DNA of 56,534 bases. Origin: an uncultured Verrucomicrobiota bacterium. GTDB lineage: Bacteria; Verrucomicrobiota; Kiritimatiellia; Kiritimatiellales; Tichowtungiaceae. The position numbers were made by a program, and so were the translations under genes. Below the pieces are notes generated by a model. The model did no database searches. It saw only the letters and a program-made list of their open reading frames with translations, and was not told the DNA's origin. How positions within the stretch are numbered: the stretch's first letter is position 1; the number at the start of each line of letters is the position of its first letter. This document shows, piece by piece, positions 1 to 56,534 of the stretch. The DNA is taken from positions 1 through 56,534 of the forward strand of contig CAIKGD010000002.1 of assembly GCA_903826865.1 (NCBI GenBank), read 5' to 3'.

Positions 1-1
1 C

Positions 2-1006
2 CGCGTTTTCGGTCCGCGCAAAGCCGCCGCCGAACTCGAAGGCAGTAAAAAATTCGCCAAGGAAATTATGCAGGCCGCCGGAGTTCCGACCGCCGCCTGC
101 GCCGTTTTCACCGACGCCGGTAAAGCCTGCGCTTATGTCCGTCAGCGCGGCGCACCGATTGTCATCAAGGCCGACGGCCTCGCCGCCGGTAAAGGCGTAA
201 CGGTTGCCGAAACCGTTAAGCAGGCCGAAGACGCCATCAAAGATGCGCTCGGCGGAGCGTTCGGCGACGCCGGAAGCCGCGTGGTGATCGAAGATTTCCT
301 CATCGGCGAAGAGGCTTCCATCCTCGCGCTGATCGACGGCGAACATGTTGTGATGCTCGCTTCGTCGCAGGATCACAAACGCGTGTTCGACGGCGATCTT
401 GGCCCGAACACCGGCGGTATGGGCGCCTACTCACCCGCACCGGTCGCCACTGCCGCCGTGCTCGACATCGTCCGCACCGAAGTCTATGGCCGCACGCTGG
501 CCGAACTGAAAAAGCGCGGCATCACCTATAAAGGCGTGCTCTACGCCGGGCTGATGATTCATAACGGCAAGCCGAGCGTGGTCGAATTCAACTGCCGCTT
601 CGGCGATCCCGAAACACAGGCGGTGCTGGCCCGCTGGGACGGCGATATTATTCCGGCGCTCGAAGCCTGTATCGACGGCACGCTTTCCGAAAATTTGATC
701 CGCTGGAAAAAAGAGCAGTCCGTCTGTGTCGTCATGGCGGCAGGCGGCTATCCCGGCGACTATAAAAAGGGTGATGAAATTTTCGGCCTCGACGCGGCAG
801 CGAAGCACGCCCTCGTCTTCCATGCGGGCACCGCGCTCAAAAACGGCAAAGCCTTCACCGGCGGCGGACGCGTACTCGGCGTCACCGGACTTGGAAAGGA
901 TCTGCGCGCGGCGGTTGACAACGCCTATACCGCCGTGCAAAAAGTCTCGTGGAACGGCGCTTTTTACCGCAAAGATATAGCCCACCGTGAACTGAAGAGG
1001 AGCTGA
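2..1006 (+). CDS. purD: Phosphoribosylamine-glycine ligase, C-terminal part (GAR synthetase)
   Basis: This ATP-grasp enzyme joins glycine to phosphoribosylamine in the second step of purine synthesis, in the cytoplasm. The gene is cut by the left edge: the frame is open from base 2 and the first visible residues (RVFGPRKAAAELEGSK) are typical of PurD well before the ATG at 68, so that ATG is internal. About 334 residues remain of a family length near 425. Visible family motifs are IKADGLAAGKGV, the SSQDHKRV...NTGGMGAYSP block and EFNCRFGDPETQ, which binds ATP and metal in ATP-grasp enzymes. The stop lies 2 bp before purE, so the two genes are surely co-transcribed. Identification is firm. Confidence 0.95.
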   Translation, partial: RVFGPRKAAAELEGSKKFAKEIMQAAGVPTAACAVFTDAGKACAYVRQRGAPIVIKADGLAAGKGVTVAETVKQAEDAIKDALGGAFGDAGSRVVIEDFLIGEEASILALIDGEHVVMLASSQDHKRVFDGDLGPNTGGMGAYSPAPVATAAVLDIVRTEVYGRTLAELKKRGITYKGVLYAGLMIHNGKPSVVEFNCRFGDPETQAVLARWDGDIIPALEACIDGTLSENLIRWKKEQSVCVVMAAGGYPGDYKKGDEIFGLDAAAKHALVFHAGTALKNGKAFTGGGRVLGVTGLGKDLRAAVDNAYTAVQKVSWNGAFYRKDIAHRELKRS

Positions 1007-1008
1007 TT

Positions 1009-1515
1009 ATGGCTAAGCCGCAAGTTGCTATCGTAATGGGAAGTTCCAGTGACTGGAAAACCGTCGAATGCTGTTTCCAGACGCTGGAGGAATTCGGAAT
1101 CAAAGCCGAAGTGAAAGTCATGTCGGCTCACCGGACACCGCACGAAGCGTGCGTGTTCGCCGAAAACGCCGCGAAAAACGGCGTCAAGATTATCATCGCC
1201 GCCGCAGGCGGCGCGGCGCACCTCGCGGGCGTCATCGCCGGACACACGATTCTTCCGGTCATTGGAATTCCGATGCCGGGCTGGGCGCTCGACGGAATGG
1301 ATTCGCTGCTTTCGACCGTACAGATGCCGCGCGGCGTTCCGGTCGCTACCGTCGCCATTGGCAAAGCGGGCGCGGTTAATGCCGCGATTCTCGCCGTGCA
1401 GATGCTGGCGCTTTCCGACGCCGGGCTGAAACGCAGGCTGGTGAACTACAAAGCCAAAATGCGCAAAGAGGTGCTCAAGGCTGACGCCGATTTGCAGAAA
1501 CAGCTTGGGAAGTAA
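1009..1515 (+). CDS. purE: N5-carboxyaminoimidazole ribonucleotide mutase (PurE class I)
   Basis: PurE moves the carboxyl group of N5-CAIR to form CAIR in purine synthesis. The 168 residues match the usual length of about 165. The N-terminal MGSSSDW loop (phosphate binding) and the SAHRTPH motif (active-site histidine) are both present, followed by the glycine-rich AAAGGAAHLAG stretch and the GIPMPGWALDGMDSLLS region. The start ATG at 1009 is preceded by AGGAG at 997-1001, inside the end of purD. The gene forms a two-gene purine unit with purD. No purK is visible here; PurE of this class normally needs PurK to supply N5-CAIR, so purK is expected elsewhere. Confidence 0.96.
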   Translation: MAKPQVAIVMGSSSDWKTVECCFQTLEEFGIKAEVKVMSAHRTPHEACVFAENAAKNGVKIIIAAAGGAAHLAGVIAGHTILPVIGIPMPGWALDGMDSLLSTVQMPRGVPVATVAIGKAGAVNAAILAVQMLALSDAGLKRRLVNYKAKMRKEVLKADADLQKQLGK

Positions 1516-1603
1516 GAATATCGAACAAGGAATGTCGAATTTCAAAGTGGAGAAGTCCGATTCCTTCGTAATTCTGCGGTTCCTTGTTTGTTATTCGATA
1601 TTC
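1516..1603. repeat. Dispersed GAATATCGAA-type hairpin repeat
   Basis: The purE-tsaC spacer is almost entirely a repeat unit. Its ends are a perfect 10-bp inverted repeat (GAATATCGAA at 1516-1525, TTCGATATTC at 1594-1603). A second arm pair follows inside it (CAAGGAA at 1526-1532, TTCCTTG at 1580-1586), so the unit can fold into a long imperfect hairpin. A related unit with the same first 12 bases lies at 18045-18128. Its six-frame translation gives FEIRHSLFDI-like strings of the kind that recur as spurious ORFs in genomes carrying such repeats; that last point is from memory. Confidence 0.7.
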
Positions 1604-1613
1604 AATTACTTCA

Positions 1614-2207
1614 ATGAGCGAAATCATTCCAGTTAATGCAAAACGGCCCGAGCCGGAACTCATCCGCCGGGCCTGTGCGCTTTTGGAGGCAGGCGAACTG
1701 GTCGTCGTGCCGACCGAAACCGTGTACGGCATCGCCTGCGATCCGGCGCATCTTGAAAAACTCTATGCCGCCAAGGAGCGCGACCGCGGCAAACCCATCG
1801 CACGGCTGGCCGCCAGCCTCGAACAGGTCGAAGCGCTCGGTGCAAAATTCGGAACACAAGGGTTGGCGCTGGCCAAAAAATACTGGCCCGGGCCGCTGAC
1901 ACTGGTGCTCGACACGCCCGAAGGCCCGACCGGCTTCCGCGTTCCGGCGCACGAAGTTCCGCTGGCGCTCGCCCGCGCCTTTGGACGGCCTGTCGCGCTG
2001 ACCAGCGCGAATAAAAGCGGCGGTGCGGACGCGGTTTCAGCGCAGGAAGCTTTTCAGGCTCTGGAAAAAAGCGTCGCGCTGTTTCTGGATGCGAGTGAAT
2101 GTCCCGGTAAAATTCCCAGCACGGTTGTCCGATGTTCGGAAGACGGAATAAAGATTCTGCGCGAAGGCGCGGTTTCTAAAGCAGAAATTGAACAGGTGGT
2201 CGCATGA
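1614..2207 (+). CDS. tsaC: L-threonylcarbamoyladenylate synthase (Sua5/YciO/YrdC family)
   Basis: The enzyme makes threonylcarbamoyl-AMP from threonine, bicarbonate and ATP, the first step of the t6A modification at position 37 of ANN-decoding tRNAs. The 197 residues correspond to a stand-alone YrdC domain without the Sua5 extension. Family motifs seen are VPTETVYGIACD, the KERDRGKPI loop, WPGPLTLVL, GFRVPAH and LTSANKSGG. I start at the ATG at 1614 because residues coded upstream of it fall in the repeat at 1516-1603. The next gene overlaps by 4 bp (ATGA). Its pathway partner tsaD lies at 23746 in this window. Confidence 0.93.
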   Translation: MSEIIPVNAKRPEPELIRRACALLEAGELVVVPTETVYGIACDPAHLEKLYAAKERDRGKPIARLAASLEQVEALGAKFGTQGLALAKKYWPGPLTLVLDTPEGPTGFRVPAHEVPLALARAFGRPVALTSANKSGGADAVSAQEAFQALEKSVALFLDASECPGKIPSTVVRCSEDGIKILREGAVSKAEIEQVVA

Positions 2208-2662
2208 AAAAACTGATTTTTGTCTGTACCGGCAATACCTGCCGCAGTCCGATGGCCGAAGGACTTTTGAGAAGCCTGCTCGGGCCCGACTGCGGCTGGG
2301 AAATTTCCTCAGCCGGTGTGCACGCAAGCGACGGACTTCCGGCCAGTTCCGGCGCTGCAGCCGCGTTGCGCGATCAGGGTCTGGATATCTCCGGCCACCG
2401 CTCGCGGCGGCTGACGCCGGCACTGATCCGGGGAGCCGACCTGATCGTCACCATGACCGGCAGCCACCGCGCTGCCGTGCTGGCTCTCGACCCGAAAAGC
2501 GAAGGCAAAGTTTTCTTGCTAAAATCGTTCGGAATCGCACAATCGGCGGCTGATATTTACGACCCGGCCGGGGAGGCGCTGGATGTTTACCGCCGCGTGC
2601 GCGACGAAATTGACGCCGCTTTGCCCGACCTGATTCTTTATATGAAAGAGGACCTGAAATGA
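2204..2662 (+). CDS. Low-molecular-weight phosphatase, YwlE-like (probable protein-arginine phosphatase)
   Basis: This 152-residue protein has the low-molecular-weight phosphatase fold. The P-loop C8-T-G-N-T12-C13-R14-S sits at the N-terminus with the nucleophile Cys8, and the acid loop is DIYDPAG. Thr12 matches Thr11 of Bacillus YwlE, which is known to favour phospho-arginine; tyrosine phosphatases of the family usually carry isoleucine there. Gene order also fits: in Bacillus ywlE lies between ywlC (tsaC-type) and ywlF (rpiB), upstream of glyA, and here the order is tsaC, this gene, rpiB-glyA. It overlaps both neighbours by 4 bp. The family is certain; the arginine specificity is inferred from one residue and context. 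Confidence 0.85.
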
Positions 2663-4341
2663 AAATCGTTATCGGTGCGGATCACGGCGGCGTTGAGCTG
2701 AAGGCAAAGTTTGTAAAATTTCTGAAGGCAAAAGGTTTTGAAGTCGAAGACGTCGGAACCAATACCGCCGAATCGGTTGATTATCCCGATTACGCCGCCG
2801 CCGTGGCGTGCCGGGTTTCGCAGGGCAAAGCGGATCAAGGCGTTCTGATCTGCAACACCGGTATCGGCATGAGCATCACCGCCAATAAATTTCCGCGAGT
2901 ACGCGCCGCCGTCTGCTGTACGCCGGAAATGGCCAAACTCACCCGCATCCACAATGCCTCTAACGTTCTCTGCCTCGGCGCCAACAACGTTGCGGATTCC
3001 GTCTCTTTGGAAATTCTCGAAGCATGGCTGGCAAACAAGCCGGAAACAGGCGGACGCCACGAACGGCGCGTCAATAAAATCAAAGCCTTCGGCAAAAGCA
3101 CCAGCGACGCCATCGCGCTCTACGAATCCGACCCCGAAATGTACAAAATCCTGCGCGACGAAAACGTCCGGCAGAAAAATAACATTGAGTTGATCGCTTC
3201 CGAAAATATCGTCAGCCAGGCTGTGCGCGAAGCGCAGGGTTCGCGCCTGACCAACAAATACGCCGAAGGCTATCCGGGCAAACGCTGGTACAACGGCTGC
3301 GAGTGTGCGGACGAAGCCGAGAGGCTCGCCATCGACCGTGCTAAACAAATGTTCGACGCGGAACACGTTAATGTCCAGCCGCACTGCGGAAGCAGCGCCA
3401 ACATGGCGGTTTATTATTCCGTGCTGGAGCCGGGCGACACCATTCTCGCCATGAGCCTCGCCGAAGGCGGACATCTGACGCACGGCCACCCGATGAATTT
3501 TTCCGGACGCTTCTTCAAGATCATTCCCTACGGTGTCCGCAAAGACACCGAGCAGATTGATTACGACGAAGTGCAGCGGCTCGCCGAAGAGCATAAGCCG
3601 CGCATGCTGGTCGCCGGAGCCAGCGCCTATTCACGCATCATTGACTTCAAGCGGCTGCGAAAAATCGCCGATTCTGCCGGTGCCTATTTCATGGTCGATA
3701 TGGCGCATATCGCCGGGCTAGTTGCAACCGGCTGCCATCCGAGTCCGGTGCCGGATGCCGATTTCGTGACCACCACGACGCACAAAACTCTGCGCGGCCC
3801 GCGCGGCGGGATGATCCTCTGCAAAGAAAAATTCGCGGCGGACATCGACCGGCAGGTTTTTCCGGGTATTCAGGGCGGTCCGCTGATGCATGTGATCGCC
3901 GCCAAGGCCGTCGCCTTCGGCGAAGCATTGGCCCCTGAGTTTAAAACCTACCAGCAGCAGGTCGTCAAAAACTCCAAAGTACTGGCCGGCGCAATGCAAG
4001 CCAACGGATTCCGAATTGTTTCGGGCGGCACCGACAACCACCTGATCCTCGTTGATGTCGGCGCCAGCGGCTTTACCGGCAAGGATGTCGCCAACGCACT
4101 GGACAAAGCTTCGATCACCGCCAACAAAAACGGCATTCCGTTTGATACAAAGAGTCCGTTCGTCACCTCCGGTGTGCGGCTCGGTACGCCCGCCGTCACC
4201 ACACGCGGCATGAAAGAAGAGGAAATGGTTCAGATCGCCGGTTTCTTCAAAGCCGTCACGGACAATATAGGCAACGACAAAAAACTGGCGGAAATCCGCG
4301 CGGAAGTCATCGCCTTCTCCAACCGTTTTCCGCTGCTGTAA
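2659..4341 (+). CDS. Fused ribose-5-phosphate isomerase B / serine hydroxymethyltransferase
   Basis: One 560-codon frame holds two complete enzymes. Residues 1 to about 145 are Rpi[11 protein letters not shown] at the start and the catalytic cysteine Cys65 in [13 protein letters not shown]. From about 150 on it is GlyA (SHMT): [13 protein letters not shown], the [15 protein letters not shown] stretch, [11 protein letters not shown] and the PLP lysine Lys376 in [14 protein letters not shown]. The total equals the usual RpiB (about 145) plus SHMT (about 415) with no long linker. RpiB interconverts ribose-5-P and ribulose-5-P; SHMT makes glycine and methylene-tetrahydrofolate, both needed for purines, which suits the upstream purD-purE. 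No stop or shift separates the domains. The start overlaps the phosphatase gene by 4 bp. Confidence 0.95.
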
Positions 4342-4344
4342 GGT

Positions 4345-4773
4345 TTACTTGTGGTATGAGGAAAGCGGAACGGACTGGCCGGCCAGCGAGGTATAGAGCG
4401 GTGTAAGTCCCGGAACTGCAGCCGCATTAGGTTGGTGGTTTGTTCCGGCCGCCGCAACCGCTTCTGCGGTTCCGGGTACTTTGAGCATGGCGGTTCCTGC
4501 CGAGGCTCCCGGCACGGGGCGTTCGAGCAGATGAAGACCCAGAAAAAGAATAAACAGGGCGGCAACACCGTAGCGCGGCTGAGCAAACATCCACCCCAGA
4601 CTCTTGTCGGGAAAAAACAGCAGGGATGGCATCTGGTTCGTCGTGCGAACTTCCCTCATAATGTTCTGGATGTTCTTTTCAACGCGAATTCCGTCCGGAC
4701 GTTCATAGGTTTTGAGCGCCAGCAGACCGGTGATATTGAGTTCAGGAGCCGCTGTTTTTTTATTATTGCTCAT
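4345..4773 (-). CDS. Single-pass membrane protein paired with an ECF sigma factor
   Basis: I do not recognise a named family. The 142 residues comprise a soluble N-terminus of about 65 residues, one membrane helix near 68-83 (VAALFILFLGLHLL), and an Ala/Pro-rich tail of about 55 residues. The gene starts inside the end of the sigma-factor gene (4-bp overlap), so the two are translationally coupled. Genes in this position often encode anti-sigma factors, which hold the sigma factor at the membrane. No zinc-binding anti-sigma motif (HXXXCXXC) is visible, so the role is inferred from position and topology only. The gene ends 4 bp from the end of the convergent rpiB-glyA gene. Confidence 0.7.
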   Translation of the reverse strand: MSNNKKTAAPELNITGLLALKTYERPDGIRVEKNIQNIMREVRTTNQMPSLLFFPDKSLGWMFAQPRYGVAALFILFLGLHLLERPVPGASAGTAMLKVPGTAEAVAAAGTNHQPNAAAVPGLTPLYTSLAGQSVPLSSYHK

Positions 4774-5375
4774 TTTACAAACTCCGCCAGCTCCGCCTGC
4801 AATTGTTTATGCGCATAAAACAGGCGCGATCTGACTGTACCTTCTGAACAGCGCACCACTTTGGCGATGTCAGCATGAGCCATTCCCTGCACATCATGCA
4901 TTACAACTACTGCTCTGTGTTTCTCGGACAGCTTGAGCAGGGCGCCGTTCATTTTTTCCTGAAATTCCCCCAGACTCATTTTGCGCAAAACTGACCCCTT
5001 GCTGGAGAATTCCCGGTAGGATTCGGCGGTTTTAATATCCGGATCGAACTCATCAAAGTTGACCGTTTGCCGGCGGTTACGTCTTTTACGAAAGTTGATG
5101 GTGCGGTTAAGGGCAATGCGGTATATCCAGGTATAAAAACCCGACTGTTCACGAAAATGACCTAACGCTTTCCAGGCTTTGACAAAAACTTCCTGTGCCA
5201 GATCTTCTGCATCCTCCCGGCTGCTGGTCATGCTGTAGACAAGCCCGTAGATTCTGCCGTGATAGCGCCGGACCAGCTCTTCGTAGGCGGCAGAATCGCC
5301 GGCCTGCGAACGGTGAACCAGATCAAGGTCGTCCGGATATTCGGATCTCAATTCTGTTTTAGGTTCGTTGCTCAT
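4770..5375 (-). CDS. RNA polymerase sigma factor, ECF (RpoE-like) family
   Basis: The 201-residue protein has only the two conserved sigma regions. Region 2 spans about 17-100 and includes SREDAEDLAQEVFVKAWKAL and the FYTWIYRIALN DNA-melting part. Region 4 spans about 142-195 with a helix-turn-helix in HADIAKVVRCSEGTVRSRL. This is the ECF layout; such factors direct polymerase to a small stress or envelope regulon. It overlaps the membrane protein downstream by 4 bp, the usual arrangement of sigma factor then regulator. No clear Shine-Dalgarno sequence precedes the ATG. Which promoters it reads cannot be told from the window. Confidence 0.92.
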   Translation of the reverse strand: MSNEPKTELRSEYPDDLDLVHRSQAGDSAAYEELVRRYHGRIYGLVYSMTSSREDAEDLAQEVFVKAWKALGHFREQSGFYTWIYRIALNRTINFRKRRNRRQTVNFDEFDPDIKTAESYREFSSKGSVLRKMSLGEFQEKMNGALLKLSEKHRAVVVMHDVQGMAHADIAKVVRCSEGTVRSRLFYAHKQLQAELAEFVK

Positions 5376-5453
5376 TATTTTCAGTGTTTTAAAACTGCGG
5401 AGTTGCTTTCAAGAACCGGGACTGCTTCTACCAGTTTTCCCGTCCCTTGGAAA

Positions 5454-5489
5454 AAGAAAAGCACCCCGAAAAATTCCGGGGCGCTTTTT
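5454..5489 (-). terminator. Rho-independent terminator of ppdK
   Basis: On the minus strand a stem GCGCCCCGG / CGGGGTGC with an A/T loop (5461-5484) is followed by a T-rich tract. It lies 23 bp beyond the ppdK stop and before the sigma-factor gene, so it separates the two minus-strand units. Confidence 0.8.
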
Positions 5490-5511
5490 GAACCGCTTCA
5501 CTGGTTCCAGA

Positions 5512-8268
5512 TTACCCCTGAATAGCCGCCTGTGCGGCAGCCAGACGGGCAATCGGTACGCGGAACGGTGAGCAGCTGACGTAGTTGAGACCTGCTTTAC
5601 AGCAGAACTTCACGCTGGCCGGATCGCCGCCGTGTTCGCCGCAGATACCGCACTTCAGATCCGGACGGGTCGAACGGCCCTTCTGTACACCCATCTGGAT
5701 CAGCTGGCCGACGCCGCGCTGGTCAAGGTGCTGGAACGGGTCGCACGGCAACAGCTTCTCATTCAGATAATCCGGCAGGAAAGAGCCGATGTCATCACGG
5801 CTGAATCCAAAGGTCATCTGAGTCAGGTCGTTGGTGCCAAAACTGAAAAATTCAGCCGATTCCGCGATTTCGTCGGCGGTGAGCGCCGCCCGCGGAATTT
5901 CGATCATGGTGCCGACCATGTATTTGAGCTTCACGCCTTCTTTCTTGATCACTTCTTCGGCGGTTTCGCGGACGATCTTCACCAGAAAGTCGAGCTCGGC
6001 CTTGGCACCGACGAGCGGAATCATGATTTCAGGCAGCACTTTGATTTTCTTCTTGGCCTTGCCGACTTTACAGGCGGCGGCAATGATCGCGGTGGTCTGC
6101 ATGACACACAGTTCCGGGTACGTCACGGAGAGGCGGCAGCCGCGGTGTCCGAGCATCGGATTGAATTCATGCAGCTGTTTGACGCGATCTGCAACCTGTT
6201 TGGCCGGAACATTCAGACGTTTCGCCATTTCCGCCTGATCTTTGGCGGTCTGCGGAACGAATTCATGCAGCGGCGGGTCGAGCAGGCGAACGGTAACCGG
6301 CAGGCCGTCCATCGCCTTGAAGATGCCTTCGAAGTCCTTCTGCTGCAGCTTGAGCAGTTTGGCGAGCGCTTTTTTCCGGCCCGCTTCGTCATCGGCAATG
6401 ATGAACTCGCGGATCGCCCAGATGCGGTCGCCTTCGAAGAACATGTGCTCAGTACGGCAGAGACCGATACCTTCAGCGCCGAACGCACGGGCATTCTGCG
6501 CGTCTTTGGGCGTGTCGGCATTGGTGCGCACGTTGACCTTGCGGAACGCGTCGGACCACTGCGAAACCTGTTCGTACATTTTGTAGATCGGATGTTTTTT
6601 GGCGACGGCGTTGTTGTCCACGACGCCGGAAACCACCGGACTCGACTGCGTCGGAATCTGTCCTTCATAGACCTTACCGGTCGAACCGTTGAGACTGATC
6701 CAGTCGCCGGCTTTGAACGCTTTTTTGCCGACGGTGAAGGTTCTCTTCTTGTAGTCGATCTCGACAATATCCTTGGCACCGCAGATACAGCACTTGCCCC
6801 AGCCGCGCGCCACAACGGCCGCATGGGAGGTCATCCCGCCGGTCGAGGTAAGTACGCCCTGTGCCGCCCACATGCCGCCCACATCTTCGGGGCTGGTTTC
6901 GTGCCGGACCAGAATGACTTTCGCCTTCGGATCTTTGGCCACTGCGGCTTCGGCTTCTTTGGCATCAAAAACAATTTGACCCACAGCCGCACCGGGGCCC
7001 GCAGGCATCGCTGCGGTAACAAGCTTGGCTTTCTTTTCCGCTTCGATGTCGAAAATCGGGAAGAGCAGCTGTTCGAGGTCTTCACCGGAAACGGTCATCA
7101 GCGCTTCCTTCTGCGTCAGAATCTTAGGCAGCGCTTTGCCGGTATAAACATCTTTGCCGGTCATCATTTCAACGGCCCAGCGAACGCCTGCCAGTCCGGT
7201 GCGTTTGGCGTTGCGCGTCTGGAGCATCCAGAGCTTGCCTTCCTGCACGGTAAACTCGACGTCCTGCGGATATTTGTAGTGCCGCTCGAGGCGGTCCATG
7301 ATCTTGAGCAGATCGGTGTGCGCTTTTTTCCAGATGGCCGATTTTTCGTTCGGCATGTCATCAATATTCTTCGGCGTACGGATCCCGGCTACCACGTCTT
7401 CGCCCTGCGCATTGACGAGATATTCGCCCATCGGCTTGCTGTCGCCCGTTCCGCCGTCGCGGGTAAAGGCCACGCCGGTTCCGGATTCGTCGCCCATATT
7501 GCCGAACACCATGGCCTGAACGTTGACGGCCGTGCCGAGCAGGCCGGTCACCTTGTTAATCTGGCGGTATTTTTCAGCGCGCTCAGAGTTCCATGAACCG
7601 AATACGGCCTTAATGGAGAGATTGAGCTGTTCCATCGGATCCTGCGGGAACGGCTTTTTGACATGCGTCTGATAGACTTTCTTATAGATGTCGACCAGCT
7701 CTTTGAGCTGTTCGGCGGTCAGGTCGGTATCTTCTTTGGCTTTATATTTTTTCTTCAGCTTTTCGATTTCGACTTCGAAGTGATGGTGTTCGAGGTTGGT
7801 ATAGGGACCCATCACGACGTCACCGAACATGTCGATGAAGCGGCGGTAGCAGTCCCACGCGGTGCGCTCGTTACCGGTCTGCTTGATGAAGCCGAGAACC
7901 GACTTGTCGTTCAGGCCGAGATTGAGAACGGTGTCCATCATACCGGGCATGGAGATCGCGGCGCCGGAGCGGACAGAAACCAGCAGCGGATCGTTAGGGT
8001 CGCCAAGTTTTTTGCCGATCAGCTTTTCAAGCTTGCTCAGTGTCTTCTTGAGTTGTTCTTCCATGCCTTCCGGATATTTGCCGCCGCTCTTACTGTAGCA
8101 GGCGCACGCTTCGGTTGAAATCGTCAGGCCGGGCGGAACCGGAAGGCCCGCGTTGGCCATTTCCGCAAGGTTGGCTCCCTTGCCGCCGAGAATGGCTTTC
8201 ATGGTTTTGTCGCCTTCGGTATGTTCCTTACCGAATCCGTAAAAATATACATACTGCTTATTCGCCAT
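5512..8268 (-). CDS. ppdK: Pyruvate, phosphate dikinase
   Basis: PPDK interconverts pyruvate + ATP + Pi and phosphoenolpyruvate + AMP + PPi, either for gluconeogenesis or for PPi-based glycolysis in anaerobes. The 918 residues fit the family (about 870-900 plus small insertions). The N-terminal ATP-grasp part has YGFGKEHTEGDK...LGGKGANLAEM; the swivelling domain has the phosphorylated His482 in GGMTSHAAVVARG; the C-terminal barrel has FGTNDLTQMTFGFSRDD and the catalytic cysteine in CGICGEHGGDP. I place the start at 8268 (MANKQYVYFYGFG) because AGGAG stands 8 bp upstream; the in-frame extension to 8325 has no homology. It is a single-gene unit with its own terminator. Confidence 0.97.
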   Translation of the reverse strand: MANKQYVYFYGFGKEHTEGDKTMKAILGGKGANLAEMANAGLPVPPGLTISTEACACYSKSGGKYPEGMEEQLKKTLSKLEKLIGKKLGDPNDPLLVSVRSGAAISMPGMMDTVLNLGLNDKSVLGFIKQTGNERTAWDCYRRFIDMFGDVVMGPYTNLEHHHFEVEIEKLKKKYKAKEDTDLTAEQLKELVDIYKKVYQTHVKKPFPQDPMEQLNLSIKAVFGSWNSERAEKYRQINKVTGLLGTAVNVQAMVFGNMGDESGTGVAFTRDGGTGDSKPMGEYLVNAQGEDVVAGIRTPKNIDDMPNEKSAIWKKAHTDLLKIMDRLERHYKYPQDVEFTVQEGKLWMLQTRNAKRTGLAGVRWAVEMMTGKDVYTGKALPKILTQKEALMTVSGEDLEQLLFPIFDIEAEKKAKLVTAAMPAGPGAAVGQIVFDAKEAEAAVAKDPKAKVILVRHETSPEDVGGMWAAQGVLTSTGGMTSHAAVVARGWGKCCICGAKDIVEIDYKKRTFTVGKKAFKAGDWISLNGSTGKVYEGQIPTQSSPVVSGVVDNNAVAKKHPIYKMYEQVSQWSDAFRKVNVRTNADTPKDAQNARAFGAEGIGLCRTEHMFFEGDRIWAIREFIIADDEAGRKKALAKLLKLQQKDFEGIFKAMDGLPVTVRLLDPPLHEFVPQTAKDQAEMAKRLNVPAKQVADRVKQLHEFNPMLGHRGCRLSVTYPELCVMQTTAIIAAACKVGKAKKKIKVLPEIMIPLVGAKAELDFLVKIVRETAEEVIKKEGVKLKYMVGTMIEIPRAALTADEIAESAEFFSFGTNDLTQMTFGFSRDDIGSFLPDYLNEKLLPCDPFQHLDQRGVGQLIQMGVQKGRSTRPDLKCGICGEHGGDPASVKFCCKAGLNYVSCSPFRVPIARLAAAQAAIQG

Positions 8269-8391
8269 CGGGGTTCTCCTTAATTTCCGCTTTTTGCAAC
8301 TCAGTTTGTCCTCAAAATCCTTCATCCAAAAAAAAGACGCGCCATGCTAGCAGAGCATTCGGGGGTGTCAAGGAGGGTTTCGGCTGCAACT

Positions 8392-9507
8392 CTATTCGGC
8401 TGGACGTTCGACATGTCCAGCCTTGCTCTGTGCGGCAATTTCCTCATGATCGGAAATGCCGTTGCCGTTGCTGTCGGCCTGCGGATGAACATACTCATAC
8501 GCGCCGATATCAATGCGAGCATGGCCGTTATTGTTGCCGTCGAGGACGCGCGGATTGCCGATCAAATCCTCGGCCGGCGGAAAGCAGTTAGTGCTGCCCG
8601 CGTCAATCATCGGAGAGTTATATGCCAGCGAAAAAACGCCTTGATCTGTGTTTTTAAAGCCCGGTTCGCCGCCGATGTTCCCCGACCCGCGAGCCTGAGG
8701 CATACTGCAACAGTAGCTCATCTCCACACTGAAAAAATTATGCCCGCTCACCTGTGTCTGATTGTGGTGCAGCGCGGTATTCTGCGCCGTCCCGTAGGCC
8801 GCGCCGCCGCCCATCTTCTCCGCGCTATTACGCGTCACCGTACAGCTGTGCAGCTCACAGTAGTGTGCACCGCCGCCGAACTGTCCGGCCCGGTTGTACT
8901 GTACCAGACAGTTATCCAGCCGCGCATGGCTCGCGCCGCCACCGGAACGCCGGGCCTTATTTCCGGTAAAAATACATCCGGACGCTTTGCCCCCGTAAAG
9001 ACCTCCGCCGTACCATAGCGCCGTATTGCTTGCCACCACACAGTTCTCCAGCAGAGCGTCCGGCTCGCTCCAGACCCCGCCGCCCGAATGCGCCGTGATC
9101 TTATTGCCCTCCGGTCCTTCCCTGCAGGTCTCTCCGCCCGTAATCGTAAAGCCGATTACCCGCACGCCGTTAGTCATGTAAATACAGCGCGTCGCAGGCC
9201 CTCCGGCAATAACTGTATTCGCCGGGCCTTCCTCGCTGCGCAGGGTCAGCGGCTTATCAATCACCAGCCGGGTCGCCGGACCTTTCTTGTCGATCTGCCG
9301 CCCGCCCATATCATAAACACCCGGAGCCACCACAATCTCATCACCCGGATTGGCCTGATCCACAAACCTCTGAAGCGTATCCGGGGAATTTTCCGGCACA
9401 TGCGTAGTCTTCGGAACCGGCGTCTGCGGCAAAACGACTTCATTCGTTTGCGAAAACGTCGCGACTGCGCCCAGCAGAAAAACCAGACAACCAATTTTCA
9501 TTTTCAT
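8392..9507 (-). CDS. Secreted parallel beta-helix protein, choice-of-anchor Q type
   Basis: The 371-residue protein begins with a signal peptide (MKMKIGCLVFLLGAVATFSQ). The body is a right-handed beta-helix of Asn/Gly-rich turns (GGGVWSEP, NTALWYGGGLYGG, RRSGGGASHA, GGGAHYCELHSC). The N-terminal half has the DEIVVAPGVYDMGGRQI and GFTITGGETC strings common to pectate-lyase-like surface proteins. Near the end are LIGNPRVLDGN and ARIDIGAYEY, the signature of choice-of-anchor Q proteins, and then DSNGNGISDHEE (345-356), a calcium-loop-like motif. I start at 9507 (AGGGG upstream); frame further upstream only shadows the divergent gene. Substrate unknown; export to the cell surface or medium is likely. 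Confidence 0.85.
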   Translation of the reverse strand: MKMKIGCLVFLLGAVATFSQTNEVVLPQTPVPKTTHVPENSPDTLQRFVDQANPGDEIVVAPGVYDMGGRQIDKKGPATRLVIDKPLTLRSEEGPANTVIAGGPATRCIYMTNGVRVIGFTITGGETCREGPEGNKITAHSGGGVWSEPDALLENCVVASNTALWYGGGLYGGKASGCIFTGNKARRSGGGASHARLDNCLVQYNRAGQFGGGAHYCELHSCTVTRNSAEKMGGGAAYGTAQNTALHHNQTQVSGHNFFSVEMSYCCSMPQARGSGNIGGEPGFKNTDQGVFSLAYNSPMIDAGSTNCFPPAEDLIGNPRVLDGNNNGHARIDIGAYEYVHPQADSNGNGISDHEEIAAQSKAGHVERPAE

Positions 9508-9588
9508 ATACACCCCTTTTCCAGATGGCTGGATTTCTACCTGATTGTTCCGGTATTTGGAACTTTTTCCCGCATTTTTCCAATTGCC

Positions 9589-9618
9589 TTGCTTTAAGAA
9601 CTTTTTAATTGATACAAT
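9589..9618 (+). promoter_or_regulatory. Candidate sigma-70 promoter of the first GH141-like gene
   Basis: TTGCTT (9589-9594) and TACAAT (9613-9618) are separated by 18 bp, 48 bp before the ATG at 9667. The stretch 9508-9666 is the divergent control region for this gene and the minus-strand beta-helix gene. It also holds TTCCG-N5-TGGAA (9548-9562), one mismatch from the dyad found elsewhere. Confidence 0.4.
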
Positions 9619-9666
9619 TTTTCCCCGAAAGCACAGGGTGCCTTTAACTTTTAAGGAGATTGAAGG

Positions 9667-11757
9667 ATGATCAAGCGGTGTATTGTATATGCGGTTGCGG
9701 GCGCTTGGGCTTGCGGGAGTTGCTTCGCAGAGAACGTGGCGCTTTATGCGGCTCCCGGCGGAAGCGATACAAACAGCGGAACGGCGGAACAGCCGCTGGC
9801 ATCTGTTCAGGCTGCACTGGACAAAGCCGCCGCTCTGGCCCCGGCCGCTGTAATCCTGAAAGATGGAACCTACCGGATTACTGAACCACTCGTTTTCAAA
9901 GAAAAACATTCCGGTGTTGCCTTGCAGGCGGAACATGAAGGAAAAGCGATAATCAGCGGCGGCCGCAAAATTACCGGCTGGCAGGAAGCGCCCGGCGGCC
10001 TGTGGAGCGCAAAAGTTCCGGATATGCCGAAGTTCAACCAGCTGTTTATCAACGGGGAACGGAAGATACGCGCCCGCACCCCGAATTCCGGATGGTACAC
10101 CGGAAAGCCCTATAACCAGTCGCAGGTCAAAAATCTGGATTATAAGGAAAATTTTGACTGTTTCCGTTTTAAGCCGGGACAGTTTGTCAAAATAAAGCCG
10201 GGCGAGCTGACCAATGTTTACGTTACTGTATTTCACGCATGGACCACCTCTCTCCACGCCTTGGAAGGTCTGGATATGACCCAAAAAGTGGCCTTTGTGG
10301 CTTCGCCTCCGTTTAAATTCCCGATCGGCAAATGGGAAGTCCGCTTTGTTATAGAAAACTACCGCGCCGCTCTGGATGCTCCGGGTGAATGGTATTTGGA
10401 TGCTGCAACCCAAACGGTCTATTACATGCCGAAAGCAGGCGAAACGATTACAGAGGCCGTTGCGCCGGGCATCAGCAAACTGCTGCTGTTTGATGGGACG
10501 AAAAGTGCGCCGGTTAAAAATGTGACAGTCGAAGGAGTCGTTTTTGAACATTGCGACTGGACTCTGCCGCGCAACCAGTCAGCGGACGGACAGCTGTGCC
10601 GTTCGATGTCCTCCGCTGCGTTTGCTGCGATATCCGGTAATTATGTGCAGGACTCTGTTTTGAAGAATTGCATCATCAGACGTATTGGTGCCGATGCCGT
10701 TTGGCTGGAAGAGGGCTGCCGGGATGTGCTGATTCAAAAAAATCATTTTCACGATATCGGAGCCTCGGCACTGAAGGCGGGCGCCTTGACCTATCCGGAT
10801 CCGGTTCCGGTCTCCGAACTGACGCAACGGATCAAAATAGACAACAACCTGATCCACGGCTGCGGCATTATTTTCCACGGCGGCTGCGGCATCGGGATTC
10901 TGAACAGCCCGAACAATACGGTCTCGCACAATGAAATCTCCGATCTGGACTACACCGGCATATCCGTCGGCTGGGGCTGGGGAAATGAGCCGTCTTCCGC
11001 CAAAAACAATCTGGTGGAGTATAACCGCATCAGTCACATCGGACGAAAAGTGATGAGTGATATGGCCGGTATTTATCTGCCCAATAAGCAGCCCGGAACC
11101 GTGGTCCGGAATAATATCATTCATGACATAAATTCCTATGAGTATGGCGGCAACGGTATATATGCGGATGCGCTCGGCTGCGATATGCTGTTTGAAAGCA
11201 ATCTGGTTTACCGGGTTTCATCCGCAGGCTTTATGCGGAACAAAGGTTGGGATAACACCGTTCAAAACAATATTTTTGCCTTCTGCAAGCTGGGTTTTTA
11301 CTGGTCGGGGCTGTCGGGTACAAACACCCCGAACGGACACATCAACTCCGTGCTGGAACGCAATATCAGCTATTGTAACGGAACCAATACGCTGTATCGC
11401 AAAAACGGCAGAGAGATTGATTTTAAAACCGTATTTCCTGTGAAGTGGGATTATAACCTGTATTGGAATGAGCCATCCAACATCATGTTCGGAGCTTACA
11501 CCTTCGAACAGTGGCAGAAAAATGCGAAACAGGACCGGCATTCCCAAGTAGCCGACCCTCTGTTTGTAAATCCTCTGGCGGACGATTTCACTCTTCAGGC
11601 CGGATCTCCCGCGTTTGAAATGGGCTTTAAGGCCATTGATTACTCACAGGTCGGACTTTATGGAGATCCGGACTGGATCGCACTGCCAAAAACCCTTGGC
11701 CATTCTTTTATCAGCGAAGTGTCGCCTAAGGAGCCCTCAGACCAGAACGGAATGTAA
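9667..11757 (+). CDS. Secreted right-handed beta-helix protein, GH141-like (copy 1)
   Basis: A 696-residue exported protein. The signal peptide MIKRCIVYAVAGAWACGSCFA is probably cut after CFA. The N-terminal block (YAAPGGSDTNSGTAEQPLASVQAAL, then ISGGRKITGW, LWSAKVP, LFINGERKIRARTPNSG) is the order seen in GH141-type glycosidases, whose known members act on plant cell-wall xylan or rhamnogalacturonan-II. The C-terminal half is a beta-helix with repeating Asn-rich turns (NNTVSHNEISDLDYTGISVGWGWG). AAGGAG at 9653-9658 supports the start. The next gene is a near-copy. Assignment to a particular family or substrate is from memory of the sequence pattern, not a search. Confidence 0.8.
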   Translation: MIKRCIVYAVAGAWACGSCFAENVALYAAPGGSDTNSGTAEQPLASVQAALDKAAALAPAAVILKDGTYRITEPLVFKEKHSGVALQAEHEGKAIISGGRKITGWQEAPGGLWSAKVPDMPKFNQLFINGERKIRARTPNSGWYTGKPYNQSQVKNLDYKENFDCFRFKPGQFVKIKPGELTNVYVTVFHAWTTSLHALEGLDMTQKVAFVASPPFKFPIGKWEVRFVIENYRAALDAPGEWYLDAATQTVYYMPKAGETITEAVAPGISKLLLFDGTKSAPVKNVTVEGVVFEHCDWTLPRNQSADGQLCRSMSSAAFAAISGNYVQDSVLKNCIIRRIGADAVWLEEGCRDVLIQKNHFHDIGASALKAGALTYPDPVPVSELTQRIKIDNNLIHGCGIIFHGGCGIGILNSPNNTVSHNEISDLDYTGISVGWGWGNEPSSAKNNLVEYNRISHIGRKVMSDMAGIYLPNKQPGTVVRNNIIHDINSYEYGGNGIYADALGCDMLFESNLVYRVSSAGFMRNKGWDNTVQNNIFAFCKLGFYWSGLSGTNTPNGHINSVLERNISYCNGTNTLYRKNGREIDFKTVFPVKWDYNLYWNEPSNIMFGAYTFEQWQKNAKQDRHSQVADPLFVNPLADDFTLQAGSPAFEMGFKAIDYSQVGLYGDPDWIALPKTLGHSFISEVSPKEPSDQNGM

Positions 11758-11838
11758 TGCGGCGGAAAAGGTGCGCTGTTAATTGCTCCCGTGCAGCCTG
11801 AAGAAGTCGGAATGCTTTTCATTAAAAGGAAATACACG

Positions 11839-13932
11839 ATGATTAAACGGTGCCTTGGATATGCGGCGGCGGCCGTTCTGGCCTGCGGGAGCTGCTTCGC
11901 AGAAGACGTAAAACTTTATGTGGCTCCCGGCGGAAGCGATATGAACAGCGGAACGGCGGAACAGCCGCTGGCATCTGTTCAGGCCGCACTGGACAAGGCC
12001 GCCGCTCTGGCCCCGGCTGCTGTAATCCTGAAAGACGGAACCTACCGGATTACTGAACCGCTCTTTTTCAAAGAAAAACACTCCGGCGTCGCTTTGAAGG
12101 CGGAACATGAAGGAAAGGCCGTAATCAGCGGCGGACGGAAAATTACCGGCTGGCAGGAAGGGTCCGGCGGCCTGTGGAGCGCAAAAGTTCCGGATCTGCC
12201 GGGATTTAACCAACTGTTTATCAACGGGGAACGGAAGATACGCGCCCGCACCCCGAATTCCGGATGGTACACCGGTCTCATATACAATCCATCGCAACGT
12301 AAAAACCTGGAATATAAGGAAAATTTTGACCGCTTCCGTTTTAAGCCGGGACAGTTTGCCGAAATAAAACCGGCCGAGCTGACCAACGTTTACGTTACGG
12401 TATTTCACGCATGGACCACCTCCCTCCATGCATTGGAAGCGCTGGATATGCCCCAAAAAGTGGCCGTTATGGCTTCGCTTCCATATAAATTCTCTATCGG
12501 CGGAAAATGGGAAATCCGCTTTATTACAGAAAACTACCGCGCCGCTCTGGATGCTCCGGGTGAATGGTATTTGGATGCTGCAACCCAAACGGTCTATTAC
12601 ATGCCGAAAGCAGGCGAAACGATTACAGAGGCCGTTGCGCCGGCCGTCAGCAAGCTGCTGCTGCTTGATGGGACGAAAAGTGAGCCGGTTAAAAATGTAA
12701 CGGTCGAAGGAATCGTTTTTGAACATTGCGACTGGACACTGCCGCGCAACCAGTCAGCGGACGGACAGCTGTGCCGTTCGATGTCCTCCGCCGCGTTTGC
12801 GGCGGTATCCGGCAATTATGTGCAGGACTCCGTTTTGAAGAATTGCATCATCAGACGCATTGGCGCCGATGCCGTTTGGCTGGAAGCGGGCTGCCGGAAT
12901 GTGCTGATTAAAAAAAATCATTTATATGATGTCGGAGCCTCGGCTCTGAAGGCGGGAACGATCACCTATCCGGTTCCGGTTCCGGCATCCGACCTGACGG
13001 AGCGGATTAAAATAGACAACAACCTGATTCACGACTGCGGCATTGTTTTTCACGGCGGCTGCGGCATCGGGATTTTGGACAGCCCGAACAACACGGTCTC
13101 GCACAACGAAATCTCCGATCTAGATTACACCGGCATATCCGTCGGCTGGGGCTGGGGCACCGATCCGTCTTCCGCCAAAAACAATCTGGTGGAGTATAAC
13201 CGCATCAGTCACATCGGACGAAAAGTGATGAGTGATATGGCCGGTATTTATCTGCCCAATAAGCAGCCCGGAACCGTGGTCCGGAATAATATCATTCACG
13301 ACGTGAATTCCTATGAGTATGGCGGTAACGGTATATATGCGGATGCGATCGGCTGCGATATGCTGTTTGAAAGCAATCTGGTTTACCGGGTTTCATCCGC
13401 AGGCTTTATGCGGAACAAAGGCTGGGATAACACCGTTCAGAACAATATTTTTGCTTTTTGCAGGCAGGGCTTTTACTGGTCGGGGCTGTCGGGAACAAAC
13501 ACCCCGAGCGGGCACATCAACTCCGTGCTGGAACGCAATATCAGCTATTGCAACGGAACCAATACGCTGTATCGCAAAAACGGCAGAGAGGTTGATTTTA
13601 AAACCGTATTCCCTGTGAAGTGGAATTCCAATCTGTATTGGAATGAACCCACCAACATCATGTTCGGAGCTTACACCTTCGAACAGTGGCAGAAAAATTC
13701 AAAACAGGACCGGCATTCGCAGGTAGCTGACCCTCTGTTTGTAAATCCCCTCGCAAACGATTTTACTCTTCAGGCAGGGTCTCCCGCATTTGAAATGGGC
13801 TTTAAGGCCATTGATTACTCACAGGTCGGACTTTATGGAGATCCGGACTGGATCGCACTGCCGAAAACCCTTGACCATTCTTTTATCAGCGAAGTGTCGT
13901 CTAAGGAGCCGTCAGACCAGAATGGAATGTAA
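11839..13932 (+). CDS. Secreted right-handed beta-helix protein, GH141-like (copy 2)
   Basis: A 697-residue tandem duplicate of the gene at 9667, about nine residues in ten identical by eye and collinear throughout. The signal peptide (MIKRCLGYAAAAVLACGSCFA) differs more than the rest. One stretch is identical for 134 bp (10990-11123 against 13165-13298), so the duplication or a later gene conversion is recent. Differences cluster in the N-terminal half (for example YTGLIYNPSQRKNLEY against YTGKPYNQSQVKNLDY), which may alter substrate contacts. The start at 11839 has AAGGA just upstream; the longer frame from 11791 lacks a ribosome site and a signal peptide. The 81-bp spacer shows no terminator, so read-through from copy 1 is likely. 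Confidence 0.8.
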   Translation: MIKRCLGYAAAAVLACGSCFAEDVKLYVAPGGSDMNSGTAEQPLASVQAALDKAAALAPAAVILKDGTYRITEPLFFKEKHSGVALKAEHEGKAVISGGRKITGWQEGSGGLWSAKVPDLPGFNQLFINGERKIRARTPNSGWYTGLIYNPSQRKNLEYKENFDRFRFKPGQFAEIKPAELTNVYVTVFHAWTTSLHALEALDMPQKVAVMASLPYKFSIGGKWEIRFITENYRAALDAPGEWYLDAATQTVYYMPKAGETITEAVAPAVSKLLLLDGTKSEPVKNVTVEGIVFEHCDWTLPRNQSADGQLCRSMSSAAFAAVSGNYVQDSVLKNCIIRRIGADAVWLEAGCRNVLIKKNHLYDVGASALKAGTITYPVPVPASDLTERIKIDNNLIHDCGIVFHGGCGIGILDSPNNTVSHNEISDLDYTGISVGWGWGTDPSSAKNNLVEYNRISHIGRKVMSDMAGIYLPNKQPGTVVRNNIIHDVNSYEYGGNGIYADAIGCDMLFESNLVYRVSSAGFMRNKGWDNTVQNNIFAFCRQGFYWSGLSGTNTPSGHINSVLERNISYCNGTNTLYRKNGREVDFKTVFPVKWNSNLYWNEPTNIMFGAYTFEQWQKNSKQDRHSQVADPLFVNPLANDFTLQAGSPAFEMGFKAIDYSQVGLYGDPDWIALPKTLDHSFISEVSSKEPSDQNGM

Positions 13933-13940
13933 CGCTGCAG

Positions 13941-14025
13941 AAAAAGGGCGTTCTTCGTGACCGGTTCAGGAACAATACTCAGGATGGGATTACTGCGTTT
14001 CTTATGTCTTGGTAATGCCCTTTTT
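13941..14025. terminator. Candidate bidirectional terminator between convergent genes
   Basis: AAAAAGGGC (13941-13949) and GCCCTTTTT (14017-14025) form 9-bp arms between the convergent ends of the GH141-like gene and nadB. The long loop (67 nt) makes this weaker than a usual intrinsic terminator. Confidence 0.3.
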
Positions 14026-15640
14026 ATTCCGCATCCAGCGGGCCGCCGGGCCGATCCTGAATCACGGTATGCCGCGCATGCGCGGCGGTTTCGGGCCAGT
14101 CTTCATTATAATGCAGTCCGCGGCTCTCTTTGCGGCGTTGTGCCGAACGAACAATCAGTTCCGCGACGGCGGCCAGATTGCGCAGTTCGATCAGGTCGGC
14201 GGTAACGAGATATTCCTTATAATAACTGCGGATTTCCTCACGGATCGTGCGGATGCGCCGCCGCGCCCGTGTCAGCCGGCGGTCGGAGCGGACAATACCG
14301 ACGTAGTCCCACATCACCGAACGCACTTCGTTCCAGTCGTGCTCGACCACGATCTCTTCATTACTGGAAACCGCGTCGCCGCATTCCCAGCGCGGAATCG
14401 TAATGTCCGCGACCGGATTCTCTTTCCGCCGCTTCACCGCTTCATCAGCACAGCGGTGACCGCAAACCAGCGCTTCGAGCAGCGAATTGCTGGCGAGGCG
14501 GTTGGCGCCGTGCAGTCCGGTGCTGGCGACTTCGCCGACGGCATAAAGCCCCGGCATAGCCGTGCATCCGTTGACGTCGGCGACTACGCCGCCGCAGGAA
14601 TAGTGCGCGGCGGGAACAACCGGCACCGGTGCGCGCGCCATGTCAAAACCGTATTTCAAACAGGCTTTGTAGAGCGTCGGGAAGCGTTGCTGGAGGAATT
14701 CCGCGTCGCGGTGCGAAATGTCGAGATAGACGAACGGGTCGCCGTACTTCTTCATCACCGAGTCGATGGCGCGCGCTGTAATATCGCGCGGCGCCAGCGG
14801 ACCGCGGTCGTCAAAGTCATAGACAAATTCGTGTCCGCGCCGGTCGATCAGCTTGGCCCCTTCGCCGCGCACCGCCTCGGAAATCAGGAACGTTTTCGCG
14901 TCGGGATGATACAGACAGGTCGGATGAAACTGAATCATCTCCATATCGCGGATCGGCAGACCGGCGCGCCACGCCATCGCCACGCCGTCGCCGGTGGCGA
15001 CGTCCGGGTTGCTGGTATAAAGGTAAACTTTACCCAGCCCGCCGGTGGCGAGAATCGTGACCGGCGAACGCACGGCGAGGATTTCGCCGGAGTTTTTGTC
15101 GAGAAAGTAGCAGCCGACGCAGCGGTTTTCGCCGCCCAGCCCGATCCAGCCGGTCGGAATCACATCAATGGCAAGCAGGTTTTCGGCGACGGTAATGTTC
15201 GGGTCGGCCTTGGCGCGGGCGAGCAGTCCTTCGCTCAATGCCTGACCGGTAATGTCGCCGGCATGGAGCACTCGGCGGCGGGAATGCCCGCCCTCCTGTC
15301 CAAGGTCGTAGTCGTTTGGATGTTCCGTGCTGCGCTCAAAATGAACGCCCAGTGTTTCGAGTTCCGCGATGCGCTCCGGTCCGCCTTCGACAATCGCGCG
15401 CACGGCGGATTCTTCGCTGAGACCGCCGCCGGTTTGCAGCGTATCAGTAATATGCTCCGCCATGGAGTCCGCCGGATCGACCACGCAGGCGATGCCGCCC
15501 TGCGCATAGCGCGTGTTGCATTCCGAAGCCTCGCGCTTGGAAGCCACCAGCACCTTGCCGTGCGCGCTCAGCCGCAGCGCGGCGGTCAAACCCGCCACCC
15601 CGCTGCCGATTACCAGAAAATCCGTGTCCCTTGTCTGCAT
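14024..15640 (-). CDS. nadB: L-aspartate oxidase
   Basis: NadB oxidises L-aspartate to iminoaspartate, the first step of de novo NAD synthesis; in anaerobes fumarate can serve as the electron acceptor. The 538 residues match the family. The FAD dinucleotide fold starts at once (FLVIGSGVAGLTAALRLS). NTRYAQGGIACV, QFHPTCLYHPD, SEAVRGEGAKL, the active-site region PVVPAAHYSCGGV and TGLHGANRLASNSLLEALVCG are characteristic of NadB and set it apart from succinate dehydrogenase flavoproteins. I start at 15640; upstream codons to 15727 have no homology. nadA and nadC are not next to it, so it looks monocistronic. Confidence 0.95.
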   Translation of the reverse strand: MQTRDTDFLVIGSGVAGLTAALRLSAHGKVLVASKREASECNTRYAQGGIACVVDPADSMAEHITDTLQTGGGLSEESAVRAIVEGGPERIAELETLGVHFERSTEHPNDYDLGQEGGHSRRRVLHAGDITGQALSEGLLARAKADPNITVAENLLAIDVIPTGWIGLGGENRCVGCYFLDKNSGEILAVRSPVTILATGGLGKVYLYTSNPDVATGDGVAMAWRAGLPIRDMEMIQFHPTCLYHPDAKTFLISEAVRGEGAKLIDRRGHEFVYDFDDRGPLAPRDITARAIDSVMKKYGDPFVYLDISHRDAEFLQQRFPTLYKACLKYGFDMARAPVPVVPAAHYSCGGVVADVNGCTAMPGLYAVGEVASTGLHGANRLASNSLLEALVCGHRCADEAVKRRKENPVADITIPRWECGDAVSSNEEIVVEHDWNEVRSVMWDYVGIVRSDRRLTRARRRIRTIREEIRSYYKEYLVTADLIELRNLAAVAELIVRSAQRRKESRGLHYNEDWPETAAHARHTVIQDRPGGPLDAE

Positions 15641-15772
15641 AAAATTTCCAACGGTTTTAGAAACCGGCGACACGTTAGCACACTTTAACGCCGCCGTGGA
15701 AACGGAAACTCTGAACGGTTCGGGCAAGGTTTGCCTTTATCTTTAAACCGGCGCATGGTAAAAACCGTTCCT

Positions 15773-16843
15773 ATGAAAAAGGCGCTTGTTCTTCTTTTCG
15801 CACTGGCGGCCGGCTCGGTCTACGCAGCGATGCCGGTTGAAAAATCCATCACTCACGCCAGCACCCCGCTTCAGCTGGGGGTTGATGAATATCACTATCT
15901 CTATCCCAAGGAGTACGGCGTCCACGGCCTGCGCCTGAACTGCTTTTTTGTGGATAACCGCTACATGCACGGCATTGATCTCGGCTTCTGGAACGTTTCA
16001 GAAGACGCCAGCGGCATCCAGATGGCCGTCTATCGCAACGAAACGCACAACTTCGGCGGAATTCAACTGGCGCTGTGGAACGCCGAAACCAAACGGGTCG
16101 GCGGAATTCAGCTCGCAACGGTTTCAACCGATGCGGAAGACCTTTACGGCGTTCAGCTGACCGGTCTGCTCGGCAAAGCCCGCGCAGTAAACGGTATTCA
16201 GATCGGCGGACTTTCCGCCGTTTCGGAGTCGGAGACGGGTAAAGCCAAAACCCGCTGGTTGCAGATGGGTCTTTATGAAGCCCGCGCGGAAGATCTCGGC
16301 GGGATTCAGTTCGGCGGGGTTTTCACCGAAGCCGGCTGGAATGCCAATGGCATACAGGCCGGACTGCTTTTCACCGAATCGCGCTATACCCGCGGCATTC
16401 AGCTCGGCGGTCTGACGGCCAGATCCAAGGAAACCACCGGCATCCAGATCGGCGGACTGACAGCCGAGTCAGAAATCGCCGCCGCCGGTATTTTTCAGGC
16501 TGGCCTTCTGCTCGCTGAAGCGGGCGATATGAAGAACGGCCTGCAACTCGCCGGGGTCGTTGCCAAGGTGGTCGGCGAATCGCACGGTGTGCAGATCGGC
16601 TTTATCAGCACGACGGCCGGATCGCTCAACGGACTGGAGGTTGCGGGCGGCTGGAACTCTGTCTTCGAAGATGTCAGCGGCGCGCAGATCGGCCTGATCT
16701 ATAACCATGCCCGCTATGTGCGCGGACTGCAAATCGGCCTGTTCAACCACTGCGAGCGGCTGGACGGTGTGCAGATCGGCCTGTTTAATACCGTAAAGGA
16801 AAGCCGTTTCAGCACCTGCCCCTTGCTGCGGGTTGATTTTTAG
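15773..16843 (+). CDS. Secreted surface-repeat protein with GIQIGG-type repeats
   Basis: After a signal peptide (MKKALVLLFALAAGSVYA) the 356-residue protein has a short lead and then about 14 imperfect repeats of roughly 18-22 residues built on G-[IVL]-Q-[IFL]-G-[GL], for example GIQIGGLTAESE, GIQLGGLTARSK, GVQIGLFNTVKES. This pattern resembles the LA_2272-type surface repeat proteins described from Leptospira. Alternating hydrophobic positions suggest a beta-strand per repeat, hence a solenoid or barrel in the outer membrane. The start at 15773 gives a clean signal peptide; 15755 is an in-frame alternative. Function unknown. It is divergent from nadB and followed by fabI on the same strand. 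Confidence 0.75.
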   Translation: MKKALVLLFALAAGSVYAAMPVEKSITHASTPLQLGVDEYHYLYPKEYGVHGLRLNCFFVDNRYMHGIDLGFWNVSEDASGIQMAVYRNETHNFGGIQLALWNAETKRVGGIQLATVSTDAEDLYGVQLTGLLGKARAVNGIQIGGLSAVSESETGKAKTRWLQMGLYEARAEDLGGIQFGGVFTEAGWNANGIQAGLLFTESRYTRGIQLGGLTARSKETTGIQIGGLTAESEIAAAGIFQAGLLLAEAGDMKNGLQLAGVVAKVVGESHGVQIGFISTTAGSLNGLEVAGGWNSVFEDVSGAQIGLIYNHARYVRGLQIGLFNHCERLDGVQIGLFNTVKESRFSTCPLLRVDF

Positions 16844-16927
16844 TCAACTTAAGGCTTTTTTTGCGGGAAAAATCCGGCATTGTCCCGCGCTTTCGTGCGC
16901 ATAAACCCTTTTTAGAAAGGATACGGG

Positions 16928-17818
16928 ATGATTAAAAAAGGCGGAACTTATGTGGTGATGGGCCTGCTCAACACCGATTCCATCGCCTACGCCACCGGCA
17001 AAATGATCGAAGATCTGGGCGGCAAGGTGATTTACACGGCGCAGAATGAGCGTCTGAAAAAAATATTTTTCGACCGCGGCTGTCCGTATCTCTCGCAGGA
17101 AGATAAGGACACACTGGACATCCGCTACTGCGATGTCACCGTCGAAGATGAAGTCCGCGAACTCTTCAAGGGTATCGGCGACGTGAACGGCGTGGTGCAT
17201 TCCATTGCTTTTGCCAACCCGAAAACCTGCCTAGGCAACCACATTTACACCGACGCTTTTGAGGACATCAAACAGGGTTTCCAGATCAGCTGCGCTTCGC
17301 TGGCAACGGTCTCGCAGTTCGCACAGGAGCATATGCCTAAAGGCGGCGCCATCGTAACGCTTTCGTTCGCCTCGCAGATTGCCTTCCCCTACTACAACTG
17401 GATGGGCGTCAACAAAGCGGCGCTCGAAGCGCTGGTGCGCGCACTGGCCCGTGAATACGGCCGCGAACACGTCCGCGTCAACGCCGTCTCTGCCGGACCG
17501 CTCACCACCAAAGCCGCCAAATCAATCCCGCACTTCGCGCATCTGGCGCGCACCTGGAAAAAAATCAGTCCGCTTCCGTGGGATACGATCAAGGACAAAC
17601 AGGAAGTCGCCAACGCGGTGCTCTTCCTGCTGGGTGAATACTCCAAAAAGATCACCGGCCAGACCATCTACGTGGACGGCGGTGCCTCGGCCATCGGCGG
17701 CGAACTGCTTTCGCACGAAAGACCGAGCAAAACCATGACAGCCAAACGGAAAGCCGCCGCCAAAGAACGGCTCGAGAGAATGAGAATTCTGCAAAAGCAG
17801 CATCAGCAGGGGAAATGA
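16928..17818 (+). CDS. fabI: Enoyl-[acyl-carrier-protein] reductase (NADH), FabI type
   Basis: FabI reduces the trans-2-enoyl-ACP double bond, the last step of each fatty-acid elongation cycle. The 296 residues contain a variant short-chain dehydrogenase fold: the nucleotide loop VVMGLLNTDSIAYATG, VVHSIAFANPK, and the catalytic Tyr-X6-Lys in YYNWMGVNKAALEALVRALA. VRVNAVSAGPLTTKAA and GQTIYVDGGASAIG complete the pattern. It is about 30 residues longer than E. coli FabI because of a basic, helical tail (TAKRKAAAKERLERMRILQKQ). AGAAAGGA precedes the ATG. The tRNA-Glu on the other strand ends 7 bp downstream. Confidence 0.93.
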   Translation: MIKKGGTYVVMGLLNTDSIAYATGKMIEDLGGKVIYTAQNERLKKIFFDRGCPYLSQEDKDTLDIRYCDVTVEDEVRELFKGIGDVNGVVHSIAFANPKTCLGNHIYTDAFEDIKQGFQISCASLATVSQFAQEHMPKGGAIVTLSFASQIAFPYYNWMGVNKAALEALVRALAREYGREHVRVNAVSAGPLTTKAAKSIPHFAHLARTWKKISPLPWDTIKDKQEVANAVLFLLGEYSKKITGQTIYVDGGASAIGGELLSHERPSKTMTAKRKAAAKERLERMRILQKQHQQGK

Positions 17819-17824
17819 AACGAA

Positions 17825-17899
17825 TGGCGACCCCTACGGGAATCGAACCCGTGTTGCTAGGATGAAAACCTAGAGTCCTAACCGCTGAACGAAGGGGTC
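17825..17899 (-). tRNA. tRNA-Glu (UUC)
   Basis: The minus strand folds as a full cloverleaf: acceptor AGGGGTC-paired arms (17893-17899 with 17829-17835), anticodon stem CTAGG/CCTAG with loop TTTTCAT giving UUC, and T arm with GGTTCGATTCC. The discriminator is G and CCA is encoded (17825-17827). The acceptor stem begins GACCCCT. Confidence 0.95.
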
Positions 17900-17918
17900 G
17901 GCGGAAAAGTGAGGGCGT

Positions 17919-17946
17919 AAGATAGCAGACCCGCGCGCTCGGGCAA
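17919..17946 (-). promoter_or_regulatory. Promoter of tRNA-Glu
   Basis: On the minus strand TTGCCC (17941-17946), a 16-bp spacer and TATCTT (17919-17924) stand about 20 bp before the tRNA. The -10 box resembles those of the other tRNA promoters in the window. Confidence 0.6.
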
Positions 17947-18005
17947 CATAAAATAACGGTTTTTTGATCTGTGCTTTTCAACTGCCCGCTGGCACCATCC
18001 TCCGC

Positions 18006-18196
18006 AGTTCCCGGGGTGCCCGCCTGTCTTTCGGCAGGAAGTACGAATATCGAACAGCGAATTTCGAATGGTTTAAAATTTTATCATTTGAATTTCCGGT
18101 TTGTTCCGAGTTTCGTTTTTCGGATTTAAAATTTGTCCGCGGTGCTGAGATAATACCCGCTGAACCTGATCCGGCTAATACCGGCGAAAGGGAGTG
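18006..18196 (+). promoter_or_regulatory. TPP riboswitch (THI element) with a large P3 insertion
   Basis: The thiamine-pyrophosphate aptamer is recognised by its conserved blocks: CGGGGTGC (18012-18019), GCTGAGATAATACCCG (18145-18160), CTGAACCTGATCCGGCTAA and TACCGGCGAAAGGGA. P1 can form from GTTCCC (18007-18012) and GGGAGT; P2 pairs GGGGT with ACCC; P4/P5 forms from CCGG repeats. P3 is closed by CCGC (18020-18023) and GCGG (18139-18142), and between them lie about 115 nt in place of the usual 5-20, including a dispersed repeat. It controls thiS and probably the whole thiS-thiG-thiH unit. The aptamer core appears complete, so it is likely functional. Confidence 0.9.
18045..18128. repeat. Dispersed GAATATCGAA-type repeat inside the riboswitch P3 arm
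   Basis: GAATATCGAACA opens this stretch exactly as in the repeat at 1516. It continues with GAATTTCGAATGG and ends with TTTCGTTTTTCGGATT, giving AT-rich, self-complementary halves. It fills the P3 loop of the TPP aptamer. Confidence 0.55.
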
Positions 18197-18212
18197 ACGC
18201 ATTGTGCAAAAG

Positions 18213-18241
18213 CTCCCTTCGTAAAACGAACGGGAGTTTTT
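18213..18241 (+). terminator. Riboswitch-controlled terminator overlapping the thiS ribosome site
   Basis: CTCCCTTCGT (18213-18222) pairs with ACGAACGGGAG (one bulged C, ending 18236), followed by TTTTT (18237-18241) directly before the thiS ATG. GGGAG (18232-18236) is also the thiS Shine-Dalgarno sequence. AAGGGAG at 18188-18194, the 3' strand of P1, is exactly complementary to CTCCCTT (18213-18219), which gives the competing antiterminator pairing. Confidence 0.8.
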
Positions 18242-18442
18242 ATGTTTCTGACGGTGAATGGGGAAAAACACGAACACAGCGGCGACGGAACCGTCGCCGC
18301 CCTGCTGACCGAACTCGGCGCAACGCCCGATCACACCGCCCTGACCGTGAACGGCGAGCTGGTTTTTTCCAGACACTGGAAAACCTTCAAATTCAACGAC
18401 GGCGATACCGTCGAAATCCTTACTTTTGTAGGCGGCGGGTGA
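18242..18442 (+). CDS. thiS: Sulfur carrier protein ThiS
   Basis: ThiS is the small ubiquitin-like carrier whose C-terminal glycine is converted to a thiocarboxylate and donates sulfur to the thiazole ring. The 66 residues match the family and end in the required Gly-Gly (VEILTFVGGG). MFLTVNGEKHE at the start and ALTVNGELVFSRHW in the middle are typical. I start at 18242 because the GGGAG site sits 5 bp upstream; the frame extension to 18194 would run through the terminator. A TTCCA-N5-TGGAA dyad lies in the coding sequence at 18367-18381. No thiF, which activates ThiS, is adjacent. Confidence 0.93.
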   Translation: MFLTVNGEKHEHSGDGTVAALLTELGATPDHTALTVNGELVFSRHWKTFKFNDGDTVEILTFVGGG

Positions 18443-18463
18443 GAAAATGATGAGGGATAAACG

Positions 18464-19246
18464 ATGAATGATGAACAAAAAAGCTGGCGGCTCGGCGGCC
18501 ATGAATTCAGTTCCCGGTTAATTCTGGGAACCGGCAAATTTTCCGACGCGGCCACGATGATTAAAGCTATTGAAGCTTCCGGCACTGAACTGGTTACCGT
18601 CGCGCTGCGCCGCTTCAACCGTGAAAAACCCGGTGATGATCTCTGCGCGCCGCTCGCGAAACTCAAAAATATCCGGCTGATGCCCAACACGTCCGGCGCC
18701 ATGAACGCTAAAGAAGCTGTCCGTGCCGCGCAACTCGGACGCGAACTGAGCGGCAGTCCGTTCGTGAAAGTTGAAATCCATCCCAATCCGCACCACCTGA
18801 TGCCCGACGCGATTGAAACCTATCTGGCCGCCAAAGAACTGGCCGCCGACGGTTTTATCGTCCTGCCCTACATTCCGGCCGATCCTGTTCTCGCAAAAAA
18901 ACTCGAAGACGCCGGTTGCGCGGCCGTCATGCCGCTCGGTTCCGCAATCGGCAGCGGCGGCGGACTTTCTACCGCCGACATGATCCGGCTGATCATCCGC
19001 GACAGCAACATTCCCGTCATTGTTGACGCAGGACTGCGCGCGCCGTCCGAAGCGGCCCGCGCCATGGAAATGGGCTGCGCAGCCGTTCTGGTGAACTCCG
19101 CCATCGCCGCCGCCGGAGATCCGGTCGCGATGGCCCGCGCCTTTGCCCTCGGCGTCGAAACCGGCTATGCCGCACGGCAGGCGGGGCTTATGCCGAAGTC
19201 GGACATGGCTGTTACGACGAGTCCCTTAACTTCTTTTCTTCGATAG
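18464..19246 (+). CDS. thiG: Thiazole synthase
   Basis: ThiG forms the thiazole phosphate of thiamine from 1-deoxyxylulose-5-phosphate, dehydroglycine and ThiS thiocarboxylate. The 260 residues show the TIM-barrel order: [38 protein letters not shown], the VKVEIHPNP strand carrying the Schiff-base lysine, [16 protein letters not shown] and [20 protein letters not shown]. The end ([17 protein letters not shown]) is usual. GAGGGA lies ahead of the ATG, 21 bp after thiS. It works with ThiH, next in the operon, which supplies dehydroglycine. Confidence 0.96.
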
Positions 19247-19272
19247 GACGGATTGGCCTGATTCGACTGATT

Positions 19273-20379
19273 ATGAAAACTCTTCCCGACTGGCTGAACC
19301 CCGAACCCTGGCTCAACCGGACATTCTCCGCTTCAGAAGTCCGGCAGGCTCTCAGCGCGGAAGCGCCGGACGAAACAACGCTGGCGGCGCTGCTTTCGCC
19401 TGCGGCGGCGGATTTTCTGGAGCCGATGGCGGCGCGCGCTCAGGCGCTGACGCGCCGCCACTTCGGGCGGACGATTCAACTTTATGTTCCGCTTTATCTT
19501 TCCAGCTACTGCTCCGGCGGTTGCGCCTACTGCGGATTCGCCGCCGACCGCCGCACAGACCGGCATGCGCTGACTTTCGAGTCGGCAGCAAAAGAACTGG
19601 ATGCAATCCACGCGATGGGCTTTGAAGAAGTACTGCTGCTGACCGGCGAACGCTCGTCGCAGGCGGATCTCGATTATCTGCGCGAGTGCGTCAGGCTGGC
19701 GGCCCACCGTTTTCATAATGTCACCATCGAAGTTTTTCCGATGGCGGAAGAGGAATACCGCTCGCTGGCGGAAGCCGGCTGCACCGGCGTGACGCTTTAT
19801 CAGGAAACCTATCATCCGGGAACCTACGACCTGATGCACCGCTGGGGACCGAAAAAAGATTTTTTCCGCCGACTGGAAGCTCCGGCGCAGGCGCTGGCGG
19901 GCGGAATGCGTTTTGCCGGAATCGGTGCGCTGCTCGGGCTCGCCGATCCGCGCTACGATATGCTCGCGCTCTACCGCCACGCGCGCTACTTGCAGAAAAC
20001 GTTCTGGCAGGCCGGACTGGCCCTTTCGTTCCCGCGCATCCGCAACGAAGAAGGCGGCTTTATTCCGCCGCATCCGGTGGATGAAAAAATGCTCGCGCAG
20101 ATTATTTTCGCGTTCCGCATCTGCCTGCCGGATGTGCCGCTGGCGCTTTCCACCCGCGAAGGAGCCGCGTTCCGCGACGGCATGGCCGGACTGGGCATCA
20201 ACAAAATGAGCATCGCCAGTAAAACCACCGTCGGCGGCTACGGCGGCGAAGGCTCAAAAGAAGGCCAGTTTGATATCAGCGATGCCCGCAGTCTGGATGA
20301 ATTCTGCGCGATGCTCCGCACAAAACGGCTGGAGCCGGTCTTCAAAAACTGGGACGGCGTTTACCGCCTTACGGCCTGA
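19273..20379 (+). CDS. thiH: 2-iminoacetate synthase (tyrosine lyase) ThiH
   Basis: ThiH is a radical-SAM enzyme that splits tyrosine to dehydroglycine and p-cresol for thiazole synthesis; it is the oxygen-sensitive alternative to the glycine oxidase ThiO. The 368 residues contain the iron-sulfur motif C-S-G-G-C-A-Y-C in YLSSYCSGGCAYCGF, then EVLLLTGERSS, the LYQETYHPGTYD block and the C-terminal ASKTTVGGYGGEGSKEGQFDISD string typical of ThiH. Its use suggests an anaerobic or microaerobic life. The end overlaps the convergent DMT-family gene by 11 bp. Confidence 0.95.
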   Translation: MKTLPDWLNPEPWLNRTFSASEVRQALSAEAPDETTLAALLSPAAADFLEPMAARAQALTRRHFGRTIQLYVPLYLSSYCSGGCAYCGFAADRRTDRHALTFESAAKELDAIHAMGFEEVLLLTGERSSQADLDYLRECVRLAAHRFHNVTIEVFPMAEEEYRSLAEAGCTGVTLYQETYHPGTYDLMHRWGPKKDFFRRLEAPAQALAGGMRFAGIGALLGLADPRYDMLALYRHARYLQKTFWQAGLALSFPRIRNEEGGFIPPHPVDEKMLAQIIFAFRICLPDVPLALSTREGAAFRDGMAGLGINKMSIASKTTVGGYGGEGSKEGQFDISDARSLDEFCAMLRTKRLEPVFKNWDGVYRLTA

Positions 20380-20725
20380 ACATGAAATAGACCGCGCCGA
20401 GAATGCAGAGTCCGGCCCAGAGATAATCCAGCTTGATCGGCTGCTGCATGTAGAAGATGGAAAAAGGCACAAATACCGAGAGCGCGATGACTTCCTGCAT
20501 GATTTTGAGCTGCGGAAGCGAAAGCTGGGTGTAGCCGATCCGGTTGGCCGGAACCTGCAGGAGATATTCAAACAGTGCAATGCCCCAGCTGACCAGCGCG
20601 GCAATAAACCATTTGCGGCCCGCCATGTTGCGCAGGTGGGCGTACCAGGCAAACGTCATGAAGATGTTGGAGAGAGCCAGCAGAAACGCGGACTGTAACG
20701 CGGGGGCAACGGAAATCAGTTTCAT
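20369..20725 (-). CDS. DMT-superfamily membrane protein, DUF486 type
   Basis: A 118-residue integral membrane protein with about four hydrophobic helices. The string QSAFLLALSNIFMTFAWYAHL and the later LVSWGIALFEYLLQVPANRIG with FYMQQPIKLDYLWAGLCILGAVYFMF match the small DUF486 family of the drug/metabolite transporter superfamily. I start at 20725 (AAAGGA upstream on the minus strand); upstream codons to 20878 only shadow thiE. The gene is antisense to the thiamine genes: its 3' end overlaps thiH by 11 bp and its 5' end faces thiE, so it splits the thi cluster. Substrate unknown. Confidence 0.8.
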   Translation of the reverse strand: MKLISVAPALQSAFLLALSNIFMTFAWYAHLRNMAGRKWFIAALVSWGIALFEYLLQVPANRIGYTQLSLPQLKIMQEVIALSVFVPFSIFYMQQPIKLDYLWAGLCILGAVYFMFRP

Positions 20726-20811
20726 AGATCCTTTCGTACGGTAAACAGCGCGGAAGATAGGCTCGCCCAATTCGTTTGAAAAGAGGAAAAACAAAGCTGC
20801 TGGAGAGCATG

Positions 20812-21435
20812 ATGAAAGAAAATTTCGGACTCTATATGGTGATGACCGATCCGGTCGTTGGATACGAAGCCTGCGCACAGGCAGCGGTAAACTGCGGGCT
20901 GCGTTACGTCCAACTGCGGATGAAAAACGCTTCCCGAGCCGCGATTCTGGCCGAGGCCCGCAAGGTTCGCGCCGTCACATCGGGCACCGGCACTTTGTTT
21001 ATTGTGAATGATGACGTCGAACTCGCGTGGGCCGCCGATGCCGACGGCGTCCACCTCGGCCAGAGCGATATGCCGCTCGACGAGGCGCGCAAACTCTGGA
21101 ACGCGCCCGGTAAAATTTTCGGCCTCTCCACGCACAGCGAAGCGCAGGAGCTGTCCGCACGGGCGCTGCAGCCGGATTACATCGGTGTCGGTCCCGTATT
21201 TCCCACGCCAACCAAGGCGGTTGCCGACCCGGCGCTTGGTGTCGAGCGCGCCGGAACCATTATTAAAAACTCGCCGCTCACCTGCGTCGCACTCGGCGGA
21301 CTCGACGAAACCAACCTCGCCGGCGTGCTGAAAGCGGGCGCAGTCAACTTTTGCGCCGTGCGCGCCATCATGCAAAGTCCGGAGCCGGAAAAAGTAATTC
21401 GTACGCTTCAGCAGATCTGGCGTGCTGACGTTTGA
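20812..21435 (+). CDS. thiE: Thiamine-phosphate synthase
   Basis: ThiE joins the pyrimidine and thiazole halves of thiamine. The 207 residues form the expected barrel: LYMVMTDPVVG, YVQLRMKNAS, LFIVNDDVELAWAADADGVHLGQSDMP, IFGLSTHSEAQE, DYIGVGPVFPTPTKA and ALGGLDETNLAGVLKAGAVNFCAVRAI. The pyrophosphate-binding Thr/Lys of PTPTKA is present. I use the second ATG of an ATG-ATG pair (20812), since GGAGAG at 20802-20807 is too close to the first (20809). It is separated from thiH by the antisense DUF486 gene, so it probably has its own promoter and need not be under the riboswitch. Confidence 0.92.
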   Translation: MKENFGLYMVMTDPVVGYEACAQAAVNCGLRYVQLRMKNASRAAILAEARKVRAVTSGTGTLFIVNDDVELAWAADADGVHLGQSDMPLDEARKLWNAPGKIFGLSTHSEAQELSARALQPDYIGVGPVFPTPTKAVADPALGVERAGTIIKNSPLTCVALGGLDETNLAGVLKAGAVNFCAVRAIMQSPEPEKVIRTLQQIWRADV

Positions 21436-21470
21436 GTTCCAATGCATATAATAAAGACAGGGGAAAATAT

Positions 21471-22412
21471 ATGCCCATGAAAACAGCAAAATCGCTTCTT
21501 CTTACTCTCATTATCGCCGCGCCTCTGCTGACGGTGAGCGCCGCGCCGAAGGAAACGACGGGTGCCGGCAATGCTCCCGATGACACAGCCAGGATGTCGT
21601 CCGAGCCGGGGAAAAAATTTGTTTACAAGCAGTCGGGCGGGGTTCCGCAGGAACTGGAGATTTATTTCCCCGCCGGATGGGATGCGGCGAAACATAAGGT
21701 TCCCGGAGTCATCCTGTTTCACGGCGGAGCCTGGGTTGACGGCGATCTGGATCAGTTCCGCTACGCCTGCCAGCACCTCGCCGGCCGCGGCCTTGTTGCC
21801 GCCACGGCAAACTACCGGATGATTCCGAGAGAAGATCGTGCCGCTCTGCCCGAAGGCGAATCCTATAAGCGCGTCTGCATCACCGATGCGAAGAGCGCGA
21901 TCCGCTGGATGAAGCAGCACGCGGCGGAACTCGGCATTGATCCGCAGCGGCTTATCACCGGCGGCGGTTCGGCGGGCGGTCACATTGCCGTGCTGGCCAC
22001 AACCACTCCGGAACTGAACGATCCGAACGATCCGCCGGGATTCGATACCGGCGTTGCGGCCTATCTGCTGTTCAATCCTGCTTTCCAGCCGGACGACCAT
22101 ACCGATGCCGCCATAGATGTTTTTCAGCACCTTACCGCAGACCTTCCGCCGGCCATCTTTTTCTTCGGGGATGGCGATCTCAAATTCAAACCGGGCGGGG
22201 ATGCGGTGTTCGAACGGTTCAAAGCCTTGGGCCGCACCGGCTCGGAGTTCTGGATCGCCAAGGGTCAAAAACATGGCTTTTTCAACCGTCCGCCATGGCA
22301 GAATATGACGATGGGTCAAGCCGACCGTTTTCTTGTAAAGCAAGGTTTGCTTACAGGTTCCGGCACACCGGCTCCTCCCCGGAATGGCGAAAAACTTGTT
22401 CAGGTTCCTTAA
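21471..22412 (+). CDS. Secreted alpha/beta hydrolase (BD-FAE-like esterase)
   Basis: A 313-residue serine hydrolase with a signal peptide (MPMKTAKSLLLTLIIAAPLLTVSA). The oxyanion motif HGGAW is at 84-88 and the nucleophile Ser167 in GGGSAGGH. FFGDGDLKFKPG and GQKHGFFN near the end probably carry the acidic residue and the histidine. This is the esterase/lipase type common among polysaccharide-degrading bacteria, where such enzymes remove acetyl or feruloyl groups. The ATG at 21471 follows ACAGGGG by 7 bp; the frame from 21432 would overlap thiE by 4 bp but lacks a ribosome site. The substrate is unknown. Confidence 0.85.
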   Translation: MPMKTAKSLLLTLIIAAPLLTVSAAPKETTGAGNAPDDTARMSSEPGKKFVYKQSGGVPQELEIYFPAGWDAAKHKVPGVILFHGGAWVDGDLDQFRYACQHLAGRGLVAATANYRMIPREDRAALPEGESYKRVCITDAKSAIRWMKQHAAELGIDPQRLITGGGSAGGHIAVLATTTPELNDPNDPPGFDTGVAAYLLFNPAFQPDDHTDAAIDVFQHLTADLPPAIFFFGDGDLKFKPGGDAVFERFKALGRTGSEFWIAKGQKHGFFNRPPWQNMTMGQADRFLVKQGLLTGSGTPAPPRNGEKLVQVP

Positions 22413-22449
22413 CTCCCGTTGCTGAAATTGAAAGTAATCCGCACCTCCA

Positions 22450-22476
22450 ATGTTTGGAATAATAGTTTCCAAACAT
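22450..22476. repeat. Perfect 10-bp dyad upstream of the S41 protease gene
   Basis: ATGTTTGGAA (22450-22459) and TTCCAAACAT (22467-22476) are separated by 7 bp. The dyad lies 46 bp before the protease ATG, where an operator would be expected. It is the inside-out form of the TTCCA/TGGAA dyad found elsewhere. Confidence 0.6.
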
Positions 22477-22522
22477 CGGAACAAATCAGCTAGTCTCTCA
22501 GGAATTTTCCAAGGGAAATACC

Positions 22523-23758
22523 ATGAAACTCAAAATTGCCGTTTTTTTGTCCGTGCTTTTCGCCTTCGCCGCCGCGCCGCGCGCAGCGGAATCCTACACC
22601 AACGCCTACGAGGCGATTGCGCTTTTCACCAAGGTGCTCGAAGAGGTGCACCGCAGTTATGTAGACACCAATGAGTCGGGCTACGATTCGCTGATCCGCC
22701 ATGCGATGACCGGCATGCTTCAGGATCTTGACCCCTACAGCCAGTTCATGGATGAAGAGTTCTATGAAGACCTGAAGGATGATACGGCCGGACGCTTCAG
22801 CGGCGTCGGGCTGGTCGTGAGCATGAAAGACGGCCTGCTGACGGTCGTATCGCCGATGGAAGATACGCCGGCGTTCCGCGCCGGACTGCTGTCAGGCGAT
22901 ATTATTGTCGAAATTGACGGTGCGGAAACGCGCACGATGGTGCTTGCCGAGGCCGTCAAAAAAATGCGCGGCGAAGCCGGAACGGTTGTGAAACTGAAAG
23001 CGGCCCGGCCTTCAACACATGCGGTAAAGGAACACATTCTTACCCGAGAGGAGATTGCCGTGGCGAGCGTGAAGGACGCGAAGCTGTTCGAAGACAGCAT
23101 CGGCTACATCCGTATCACCCAGTTCAACGAACCGACGGCAGAGGATTTGAAAAAGGAACTGAAGAAGCTGTCGGAGCAGAAAATGAAGGCGCTGGTACTC
23201 GACCTGCGCGGGAATCCGGGCGGTCTGCTGACCGCCGCCGCGGGCGTGTCGGAACTCTTTCTGCCGCGCGGCGATCTGATTGTTTTCACCAAAGGCCGCA
23301 CATCCGATAAAGAGCAGCAGAGCTTTAAGTCGGCCGGCCATACGCATTACACGGATTTCCCGATGGTTATTCTGGTTAACGGCGGCAGCGCCAGCGCCGC
23401 AGAAATTGTCTCCGGCGCACTGCAGGATCATAAACGTGCGGTACTGGTTGGCGAAAAAACGTTCGGTAAAGGTTCCGTGCAAAGCATCCTGCCGCTTGAA
23501 AACGGCGCGGCGATCAAGCTGACCACCGCCAAATACTACACTCCCGGAGAGCGGGTCATTCATGGACACGGCATTGAGCCGGACGTCAAAGTGGAAATGA
23601 ATCCCGAAGACCTCTTTAAAATCCGCATGAAGCAGGCAAAAAAAGCGGGCGAAACGGATATCACACTTCCGGTCGAACCTGAAATCCGCGACATTCAGCT
23701 CGACTACGCCATCGGCACGCTCAAGGGCATGATGATCCAGCAGGAATGGATGAAGTGA
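22523..23758 (+). CDS. Carboxy-terminal processing protease (S41 family, PDZ domain)
   Basis: A 411-residue periplasmic serine protease of the CtpA/Prc type, which trims or degrades proteins from their C-terminus. A signal peptide (to about residue 21) is followed by an N-terminal helical part, a PDZ domain at about 90-165 (GVGLVVSMKDG, SPAFRAGLLSGDIIVEIDG-like order), and the catalytic core: LDLRGNPGGLL, the Ser in GGSASAAEIVSGALQD (289-291) and Lys316 in KTFGKGSVQ. This Ser-Lys dyad defines the family. A perfect 10-bp dyad lies upstream. The 3' end overlaps tsaD by 13 bp, so the two are coupled. Confidence 0.93.
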   Translation: MKLKIAVFLSVLFAFAAAPRAAESYTNAYEAIALFTKVLEEVHRSYVDTNESGYDSLIRHAMTGMLQDLDPYSQFMDEEFYEDLKDDTAGRFSGVGLVVSMKDGLLTVVSPMEDTPAFRAGLLSGDIIVEIDGAETRTMVLAEAVKKMRGEAGTVVKLKAARPSTHAVKEHILTREEIAVASVKDAKLFEDSIGYIRITQFNEPTAEDLKKELKKLSEQKMKALVLDLRGNPGGLLTAAAGVSELFLPRGDLIVFTKGRTSDKEQQSFKSAGHTHYTDFPMVILVNGGSASAAEIVSGALQDHKRAVLVGEKTFGKGSVQSILPLENGAAIKLTTAKYYTPGERVIHGHGIEPDVKVEMNPEDLFKIRMKQAKKAGETDITLPVEPEIRDIQLDYAIGTLKGMMIQQEWMK

Positions 23759-24813
23759 TTCTTCTCGGTATAGAAACCTCGTGCGACGAGACCGCCGCCG
23801 CCGTGCTGGTTGACGGTGCCGTGCGTTCAAACATCATCTATTCACAGATTGCCCAGCACGCGCCGTATGGCGGCGTCGTACCGGAAATCGCCTCGCGCGA
23901 CCACGTTCGAAAACTGCCGGGCATTATCAGAGAGGCGATGCAGGGTGCCGGCAGCTCCTTTGAACAGCTCGACGGTATTGCGGTGACGTACGGCCCCGGC
24001 CTTTCCAGCTCGCTGCTGATCGGTTATTCCGCCGCGCGGGCGCTCAGTCAGCGGCTCGGCATTCCGCTCACCGGTGTGCATCATCACGAAGGCCATATTT
24101 ACTCGGTTTTCCTGAGCGAAAAACCGCCCGTACTCGACGGCGCTTTTCCAATGATGGTGCTGCTCGTCTCCGGCGGCGACACCAAGCTGGTTTATATGAA
24201 AGCGCCCGGCTGTTACGAAATTATCGGACAGACGATCGACGACGCGGCGGGCGAAGCGCTCGACAAAGGCGCGATGCTGCTCGGCCTCGGCTATCCTGGC
24301 GGCCCGGTCATTCAGAAAACCGCCGAGGGCGGAAACCCGCGGGCCGTGCGTTTCCCGCGCGGACTCGACAATCCCGGCGGCGAATGGAAATACACGTTCG
24401 ACCGCAAACTCTGTTTCAGCTTCAGCGGACTAAAAACCGCCCTGCTCTACCACGTGCAACATCATCCCGAATCGCTGAAAGACGAAACCGCCAAACGGAA
24501 TTTGATCGCCAGTTATCAGGAAGCTGTCGCCGATGCGCTTGCCGTGCGCATCGAACGGGCGCTGGAACTGTATGACTGCGTTTCGTTCGCCTGCGCGGGC
24601 GGCGTATCACTCAATAAAGTTCTGCGCGAAAAACTCGGAAAACTTTCGGAAAAATGCGGCGTACCGCTGAAACTCTCCTCGCCGAAACTTTGTACGGACA
24701 ACGCCGCCATGGTCGCCGGTGCCGCTTTTATCCGGCAAAGCCTCGGCCATCCGTTTATTCTGCCGGACGATGTAAATCCAAATCTGCGGCTGGAGAACTG
24801 GGATAACACTTGA
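23746..24813 (+). CDS. tsaD: tRNA N6-adenosine threonylcarbamoyltransferase
   Basis: TsaD transfers the threonylcarbamoyl group from the TsaC product onto A37 of tRNA. The 355 residues show the ASKHA fold: LGIETSCDETAAAV, YGGVVPEIASRDH, TYGPGLSSSLLIG, and the metal-binding His113 and His117 in HHHEGHIYS. LVSGGDTKLVYM, GEALDKGAMLLGLGYPGGP and CAGGVSLNKVLREKL follow. The start (ATG at 23746) lies inside the protease gene; GTG at 23755 is an alternative. The promoter of tRNA-Gly overlaps its stop codon. Confidence 0.95.
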   Translation: MDEVILLGIETSCDETAAAVLVDGAVRSNIIYSQIAQHAPYGGVVPEIASRDHVRKLPGIIREAMQGAGSSFEQLDGIAVTYGPGLSSSLLIGYSAARALSQRLGIPLTGVHHHEGHIYSVFLSEKPPVLDGAFPMMVLLVSGGDTKLVYMKAPGCYEIIGQTIDDAAGEALDKGAMLLGLGYPGGPVIQKTAEGGNPRAVRFPRGLDNPGGEWKYTFDRKLCFSFSGLKTALLYHVQHHPESLKDETAKRNLIASYQEAVADALAVRIERALELYDCVSFACAGGVSLNKVLREKLGKLSEKCGVPLKLSSPKLCTDNAAMVAGAAFIRQSLGHPFILPDDVNPNLRLENWDNT

Positions 24814-24838
24814 CGCTCAAAAGGCGGCAGACTACCTT
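24810..24838 (+). promoter_or_regulatory. Promoter of tRNA-Gly
   Basis: TTGACG (24810-24815), a 17-bp spacer and TACCTT (24833-24838) precede the tRNA by 15 bp. The -35 box overlaps the tsaD stop codon. Confidence 0.65.
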
Positions 24839-24853
24839 ATCCGCCCTTTCATT

Positions 24854-24927
<74 letters not shown>

Positions 24928-25055
24928 CTTTGGACTCGGATATTCCCCAAAGACGGGGGCAAGGACGATTCAAAAACCAACGGAATTTTTTCCCATGTTC
25001 GGGAAAAAGGTGTATAAAGCGCTCCAATATTTGGAAGCGTCCCCGGAGAACGGTT

Positions 25056-26138
25056 ATGAGCAGTACATTCGGCACACTTTTCAGGGTAACTACGTTCGGC
25101 GAGTCGCACGGCAAGGCCGTCGGCGCGATTGTGGACGGATGCCCGTCAAATCTTCCGCTGACAGAAGCAGATATTCAACCGCAACTCAACCGCCGCCGGC
25201 CCGGACAGAGTACGCTGACTACTCCGCGCGATGAAGCGGATGCGGCGACAATTCTTTCCGGCACTGAAAACGGCATTACGCTCGGAACACCGATCGCTCT
25301 TTCGGTGAACAACCTTGATCAGCGTCCCGGCGATTACGGCGACCTGACTGCCGTACCGCGGCCATCGCATGCGGATTACACCTATTTGATGAAGTATGGC
25401 GTGAAAGCGGCGAGCGGCGGCGGGCGGGCGAGCGCCCGCGAAACAATCGGCCGTGTAGCGGCAGGCGCAATTGCAGAAAAGTGGCTGAAGATGCGTTTCG
25501 GTTCGGTCGCGATTGTCGCCTATGTCAGTTCGGTCGGTAAAATTGCCGCGCCGGACATTGTCGCAGAACGGCTGACGCGCGAACTGGTGGATGCCAATCT
25601 GGTGCGCTGTCCCGATACCGATACCGCGCAGAAAATGATCGCCGCGATCGAAAAGGCGCGCGACGAAAAAGATTCACTGGGCGGTACACTGACCTGCATC
25701 TGCAGCGGGTTCCCCGGCGGACTTGGCGAACCGGTGTTTGATAAACTGGAGGCCAGACTGGCGCAGGCCATGCTTTCAATTCCGGCGGTGAAAGGTTTTG
25801 AGATCGGTTCCGGGTTCGCCGGCACACTGATGCGCGGTTCGCAGCATAATGATGTTTTTGTCCGGAAGGGCGAACGGCTTGGCACTAAAACGAATTTCAG
25901 CGGCGGTGTACAGGGCGGGATTACTAACGGCGAGCCGGTGGTGTTCCGGATTGCGATCAAACCGGTGGCGACCATCGGACAGCCGCAGCAGACCAGCAAC
26001 CTGAACGGAAAAGCTGTTACGCTCGAAGCTAAAGGCCGCCACGATCCGTGCGTATTGCCGCGCGCAGTTCCGATTGTGGAGGCCATGGCCGCACTGGTGC
26101 TGGCCGATGCCGCACTGCGGCAGGAATATCGTGTTTGA
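25056..26138 (+). CDS. aroC: Chorismate synthase
   Basis: AroC removes phosphate from EPSP to make chorismate, the branch point of aromatic amino acid synthesis; it needs reduced FMN. The 360 residues match the family. Signatures are [68 protein letters not shown], and [17 protein letters not shown] in the form GGITNGEPV. The start at 25056 is set by GGAG at 25045-25048. A small CCAA-TAT-TTGG dyad (25024-25034) sits in the leader. It is a single gene after tRNA-Gly; no other shikimate gene is near. Confidence 0.96.
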
Positions 26139-26217
26139 ATGCGGCTTGTTTTTTTGCACGCCGGGATTACCCTGCCCGTTCTGTCTTTCTTTTTTGCAGC
26201 AGGCGGGTTTCACGTAC

Positions 26218-27324
26218 ATGAAAAAAAATGACACAGATATTCCGGATATTTACCGGCCGGAAGTTTTGAAGCCGGAGCCAGCTCCGGTTCAGGTAATAAC
26301 AGAGCTGATTGACCATGAAATACACAAACAGCGTATTTTTAATATATCTGTCGGTCTGCTCACCCTTGCGATGGCGACTTCTCTAACAATTTATATTATG
26401 ATGGATTATTTATCTGTCTCCCGGCAGGCGACACCCTCCAGAGAAAAAACAACTCGCCTTGCCTCCTTTATACTGCCGGAGGATGAACAGTGGACTCTTG
26501 AGTACCAGCAGGTTGCTCTCCAAGCCGAAAGCAGCGAGCCGTCCGGCCGAAAAGCGTTTTCCACCAAGTGGGTGAAGAACGCCGCATATCACATAATCAT
26601 GGGTGAACAGGCCCTCCGGAGGAATGAGCTGTCTGCGGCGCAAAATCATTTTGAAGCCGCACTCATGACCTTTCCTGCGATGATCGGAACCCGCAGTCGT
26701 CTAGGTGAGGTTTATTTAAAGCGTCAGTATTTCGAAAAGGCGGTTGAACAGTTGCAAAAGGCGCTGGAAGAACAACCTTCCGTTGACGTACTTAATAACC
26801 TAGGGGTGACATACATGGGTCTCAAAGATTACGTCCTTGCAGAATCTCACTTGCAACAGGCGCTTAGACAGCAGCCGGATCTTGCCGGCTGCTATAAAAA
26901 TATCGCGCTGCTGTATCAAAAGACCAGCCGCACTAATGAAGCCGTTGCTGCTTTTAACAAATATTTTGCACTTGATCCGCAAGATACCACACTGATTCGA
27001 AACTATGTCGCATACCTCAATGCGTCCGGACAGATCCGCGCTGCCATCGATTTTCTCGAACGGATTAAAGGCGCTGATTCTCAGGCGATCCTTCTGCTTC
27101 TGGCCAAAACCGCTGCGCAGGACAACGATGCAGAACGTGCCGTCCGCGCCCTGCGGGCGGCTTCGCATTTTATCACCCCCCGCCAGATGACAGCTGAAAT
27201 GCATGCTGCTGTATTTGATAAAATAGCCCGCAACGAATCCTTTGAAGCGCTTTTATACCGGCTTGAACTGGCTGCGGTGTCACTTTCGACCAATCTCGAC
27301 ACAAAAGGCGCATCTGAATATTAA
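26218..27324 (+). CDS. Membrane-anchored TPR protein (paralogue 1)
   Basis: A 368-residue protein: a soluble N-terminus of about 40 residues, one membrane helix at about 42-64 (ISVGLLTLAMATSLTIYIMM), then a linker and at least four tetratricopeptide repeats from about 120 (for example VLNNLGVTYMGLKDYVLAESHLQQAL). TPRs serve as protein-binding scaffolds. The segment KAFSTKWVKNAAYHIIMGEQ is shared almost exactly with the gene at 27502, which has the same layout, so the two are paralogues. I start at ATG 26218; the frame continues upstream into aroC but with no sense. Partner and role are unknown. Confidence 0.75.
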   Translation: MKKNDTDIPDIYRPEVLKPEPAPVQVITELIDHEIHKQRIFNISVGLLTLAMATSLTIYIMMDYLSVSRQATPSREKTTRLASFILPEDEQWTLEYQQVALQAESSEPSGRKAFSTKWVKNAAYHIIMGEQALRRNELSAAQNHFEAALMTFPAMIGTRSRLGEVYLKRQYFEKAVEQLQKALEEQPSVDVLNNLGVTYMGLKDYVLAESHLQQALRQQPDLAGCYKNIALLYQKTSRTNEAVAAFNKYFALDPQDTTLIRNYVAYLNASGQIRAAIDFLERIKGADSQAILLLLAKTAAQDNDAERAVRALRAASHFITPRQMTAEMHAAVFDKIARNESFEALLYRLELAAVSLSTNLDTKGASEY

Positions 27325-27344
27325 AACGGACACATATATATATT

Positions 27345-27372
27345 TTGCTTTCCATCGATTTTTTATTATCCT
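27345..27372 (+). promoter_or_regulatory. Promoter of tRNA-His
   Basis: TTGCTT (27345-27350), 16 bp and TATCCT (27367-27372) precede the tRNA by 18 bp. The surrounding sequence is AT-rich. Confidence 0.55.
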
Positions 27373-27390
27373 ATCACGTTTTTGAATAAT

Positions 27391-27468
27391 GGTGGGTGTA
27401 GCTCAGCTGGTTAGAGCGTCAGATTGTGATTCTGAATGTCGCGGGTTCGAATCCCGTCACTCACCCCA
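27391..27468 (+). tRNA. tRNA-His (GUG)
   Basis: Cloverleaf with acceptor GTGGGTG/CACTCAC, the extra G-1 (27391) facing C73 (27465) that marks tRNA-His, anticodon loop TTGTGAT (GUG), T arm GGTTCGAATCC and an encoded CCA (27466-27468). Confidence 0.96.
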
Positions 27469-27501
27469 TTTTCGCCTGTCAAAGGGCACAAGGAGTAGCT
27501 C

Positions 27502-28605
27502 ATGCATAAGAGAAAAGACGAGCTTCAGGACATCTACCAAGGCAGCAACAGCGACCCCGAGGCGGATTTCACCCCGCAGGTCGCACGGGAGCTTATTGAA
27601 CTGAGGCAGCGCGATCTGCGGCGTAGCCGGGTGGTGTCGTTTTTTTTCGGTTCGCTGGTAATTGTGCTTTCTGTAGCACTGATTGCGGTGGTCATCCGCG
27701 ATTTTCTGAGTACGCGCAAACCGTCCGGGAAAGCCCGTAACGTAGAAAAGCCCTATATTCCCCGCTATTCACTGCCGGCGGAGGCTCTTTGGGTAATGGA
27801 TTATCAGCAAGTGGCTGCACAGGCGGATGCAGGCGAGAAACCTGGTCCAAAGCCGTTTTCAACAAAATGGGTGAAGAATGCCGCCTATCACATTATTATG
27901 GGACAGCAGGCGATGGCTATCAACGCGCCGGAACAGGCAATGGAACATTTTCAGAAGGTGGCCGAAATCTATCCTGACATTCAAGGCCTGCGCCTTGCTC
28001 TGGGAATGCTTTATCTCAAGCGCGAAAATTACGCACAGGCAGTACAGCATTTGGAAAAAGCGGTGCAAGAGGAAGAGGGTTTCGATGCAGTCAACAATCT
28101 GGGCGCAGCCTGCATCGGCACAGAAGATTATCAAAAGGCCGAGAAATATCTGAAGCGCGCACTTGAAATAAAACCTGAAAGTTCAGTTTGTCATAAAAAT
28201 CTGGCCGTACTCTACCAGAAAATGAAGCGCGATGATGACGCGATCTTTCACTTTGAAAAGTATCTTGATCTTCAACCGAACGACCTTGATACCATGCAAA
28301 CCTATGCGCTTTATTTAGCCAAACTCGGGCGCTGGAAAGCAGCGGCGGATTTCCTGACCAAACTGACGCAAGAAGTGACCAATGTTGCGCCGATCTATTT
28401 CCTGCTGGCACAGGTGCAGGTGCAGAACGGACAACAGGATAAGGCCATTGAGGCACTGAAACGCGGCGTCCAGTTGATTGATCCGGATTTGGCGCTGGCG
28501 TGGATGAGCCGCGAAGAATTCAATGCCGTGCGCAATGCCGGTGAATTCAAAACACTGGTTGATCAACTCGAAATTTCAAATGTATCACTTAAAAAAAACA
28601 AGTAA
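27502..28605 (+). CDS. Membrane-anchored TPR protein (paralogue 2)
   Basis: The 367-residue protein has the same plan as the gene at 26218: a soluble charged N-terminus (about 45 residues), one membrane helix (VVSFFFGSLVIVLSVALIAVVI), a linker and TPRs from about 120 to 330. The segment KPFSTKWVKNAAYHIIMG is nearly identical to its neighbour, and the repeats align along their length (AVNNLGAACIGTEDYQKAEKYLKRAL). AAGGAG precedes the ATG. It probably shares a transcript with tRNA-His, whose 3' end is 33 bp upstream. The pair looks like an old duplication with the tRNA between. Function unknown. Confidence 0.78.
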   Translation: MHKRKDELQDIYQGSNSDPEADFTPQVARELIELRQRDLRRSRVVSFFFGSLVIVLSVALIAVVIRDFLSTRKPSGKARNVEKPYIPRYSLPAEALWVMDYQQVAAQADAGEKPGPKPFSTKWVKNAAYHIIMGQQAMAINAPEQAMEHFQKVAEIYPDIQGLRLALGMLYLKRENYAQAVQHLEKAVQEEEGFDAVNNLGAACIGTEDYQKAEKYLKRALEIKPESSVCHKNLAVLYQKMKRDDDAIFHFEKYLDLQPNDLDTMQTYALYLAKLGRWKAAADFLTKLTQEVTNVAPIYFLLAQVQVQNGQQDKAIEALKRGVQLIDPDLALAWMSREEFNAVRNAGEFKTLVDQLEISNVSLKKNK

Positions 28606-28608
28606 CCT

Positions 28609-30498
28609 TCAGCGATGCGGCGACATGCGGATGCTTCCTTCGCCGGCAATCCAGCCGGGGTTTTCTTTGCGATTATCCGTCCAGATTTGTTGAGGATGGA
28701 ATATTTCCTGAAACTGCCGGACGGCTCCGGCATCTGCCCGTGCATCGCTCACTACCAGCGCATGCAGCCGGTTGATCCCCTCTTTCTGCAAAAGACGAAT
28801 TGTGCGCATCGTGCTGAATGGACTGCCGTCTGTTACCAGCACCCACCGGTTTTCAGGTAAACGCAGCGCCACTGCTGAACGGCCCTCGCGCAGAATCTTT
28901 ATGTCACGGCATAACTCAATATGTTCTGTGCTCCACAGCAGTACAGACAGCAGCACCAGCAACAGCGAACCTTTCCTCCAGCGAACAGGGCCGGTGAAAA
29001 ATAATACCAGCCCGGCGTACCATAAGCCGGTTACCAGCGCCGAAGGCGCGCGGACAGCCCGGCAGGCACCGGGCAGTGCAGAAAGACGATTAACAATCCA
29101 TATCAGAAAACTGATAAGCAGCAAATTGGCCTGATTAAAAAGTGCTGCAGCGGGCAGAAAAAACACTCCGCCCAGCAAAGCCAGACAACCGGCCAGCATG
29201 ATCATGAAAGTCAGCGGAATAACCGCCAGATTTCCGATCAGTGCTGCCGGAGAAAGAGTATTAAAAAATCGCGCGGTAATTGGCGCAGAAAAAAGCCAGG
29301 CTGCCAGTGAAGTAAGCATCAGCAGTCCGATACTGCGCAGCAGTGCAGACGCCGGATGTGATCCGCCAAGTGGTTTAAGAAAGGCGTCCCATCCTGCCAG
29401 ACGTAATCCATTGATCTGCCGTACAGCCCAGCCGTTGACCAGAATAAGTCCGCAAACCACAACAAAAGACAGCAGGAACCCCGGATCGCCAATGGTTGCG
29501 GGCTGAAGTGCCAGTAACAGGACGGTGGCCAGCGCAATAGATGACGCAACGTCAGGACGACGGCCGACCAGCGGCGCGGCAAAGAAAACAGCGGCCATTG
29601 CAAGGGCTCGCAAAGCGCTCGGTTGCAATCCTGTTGTGAAAATATACAGGAAAAGTGCAGGAAGCAGCAACAGTCCCCAGCGAGGACGGGAAATACCGAA
29701 AATTTTAAGCCCGGCGATAAAAATAGCCGCCAAAATTACAACGTGCTGTCCTGAAATGGCAAAAATATGCAATGTGCCGGTGCGGGTAAACATTTGATAA
29801 AGCGCCGGGGGAATGGACTGCCGGTATCCCAGCAGCATCGCGTGTAGCAGTTGCGTCTGTTCAGGAAATGCTTCAACACCCGGCCGGAGCAGAGCAGCGG
29901 CGTTGCGGCGGATTTTATAACACCGCCCGGCCGGCGTGTTTCCAGCCGCTTTGATCTTGCAGGCGTTTGCTCCGGAAACACTCAGAAATCCGCTGGTGCC
30001 TCCGCGCGGTTTTTCGTAGCCGGTATAACGGCCTCTCAACTGCCACTGTTCTCGGAACAAAACCGGAGCAGCGGAATTTTTCAGATAAACCCGCAGCACG
30101 ACATCAGACGGAAGCTGTTCTTCTCCGCAACGTACAGTCTCCGCGTGAAACAAAAAAGAAACCGTTCCATCCGTGCCGGAAACGGACGGTTCGTCCTCAA
30201 CTGTGCCGGTCAGTTCCTGCTCATGGAAATTCATTTCGGCAACCGGCAGCACTGTATGGGAAAATGCCGGCATTTCTTCGACGGCACTGTACGCGGCAGC
30301 AAGCAATCCGCAGGCAATATAAATCACTAAAGCTGTCCGCCTGCACAAAGCCATCCAGCAGGCGACGGCCAGCAGAAACGCTGTTAAGCTGAGCAAGAGC
30401 AAAGGGGACCCGCCGGTACTGTGCTGGACATAAATTCCTGCCGCCACGGACAGGGCGATCCCAACCAGAGGTCGCCGCACCTGTTGAGCCAAGATCAT
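28609..30498 (-). CDS. ComEC/Rec2-family membrane protein with a degenerate C-terminal domain
   Basis: ComEC is the inner-membrane channel for DNA uptake in natural transformation. The 629 residues contain the N-terminal DUF4131-like part (TGTVEDEP...), and the competence core with HAMLLGYRQSIP, GTLHIFAISGQHVVILAAIFIAGL and many membrane helices; the HIFAISGQH motif is diagnostic. The C-terminal metallo-beta-lactamase region is short, and where active homologues have HPDADH this one reads SDARADAG, so the metal-binding histidines are gone. It may be a translocation channel without nuclease function, or decaying. It overlaps nothing, but ends 4 bp from the convergent TPR gene. Confidence 0.88.
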   Translation of the reverse strand: MILAQQVRRPLVGIALSVAAGIYVQHSTGGSPLLLLSLTAFLLAVACWMALCRRTALVIYIACGLLAAAYSAVEEMPAFSHTVLPVAEMNFHEQELTGTVEDEPSVSGTDGTVSFLFHAETVRCGEEQLPSDVVLRVYLKNSAAPVLFREQWQLRGRYTGYEKPRGGTSGFLSVSGANACKIKAAGNTPAGRCYKIRRNAAALLRPGVEAFPEQTQLLHAMLLGYRQSIPPALYQMFTRTGTLHIFAISGQHVVILAAIFIAGLKIFGISRPRWGLLLLPALFLYIFTTGLQPSALRALAMAAVFFAAPLVGRRPDVASSIALATVLLLALQPATIGDPGFLLSFVVVCGLILVNGWAVRQINGLRLAGWDAFLKPLGGSHPASALLRSIGLLMLTSLAAWLFSAPITARFFNTLSPAALIGNLAVIPLTFMIMLAGCLALLGGVFFLPAAALFNQANLLLISFLIWIVNRLSALPGACRAVRAPSALVTGLWYAGLVLFFTGPVRWRKGSLLLVLLSVLLWSTEHIELCRDIKILREGRSAVALRLPENRWVLVTDGSPFSTMRTIRLLQKEGINRLHALVVSDARADAGAVRQFQEIFHPQQIWTDNRKENPGWIAGEGSIRMSPHR

Positions 30499-30511
30499 TC
30501 CGGTCTCTTTG

Positions 30512-31798
30512 TTATTTTCTAGGAGTAATCGCTTCTTGCGAATTGATCAGGGTTTTCGGCTCACGCCGGTCATCAGGTACTACTGGCGTTGTTTTTTCAG
30601 CTTCGCGCTTATTAATCTCTTCGATGGCTTTGCGGGTTTCACTCCCGACAACACGGTCGGCAAAGGAGCGGAATTCCACAGTCTCACGAACCGGATCAAA
30701 ACCGGCATCTCTCAGCCAAGGAGAAATGGCAGCGGCACCAAACAGACTGGCGGCCTGCCCCATAAAGACAACTGCTTTGCCCGCCTCATTCTGCTGGGCA
30801 TAGCAACGGGCAAGAGCATTATAATAAGCGGGCTTTGGATCAAGCCGAACCAGTTCGAGATAATAAGGAACCGCTTTCTGATAGTCCCCCAGTGCGAAAT
30901 AAACCTTCGCGCAGTCTGCCAGCGCCCCTGTATTTTTAGGGTCGTTTTCCAGTATCCGTTCGAACAGCGCCAGAGCGGCCTCTTTATTGCCCCGCTCATT
31001 CTGTCCGGCGGCGGAAATGGAAAGCACCGTCAGGTTATTCGGCTGATCCAAAAGCAAACGGTCGGCAAGCACCAGGCCGGCCTCGCTTTGTCCGCTCGCC
31101 TGCAATGCCTGCAACAGATTCATTTGTATATCCTGCTGCCGGCTGTCCTGATCCAGCAGGCGGATGCATAACGGAACCGCCTCGGCATAAAGACCCCGGC
31201 GCATAAAAATATCAACCAGTTGCAACTGTGCTTCCCGGTTGTCAGGAGTAAGGCGTAAAGCCTGATTTAGACGCTGAGCCGCCTCTTCATTTATCCCCCG
31301 CCGACTCAAAGCCTCGGCTGAGCGCAGGTGCCGTTCAGTCTGTTCCCACTGTTCCAGCCGCTGTCCCATCAGCGCAGCACTGAAAACCGGTTTCTGAGAA
31401 TCCGCTCCCCCGATAGAAACGGCGACGGGTGTTGCCGGGTTTCCCGCCCGGGCGGCCTTAGCTTCCCACTGCTGCTGTTTTTTATCAGACGGTTTAGCCA
31501 TGCGATCCAGCGCCAGTTTCAGTATAATAAATCCGCCAACCAGCAGCACGGCAATCAGTACCGCCCGGAGCAAGAGGCTGGCGATAGCCCAGTTGCTGGC
31601 ACGATTGTTACTTTCACGGAGACGAACCGGACTGTGCTGTGAAGTTCGGTGAGACTGATGAACGACAGGGCTGGTGAAATATTCATCTAACGGAGCTTCT
31701 CCGACATGCTGAGAGTAATACTTCTGTTTGGAATCCGGTCGCGCAGTTTGCAGACGGGATGTGGACGGACGACCGGTCTTTTTTTGAAAGAATTTCAT
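30512..31798 (-). CDS. Membrane-anchored TPR protein (third of the neighbourhood)
   Basis: A 428-residue protein with a basic N-terminus, one membrane helix at about 78-98 (LLLRAVLIAVLLVGGFIILKL), a Lys/Ala linker and a long TPR array (about 140-370, for example DYQKAVPYYLELVRLDPKPAYYNALARCYAQQNEAGKAV). The tail is charged. Its plan resembles the two TPR genes at 26218 and 27502, but I see no shared linker motif, so kinship is uncertain. I start at ATG 31798; the TTG at 31822 would add eight residues. It stands just upstream of the comEC-like gene on the same strand (13-bp gap), so the two probably form an operon. Confidence 0.75.
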   Translation of the reverse strand: MKFFQKKTGRPSTSRLQTARPDSKQKYYSQHVGEAPLDEYFTSPVVHQSHRTSQHSPVRLRESNNRASNWAIASLLLRAVLIAVLLVGGFIILKLALDRMAKPSDKKQQQWEAKAARAGNPATPVAVSIGGADSQKPVFSAALMGQRLEQWEQTERHLRSAEALSRRGINEEAAQRLNQALRLTPDNREAQLQLVDIFMRRGLYAEAVPLCIRLLDQDSRQQDIQMNLLQALQASGQSEAGLVLADRLLLDQPNNLTVLSISAAGQNERGNKEAALALFERILENDPKNTGALADCAKVYFALGDYQKAVPYYLELVRLDPKPAYYNALARCYAQQNEAGKAVVFMGQAASLFGAAAISPWLRDAGFDPVRETVEFRSFADRVVGSETRKAIEEINKREAEKTTPVVPDDRREPKTLINSQEAITPRK

Positions 31799-31905
31799 GA
31801 TTTCATCTGTTACAGGCTCCAAAAGAAAACGTTTGCAGTATCAAGCGGGCCGCGTAAAGTGTCAAGCATTGCGAAACGTTGTTCGAATTCCGCCTGGAAA
31901 TGTTT

Positions 31906-33000
31906 ATGGAATTTTTTACCCTGATCCTCATGGCGTTTCTTGTCCTGCTGGTGCTGGTGCAAGTCGGTCTGGCGCTGCACGGCAGCACCCGTCAGGATAC
32001 GCGGCTCGAGATGCTCACGCACGGCCTCAATACACTTACCGAACAGATAGACTCCCGCACCCGGAAAAGCGAAGAAGCCGTTCAAACACAAATTGAAAAA
32101 CTGATCACCTCCAATAATCAGCGGCTGGATCAGATCGGCGAGAAGGTCGAGCAGCGGCTCGAAAAAGGGTTTAAAGAAACCACGACCGTTTTCAGCGATG
32201 TTCTTAAACGGCTGGCACTGATTGATAAAGCTCAGGAAAAAATCGACAAACTCACCGAAAATGTCGTCAGCCTGCAGGAAGTTCTTTCTGATAAACGCTC
32301 ACGCGGTGCTTTCGGTGAGGTGCAGCTCGGCGCGCTGATTTCAAATATGATGCCTGAAAACAGCTATTCCCTTCAGCACACCTTCCCTAACGGTGTCCGC
32401 GCTGATTGCGTACTGTTTCTTCCTGAGCCAACCGGGATCATCTGCATTGATTCAAAATTCCCGCTCGAAAGCTATCAGCGTATGACCGATCCATCACTGG
32501 GCGCGGCCGACCGCACCGCCGCCGAACGGCAGTTCCGGCAGGATATCAAGAAACATATTAAGGATATCGCCGGCAAATACATCATGCCCGGAGAAACCTC
32601 TGACGGAGCGATGATGTTTATCCCGGCCGAGGCCGTTTTTGCTGAAATACACGGCCACTATCCGGATCTCGTCGAAGAAGCGCAACGAGCCCGCGTCTGG
32701 ATGACATCCCCTACCACCATGATGGCCGTACTCACCACAGCGCGGGCCGTATTGAAAGATTCCGCCACCCGTCAGCAAGTGCATCTGATCAAGGAACATC
32801 TGGTGGCGCTGGCGCAGGATTTCAGCCGCTTCCAAGAGCGGATGGATAAACTGGCTGCGCATATCGGCCAAGCTCACAAAGATGCTGATGAGGTTCAAAC
32901 TTCCGCGCGTAAAATAACCAGCCGTTTCGGCAAAATTGAGAAAGTGGAGCTTCCCGGCGGACACCCGCCTGCTCTGCCGAACGAAATGGGTGAAGATTAA
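31906..33000 (+). CDS. rmuC: DNA recombination protein RmuC homologue
   Basis: RmuC proteins are membrane-tethered, coiled-coil proteins with a nuclease-like core that limit rearrangements at inverted repeats. The 364 residues start with a membrane helix (FFTLILMAFLVLLVLVQVGLAL), followed by a helical coiled coil to about 125, then the RmuC domain: SDKRSRGAFGEVQLGALI, FPNGVRADCVLFLP, IDSKFPLESYQRM, YIMPGETSDGAMMFIPAEAVFAEI and VWMTSPTTMMAVL. GGA at 31896-31898 suits the ATG at 31906; 31900 is a possible start. The stop overlaps the Fur-family gene by 4 bp, tail to tail. Confidence 0.92.
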   Translation: MEFFTLILMAFLVLLVLVQVGLALHGSTRQDTRLEMLTHGLNTLTEQIDSRTRKSEEAVQTQIEKLITSNNQRLDQIGEKVEQRLEKGFKETTTVFSDVLKRLALIDKAQEKIDKLTENVVSLQEVLSDKRSRGAFGEVQLGALISNMMPENSYSLQHTFPNGVRADCVLFLPEPTGIICIDSKFPLESYQRMTDPSLGAADRTAAERQFRQDIKKHIKDIAGKYIMPGETSDGAMMFIPAEAVFAEIHGHYPDLVEEAQRARVWMTSPTTMMAVLTTARAVLKDSATRQQVHLIKEHLVALAQDFSRFQERMDKLAAHIGQAHKDADEVQTSARKITSRFGKIEKVELPGGHPPALPNEMGED

Positions 33001-33482
33001 GCCTTTGTATCGGTGAGTGTGCCGAACACCACGACGCGATGAAACCGCTGGTTGAAGTGGTGCTTTTTGCAGATACAGTCGATTTCATCGGAAATCACTT
33101 TGTTTGAAAACTCAATAAACTCACCGGTGTTTTCACAAATCAGATGGTGATGCCGTCCGTGGCCGTAAATATGTTCGTAATGTGCATGAACATCCTGATC
33201 GCGGATTTTCTGCACAAGCCCCGCCTCTGTCATTAGGTCGAGTGTGCGATAAACCGTCCCGCGGCTGACATAATCCGAACCTGAGGACAGTTCGGCGGTC
33301 AGGTCGTCCGCCCGGAAATGGTCGTGCCTCGCGAAAACCCGGTCAAAAACAATTCTACGTGCCTGCGTAATGCGCGATGCTTTGCTTTTAAGAAACTCCA
33401 CAAACATCGGCCATGCTTCTTCAGCCGTGGTGTCCTGCCCCTGATGCGCCTCAAGCCCGTTTTGTTTTGAATTTGAACTCAT
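32997..33482 (-). CDS. Fur-family transcriptional regulator
   Basis: A 161-residue metal-responsive repressor. The winged helix is at about 30-95 (ITQARRIVFDRVF, SRGTVYRTLDLMTEAGLVQKI), followed by the dimer domain with the metal site HHHLICENTGEFIEF. The paired CxxC structural zinc motifs of many Fur proteins are not seen: only ICENTG and CICKKHHF cysteines remain. Family members sense iron, zinc, or peroxide, and the window does not say which. It is divergent from a ferredoxin gene over 151 bp, so that gene is a plausible target. Translation runs tail to tail into rmuC. Confidence 0.9.
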   Translation of the reverse strand: MSSNSKQNGLEAHQGQDTTAEEAWPMFVEFLKSKASRITQARRIVFDRVFARHDHFRADDLTAELSSGSDYVSRGTVYRTLDLMTEAGLVQKIRDQDVHAHYEHIYGHGRHHHLICENTGEFIEFSNKVISDEIDCICKKHHFNQRFHRVVVFGTLTDTKA

Positions 33483-33633
33483 GGTTTCACCCCGGTTCTT
33501 TAGACTTAATCTCTATATAATCTGTATCACAGGCCGTTTTAGGAATGAAACTTAAAATACGGGTGGTATGGTACTTTGCTACTGACACGGCGAACGCACA
33601 TAACGGGTTCGCTATTAACCAAGGAGAATGATC

Positions 33634-33804
33634 ATGGCTTATGCAATTTCTGACGATTGCTCAATGTGCGGCGCTTGCGAAAGTGCGTGTCCGGCAGAAG
33701 CGATCAGCGCAGGCAACGGTAAGTATGTTATCGATGCCGGCAGTTGCACTGACTGCGGTGCCTGTGAAGCAACCTGCCCAATGAGCGCTATCAGCGCGGC
33801 CTGA
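33634..33804 (+). CDS. 2[4Fe-4S] ferredoxin
   Basis: A 56-residue clostridial-type electron carrier. Two cluster motifs are complete: C9-X2-C12-X2-C15-X3-C19-P and C38-X2-C41-X2-C44-X3-C48-P, in CSMCGACESACP and CTDCGACEATCP. The two halves are near repeats of one another, as is normal for the family. AAGGAG (33621-33626) stands 7 bp before the ATG. A strong terminator follows, so this is a single-gene unit. Such ferredoxins serve pyruvate oxidoreductases and hydrogenases of anaerobes. The adjacent Fur-family gene is divergent. Confidence 0.96.
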   Translation: MAYAISDDCSMCGACESACPAEAISAGNGKYVIDAGSCTDCGACEATCPMSAISAA

Positions 33805-33827
33805 CGCGGCCCGGTTCGCACACACAG

Positions 33828-33858
33828 AAAGCCCCCTGCTACGGCGAGGGGCTTTTTT
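33828..33858 (+). terminator. Rho-independent terminator of the ferredoxin gene
   Basis: GCCCC at 33831-33835 pairs with GGGGC at 33848-33852, followed by TTTTTT (33853-33858). It also lies at the 3' end of the convergent DUF212 gene, whose stop codon is in the T tract. Confidence 0.85.
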
Positions 33859-34300
33859 ATGCCGGGAAAAAGCGAAGCAGCGCCAGCGCCGAAACAATGC
33901 CGGTCAGCATGCCAAAGAATACTTCCAAACGCGTATGGCCCAGCAGTTCCTTCAGCTTGACTTCGGACAAATGGTGCTCCTTGAACAGTTCATCTACGAT
34001 CTGATTCAGCAAACGGGCCTGACGACCTGCTGCCGCACGCACAGTCTGGGCGTCAAACATCACCACAGCGGCAAAAAAGAAACTCAAGGTAAACGCTGCC
34101 GAGGCGAAGCCTTCAGTCAATCCCATCGTTGTCGCCACTGCACTGGCCAAAGCGGAATGAGCGCTCGGCATCCCACCGGTGCTCGACAGATAGCGGAAAT
34201 CCAGCCGACGGCTTTGTACCAGACAAATAATCATTTTCGTCGTCTGTGCAACCAGCCAGCCGGCCACGCCGGCCCAGAGAGCTATATGGAAAATATACAT
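33857..34300 (-). CDS. Divergent PAP2-family membrane protein (DUF212)
   Basis: The 147 residues form a small membrane protein with about four hydrophobic helices. The string SSTGGMPSAHSALASAVATTMGL contains the PSAHS motif of acid phosphatase/haloperoxidase-like proteins, and the later LKELLGHTRLEVFFGMLTGI is typical of the DUF212 group, which is related to PAP2 phosphatases but of unproven activity. I start at 34300, where AGGAA lies 6 bp upstream; the frame to 34369 has no homology. The 3' end sits in the ferredoxin terminator. Confidence 0.85.
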   Translation of the reverse strand: MYIFHIALWAGVAGWLVAQTTKMIICLVQSRRLDFRYLSSTGGMPSAHSALASAVATTMGLTEGFASAAFTLSFFFAAVVMFDAQTVRAAAGRQARLLNQIVDELFKEHHLSEVKLKELLGHTRLEVFFGMLTGIVSALALLRFFPA

Positions 34301-34457
34301 TGTTTTTCCTGCAGAACTGCCCTTGAAAAATGAAGAGCATAATAAAGAGTATATCGCTGTCCGGCGCAATCTTTTTAAAGCAGTTCGAGCAAAAAGAACC
34401 TGTGTATAGAAACGGTTGATTGGTATTCGCCTGTTTTTACTGTCAGTTGCACCACAG

Positions 34458-34490
34458 GCCCCCTGTTTATCCGCAACCTCTTCAGGGGGC
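34458..34490. repeat. 8-bp hairpin upstream of the methyltransferase gene
   Basis: GCCCCCTG (34458-34465) and CAGGGGGC (34483-34490) can pair across 17 nt. No T tract follows, so a terminator is doubtful. The region 34301-34530 holds no gene that I can support. Confidence 0.45.
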
Positions 34491-34530
34491 TTGCAGTAAA
34501 AGAGATTCCCTGCTAAATCAGCCTCATTAT

Positions 34531-35219
34531 ATGTCGAAAATTTTCACCATTCTAAAACACGCCTACCATGTTTTGCCGTCGCCGCTCCGTAACACCAACC
34601 CGCTTCACCGTATCGTCTTTCGCATCATAGAAAAATCCGGCGACCATGAGGCCCTTTATTCGCCTCGTTACTATCAGACGATGGTTGAACCCTATGCACA
34701 GCGCAGTGCTTCGCAAATGGCGAAGTCCATCGTGGAAACCTTTCACCCGAAATCGGTGGTGGATCTTGGTTGCGGCTCCGGCGCACTGCTCGCCGCACTG
34801 CGCAAACTCGGCATACGCCGCCTGCTTGGCCTCGACAATTCAGAGGCGGGTCTCGACATCGCCCGCGCCCGAAACCTTGATACCCGCAGGTTCGATATTG
34901 TCACCGGCCGATGGATTTCCACTGAATATTTTGATGTCGCTTTGAGTCTGGAAACCGCTGAGCATCTGCCGGCGGATGCGGCCGACCGTTATGTCGCATT
35001 ACTCAGCACGCTTTCGCCGATAGTTGTTTTCAGCGCCGCACAGCCCGGTCAAGGCGGCATTGGCCATCAAAACGAACAACCGCGCAAATACTGGGCGGAA
35101 CTTTTCGAGGTATACGGCATGCGTTTGGACGACGAGCTTACCGCCGTCTGGCAACCGATCTGGGCCGCTGGCGGCGTTGCTGACTTCTACACCCGCAACC
35201 TGATGGTTTTCAGGCGGAC

Positions 35220-35223
<4 letters not shown>
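34531..35223 (+). CDS. Class I SAM-dependent methyltransferase
   Basis: The 230-residue protein carries the SAM-binding loop VVDLGCGSG at about 76-84, the second acidic motif LLGLDNSE, and ALSLETAEHLPADAADRYV in the position of motif IV-post I of small-molecule methyltransferases. An N-terminal 60-residue helical part precedes the core. AAQPGQGGIGHQNEQPRKYWAELF resembles methyltransferases that act on sugars or lipid-linked substrates, but the substrate is unknown. I start at ATG 34531 because codons upstream (from 34420) have no family match; the ribosome site is weak. The stop overlaps gnd by 4 bp, tail to tail. Confidence 0.82.
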
Positions 35224-36668
<1,445 letters not shown>

Positions 36669-36930
36669 AATTTTATTCTTCCTCGTGATTGGGTTTAGAT
36701 TTATTTCTCAACGAGGTCTCGAGGCGGCCTCCGCAGCACGCACACCAACCCCATTTTTCCGGCGCGGGTGAATGTCTTTCAGGGTCGCCGATATCTTTGA
36801 TATCCACCACAACCGCATACGCCGTGTTTTCCGCAACGGCTCAAGAGCATATTCAAACCGGGCTGGAAAGTGCGCTGACGGTTTTAACACGGTGATATAT
36901 TTTAAAACTGGTTCGGCTGCTCACATCCTT

Positions 36931-37452
36931 CTACTTTCTCTGATTCACGGCGATTGTTTCCTTGATGAATTCTACATATTTGGCCGCTCCGCCTCGCTGA
37001 TATCCGTCGCGCTTAATGGCGCGACCTTGCGAATTTAAAATCAGCACCGTCGGGAATCCTTCAACCTGATAGCTCGCCAGCAAGGCTTCGTGCTGTTTGG
37101 CAAACTCGGCATTCGTCGCATGGCCTGAACGGTTGAAGTCCAGCAATACACAGACCAGATTGGCTTTGGCGTATTCGACAAACTCCGGTTTTGAAAAAAC
37201 TTCATTCTCAAGCGCTTTACACCAGCCGCACCACTCCAGTCCGCTGATGCTCACCAGCACATATTTATTTTCCGCCGCCGCCTGCTTCAGCGCGGCATCG
37301 TAGTCCGACTGCCAAATCGATTGTTCCCGCGTCGCCGTCGGTGTGGCGGCGGCGGCAGACTGTTTTTCTGTCTGATTACATCCGCTGAGAACAAACCCGA
37401 TCAGCATTATAATTATCGTTATGCCCAACTTTATCCCTTGATGGTTTTTCAT
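36931..37452 (-). CDS. Thioredoxin-fold lipoprotein
   Basis: A 173-residue exported protein. The signal peptide ends in a lipobox (LSG-C25), so the protein is anchored to a membrane by lipid. After an Ala/Thr-rich linker comes a thioredoxin fold with the redox motif CGWC at 75-78 in GLEWCGWCKALENEVF, then FNRSGHATNAEFAKQHEALLASYQVEGFPTVLILNSQG with the cis-proline segment GFPT. This is the thioredoxin_7 type found in periplasmic disulfide or cytochrome work. I choose ATG 37452 since AAGGA lies 8 bp upstream; 37458 would be too close. The 262 bp between it and gnd (36669-36930) hold no gene that I can support. Confidence 0.88.
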   Translation of the reverse strand: MKNHQGIKLGITIIIMLIGFVLSGCNQTEKQSAAAATPTATREQSIWQSDYDAALKQAAAENKYVLVSISGLEWCGWCKALENEVFSKPEFVEYAKANLVCVLLDFNRSGHATNAEFAKQHEALLASYQVEGFPTVLILNSQGRAIKRDGYQRGGAAKYVEFIKETIAVNQRK

Positions 37453-37616
37453 TATCATTTTCCTTTCGGCAACTCCTCTGTTGAGGGAGTTATAAGGAAG
37501 AATACCACATTTTCTTCAACGTACAAAGAAACGTATATTAACTTTATAGGTGCATAAGTCTAAAAAACCTTAGAGTATATCGCCCTTTTAAAAGGCGAAT
37601 AAAAGGGAGCTGTGTT

Positions 37617-39821
37617 ATGAACGTTAAAAGCACTGCAATTTACAGCACAAACCCCGTGGAAAGAAAAAGGTCTGCGGTCTTTCTTATAAAAATCAGATGG
37701 TCTTTTCTACTTATAGTGGTTGGCTGTTTTTTAGGATCTTGTTTTGCTGTTGAAAATGCGGCGGCAACACTTCCGCAAATGGAATCGTCTGATAGCTTTG
37801 CCAGGTTTCTTAATCGCAGAGCCGCCTATTTCTCCCGCGTTTTTTCTTCAGAGTTGAGTCGGACTCCCCCCGACCAAGAAGGTCTTACCGGTTTCATAGC
37901 GCGGTACTCAAAAGAAGTAGACGGTTCTGGACGTATTAATTTTGGTTCCGGGTTTTTCCCTGTTGTGAGTCAGAATATTCTGCTGTCGCTTTACAAAGAA
38001 GCTGAGGCGCTCAAAAACAAAGGTTCGAATCATCCTCTTCTTTATTTTTGCCAACTGAGCATTTTGCGAAAAATCGGCTCAGAAACCTTTGGCCAGAATC
38101 CAACCATGGCGAGGAAAAAGGCCGCGGAGGCCGGAATGGCCGTCGCTGCAGAGGCTCCCCCGATGATTCGCTATGAATTTCTTCGTGAGCTTTACTGGCG
38201 GGCCGGAAGTCCTGAAAAAGAAAAGCGGATTCGGGAAATCGCCGCCCTTCTACCCGAACTTGTAAAAAACACCGAAATTCGAAGTGGAGAAAAAGGGGTT
38301 CTTCTGGAGCATTTGTCCAGAGAGGTTTTTGACGAGGGGTTCAGTGTTTCTCATCGACGTTTATTGGCGGACTCATTAGCGGCTGCAACGGATGTTAATG
38401 AGATATTTAAGGTTTTTGCTGATGGAAGCGTACATATTGATGAGGCTTGGCAATCTCGCGGAAGCGGCTGGTCCTATAAGGTTACGACCTCCGGCAGGAC
38501 GGCGTTTCAATCAAATTTAGCAGAAGCAAGAGAGTCGCTTGAAAAGGCCTGGGCTCTTGATCCATCTCTCCCGGAAGCCGCTGCTTCGATGATTACGGTT
38601 TCCATGGGCGAAGGGGCTTCCCCTGAGGAAAAAACACTGTGGTTTGACCGCAGCATCTCCGCCCGGTGTGATTACTATCGCGCATACCATAATTACCTTT
38701 ATGCATCCACCCCCCGCTGGGGTGGTTCCCCAAACGGGTTTATTAAGGTTATCCTCCAGTCCTCTCTTAATCGGCGCTTTGATACTATTATTCCGTGGCA
38801 GACAATAGATGCTCTGGGATGGATTAATAACGAACTTCGCTTTCCTGACTACCTACCCGAACAGTTTGCCAAGATTCTTTCTTATACCCAGAGCGGTTAT
38901 GCGGCCGAAACCAATCTTTGTGTTGAAGATCGCGAAGCACTGACGACCGTTCTTGCGGCGCTTCTTGTGAAAACAAAAAACCCGGCGCAAGCTCATCATA
39001 TTCTTTCCGATCAGGACTATAGAATCAACCCTCTCTACGCCGCGCACAATTATGGAATGGACACGTACGATTTTGTGTGGCAGGCGTGGTACAGCGCTCC
39101 GGAAATTGAACCCCTTCACGCCACATGGATTGAGTCAGAGCAGTCCGGCGATATGGAAGCCATCAATAAGCTATATCCACTTTTATTAGAAAAGGCCGGT
39201 AAATCCATGGAACTGCGTCAGCGCGTGCATCTCGACCGGGCGTTGATTGATTTTAAAAACCAGCTTAAATCTGGGGATTGGGTTGATATCTATACGCCGC
39301 AAATGAAGTCCGCTTGGGTGGACAAAGAGCTTTACTGGATGCCGGATTCTTTGGGCGGATTTAAAGCGAATGTGAAGCGATCGCTCGGATGGATCCCGGT
39401 TGAAGTAAATTTTTACGAAGGCTTTGAGATAGAAGTGGAGGCTCAGTCTCTACAGCCGACCGCAAAGCAGCGCGTCTGCATATTTTTCGGTCGCCCGGAA
39501 TGGAACAAATTGTACATGCCACAGGTTCAAATGAGATACGGTGAAAATAAAATTGAATATATTTCTGGTCGAAACGAACAGATGGACATTACAGCGAATC
39601 AGGTTCCGATTAAGTTTTCAGGAGAAGACCGGATTCGGATCCGAGCAAGGGACGGAAACGTGACCATATTCTTGAATGACGAAGAAGTTCTTTCTGGTCG
39701 TATCCACTCTGGAGAGCGATATGCAAAATCCTTATGGATAGGACTCGGCGATGACTATGATGGTTTTTATAATGAAAAAAATATTTACCATCGAATTCGG
39801 GTGCGAGAACCCTTGCGGTGA
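37617..39821 (+). CDS. Large secreted lipoprotein, DUF4034-like, with a C-terminal beta-sandwich
   Basis: The 734-residue protein has a long N-terminus with a hydrophobic segment and a lipobox-like LGSC (about residue 42). The middle part, with SLEKAWALDPSLPEAAASMITVSMG and RAYHNYLYASTPRWGGSPNGF, resembles the DUF4034 domain of Verrucomicrobia-type bacteria, a TPR-like helical region. The C-terminal 150 residues (YEGFEIEVEA...RVCIFFGRPEW...IRIRARDGNVTIFLNDEEVLSG) look like a jelly-roll such as those binding carbohydrates. AGGGAG precedes the ATG; a 17-bp palindrome CGCCCTTTTAAAAGGCG lies at 37581-37597. The gene is visibly richer in A+T than its neighbours, which suggests horizontal gain. Function unknown. 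Confidence 0.75.
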   Translation: MNVKSTAIYSTNPVERKRSAVFLIKIRWSFLLIVVGCFLGSCFAVENAAATLPQMESSDSFARFLNRRAAYFSRVFSSELSRTPPDQEGLTGFIARYSKEVDGSGRINFGSGFFPVVSQNILLSLYKEAEALKNKGSNHPLLYFCQLSILRKIGSETFGQNPTMARKKAAEAGMAVAAEAPPMIRYEFLRELYWRAGSPEKEKRIREIAALLPELVKNTEIRSGEKGVLLEHLSREVFDEGFSVSHRRLLADSLAAATDVNEIFKVFADGSVHIDEAWQSRGSGWSYKVTTSGRTAFQSNLAEARESLEKAWALDPSLPEAAASMITVSMGEGASPEEKTLWFDRSISARCDYYRAYHNYLYASTPRWGGSPNGFIKVILQSSLNRRFDTIIPWQTIDALGWINNELRFPDYLPEQFAKILSYTQSGYAAETNLCVEDREALTTVLAALLVKTKNPAQAHHILSDQDYRINPLYAAHNYGMDTYDFVWQAWYSAPEIEPLHATWIESEQSGDMEAINKLYPLLLEKAGKSMELRQRVHLDRALIDFKNQLKSGDWVDIYTPQMKSAWVDKELYWMPDSLGGFKANVKRSLGWIPVEVNFYEGFEIEVEAQSLQPTAKQRVCIFFGRPEWNKLYMPQVQMRYGENKIEYISGRNEQMDITANQVPIKFSGEDRIRIRARDGNVTIFLNDEEVLSGRIHSGERYAKSLWIGLGDDYDGFYNEKNIYHRIRVREPLR

Positions 39822-39962
39822 GCCAAGGAGCTTGTTTATTCTGAAACTCGCCGATGAATGTAGATGAGAGAACGGCAGTGCTTCCTTTTGAGGCCGCTGA
39901 GTTTGGCGAATTCGCTTCAATTAATGGTGTCAAATCTGCTCGTGTTCAGTATAAGAGACCGC

Positions 39963-40574
39963 ATGGACTTCATAGCGTTCGATCTGGAAACCACCGGGCT
40001 TCAGCCTAAAACCGATGCCATCGTCGAAATCGGCGCCGTCCGCTTCAGCGGAACCGAGCCGGTCAAGCCCTTCTTCAGCACCCTCATCAATCCCGGACGC
40101 CCGATTCCCCCAGAGGCAACCGCAATCAACAACATTACCGACGACATGGTCGCGGATAAACCCGGGATCGAAACAGTGCTTTCGGAACTTGCGGAGTTTT
40201 GCGGTGACCTGCCTCTCGTCGCCCACAACGCGCCGTTCGATTTTAAATTTCTGCTGGCCGTCGTCGAAAAACACCGTGCCCGCAACCCAAAAGGCGTCAT
40301 TCTGGACACCTGCGCGCTCTCCCGGATTATTTTTCCCGGTATGTTCAACTACAAACTCGGAACCCTTGTCCGCCATTTTGGATTTCCGAACGGCACCCTT
40401 CACCGAGTTGAGGACGACTGCATCCTCTGCGGCCGCCTCTTCGCGCGCATCGTCGAAGCGCTTGAAAACGCCAGACAGCCCGCCAGCGTTCACGCGCTCC
40501 TCGCACTGGCCAAACAGCCGCTCATGAAATTTCCGCAGTACGAGTCCCGCCCCGAACAGCTGGGCCTGTTTTAA
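39963..40574 (+). CDS. 3'-5' exonuclease, DEDDh (DnaQ/epsilon-like)
   Basis: The 203-residue protein is a stand-alone proofreading-type exonuclease. Motif I is FIAFDLETTGL (catalytic Asp and Glu), motif II is in LPLVAHNAPFDFKFL, and motif III is HRVEDDC with the His and Asp of the DEDDh class. VEIGAVRFSG, PIPPEATAINNITDDMV and LSRIIFPGMFNYKLGTLVRHFG are as in PolC/DnaQ exonucleases. It could be the epsilon-like proofreading subunit or a repair nuclease; gene context does not decide. I start at ATG 39963, where homology begins; the ribosome site is weak. Nothing recognisable lies in 39822-39962. Confidence 0.9.
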   Translation: MDFIAFDLETTGLQPKTDAIVEIGAVRFSGTEPVKPFFSTLINPGRPIPPEATAINNITDDMVADKPGIETVLSELAEFCGDLPLVAHNAPFDFKFLLAVVEKHRARNPKGVILDTCALSRIIFPGMFNYKLGTLVRHFGFPNGTLHRVEDDCILCGRLFARIVEALENARQPASVHALLALAKQPLMKFPQYESRPEQLGLF

Positions 40575-40633
40575 GAACACTTTTGCCGGGATCCCGGACG
40601 TGCCCTCGCCACTCACTTTTCTGCACACTCAAG

Positions 40634-40648
40634 TTCCAGTCCTTGGAA
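40634..40648. repeat. TTCCA-N5-TGGAA dyad (intergenic)
   Basis: TTCCA (40634-40638), GTCCT and TGGAA (40644-40648). The dyad lies between the exonuclease gene and the tRNA promoter. It is one of six exact copies in the window. Confidence 0.7.
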
Positions 40649-40669
40649 ACGGCTGTATGGCATAAGAGC

Positions 40670-40698
40670 TTGCGTCGAAACAGGGAGCACACTATCTT
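40670..40698 (+). promoter_or_regulatory. Promoter of tRNA-Met
   Basis: TTGCGT (40670-40675), a 17-bp spacer and TATCTT (40693-40698) precede the tRNA by 11 bp. The -10 box is the same as at tRNA-Glu. Confidence 0.65.
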
Positions 40699-40709
40699 GT
40701 TGCCTCTTC

Positions 40710-40783
40710 GGGCCCGTAGCTCAGTTGGTCAGAGCAGGAGACTCATAATCTCTTGGTCCTCGGTTCAAGTCCGAGCGGGCCCA
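40710..40783 (+). tRNA. tRNA with CAU anticodon (elongator Met, or Ile2)
   Basis: Cloverleaf with acceptor GGGCCCG/CGGGCCC, anticodon loop CTCATAA (CAU), T arm GGTTCAAGTCC and discriminator A. CCA is not encoded (CTT follows). The anticodon alone cannot tell elongator tRNA-Met from the tRNA-Ile whose C34 is modified by TilS; the anticodon arm resembles both. Initiator features (three G-C pairs) are absent. A T tract follows. Confidence 0.85.
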
Positions 40784-40869
40784 CTTTTTTATGCGTTAAT
40801 TTAAGTTGATCTTTCCCCGTCCAGCCCCCATCCTCCGCGCGCCTTGAATTTTTCGGCCCCGGTGTTTAC

Positions 40870-40905
40870 TTGCAGGAATAGAGATCGGTATTTGGGTTCC
40901 TGCAA
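40870..40905 (+). promoter_or_regulatory. Hairpin in the leader of the DEAD-box helicase gene
   Basis: TTGCAGGAA (40870-40878) and TTCCTGCAA (40897-40905) form a perfect 9-bp stem around 18 nt, ending 5 bp before the helicase ATG. It could limit ribosome access. Confidence 0.5.
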
Positions 40906-40910
40906 TAAAC

Positions 40911-42641
40911 ATGGGTGTATCAATGAAGTTTACTGACATGGGGCTCAGCCCCGAAATACTCGAAGGCATTTCCCGCCTTGGTTTCGAAACCCCGACGCCG
41001 GTTCAGGCGGCGGTTATTCCGGCGATTCTCAACAACAGCCGCGACCTTGTCGCGCTGGCACAGACCGGTACCGGCAAAACCGCCGCGTTCGGCCTGCCGA
41101 TTCTCCAAATGCTCAATCCGGAAATCAAAACCCCGCAGACGCTGATTCTCTGTCCGACGCGCGAACTCTGCATGCAGATCGCCCGCGACCTCGAAAATTT
41201 CGCCGCTTGTGCACGCGGCGTCCGGATTCTCGCCGTGTACGGCGGAGCCGACATCAAGCCGCAGCTTTCGGCGATGGTGCGCGGTGTTGATATTGTCGTT
41301 GCCACACCGGGCCGCATGAACGATCTGCTGCGCCGCAGACGCGCCGACTTTTCGAAGATCAAGCGCGTTGTGCTCGACGAAGCCGACGAAATGCTCAACA
41401 TGGGCTTCGAAGAAGACCTTGAAGCGATTCTTTCCGAAGTGCCCGAAGGCGCACAGACCCTGCTGTTTTCGGCTACGATGCCCAGACAGGTTGCGGCCAT
41501 TGCCAAAAAGTATATGACGGATCCGGAAGAAATCACCGTCGGCACACGCAACGCCGGTGCCGAAAACATCAGTCACGAATTTGTGGTTGTCCACGCCAAA
41601 GACCGTTACCGCGCGCTTAAACGCCTCGCCGATTTTTATCCGGAGATGTACGGCATTGTATTCTGCCGTACACGCCAGGAGACGCAGGATATCGCCGACC
41701 ACCTCGGCAAAGACGGCTACAAGGCCGAATCGCTGCACGGCGATCTGACGCAGCAGCAGCGCGACCGGGTTATGAAAAAATTCCGCGCCCGGGAAATGCA
41801 GATGCTGGTTGCCACCGATGTCGCCGCGCGCGGCCTCGATGTGAACGATCTCACGCACGTCATCAACTACAGCCTGCCCGATGATCTCGGCAGCTATACC
41901 CACCGCAGCGGCCGTACCGGCCGCGCCGGCAAAGCCGGTGTTTCGATTGCGCTGATCAATATGCGCGAGCACCACAAAGTGAAGTGCATCGAAAAGCAGC
42001 TGGGCCGTAAATTTGTACAGCGCGCCGTGCCGACAGGCGCGAACATTTGCGAAGCGCGGCTGATCGGCCTGATGGAACGCCTGAGCCAGGTCTCGCCCGA
42101 ACCGGGGCTGATTGATGAAATTCTGCCGTCGCTCTGCAAGAGTCTCGAAGGTCTTTCCCGCGAAGAACTGCTGCGGCGCTTCGCTTCGCTCGAACTGCAG
42201 CGCATGCTCGACTACTACAGCAAAGAACCTGATATCAACGCAGAAACCGTTCATGAAGCCGTCGGGCATGCGGCACGTAAAAAACAGGCTGCGGCGGGCG
42301 GACTGGTTGAACTGGCCATGAATATCGGCAAGGCCAACCGGCTGAGTCCTAAACAACTGATGAATCTGGTCAACGTCGCCGACCGCAACAGCAGTGTTGA
42401 AATCGGCCGGATTAACATCACGCATTTACTGTCGTTTTTTGAAGTACCGCGCGATGCCGCACAGGGTGTGATCGACAGTTTTTCCAAGAGCCTGGTCGAC
42501 TTTGAAGGCCGCCAGGTCAGTGTGTCGCTGGCCGGTGCGGGTAATCCCGCGAAGCGCGACGAAAAGCGCACGGCCCATCCCTACAGTCCGAAAGATAAAA
42601 ACCGCAAAGGCGGCAAAAATCCCGGCCACTGGCAGAAGTAG
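40911..42641 (+). CDS. DEAD-box RNA helicase (DeaD/CsdA type)
   Basis: An ATP-dependent RNA helicase of 576 residues, involved in ribosome assembly, RNA decay or cold growth. The helicase motifs are complete: Q motif at the N-terminus (FETPTPVQAAVIP), AQTGTGKT (I), PTRELCMQ (Ia), ATPGRM, DEAD (II), FSATMP (III), ATDVAARGLDV (V) and HRSGRTGRAGK (VI). Residues from about 380 are a helical extension, and at about 465-535 lies a DbpA-type RNA-binding domain (LVELAMNIGKANRLSPKQLMNLVNVADRNS). The basic tail (RKGGKNPGHWQK) is common in CsdA proteins. Start may be 40911 or 40923. A hairpin precedes it. Confidence 0.93.
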   Translation: MGVSMKFTDMGLSPEILEGISRLGFETPTPVQAAVIPAILNNSRDLVALAQTGTGKTAAFGLPILQMLNPEIKTPQTLILCPTRELCMQIARDLENFAACARGVRILAVYGGADIKPQLSAMVRGVDIVVATPGRMNDLLRRRRADFSKIKRVVLDEADEMLNMGFEEDLEAILSEVPEGAQTLLFSATMPRQVAAIAKKYMTDPEEITVGTRNAGAENISHEFVVVHAKDRYRALKRLADFYPEMYGIVFCRTRQETQDIADHLGKDGYKAESLHGDLTQQQRDRVMKKFRAREMQMLVATDVAARGLDVNDLTHVINYSLPDDLGSYTHRSGRTGRAGKAGVSIALINMREHHKVKCIEKQLGRKFVQRAVPTGANICEARLIGLMERLSQVSPEPGLIDEILPSLCKSLEGLSREELLRRFASLELQRMLDYYSKEPDINAETVHEAVGHAARKKQAAAGGLVELAMNIGKANRLSPKQLMNLVNVADRNSSVEIGRINITHLLSFFEVPRDAAQGVIDSFSKSLVDFEGRQVSVSLAGAGNPAKRDEKRTAHPYSPKDKNRKGGKNPGHWQK

Positions 42642-42642
42642 T

Positions 42643-42657
42643 TTCCAGCTGTTGGAA
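42643..42657. repeat. TTCCA-N5-TGGAA dyad between convergent genes
   Basis: TTCCA (42643-42647), GCTGT and TGGAA (42653-42657). It fills the 17-bp space between the helicase stop and the stop of the minus-strand AsmA-like gene. Confidence 0.75.
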
Positions 42658-42658
42658 T

Positions 42659-45085
42659 TTATTTTTCTTTGGAACGGCCGAGAAGTTCGGAGGTTCCTTT
42701 GGGCAGGTAAGCAAAGCGCCACTCGGGCTTGTCGAGCGGCCCTTCGAGTTTGAATTCCAGCAGACGGAAAAACGGCGCGGCGCCTTCTTTGAGTGCGCTG
42801 GCGGCCAGCCGGTTGAGCTGATACCATTCCTTGTCTCCGCCGCCCGTTTGACGCAGAGGCTCAGCCGCTACCGTAAAATCAAGGCCTTTTTCCGGCGAAT
42901 AGTTTCCCCGCCCGCGGGCGCTGAGGATGGTGCCGCCCAGTTGCGCGTTTTCGCTCCAGACTGCTCCATCGTGCAGTTCGTAGTCGGCGGAGAAGGCGGT
43001 GAGCGAAAAGAGTTTGAAACCGGGGAACGCAGCCTGCGTCAGTCTTGAAAACCCGCCGAACAGCGGGATGTCAGCCAGCCAGCCGTTTTCGATTTTCATC
43101 TGTCCGCTGCCCTGAACAGATTTCCAAAAACCGGATTTGGCATCGGCGGTAAAGTTGAGCACGGCCGCGAGCTGTCCGCGTGTACGGCTGCTGTGGTCGC
43201 CGGCGGAGAGCTGCCCGAGCATCTGTGCCAGATCGATGCCGGTGATACGGGCATTAAAACGGTAAGGTGCAGATCCGTCTTCGAGGAAAAGGTCGAATTC
43301 GGCGGAGCCTTCAGCGCGGCCGCTGTAGAACTGAATGGCGGCATTGGTGAAGAGAAGCTGTGTGCCGCGTCCCTTGATATCAGCACTGAAGACGGAGGCC
43401 TGCAGTTTGCTCATGCTGACATTTTCGGATCGAAAGGTTCCGCTGAAGTTATGGTTGGTCCATCCGCCGTAGTCGATCTGTCCGCGGCCGACAGCATAAA
43501 CCGGACCGTTGAAGAGGAACTGCTTGAGAACGGTGTGCTCTTCCGGCGCGAGTACATGCGCAATATCAGCTGGCGGAAAGCTGTTAGTGGCGTTGAAGGA
43601 GGCGAGTTCACGGTCAAAGTCAACTTGCACGCTGCCGTCAAACCGCTTGTTGCCGCGAACGGCATTCAGCGGATTGAGGCTGAGTATCCGGTTGGAATAG
43701 ACCATGAACGTTTCGAGGTGCTCGATCGGCACACCGCCGCAGGTGAAGCGGTCGCCGGAAAGCACGCCGGCGATGACGAGCGGTTCGCCGGGGACTGTTT
43801 GCGAGACGACCAGATCGGCGTTCGGCTGTCCTGCCGGAAAGCGGAAGCGGCGGATAAAATCCCGGAGGTCTTCGTCATAAGCGCCTGCAATTTCAGGGTC
43901 ACATTGGGCTTGTATCCGGGCCGTCCAGGTCTTGGATTCGAGATTGAGTTTAAAACTTCCGGTAACCGGCCCGCTATTGATGCGTGCCTGGATATTCGTC
44001 ACTTCAACCCGGCTGCCTGTGCGAACAAGGTGGAAAGAGAGCGGATCAAATGTGAGGTCGTTCCGTTTGATCTGCGCCTGCTGTACCTGCACTTCAATTT
44101 TTTCAGTCAACAGATCGTATGGTGCGGGGCCGAGTGCCGCGGTAAAGTTGAACTGTCCATAGGGTTTTATGCCGGTCTGAGCCACAGCGGACTGCGCGTC
44201 GTCAGGCAGCAGGTTGAACAGGTCGGCGGCGGACAGGGTGTTTTCGACGGATACCTGCGCATTGCTGTTCGCGACATTAATCGTGCCGTGCAGAACGATC
44301 TGCTCACGATCCGCCCGTTTCAGCTGCAGCGCTGAAAGCGTCCAGATGCCGCCGCGGTAACCGCCCGCACCGGCGAGTTGCTCGTAAACGCGGTCGCGCA
44401 AAGTGATTCCATCGGCCGTCAAAACAGCATCCAGAAAATTTTCATCGGGCCGGGTGTCATTAAAATTGAAAGTGAGATTGAGGCGCGGAGGCTTATCGCA
44501 CTTCAGTCGGCTCAGCACGTCCGCCGCTTTGGCGGCACGGCTGCAGAAGTCGTCGGTGTCCTGCCGGACTTCACCGCCGCGGGAGAAGCTGGCGGTACCG
44601 TGCGTGAGAATAGACACCCCGCCCCAGCGCAAGGCGGCGTTTTCAACCGTGATACATCCGGGCGAGACAATCAGCGCAGTATCAAGTTTGCTGACCGAAC
44701 GGAACGGATGGTTTTCCGGCAGCACACTTTCCCACGAACGTCCCAAAGAAACACCGAGATCCCGGACAAAGATTTTAATATGCCAGCCGCCTTCGGCGGG
44801 TCTTTTCCAATCGACCGGCCAGAGAAAGACATAAATTTTTTTCGCAGTTAAAAGCGGTTGCAGGTCGTCAGGCGAAGTACTGTAGAGCCGGACATTATTA
44901 AGCACCCAGCCGCGCCGCGGCGAAAGCCGGATGGACTGAACCTGAAGAGGGATACCGGCCTGCTGCACCTGCGCGGTAATGCGCCGCGTCAGACTGGGCG
45001 GCAGCCCGACAACCAGCAGCGCAAAGAGCGCCAGCAGAACAGAAAGCCCCAGTGCAAATCCAGTCAGACGGAGGATATGCAACAA
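42659..45085 (-). CDS. AsmA-like envelope protein
   Basis: A protein of about 808 residues with one N-terminal membrane helix (LTGFALGLSVLLALFALLVVGL) and a long periplasmic beta-rich body. Near the end the order RTRGQLAAVLNFTADAKSGFWKSVQGSGQMKIENGWLADIPLFGGFSRL matches the AsmA-like C-terminal domain found in YhdP/TamB-type proteins, which move or guide lipids to the outer membrane. I choose the TTG at 45085: GAGGAA lies 5 bp upstream and it follows the stop of the preceding gene, while the frame start at 45148 overlaps it by 35 bp with no ribosome site. It is the last gene of the ABC operon. Confidence 0.75.
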   Translation of the reverse strand: MLHILRLTGFALGLSVLLALFALLVVGLPPSLTRRITAQVQQAGIPLQVQSIRLSPRRGWVLNNVRLYSTSPDDLQPLLTAKKIYVFLWPVDWKRPAEGGWHIKIFVRDLGVSLGRSWESVLPENHPFRSVSKLDTALIVSPGCITVENAALRWGGVSILTHGTASFSRGGEVRQDTDDFCSRAAKAADVLSRLKCDKPPRLNLTFNFNDTRPDENFLDAVLTADGITLRDRVYEQLAGAGGYRGGIWTLSALQLKRADREQIVLHGTINVANSNAQVSVENTLSAADLFNLLPDDAQSAVAQTGIKPYGQFNFTAALGPAPYDLLTEKIEVQVQQAQIKRNDLTFDPLSFHLVRTGSRVEVTNIQARINSGPVTGSFKLNLESKTWTARIQAQCDPEIAGAYDEDLRDFIRRFRFPAGQPNADLVVSQTVPGEPLVIAGVLSGDRFTCGGVPIEHLETFMVYSNRILSLNPLNAVRGNKRFDGSVQVDFDRELASFNATNSFPPADIAHVLAPEEHTVLKQFLFNGPVYAVGRGQIDYGGWTNHNFSGTFRSENVSMSKLQASVFSADIKGRGTQLLFTNAAIQFYSGRAEGSAEFDLFLEDGSAPYRFNARITGIDLAQMLGQLSAGDHSSRTRGQLAAVLNFTADAKSGFWKSVQGSGQMKIENGWLADIPLFGGFSRLTQAAFPGFKLFSLTAFSADYELHDGAVWSENAQLGGTILSARGRGNYSPEKGLDFTVAAEPLRQTGGGDKEWYQLNRLAASALKEGAAPFFRLLEFKLEGPLDKPEWRFAYLPKGTSELLGRSKEK

Positions 45086-45113
45086 AAGATTTCCTCGACG
45101 GACTGCACGGGAA

Positions 45114-46898
45114 TCAGGGCTGCTTAATTTCTTCAGCTTGTTTTTCAATGGGCACCGTCAGTTCGCGGGTGAGGGTTTGCGCGGTTTTTTCTGAAACCAC
45201 AAAAACGATGTTCTGGCCCTGAATCATGGCAAAGCGGCCGTCTTCAGTTTTATAACCAAGAAGAATCATACGTCCGACAACGTTCGTGTCGCTAAGCGTA
45301 ACGATCAGCGCAGTTTGCGGCTGTTCCAGTCCGTAGGGTTTTAGAGAAACAGGATTGTATTCTACATACCGGCCTGTGCGCAGCTCATTGAGCGCCCACA
45401 TCAGACCGGTCAGCGCCTCGGCATTGACCTGACGGGAGGGCTGCCCGGCGGCGAAGACGCCGGTGTCTGTTTTCTGAACGGACTGTTCTGTTCCGCCGCT
45501 CTGTACGTTTATTTTTTGAATCAACATCGGATTCACCTCCAGCACGGTGCGGCTGCGGTAGAAGAGCGGGTCGGCGAAGGTGTCGCGGACGATGCAGCCA
45601 GCGGTGCTGTAAAACGAAACTTCACCGCTGCACTGAACCAGTCGCAGCCCGTTGGTGCCAAGCTCACTGACGCGCAGGGTATTGGTTTTACCATCAGACG
45701 TCAGAACAATTTCCCACGGTGCAGATACCATCTGTGCGGTCTGTGCGGCGGCCGGTGTATCGATAAATTCTTTAACAGCGGCTCCGGTCAGCGCTTTCAG
45801 CAGTTCACCGGTCTGTTCTGCATCCGTATCCCAGCGCACCGGCCGGACAACCTGCCATTGGCCGTTAGAACGAATCAGCCCGACCTGCTGCTCGCCGCGG
45901 GTCAGTTGTATGGCGGTAATGCGTTCGGGCGGCAGACCGAGCACCTGACGGCTGCGCAACAGGCCGGCGTCTGTTTCAAATTCTTTGGTCCACTCCGAGG
46001 GCACGGTGAAAACAGAATCGCTTTCGATCCGTTTGGCATAACGTGCTTCCGGTTTTTCCGGAAGCGGATTCCCGATAAGCAGGGTCTGCGTGAGTTCATT
46101 CTGAGTGAAAATCGTCAGCTCATAAGCCGGTTTTTCAAGGCCGTAAGCAGTCAGATCGGCTTTTTCATCGCTGATGAAATCAACGATGCGTGCGGAGAAT
46201 ATTTTTCCAATGAGCGCCTGTACGGCCTGGCTGTCAGCACGGCCCGTGTGCGGCTGTTTCATCACCCAGCCGTTGTTTTCCGGCTGGCGCAACTGGAGGA
46301 AGCCGCCCGTGCGGCGCAGATCGAGGCCGCGCACGGCAGCGGTTTCGCCGGAGAAAAGTGTACGGTCGCGTATCCACGAAGGATTCTGCGGAATGAGACT
46401 GAGCAGGGTGCGCGGCGCGGCGATGATGTCGCCGCCGCCTTCGGGCATGACGTAGAGTGTTTTGCCGACCGGCGCATCGCGACCGACCAGCCAGGTAAAG
46501 GTTCCGCGGTTGTTTTTAAAAGTGATGCGCGCGCGCGGGGCGTCAAATCCATAAGCCGCCGGCGTGAGATTCCGCTCCCGGAGCGTTTGCGCGGTGATGA
46601 GTTCGCCGCGCTCAACACGCGCCAGGCCGACGATCATTTTTTCGACCACGCCCGAATCAACCGGCGCGTCGGCCGGTTTGGTGAGCCGCCAAATGCCGGC
46701 GGTTTTCGTGCATTGAATCTGTACACCGTCGCGCTCCAGCAGGATCTGTTCAATACTTTCGGGATAAACTGAAAAAACGGTGTGCATGCGCCGTGTCTGC
46801 TGATGAGAGTTTTCGCTGCCGCGTTCAAAAATCAGAATAAACCCGCCGAGCAGCACGGCGCCGATCAAAAGCATCCAGTTAGTGGCTTTATGTTTCAT
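45114..46898 (-). CDS. DUF4340 domain protein, exporter-associated
   Basis: A 594-residue protein with one N-terminal membrane helix (NWMLLIGAVLLGGFILIF) and a long periplasmic part. It holds repeated beta-rich modules of the DUF4340 type, seen as IWRLTKPADAPVDSGVVEKMIVGL, LTAYGLEKPAYELTIF, GQWQVVRPVRWDTDAEQTGELL and YGLEQPQTALIVTL. DUF4340 proteins are usually coded beside Gld-type ABC exporters, as here. I start at 46898, five bp after the stop of the GldG-like gene. The role is not known; linking exporter and substrate or cell wall is inference. Confidence 0.85.
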   Translation of the reverse strand: MKHKATNWMLLIGAVLLGGFILIFERGSENSHQQTRRMHTVFSVYPESIEQILLERDGVQIQCTKTAGIWRLTKPADAPVDSGVVEKMIVGLARVERGELITAQTLRERNLTPAAYGFDAPRARITFKNNRGTFTWLVGRDAPVGKTLYVMPEGGGDIIAAPRTLLSLIPQNPSWIRDRTLFSGETAAVRGLDLRRTGGFLQLRQPENNGWVMKQPHTGRADSQAVQALIGKIFSARIVDFISDEKADLTAYGLEKPAYELTIFTQNELTQTLLIGNPLPEKPEARYAKRIESDSVFTVPSEWTKEFETDAGLLRSRQVLGLPPERITAIQLTRGEQQVGLIRSNGQWQVVRPVRWDTDAEQTGELLKALTGAAVKEFIDTPAAAQTAQMVSAPWEIVLTSDGKTNTLRVSELGTNGLRLVQCSGEVSFYSTAGCIVRDTFADPLFYRSRTVLEVNPMLIQKINVQSGGTEQSVQKTDTGVFAAGQPSRQVNAEALTGLMWALNELRTGRYVEYNPVSLKPYGLEQPQTALIVTLSDTNVVGRMILLGYKTEDGRFAMIQGQNIVFVVSEKTAQTLTRELTVPIEKQAEEIKQP

Positions 46899-46902
46899 GA
46901 AG

Positions 46903-48348
46903 TTATTTTCTTCTCCGGAACCAGAGCACCGTGCCGAGCAGTGCGGCCAGTGCCGGGATAACCCCGACGGTGCTCCAGGAGAGAATGCGGATTTTTTCAC
47001 GGGTCAGTTTGAGGCAGGTGTCGTCCGTTTTTTTCGGCGCAATGGCCATCAGCTGTTCGCGGTCGAGCAGCCAGTTGAGCGAACTCATATAAAGGCTGGC
47101 GTCACCGCCGGTCAGTCCGCTGTTGGAAACAAAGCCGGAATCTCCAAAAATGATCAGGCGTGACGGACGGATCTGCACGTCAAGCAATCCGGTTGTGTCG
47201 CCTTTTTCAATTGCGACGGCCATGGAAACGGGACCGGGCAGATCGTCCGTGCCTTTGTCATATTTGGCGGGCACCTGATCCGGCTGTGTTTCCGACCAGC
47301 TGTTCTTGGAGGAAAGCGCCAGCGGGGTCACCTGCGGACGGTCGGCCGAAGTGGTTTTGGGTTGCGTGTAGTCGAGTTCGACCGAGCGCGGCAGATGGAA
47401 AATAGCGGCGGTGGTACCAAGTTTGGCGGTGATGGGGTGGCGGTTATAGGCGGATACAAAAACTTCGCGGCCCGTCAGCGTACGGTCGGGGTCGATTACG
47501 ACATCGTTGCGCAGCAGCACGCCCCACTCCTGAAGAATCTTTTCGAGTCCCGAGGTCTGCCCGGCATCGGCCAGTACCATCAGCCGGCCGCTGCGGCGCA
47601 GCCAGACCGCGATCAAATCGGCTTCCGCTTTTGACATGCTTTGCGAGGCTCCTGCGACAATCAGCGCGCCGCAGTCGGCAGGAATCTGTTTTGCGGTACT
47701 CAGTTGCAGCGGCCTGACTTCAATGTTGTCGCGTTCGATCAGCTGAGCAACACCGGAAAATCCGGTGCGGCGATCGAAGTCGGTGATGCTGCGTTCGCCG
47801 TGTCCGGTCAGGAAGTAAACCACCGGAACGGTTTTCTGGACAACGCCCTGAATGGCGGACGAAAAAGCCTGCTCTCCTTTAAACGCCATAATGCGGTCAA
47901 TGCCGCTGGATTTGTCGACATTGGCAATTTCGTCGGCGCGGACATATTTACTGCGGCCTTCGCAGTCGAACACCACCACATTGGGGTCGGTCACCTTATA
48001 TTTTACAGCCAGTTCTTCGGTCTGCACAATATCGCGGTCGGGGTCGACCCACTGGATATTCAAACGGCCGGAATGAAACTGGTATTCGCGCAAAAGATTG
48101 TGGATGTCTTCGTAGAGCACGTTGCCGGGCTGAAAAAAGACGGTCACGGCGATCGGTTTGTCGAGGCTCTCCAGCAGGCCGGTGGTTTTGGAGGAAAGAT
48201 CATAAAGCTTCGTGCGGCTCCAGTCCTCGCGGTGGTAGTGCCGGAAAGAAAGGTAGTTGACCATGAGCACGACAGCCAGAGCCAGCAGTAAAGCAACGCC
48301 GGTGTTGAGCGTGATCCATAAACGATGTCTGCGGTTTTTCATAAGCAT
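46903..48348 (-). CDS. GldG-family ABC exporter auxiliary protein
   Basis: The 481 residues start with a membrane helix (LWITLNTGVALLLALAVVLMVNYLSF) and end with a second one (WSTVGVIPALAALLGTVLWF), with a large periplasmic domain between. KLYDLSSKTTGLLESLDKPIAVTVFF, LLREYQFHSGRLNIQWVDPDRD and TGHGERSITDFDRRTGFSG are the usual opening of the GldG/ABC-2-associated family. In Bacteroidota GldA-GldF-GldG form a transporter needed for gliding; outside them the same set is widespread with unknown cargo. It lies 6 bp after the permease gene and 5 bp before the DUF4340 gene. Confidence 0.88.
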   Translation of the reverse strand: MLMKNRRHRLWITLNTGVALLLALAVVLMVNYLSFRHYHREDWSRTKLYDLSSKTTGLLESLDKPIAVTVFFQPGNVLYEDIHNLLREYQFHSGRLNIQWVDPDRDIVQTEELAVKYKVTDPNVVVFDCEGRSKYVRADEIANVDKSSGIDRIMAFKGEQAFSSAIQGVVQKTVPVVYFLTGHGERSITDFDRRTGFSGVAQLIERDNIEVRPLQLSTAKQIPADCGALIVAGASQSMSKAEADLIAVWLRRSGRLMVLADAGQTSGLEKILQEWGVLLRNDVVIDPDRTLTGREVFVSAYNRHPITAKLGTTAAIFHLPRSVELDYTQPKTTSADRPQVTPLALSSKNSWSETQPDQVPAKYDKGTDDLPGPVSMAVAIEKGDTTGLLDVQIRPSRLIIFGDSGFVSNSGLTGGDASLYMSSLNWLLDREQLMAIAPKKTDDTCLKLTREKIRILSWSTVGVIPALAALLGTVLWFRRRK

Positions 48349-48354
48349 TATACT

Positions 48355-49086
48355 TCAACGGCGGGCTTCAACTGCCTTAACGGTTACGAAGAGAAAAAAG
48401 ACGGTCGTGCTCAGATAAAGCACCACGGAGCGGGAATCGAAAACACCGCGCGCCGATTCCATCAGGTGCAGCGCCGAGGAAAGATAGCCGCCGATTTCGC
48501 GCACCATCACGTTTTTCGAAAGATGCGGCTCAAAAAGTCCGCCGAAAAAAAGAATGCTCATCAACGAGAAGGTCGAAATGGCGGCGATGATCTGATTGGT
48601 GGTCAGCGCCGAAGCCAGCATACCCAGCGCAATGAAGGCCGAGGCGATCAGGCCGACCATCAGGTAACCGCCGGCAATCTGGCCTGCGTCGATCAAATGC
48701 GCGGCCTCGGGTGCCAGCAGACGGAGGATCACCGGATAGAGCAAGGTCGGCAGGCACATCAGCATAAAGAAGGAGAGAACGCCTGCAAACTTGGCGGAAA
48801 CCACGGTTGAATCTTTAACCGGCGCGGTCATCAGCGTTTCAAAGGTGCCGTTCTTACGCTCTTCAGCGAACGTGCGCATGGTGAGGATCGGCAGAACAAT
48901 CAGCATACAGGCCCAGATCACCACCATCAGTCCCTGCACCGAACGCAGCACTTCCAGATTTTCCTTTACCAGCCAGTAGAAGCCGCAGCCGGTCACCAGC
49001 AGAAAAAACATCAGCATCACATAGGCGATAGGCGAAAGAAACAGCGCCGCCAGTTCACGCCGCCAGAGTGCAAAGAAAGTTCTCAT
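48355..49086 (-). CDS. ABC-2 type permease (GldF-like)
   Basis: A 243-residue membrane protein with six predicted helices. RRELAALFLSPIAYVMLMFFLLVTG and LTMRTFAEERKNGTFETLMTAPVKDSTVVSAKF are the standard ABC-2 opening and the conserved loop before the third helix. MLASALTTNQIIAAISTF comes later. It pairs with the ATP-binding protein coded directly before it (1-bp overlap of the stop and start codons). The product is the transmembrane half of the exporter. Whether it moves a protein, lipid or polysaccharide cannot be told. Confidence 0.92.
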   Translation of the reverse strand: MRTFFALWRRELAALFLSPIAYVMLMFFLLVTGCGFYWLVKENLEVLRSVQGLMVVIWACMLIVLPILTMRTFAEERKNGTFETLMTAPVKDSTVVSAKFAGVLSFFMLMCLPTLLYPVILRLLAPEAAHLIDAGQIAGGYLMVGLIASAFIALGMLASALTTNQIIAAISTFSLMSILFFGGLFEPHLSKNVMVREIGGYLSSALHLMESARGVFDSRSVVLYLSTTVFFLFVTVKAVEARR

Positions 49087-50033
49087 TATTTCGCCTCCAT
49101 GGCCGTGTCGTCGCGGGTGATGGCCACAAAAACATCTTCGAGCGAACGGCTTTCCAGATGCAGTTCGCGGAGTTTCCAGCCATTGGAAACCGCGTATTCA
49201 AAAACCTGGGTGCGGATACCGGGCGCGGATGAATCAATCCGGTAGCGGTTCCAGCCGTCTTCGAGCGGCTCATGCGCAACCACATCCACGGAACTGAGTT
49301 TTTTGAGCGCCGCTTCAATTACCGCAGGATCGCCTGCGATTTCCGCGCTGATCAGCACATCGCCTTTCAGCCGCTTCTGCAGGCTCTCCGGCGAATCCGA
49401 GGCTACGATTTTCCCTTTGTTGATAATCAGAATCCGGCGGCAGGTTATTTCGACTTCCGGCAGAATATGCGTTGAAAGCAGCAGGGTGTGGCGTTCGGCC
49501 AGCTTACGGATCAGTTCGCGCACTTCGCGGATCTGATTGGGGTCGAGACCGGCCGTCGGCTCGTCGAGAATCAGCAGATCAGGATCGTGGAGCAGGCTGT
49601 CGGCAAGGCCGACGCGCTGGCGGTAGCCTTTCGAAAGATGGCCGATAATCCGGCGGCCGACATCGGTGAGTCCGCACTGCTCTTTCACGGTGTCGCGCCG
49701 CTCACGGATCATCCGACGCGCCACCCCTTTGATCTGCGCGCGGAACGTCAGATATTCATCCACCCGCATTTCGTGATAGAGCGGGCAGCTTTCCGGCATA
49801 TAGCCGATATGGCGGCGCGCCTCGATCGGGTCTTCAAACACGTTACAGCCTGCGATTTCCACCGCGCCGCGTGTCGGGTGCAGAAAACCGGTCAGCATCC
49901 GCATCGTCGTGGTCTTTCCGGCGCCGTTCGGGCCGAGAAAGCCGACGATTTCGCCCCGGCCGACTTCGAACGAAACATCGTCCACCGCCGTATGGCCCGA
50001 AAACTGTTTAGTCAGATTGGAAACCTTGATCAT
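49086..50033 (-). CDS. ABC transporter ATP-binding protein (GldA-like)
   Basis: The 315 residues hold a full ATPase: Walker A GPNGAGKTT, Q-loop YMPESCPLYHEM, signature LSKGYRQRVGLADSL (SKGYRQR for the usual SGGQ), Walker B LLILDEPTAGLDP and the H-loop LLLSTHILPE. The 95-residue tail after the ATPase is normal for ABC-2 exporters. It is the first gene of the five-gene minus-strand operon. GGAGTG precedes the ATG, and a promoter stands at 50064-50091. A TTCCA-N5-TGGAA dyad lies inside the coding sequence (49175-49189). Confidence 0.95.
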   Translation of the reverse strand: MIKVSNLTKQFSGHTAVDDVSFEVGRGEIVGFLGPNGAGKTTTMRMLTGFLHPTRGAVEIAGCNVFEDPIEARRHIGYMPESCPLYHEMRVDEYLTFRAQIKGVARRMIRERRDTVKEQCGLTDVGRRIIGHLSKGYRQRVGLADSLLHDPDLLILDEPTAGLDPNQIREVRELIRKLAERHTLLLSTHILPEVEITCRRILIINKGKIVASDSPESLQKRLKGDVLISAEIAGDPAVIEAALKKLSSVDVVAHEPLEDGWNRYRIDSSAPGIRTQVFEYAVSNGWKLRELHLESRSLEDVFVAITRDDTAMEAK

Positions 50034-50063
50034 AAATTAAAGCACTCCGGAAACAACCGTGGC

Positions 50064-50091
50064 ATTATCTATGAGAAGCCTTTGCAGTCAA
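50064..50091 (-). promoter_or_regulatory. Promoter of the Gld-type ABC operon
   Basis: On the minus strand TTGACT (50086-50091), 16 bp and GATAAT (50064-50069) stand 31 bp before the ATP-binding gene. The transposon target duplication begins only 8 bp upstream of the -35 box, so the insertion spared the promoter. Confidence 0.65.
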
Positions 50092-50098
50092 GCCGCGT

Positions 50099-50106
50099 AA
50101 CGTCTT
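50099..50106. repeat. Target-site duplication, left copy (AACGTCTT)
   Basis: AACGTCTT directly precedes the left end of the transposon and is repeated exactly after its right end (52504-52511). Eight bp is a length known for IS1- and IS1595-type elements. Confidence 0.88.
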
Positions 50107-50124
50107 GGTAGTGGGTCAGTTTGA
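50107..50124. repeat. Left terminal inverted repeat
   Basis: GGTAGTGGGTCAGTTTGA, identical to the complement of the right end at 52486-52503. Confidence 0.9.
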
Positions 50125-50958
50125 TTTTTCTTTTTTATCAAGCAAGCCGATAACTTCTTCAAGTTCCCATACATGATCGGAAACACCGGCTTCCATTGCC
50201 GGAGTAACGCGCAATGACTGGTGAATCCGGCAGAAATTGTAGTGCATGAAATGCAGGGCTATAGCGTGTTCGTGGTTTTCAATCTTCTTTGAAAAGGCAT
50301 TCGTCAGACGGGTAAAACGGCGCATACCCATCCGCATTGTCAAATTCTGCCGCTCTACAAAGCTCGTTGATACGTGATTAGCGTCGGGATTGCCGGTGTG
50401 CTTTGCAACACGTATTCCGGTGCATACTCCGGGACTGTATCTTATTTGTTCGTTTTTAACGGGCAGATTTCCGTAAATTTTGACCAACTGTGCGAAGTCA
50501 ATATCGCTTCCGAATGCCTCATCTATGGCATTCACATAAGCCTTAAATCCGTCTGTTGTCAGTTGAACTTTATTTGCCAGACGTGCTGCCAGATCGTGAA
50601 TAAAATAATAGGCCGTTTCGGCATCACGGTTGCCAACGGCCCAGCAGGGAACCAGTTTCGTATCTGCACAGATTGCCGTCCACGTCCACACGTCACCGGC
50701 AGAATCCTCTTTTCCTTCGGGTACGTTCTTTGCTTTTGAGTACACAAAAGACCAGATTTCATCGCATTGGATGCGCTTGCACGGCAGGTTCGCTAGCACT
50801 TCGCTTTGATATTCCAAACAAGCCGCTCCTATGTCACAGAGCAGTTTAACAACCGTATTCTTTGCGGATCCTGTGATTCTGCATGTAGAACGGATGCTGT
50901 TGCCTTCTACCAAACAACGCACGATTTGAACCCGCTTGTCTGTACTTAGTTTATTCAT
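50116..50958 (-). CDS. DDE transposase (IS1-family annotation group)
   Basis: The 280-residue protein has an N-terminal helix-turn-helix (KRVQIVRCLVEGNSIRSTCRITGSAKNTV in its first 40 residues) and a DDE core: Asp66 in CDEIWSF, Asp136 in TTDGFKAY and Glu202 in FVERQNLTMRM. GDVWTWTAICADTKLVP and GMRRFTRLTNAFSKKIENHEHA are hallmarks of a group usually annotated as IS1-family transposase in proteobacteria and PVC bacteria. Start is ATG 50958; the frame to 51063 is upstream sequence. The predicted promoter puts the transcript start about 3 bp before the ATG. The stop codon lies inside the left end repeat. Confidence 0.93.
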   Translation of the reverse strand: MNKLSTDKRVQIVRCLVEGNSIRSTCRITGSAKNTVVKLLCDIGAACLEYQSEVLANLPCKRIQCDEIWSFVYSKAKNVPEGKEDSAGDVWTWTAICADTKLVPCWAVGNRDAETAYYFIHDLAARLANKVQLTTDGFKAYVNAIDEAFGSDIDFAQLVKIYGNLPVKNEQIRYSPGVCTGIRVAKHTGNPDANHVSTSFVERQNLTMRMGMRRFTRLTNAFSKKIENHEHAIALHFMHYNFCRIHQSLRVTPAMEAGVSDHVWELEEVIGLLDKKEKSN

Positions 50959-50967
50959 GATGCCTAC

Positions 50968-51000
50968 ATAGTATTTCACAATGCTTGAGCGGTCAAGCAT
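50968..51000 (-). promoter_or_regulatory. Transposase promoter with a 20-bp operator dyad
   Basis: A perfect dyad, ATGCTTGA-GCGG-TCAAGCAT (50981-51000), contains the minus-strand -35 box TTGACC (50991-50996). After 17 bp follows TACTAT (50968-50973). A repressor bound to the dyad would block polymerase. Related dyads stand at 51216 and 52458. Confidence 0.75.
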
Positions 51001-51021
51001 AAAAATAAAATTTACATAAAA

Positions 51022-51044
51022 CGGGCGGGGAATTTCCCCGCCCG
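51022..51044 (-). terminator. Strong hairpin terminator after the 43-residue gene
   Basis: CGGGCGGGGAA / TTCCCCGCCCG is a perfect 11-bp stem with a one-base centre; on the minus strand TTTTATG and further T-rich sequence follow. It separates the small gene from the transposase promoter. Confidence 0.75.
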
Positions 51045-51055
51045 CACAATGACCC

Positions 51056-51187
51056 TTAGGCATCTACCAAGAGGGGAAAGAAACGCCCTCTTTTTGGATA
51101 GATTCTCTCTCCCGTTTTCGGATTGGTAATCCAAGGGCGGAAGATAAGCTTCTTGCCTGCCGGTATATGAGTACGAATTATTTTCAT
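51056..51187 (-). CDS. Small basic protein of 43 residues in the transposon
   Basis: MKIIRTHIPAGKKLIFRPWI begins this 43-residue protein, which continues with TNPKTGERIYPKRGRFFPLLVDA. I do not recognise a family. It is strongly basic (about ten Lys/Arg) and has the look of a small nucleic-acid-binding or ribosome-associated protein, which is only an impression. GGGAAA stands 7 bp before the ATG. It has its own promoter with an operator dyad (51202-51235) and is closed by a strong terminator (51022-51044), which argues that it is a real gene. Confidence 0.7.
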   Translation of the reverse strand: MKIIRTHIPAGKKLIFRPWITNPKTGERIYPKRGRFFPLLVDA

Positions 51188-51201
51188 ATTCAATTTCCCG
51201 A

Positions 51202-51235
51202 ATAATGAACGACTCATGCTTGACCGGTCAGGATA
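51202..51235 (-). promoter_or_regulatory. Promoter and operator of the 43-residue gene
   Basis: ATGCTTGA-CCGG-TCAGGAT (51216-51234) is a degenerate copy of the element dyad. On the minus strand it contains CTGACC (51226-51231) as -35, with CATTAT (51202-51207) 18 bp on. Confidence 0.55.
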
Positions 51236-51248
51236 CTTCTAGTAGGAT

Positions 51249-51379
51249 TCTCTTGTGTTTTGAGAGAGGCTGCCGGCCTTTGCCGGTCTTCTATGCGTGT
51301 CGTTACATGCGCATAGAAAGCTTCTGGTGGACTAGCACCCAGCTTGAGCAGATGATTGGCGTCACTCTCAAGCTGGGTG
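51249..51379 (-). ncRNA. Hairpin-rich stretch, candidate structured RNA
   Basis: Four stems follow each other in 131 bp: TCTCT/AGAGA (51249-51267), CCGGC/GCCGG (51273-51286), TTCTATGCG/CGCATAGAA (9 bp, 51289-51318) and CACCCAGCTTGAG/CTCAAGCTGGGTG (13 bp, 51336-51379). All are perfect pairings. The region 51188-51504 has no gene that I can support, but AGGAGGG at 51455-51461 faces a 26-codon ORF (51368-51448) that stops inside the longest stem, and a 66-codon GTG-started ORF (51214-51414) without a ribosome site crosses all four. A leader peptide, a broken gene or a structured RNA are all possible. The strand is inferred from its neighbours. Confidence 0.4.
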
Positions 51380-51504
51380 TATTTCTTTCGGCGCTCCGTT
51401 GTTCGTCCCAGCACAGCGGGCGCAGTCTTTAATAAGATAACTGATCATCACATACCCTCCTTTAAATATTGGCTGTTATAGCCATGCTAAAACTCCTCGT
51501 TTAA

Positions 51505-52008
51505 TTAAGTAGTTTCTTCAGCAGAATCTGGTTTTTCATTACCCGAATCCGGAGATTGCTCTTCTGATCCCTTTTTCGATTTCGATTCCTTTACGTCCGG
51601 ATACCACTCCATCAAACCGATTTTGCCGTTTGGAAGTTTATGGAATGTATGAGTGTTCTTTGCGATGGCAATAGCCATTCCACGTTTTCCAAGCTTTGCA
51701 TCAAACTGATAACCGCCTGCGCTTAACGCGTCATGGATTTCATCAATAGTCGCTGGCCCCTTATTCGTGGCTTTTCTCAACTCAAGATACTCTCTGACGG
51801 CGGTTGCTTGTCCCTTTCCGTAATACTCGTCGCCACGAAGATGCGTGGGTTTGTGTGCCTTCGGAGTATCTACATCAGCATAGATTTTTTCCATCCCAGC
51901 CATGCTGCATAGTTCATTGGCCATGTGCTTCGTTCGTCTGGCGGCTTCCTCGTGTTCAGAAACCTTCAGCTTTAAGTCCTCAATCGTCTTCGTGATATGA
52001 TCTGACAT
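51505..52008 (-). CDS. Winged-helix (HARE-HTH-like) protein of the transposon
   Basis: The 167-residue protein starts with a helical, probably coiled-coil segment (MSDHITKTIEDLKLKVSEHE to about 45). At about 64-140 lies a winged-helix domain of the HARE-HTH kind (GQATAVREYLELRKATNKGPATIDEIHDAL...AIAKNTHTFHKLPNGKIGL), a DNA-binding fold also found in the RNA polymerase delta subunit. A charged, Ser/Glu-rich tail follows. GGAGGAG stands 5 bp before ATG 52008. It may be the regulator of the element dyads, though nothing proves it. Confidence 0.8.
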   Translation of the reverse strand: MSDHITKTIEDLKLKVSEHEEAARRTKHMANELCSMAGMEKIYADVDTPKAHKPTHLRGDEYYGKGQATAVREYLELRKATNKGPATIDEIHDALSAGGYQFDAKLGKRGMAIAIAKNTHTFHKLPNGKIGLMEWYPDVKESKSKKGSEEQSPDSGNEKPDSAEETT

Positions 52009-52053
52009 TTTTTCTCCTCCACTTAAAAACACAGTTTTTTATATGGCAAGGGA

Positions 52054-52081
52054 AGAGTAATTAAATCGAAATGAATGTCAA
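52054..52081 (-). promoter_or_regulatory. Promoter of the winged-helix gene
   Basis: On the minus strand TTGACA (52076-52081), 16 bp and TACTCT (52054-52059). The -10 box is the same as at the promoter 52444-52473. This promoter lacks the element dyad. Confidence 0.6.
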
Positions 52082-52115
52082 ACCGTTTCTGCTATACAGA
52101 ATACAGTAACTTTTG

Positions 52116-52140
52116 TAAAACGTTTATATACAACGTTTTA
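52116..52140. promoter_or_regulatory. AT-rich dyad upstream of the winged-helix gene
   Basis: TAAAACGT (52116-52123) and ACGTTTTA (52133-52140) flank 9 bp. A second possible minus-strand -35 box, TTTACA, overlaps it, with TATAGC 17 bp on. The region 52009-52197 codes for nothing visible and is AT-rich. Confidence 0.45.
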
Positions 52141-52197
52141 TTTATTTAACTTTTTTAGATTAAATGGTTTGTTTTTAGCGCTAAATGTATTGCCGTG

Positions 52198-52437
52198 TTA
52201 TTTCCACCGCTTTTGAGCCGCTTTTTTAGCAATCTCTTTGCGACGTTCCGGAGTAAGTTTCTTTGCTCTAGCTTTGCCGCCCTTCAATCCACCTTTGCGC
52301 CCCATTTCACGCATGACTTCGCGGATAGTGTCGGAATCATGCTTTGGCGTATCGGCTGGTGTTTCAGCCGTAGCCTGATCTACGATTGATTTTGCTAATT
52401 GATTAATGTCGGCTGGACGTTTAGTTTTCTTACTCAT
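52198..52437 (-). CDS. Small Lys-rich protein with GGLKGGKARAKK motif
   Basis: The 79-residue protein has a polar N-terminal half and a C-terminal GRKGGLKGGKARAKKLTPER followed by RKEIAKKAAQKRWK. This pattern recurs in short proteins annotated histone H1-like or hypothetical, and I recall it near transposases of this kind. The basic, Gly/Ala-rich tail suggests DNA binding. Predicted start is ATG 52437, which coincides with the expected transcript start of its promoter, so the message may be leaderless; GTG at 52443 is an alternative. It is the outermost cargo gene at the right end. Confidence 0.75.
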   Translation of the reverse strand: MSKKTKRPADINQLAKSIVDQATAETPADTPKHDSDTIREVMREMGRKGGLKGGKARAKKLTPERRKEIAKKAAQKRWK

Positions 52438-52443
52438 GCCCAC

Positions 52444-52477
52444 AGAGTAGCATTTGAATGCTTAAGCGGTCAAGATG
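52444..52477 (-). promoter_or_regulatory. Promoter and operator of the Lys-rich protein gene
   Basis: The dyad ATGCTTAA-GCGG-TCAAGATG (52458-52477) contains the minus-strand -35 box TTGACC (52468-52473); TACTCT (52444-52449) lies 18 bp on. The expected start of transcription falls at the ATG (52437). Confidence 0.65.
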
Positions 52478-53884
52478 AGCGAATTTCAAACTGACCCACT
52501 ACCAACGTCTTTCAACCCCCGGAAAACCTCCGGCCTTTACTTCCTCTGGACCGGCCAATCGGAAATCGGCGCGTTCGACTCTGCGCACGCTCTCACCCAG
52601 CTCCGCATCCTTGGAGAGGGGATGGGCAACGAAATCGGCGCGGCGGTGGCTGTTGAACTGGGCACGAACCGCTATATTTCCGTCCATGACCAGCGCGGCA
52701 GCGTCGCCGTCCTGCTCAATCCCGCAGGCACCGTCGCCGAGAGCTACCGTTACGACGCCTACGGCAATGTGAAGATCTATGATTCGTCAAACGTCGAAAG
52801 TCCAATGTCGCAGGTCGGTAACCCGTGGCTCTTTTCCAGCAAGCGGCTGGATAAAGAGACGGGGTTGTACTGCTTCGGCCGCCGCTTCTACGATCCAACC
52901 CTTGGACGGTTCGTCACCGCTGACCCGTCCGGCTTCGCCGACGGCCCCAACCTCTACGCCTACTGCGGCGGCGATCCGGTCAACCTCATCGACCCCGACG
53001 GACAGCTTTCCAAGTCATACAGTTCGGGCAACAGCTTCGCTTCTTCCCCCAACTGGCTTTCTTCTACGCAGAACGACCTGCACAACCAGCAAACCTACGG
53101 CTACTCATTCGAGGACAGCCTGCGCGGCACCATGGCACCGGGTATCGCGGCGGCTTCCGCCTTTAATCCGTTCAACATAGCCCAAGGTATAGCCGACGAG
53201 TACCAGGCCAACTACAACTATAGCGGCAGTCACTATGATGCCGCCAACCTGACGTTTAATCCGGTAGTGCGTGGAACACTCAACACCATGCAGGCCGCCA
53301 GCGGTACAGGATACATGTACAATAACTCCGGTTCACAGCTTAGCACCGGCCAGCGTATTGGTTCCGGCATCGGAGCGGCATTTAATGCCGCCGAAGCCTT
53401 TGGTGTTGGCTATGGCGCGGCCAGACTTACCACCAGCCTTGCGCCTTCGCTGAATCGGGTATCGTTTCCAAACCTTGCCTCAACGAGCGAAATCTTGGGT
53501 CCTTCCGGCCCGGGTCAGTTTGTTCTTCGTTCGGGACAGGGGACACTCGAACGTGCTGGGGTGGTGCGAACCGATAGAGAACTGAATCGGCTTTTTGACT
53601 CTCGTTGGCAGCTTGGGCGTCCTTATTCGCAGCCGATGGGAGGAAGCTTCTCTCCAGGTTCGTCTCTCCCATCTTCAGCATCCCAAGCAATCATTAGCCG
53701 TGGTTTAAACTACTCACCCAGCATCGTGAACAATGCCGAACTGGGTGTTGTCTACAGAGCAAATCAGAATATACCCGCAACGTTTAGGACATCGCTCGGC
53801 GGAACTGATCCTGAAATTATGATAATGGAGCAGTATCGACACTATCTTCAACGAATTGGTAACTTCATTCCAACTGGCCTATGA
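52475..53884 (+). CDS. RHS-repeat C-terminal tip with a variable (probable toxin) domain, 5'-truncated
   Basis: The frame encodes 469 residues. RHS homology begins just after the transposon (GLYFLWTGQSEIGAFDSAHA), then HDQRGSVAVLLNPAGTVAESYRYDAYG, the core LDKETGLYCFGRRFYDPTLGRFVTADPSG and PNLYAYCGGDPVNLIDPDGQ, where RHS proteins switch from shell to toxin. The remaining 300 residues are variable and I do not recognise the toxin; the last 60 (RTSLGGTDPEIMIMEQYRHYLQR) look like a folded domain. A full RHS protein has 1,000 or more residues, so the N-terminal shell and signal are missing. The first in-frame ATG (52475) and ten codons lie inside the transposon end. Expression is unproven; it may be a silent cassette. 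Confidence 0.8.
   Translation: MSEFQTDPLPTSFNPRKTSGLYFLWTGQSEIGAFDSAHALTQLRILGEGMGNEIGAAVAVELGTNRYISVHDQRGSVAVLLNPAGTVAESYRYDAYGNVKIYDSSNVESPMSQVGNPWLFSSKRLDKETGLYCFGRRFYDPTLGRFVTADPSGFADGPNLYAYCGGDPVNLIDPDGQLSKSYSSGNSFASSPNWLSSTQNDLHNQQTYGYSFEDSLRGTMAPGIAAASAFNPFNIAQGIADEYQANYNYSGSHYDAANLTFNPVVRGTLNTMQAASGTGYMYNNSGSQLSTGQRIGSGIGAAFNAAEAFGVGYGAARLTTSLAPSLNRVSFPNLASTSEILGPSGPGQFVLRSGQGTLERAGVVRTDRELNRLFDSRWQLGRPYSQPMGGSFSPGSSLPSSASQAIISRGLNYSPSIVNNAELGVVYRANQNIPATFRTSLGGTDPEIMIMEQYRHYLQRIGNFIPTGL
52486..52503. repeat. Right terminal inverted repeat
   Basis: TCAAACTGACCCACTACC, the exact complement of the left end at 50107-50124. Confidence 0.9.
52504..52511. repeat. Target-site duplication, right copy (AACGTCTT)
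   Basis: Same octamer as at 50099-50106, directly outside the right end. Joining the two flanks gives one uninterrupted sequence. Confidence 0.88.
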
Positions 53885-54237
53885 AAAAAACACTTCCTAT
53901 ACCCGAACAAGAGCAATTTCAGGCATTAGCTTCCGGACTGAAGGAAGTTTATAGCCTGCTTACCGAATACCTAGGTGACTTAAACAACGCACCTGACTTT
54001 CGGCAGTATATCACTGTGAGTAGGGCGCAACTTGCAGGATATTTGCGGTGTCATCCAGAACTTGCGGAGCGGCACATTTCTAAACCGTCCAGCTCAAGAT
54101 ATCATGAGTCACCTGTTCTGGAACGCACTGGTGGAAAGTTCCTCGTATACGAAATTGACCATGGCCGACCTTGGAACATGAAGGAATTTATGGATATGGC
54201 TGATGCTACTGCCGAATACTTGATGTGGGGCTGGTGA
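53881..54237 (+). CDS. Probable immunity protein for the RHS tip
   Basis: A 118-residue soluble protein that I do not recognise. It starts inside the RHS stop (4-bp ATGA overlap), the standard arrangement for the cognate immunity gene of a polymorphic toxin. It has an alpha-helical start (QEQFQALASGLKEVYSLLTEYLGDL), a middle with RAQLAGYLRCHPELAERH, and an acidic end (VYEIDHGRPWNMKEFMDMADATAEYLMWGW). Size, acidity and coupling fit an immunity protein that binds the toxin in the cytosol, but the role is inferred from position. Confidence 0.6.
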   Translation: MKKTLPIPEQEQFQALASGLKEVYSLLTEYLGDLNNAPDFRQYITVSRAQLAGYLRCHPELAERHISKPSSSRYHESPVLERTGGKFLVYEIDHGRPWNMKEFMDMADATAEYLMWGW

Positions 54238-54275
54238 AAAAAATGACCCAGAATCCTCCATTCAAAAAAGAGAAG

Positions 54276-54460
54276 TGCGAGAAAAGGGGTCAGCCAATGA
54301 ATCTTAGAATTTGCAGGTCGGGAGATGAAACAGGAAAATTCAGAGTCCGGAAGCGCAACGGGATCAAGGCCATTCCCTTTGCGAACCAAAAGACAGGTCG
54401 CGCCTGCGGAGCACGCTCAAAACGCGCCCGGCCCTTCGGTAAACTCAGGACAGGCGGTCG
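54276..54460. repeat. Mosaic of dispersed-repeat remnants
   Basis: GAGAAAAGGGGTCAGCCAAT (54280-54299) resembles REP-type sequences near REP-associated transposases, and CCTTCGGTAAACTCAGGACA (54433-54452) resembles the CTTCGACAAGCTCAGG repeat common in environmental genomes. Both comparisons are from memory. The region 54238-54540 holds no gene that I can support. Confidence 0.4.
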
Positions 54461-54540
54461 CGTTCCGCCGGATATTAAGGCTGGATGAAATGACCGCGCC
54501 CCAGTATAAACTTTCCAAGGTTTGGAAAGTGAGTGCGGGA

Positions 54541-55215
54541 ATGAGCCGGGAAAACAGACGAAACGGACGGAACGGCGGGGAAGAACGGCGAACGGACGAC
54601 CCGGTGCCCGGGAAGAATCCGAAGGCATTGAATTCGGAAGCCGCCGGGCGGATTTACGGCGCGCATGGTGGATTCCGCAAACTGAAGGCCTATCAGGTAG
54701 CCGAGCTTTGCTACGACTACACCTGCCGCTTCTGTGAACGGTATGTTCCGCCGAAAGACCGCCACTTTGATCAAATGGTTCAGGCGGCGCGCAGCGGCTA
54801 CCAGAATATCGGCGAAGGCAGCGAGGACAGCGCGACCAGTAAAAAGCTGGAGATGAATCTGACGAATGTCGCGAAAAGCAGTATCGGCGAACTGGAACGG
54901 GACTATCAAAAGCATTTGAACCGGCGGAATCTCCGTCTTTGGAAAATAGGCGAGCCGGCCTTTGAAAAGGCGCGGGCGTTGCGTCCAGAAACGGTGGAAG
55001 AGGCGGCGGCGTGGATCAACGCTCCCGGCAAACAACAGCCCGCCGAAGAACGCGCCGCGAACCTCGGCGCAATTCTGGCCGCGCAGGCGCACTGGCTGAC
55101 TGAACGCCTGCTGGATCGGCAGGCGCAGGAATTTGAAAAAGGCGGCGGTTTTTCGGAACGACTTTATAAAGCCAGAACCGGAGAGAAGGGCGGACAAAAC
55201 GGACGGAACGGATGA
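54541..55215 (+). CDS. Four-helix-bundle suffix-type protein (23S rRNA intervening-sequence family)
   Basis: About 224 residues. From about residue 43 on the protein is helical with GGFRKLKAYQVAELCYDYTCRFCERYV, the family signature DQMVQAARSGYQNIGEGSEDSATSKKLEMNLTNVAKSSIGELE, and YQKHLNRRNLRLW, as in the four-helix-bundle suffix group related to bIVP/Avd proteins. Such proteins are coded in many PVC and Bacteroidota genomes with unknown function; relatives sit in 23S rRNA insertions and in diversity-generating retroelements. The start is uncertain: 54490 and the longer frame from 54325 are possible, but that region is repeat sequence. NGRN-coding repeats (acggacggaacgg) occur at both ends. 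Confidence 0.75.
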   Translation: MSRENRRNGRNGGEERRTDDPVPGKNPKALNSEAAGRIYGAHGGFRKLKAYQVAELCYDYTCRFCERYVPPKDRHFDQMVQAARSGYQNIGEGSEDSATSKKLEMNLTNVAKSSIGELERDYQKHLNRRNLRLWKIGEPAFEKARALRPETVEEAAAWINAPGKQQPAEERAANLGAILAAQAHWLTERLLDRQAQEFEKGGGFSERLYKARTGEKGGQNGRNG

Positions 55216-55276
55216 GATGGCGAAGGAGTTTAATACTCTGTTGTGTCTGTTCGGTCCGTTGGGTCTGTTTCCAAAC

Positions 55277-56534
55277 TCACTCGTAGCGCAGGGCTTCGAT
55301 CGGGTCGAGTTTCGCGGCTTTCATGGCCGGCCAGAGGCCGAAGAAGATGCCGATGAAAACTGAAAAACCAAAGGCGATGAAGACCGAGATTGTGCTGATT
55401 TGTATGGGCCAGCCCGCAAAATGAGCCATGCCGAGGCTGACGCCGATTCCGAGCACCAGCCCCGACAGGCCGCCCAGCAAGCTGATGGACAGCGCTTCGA
55501 TCAGGAATTGCGCCATAATATCCTGCCGCCGTGCGCCGATCGCTTTGCGCAGTCCGATTTCACGGGTGCGTTCGGTGACGGAGACGAGCATGATGTTCAT
55601 GATGCCGATGCCGCCGACCATCAGCGAGATGCTCGCGATGCTGGAAAGCAGAATGGACATGACACGGGTTGTAGCGCTGAAAACTTTTTGAATTTCAGCC
55701 ATGTTTCGAATGGTAAACGCGGCCTCCTCCGGTTTCCGTCCGTGCCGTTTTGACAGGAAATTCAGGATGTCTTCTTGTGTTTGTGCCATGTTTTCAACTG
55801 AGTCGATTTCCGCGTCGATTCCATCAATGTAACGCAGCTTCGTACCGAAAAGGCGGAATAGTGCGGTGGTGATTGGAATTCTGACCGTATCGTCTGTATT
55901 TTGAAAGGCATCCTCGCCCCGTTCCGGCAGGACGCCGATCACTTCATAAGCCCGCCGGTCAATGCGGATGGTTTTGCCGACAGGATTTTCGTTTTCGCCA
56001 AACAGCTTTTCGAGCGGCGTCATGCCGATCACAACGACCTTCGCACGTCGAGCGATGTCATCATCACTGATGTAACGACCCAATACAGGTTCTTCGGCAT
56101 GTACGGGTGCAAACTCGGGTGAAACACCGATAATCGCGGAAGACCAGTTTTTTGAGCCGTACTGGAGCCGCACTTTTTGACCTACGTTGGGATAAAGAAT
56201 CGATGCTGTTCGTTTGACAGACGGTATTTGTGCGGTAATGGCGGTATTATCATCGTAATTCAGCCACTCGACCTGCGACATCAGCAATTGAATATTCCGA
56301 TTGCTGCGGAAAGAAGGCCGGACACTCAGCAGGTTGGAGCCCAGTCGTGAGAGCTGTTCTTTAATCGACGCTTTAGCGCCGAGCGCAAGCGAGACCATCG
56401 CGATAACGGCGGCGACGCCGATCAGAATACCGAGCGCAGAGAGGAAGGTGCGCGCTTTGTTATGCCAAAGCGTGCGCAGACTTTGACGCATGAGCGCCGT
56501 GCCCTCACGCAGAACGGCCAGCCAGCTTCTTTTC
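55277..56534 (-). CDS. MacB-type ABC transporter permease, N-terminus beyond the window
   Basis: The protein is a permease of the MacB/FtsX group, which drives export or envelope work with a separate ATPase. N-terminal RTFLSALGILIGVAAVIAMVSLALG is the first membrane helix; a periplasmic domain of about 220 residues follows, then three C-terminal helices with SISLMVGGIGIMNIMLVSVTERTREIGLRKAIGARRQDI and WPAMKAAKLDPIEALRYE, all typical. The ATG at 56491 is not the likely start: the frame remains open to the window end (KRSWLAVLREGTALMRQSL), and family members have that leading segment. Its ATPase partner is therefore expected beyond base 56534. Confidence 0.92.
   Translation of the reverse strand, partial: KRSWLAVLREGTALMRQSLRTLWHNKARTFLSALGILIGVAAVIAMVSLALGAKASIKEQLSRLGSNLLSVRPSFRSNRNIQLLMSQVEWLNYDDNTAITAQIPSVKRTASILYPNVGQKVRLQYGSKNWSSAIIGVSPEFAPVHAEEPVLGRYISDDDIARRAKVVVIGMTPLEKLFGENENPVGKTIRIDRRAYEVIGVLPERGEDAFQNTDDTVRIPITTALFRLFGTKLRYIDGIDAEIDSVENMAQTQEDILNFLSKRHGRKPEEAAFTIRNMAEIQKVFSATTRVMSILLSSIASISLMVGGIGIMNIMLVSVTERTREIGLRKAIGARRQDIMAQFLIEALSISLLGGLSGLVLGIGVSLGMAHFAGWPIQISTISVFIAFGFSVFIGIFFGLWPAMKAAKLDPIEALRYE

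Follow-up and report, generated by a model that had tools for sequence, protein, structure and literature searches.

A dispersed palindromic repeat within the P3 arm of a TPP riboswitch aptamer upstream of thiSGHE

The thiSGHE operon in the 56.5-kb stretch of DNA analysed here (the window) is preceded by a TPP riboswitch, probably a working one, into whose P3 arm a dispersed palindromic repeat has inserted, apparently leaving the binding pocket undisturbed, the likely route being the foot of a hairpin; we put the probability of this reading at about 0.85. P3 contains an insert that belongs to a repeat family of this genome (G000) and is absent from congeners, inserts of the same family recur in P3 arms within the order, and copies of the repeat lie next to short hairpins. 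The route of insertion, like the retention of TPP binding and regulation, is what we infer.

The aptamer, its operon and the expression platform

The aptamer (Table 1) carries every conserved block of the thiamine class in the expected order, in agreement with the initial annotation. The true 5' strand, CAGTTCCC-GGGGTGC, occupies 18005–18019, the 5' block GGGGTGC itself being at 18013–18019, and the 3' blocks are CTGAGA (18145–18150), ACCC (18155–18158) and GAACCTGATCC (18162–18172). P5, CCGGCTAATACCGG, is found at 18171–18184, and GCGAAAGGGAGTG ends at 18196. The feature that defines a TPP riboswitch, the core CUGAGA plus GAACCUGAU together with P1, P2, P4 and P5, is present. RF00059 matched only the 3' part (18128–18212, 46.0 bits, E 5e-8), which is lower than the gathering score of 54.3, a detection threshold and not a defining feature of the class, whereas congeners with a short P3 and nearly the same core score 57–58 bits. 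The match is restricted to the 3' part because the long P3 masks the true 5' strand, and bases near the 3' end of P3 are mistaken for it. Unconstrained folding of the whole aptamer did not settle on the canonical P2, two registers of which sum to a pairing probability of ~0.7. A promoter-like pair, TTTAAA / GATAAT, at 18125–18154 overlaps both the insert, at its 3' end, and the aptamer core; it is probably due to chance, and as a promoter it could start a transcript without the 5' half of the aptamer.

Table 1. Positions of the features in the window
Feature	Position	Strand	Basis
TPP riboswitch aptamer with expanded P3, thiSGHE leader	18005..18196	+	blocks read directly; RF00059 partial match; identity to G008 outside P3
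P1 5' strand CAGTTCCC, partner GGGAGTG 18190–18196	18005..18012	+	sequence; kept in congeners
P2 5' strand GGGG, partner ~18155–18158 ACCC	18013..18016	+	sequence; pairing probability
P3 closing stem, 5' strand; partner ~18140–18145, one base bulged	18018..18022	+	sequence, predicted fold
GC hairpin CCTGTC-TTTC-GGCAGG, tip of P3	18023..18038	+	sequence; counterpart of the P3 hairpin CGCC-GCAA-GGCG of congeners
Dispersed palindromic repeat copy, 3' of the P3 hairpin	18035..18137	+	R1 40.1 bits on +, 31.4 bits on -; absent from congeners
TPP-binding core: CTGAGA, P2 3' strand, GAACCTGATCC, P4/P5	18145..18184	+	invariant blocks
Probable expression platform, hairpin GCTCCC...GGGAGTTTTTATG over the thiS ribosome-binding site	18212..18244	+	sequence; kept with other letters in congeners
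thiS	18242..18442	+	TIGR01683, 64.2 bits
thiG	18464..19246	+	PF05690, E 2.8e-99
thiH	19273..20379	+	TIGR02351, 437.9 bits
thiE	20776..21435	+	TIGR00693, 167.5 bits
Second palindromic repeat copy in the window (the unit at 1516 in the initial annotation)	1511..1603	.	R1 23.4 bits on one strand, 22.8 bits on the other; fold z -4.3

Between GGGGTGC and GCTGAGA, P3 measures 124 nt, as compared with 14–21 nt in the ten congeners that have a complete thiS leader; the arm had been recognised as long beforehand, at a length (about 115 nt) that now turns out slightly too small. Outside P3, the identity to the congener G008 amounts to 21/21 bases (18000–18020) and 56/57 bases (18144–18200). The short P3 of the congeners and this near-identity outside it together indicate that this lineage has gained the additional stretch by insertion, and the aptamer outside P3 is, as judged by the conserved letters, under strong constraint.

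The aptamer precedes thiS, which starts at 18242, and thiG, thiH and thiE, all of which are intact and were assigned by curated families. The platform hairpin GCTCCC...GGGAGTTTTTATG is able to compete with P1 for GGGAG. A terminator scan called no intrinsic terminator, which favours translational control. With TPP bound, P1 (CAGTTCCC/GGGAGTG) would keep the GGGAG at 18190, so that the platform hairpin could form and mask the thiS ribosome-binding site; with TPP absent, the GGGAG of P1 would instead pair with GCTCCC and free the thiS start. This scheme is deduced from the letters and from the platform hairpins of congeners, and the insert would have no effect on it provided that it folds locally. 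The riboswitch is probably an ordinary, working OFF switch for thiSGHE, and the conservation suggests that TPP binding and regulation have been kept.

The repeat family and its copy in P3

The 12-mer GAATATCGAACA, which the initial annotation had found both in the insert and in the unit at 1516, is indeed exact at 1516–1527 and 18045–18056; genome-wide it has 8 occurrences, compared with 0 for the reversed control, and on its own such a match would be weak evidence of kinship. A search with the initial 30 nt of the insert gave matches at ~10 other places in the genome, the best of them with an E of 0.0015. A profile built from eight copies of the repeat, none of them in a riboswitch, gave the insert 33.9 bits over 18038–18134, a score that was reached by 0 of 500 dinucleotide shuffles, for which the maximum was 8.0. 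When R1, a covariance model trained on seven copies outside riboswitches, was run over the whole window with E values up to 10, only 18035–18137 and 1511–1603 were found, each on both strands. The repeat is a dispersed, intergenic, AT-rich imperfect hairpin of ~100 nt composed of degenerate 7-nt CGAA words, and many of its other copies sit in leaders, immediately upstream of start codons. The insert behaves as an imperfect palindrome in that it is matched on both strands and folds on itself (z -2.7). The earlier proposal of a dispersed repeat settled in P3 is therefore well supported by the profile score, by the R1 matches on both strands and by the congeners without the insert. As for the unit at 1516, with which the start of the insert had been matched, a shared repeat is borne out; the closest full-length family is, however, the wider family of CGAA-word palindromes, of which that unit is a diverged member.

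The two arms of the repeat covary across 131 aligned matches (0.175, as against 0.115 for shuffled and 0.03–0.06 for slid alignments), and since these matches are both strands of ~66 loci, counted twice and aligned to the model, the value demonstrates palindromic pairing in the family and not selection on RNA. In the predicted fold, 29.8 expected pairs are internal to the insert and 4.1 are formed with the core. The RNA of the repeat, which lies directly 3' of the small hairpin at the P3 tip, would accordingly fold on itself and turn P3 into a short closing stem with two hairpins, the TPP pocket being left undisturbed; such extra sequence is probably tolerated because P3 is the arm in which TPP riboswitches are known to differ in length, as the initial annotation had noted.

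Intergenic arrays with a period of 7 nt and other words (TCAGGGA, CTTGAGG, ATTTCAT and GAAAGAT; loci L189, L191, L194, L199, L200 and L202) were also seen in the genome, indicating that it harbours several word families. The window further contains a direct duplication at 9666–12800, with a spacing of ~2,172–2,175 bp and three blocks that are 86–95% identical.

Recurrence in P3 and the route of insertion

The other TPP riboswitch detected in this genome, in the thiC leader on contig C57, has a P3 of 109 nt that holds another copy of the repeat family. An orthologous insert (0.89 identity to that of G000) is present in the thiC P3 of G004, and its sequence matches 17 other places in the G004 genome, several of them nearly full length with 74–80% identity. 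The insert common to G000 and G004, which we regard as older, is accompanied by an intact aptamer core; elsewhere, the thiC P3 is shortened to 55 nt (G012) or comprises only 8 nt (G005 and G008).

Among ~80 TPP cores from 43 genomes of the order, nine have a long P3: thiS and thiC of G000, thiC of G004 and G012, thiS of G014 and G023, a thiS-type riboswitch of G035, and one each in G025 and G024. R1 detects 8 of the nine, all except that of G012, the matches in G025, G024 and G023 being weaker. In congeners, P3 was either short or filled by members of the repeat family, and a long P3 devoid of similarity to the repeat, the finding that would speak against a settled repeat, was not seen among them. 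Merging the orthologues (thiC of G000, G004 and G012; thiS of G014, G023 and G035) leaves at least five separate entries. The thiS insert of G000 is no nearer to the thiS inserts of G014, G023 and G035 than to randomly chosen dispersed copies, which disfavours common descent of these inserts. Trees of ThiG and ThiC were too poorly resolved for placing the insertions. When 388 genomes of the phylum were searched for the pattern of a similarly long P3, the matches were only G000, G014, G023 and G292, the last a probable chance match. A global pattern scan of GTDB was dropped as a measure of the long-P3 rate; chance upstream GGGGNGC motifs dominated its matches, so no rate for all bacteria is derived from it. 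In the congener G006, a tandem pair of TPP riboswitches was observed (G006:C27, 23341–23587; L029).

R1 lists ~87 copies across 19 genomes; TPP P3s account for seven of these copies, whereas ~0.01 would be expected if 12% of the genome were open to insertion (P ~1e-18, or ~6e-13 for five independent entries), although the exact enrichment should not be used because some of the 19 genomes were picked on suspicion of a long P3. For G000 alone, its two TPP P3s contain 2 of the ~12 copies, with an expectation of 0.001. Rfam searches at 80 element loci revealed no other structured RNA hosting the repeat, only tRNA genes beside two thiS leaders. P3 thus seems to be a recurrent landing site for this repeat family.

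A possible reason is offered by the surroundings of the copies. Perfect stems of at least 7 bp start within ~6 nt of 10/126 copy ends (7.9%), compared with 0.6% of control windows (P 4e-9), as counted on copies outside riboswitches with visible orthologues dropped and by a measure chosen after seeing the loci. A minimum-free-energy measure of the same adjacency showed nothing, probably as a result of the GC-rich flanking genes. In the long TPP P3s, one end of the repeat copy adjoins a small GC hairpin, and the thiS insert of G000 begins at the same point of P3 as those of G014, G023 and G035. Since copies adjoin short perfect hairpins beyond chance and P3 is itself a hairpin, P3 may be a preferred target: the element would enter, or survive, at the foot of a hairpin, and hence in P3. 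Members of the family have gone into P3 independently, both in this lineage's thiC riboswitch and in riboswitches of thi genes elsewhere in the order. At some loci, a short perfect hairpin before the element wraps the stop codon of the preceding gene (L346 and L348, leuD; L327, L343 and L427, a cyclophilin gene; L407), and its coding half and post-stop half co-vary between species (leuD in G003 and G004). At the orthologous empty sites of leuD and the cyclophilin gene, the hairpin is absent from most, and the copies seen there have both hairpin and element; a hairpin without element is found at leuD in G009 and at the cyclophilin gene in G007. No clear target duplication was found at the empty sites of these two loci.

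The recurrence could also mean that the element has been co-opted, serving the switch or its transcript, for instance through slower folding, protein binding or protection of the RNA. The over-representation of P3 among element locations, the pairing kept across the family and the many other copies right before start codons would all agree with such a role, yet most members of the order lack the element, the inserts vary in both sequence and length (with a P3 down to 55 nt in G012) and the pairing signal is family-wide instead of P3-specific, so that we consider co-option unlikely. Still less can be said for a long P3 that the ancestor of the order already had and that most lineages later shortened, with a likeness to the repeat that reflects a similar AT-rich hairpin composition. 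The short P3 of ten congeners, a G000 thiS insert no closer to the thiS inserts of the other family than to dispersed copies, and real scores never reached by shuffled inserts make this very improbable, even though the G000 insert shares its start point in P3 with those of G014, G023 and G035.

Damage to the aptamer, by which thiSGHE would no longer be regulated by TPP, is suggested by the Rfam score below the gathering threshold. We hold this to be improbable, as the 3' half (56/57) and the 5' flank (21/21) are unchanged relative to G008, the expression platform is present, the older thiC insert of G000 and G004 also coexists with an intact core, and P3 arms of ~150 nt are given for fungal TPP riboswitches (PMC11683625). 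An inserted repeat in a probably functioning switch remains our preferred reading. As a tentative extension, which we rate as possible and somewhat short of even odds, the repeat may be mobile or self-propagating and may target the feet of small hairpins, which would make the P3 arms of TPP riboswitches natural places for it to insert. Repeated invasion and decay would then be what renders P3 the hypervariable arm of the class in the order, and perhaps, through other palindromes, also in Saprospiraceae, Prolixibacteraceae and Rickettsia.

Comparison with known systems

The P3 of TPP riboswitches ranges in length from <10 to >170 nt, and we are aware of no case in which the origin of the added length has been demonstrated. 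Here a source is visible in the form of genomic copies of the repeat, empty sites in sister species and at least five events, by which the origin of expanded riboswitch arms becomes a testable question for close relatives and reporter assays. Such switches are missed in annotation when they fall below the Rfam threshold or when the wrong 5' strand is read, and the hairpin-adjoining habit may lead to the mechanism that mobilises the repeat. The riboswitch belongs to a known class, and the repeat-filled P3 is a new variation of it whose recurrence is of interest in itself. In the literature within reach, which mostly excluded subscription papers, we found no TPP aptamer described as containing a dispersed repeat; the earlier remark that no bacterial case had been described holds to that extent, but the case is not an isolated one, since this genome's thiC riboswitch shows it as well, as do other lineages of the order.

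TPP riboswitches with P3 inserts of 100–110 nt were also observed in other phyla, namely in Saprospiraceae (L076 and L123), Prolixibacteraceae (L128) and Rickettsia sp. nzgw532 (L089). The insert is a strong palindrome in L076, L123 and L089, and that of L128 has four AATTTGA words. The Rickettsia insert presumably resembles a Rickettsia palindromic element; no match to it was found among plasmids.

Compared with RF00059, the blocks, helix order and gene context are alike, whereas P3 here has 124 nt, mostly dispersed repeat, and the score is for that reason below the gathering threshold. In cyanobacteria, STRR heptamer repeats within the RNase P RNA were reportedly described by Vioque in 1997. 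They resemble the present case as dispersed heptamer repeats within a structured RNA gene presumed to work, but they are tandem identical words in another RNA, whereas the words here are degenerate and palindromic, and strict lag-7 arrays in a 338-kb sample were other sequences; the present repeat is thus similar to STRR without being one. MITEs, REPs and Rickettsia palindromic elements are likewise short, dispersed and palindromic, mostly without genes of their own; unlike them, the present repeat consists of degenerate 7-nt-word arrays adjoining hairpins, no clear target duplication was seen at the two loci with empty sites, and we do not class it as a MITE. Intergenic heptamer repeats have been described in Beggiatoaceae (PMC4679880). 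A long P3 is normal in fungal TPP riboswitches, and RF00059 is known to read them badly (PMC11683625). In both cases P3 exceeds the rest of the aptamer and RF00059 misreads it; in the passages of the article considered here, the fungal P3 sequence is not traced to a genomic repeat, whereas in the present case it is. Pneumococcus has a BOX element (PMC3049150) that is similarly dispersed and palindromic and occurs in the leader of a riboswitch that has stayed functional, but BOX sits between two aptamers, both T boxes, whereas the repeat described here lies inside one.
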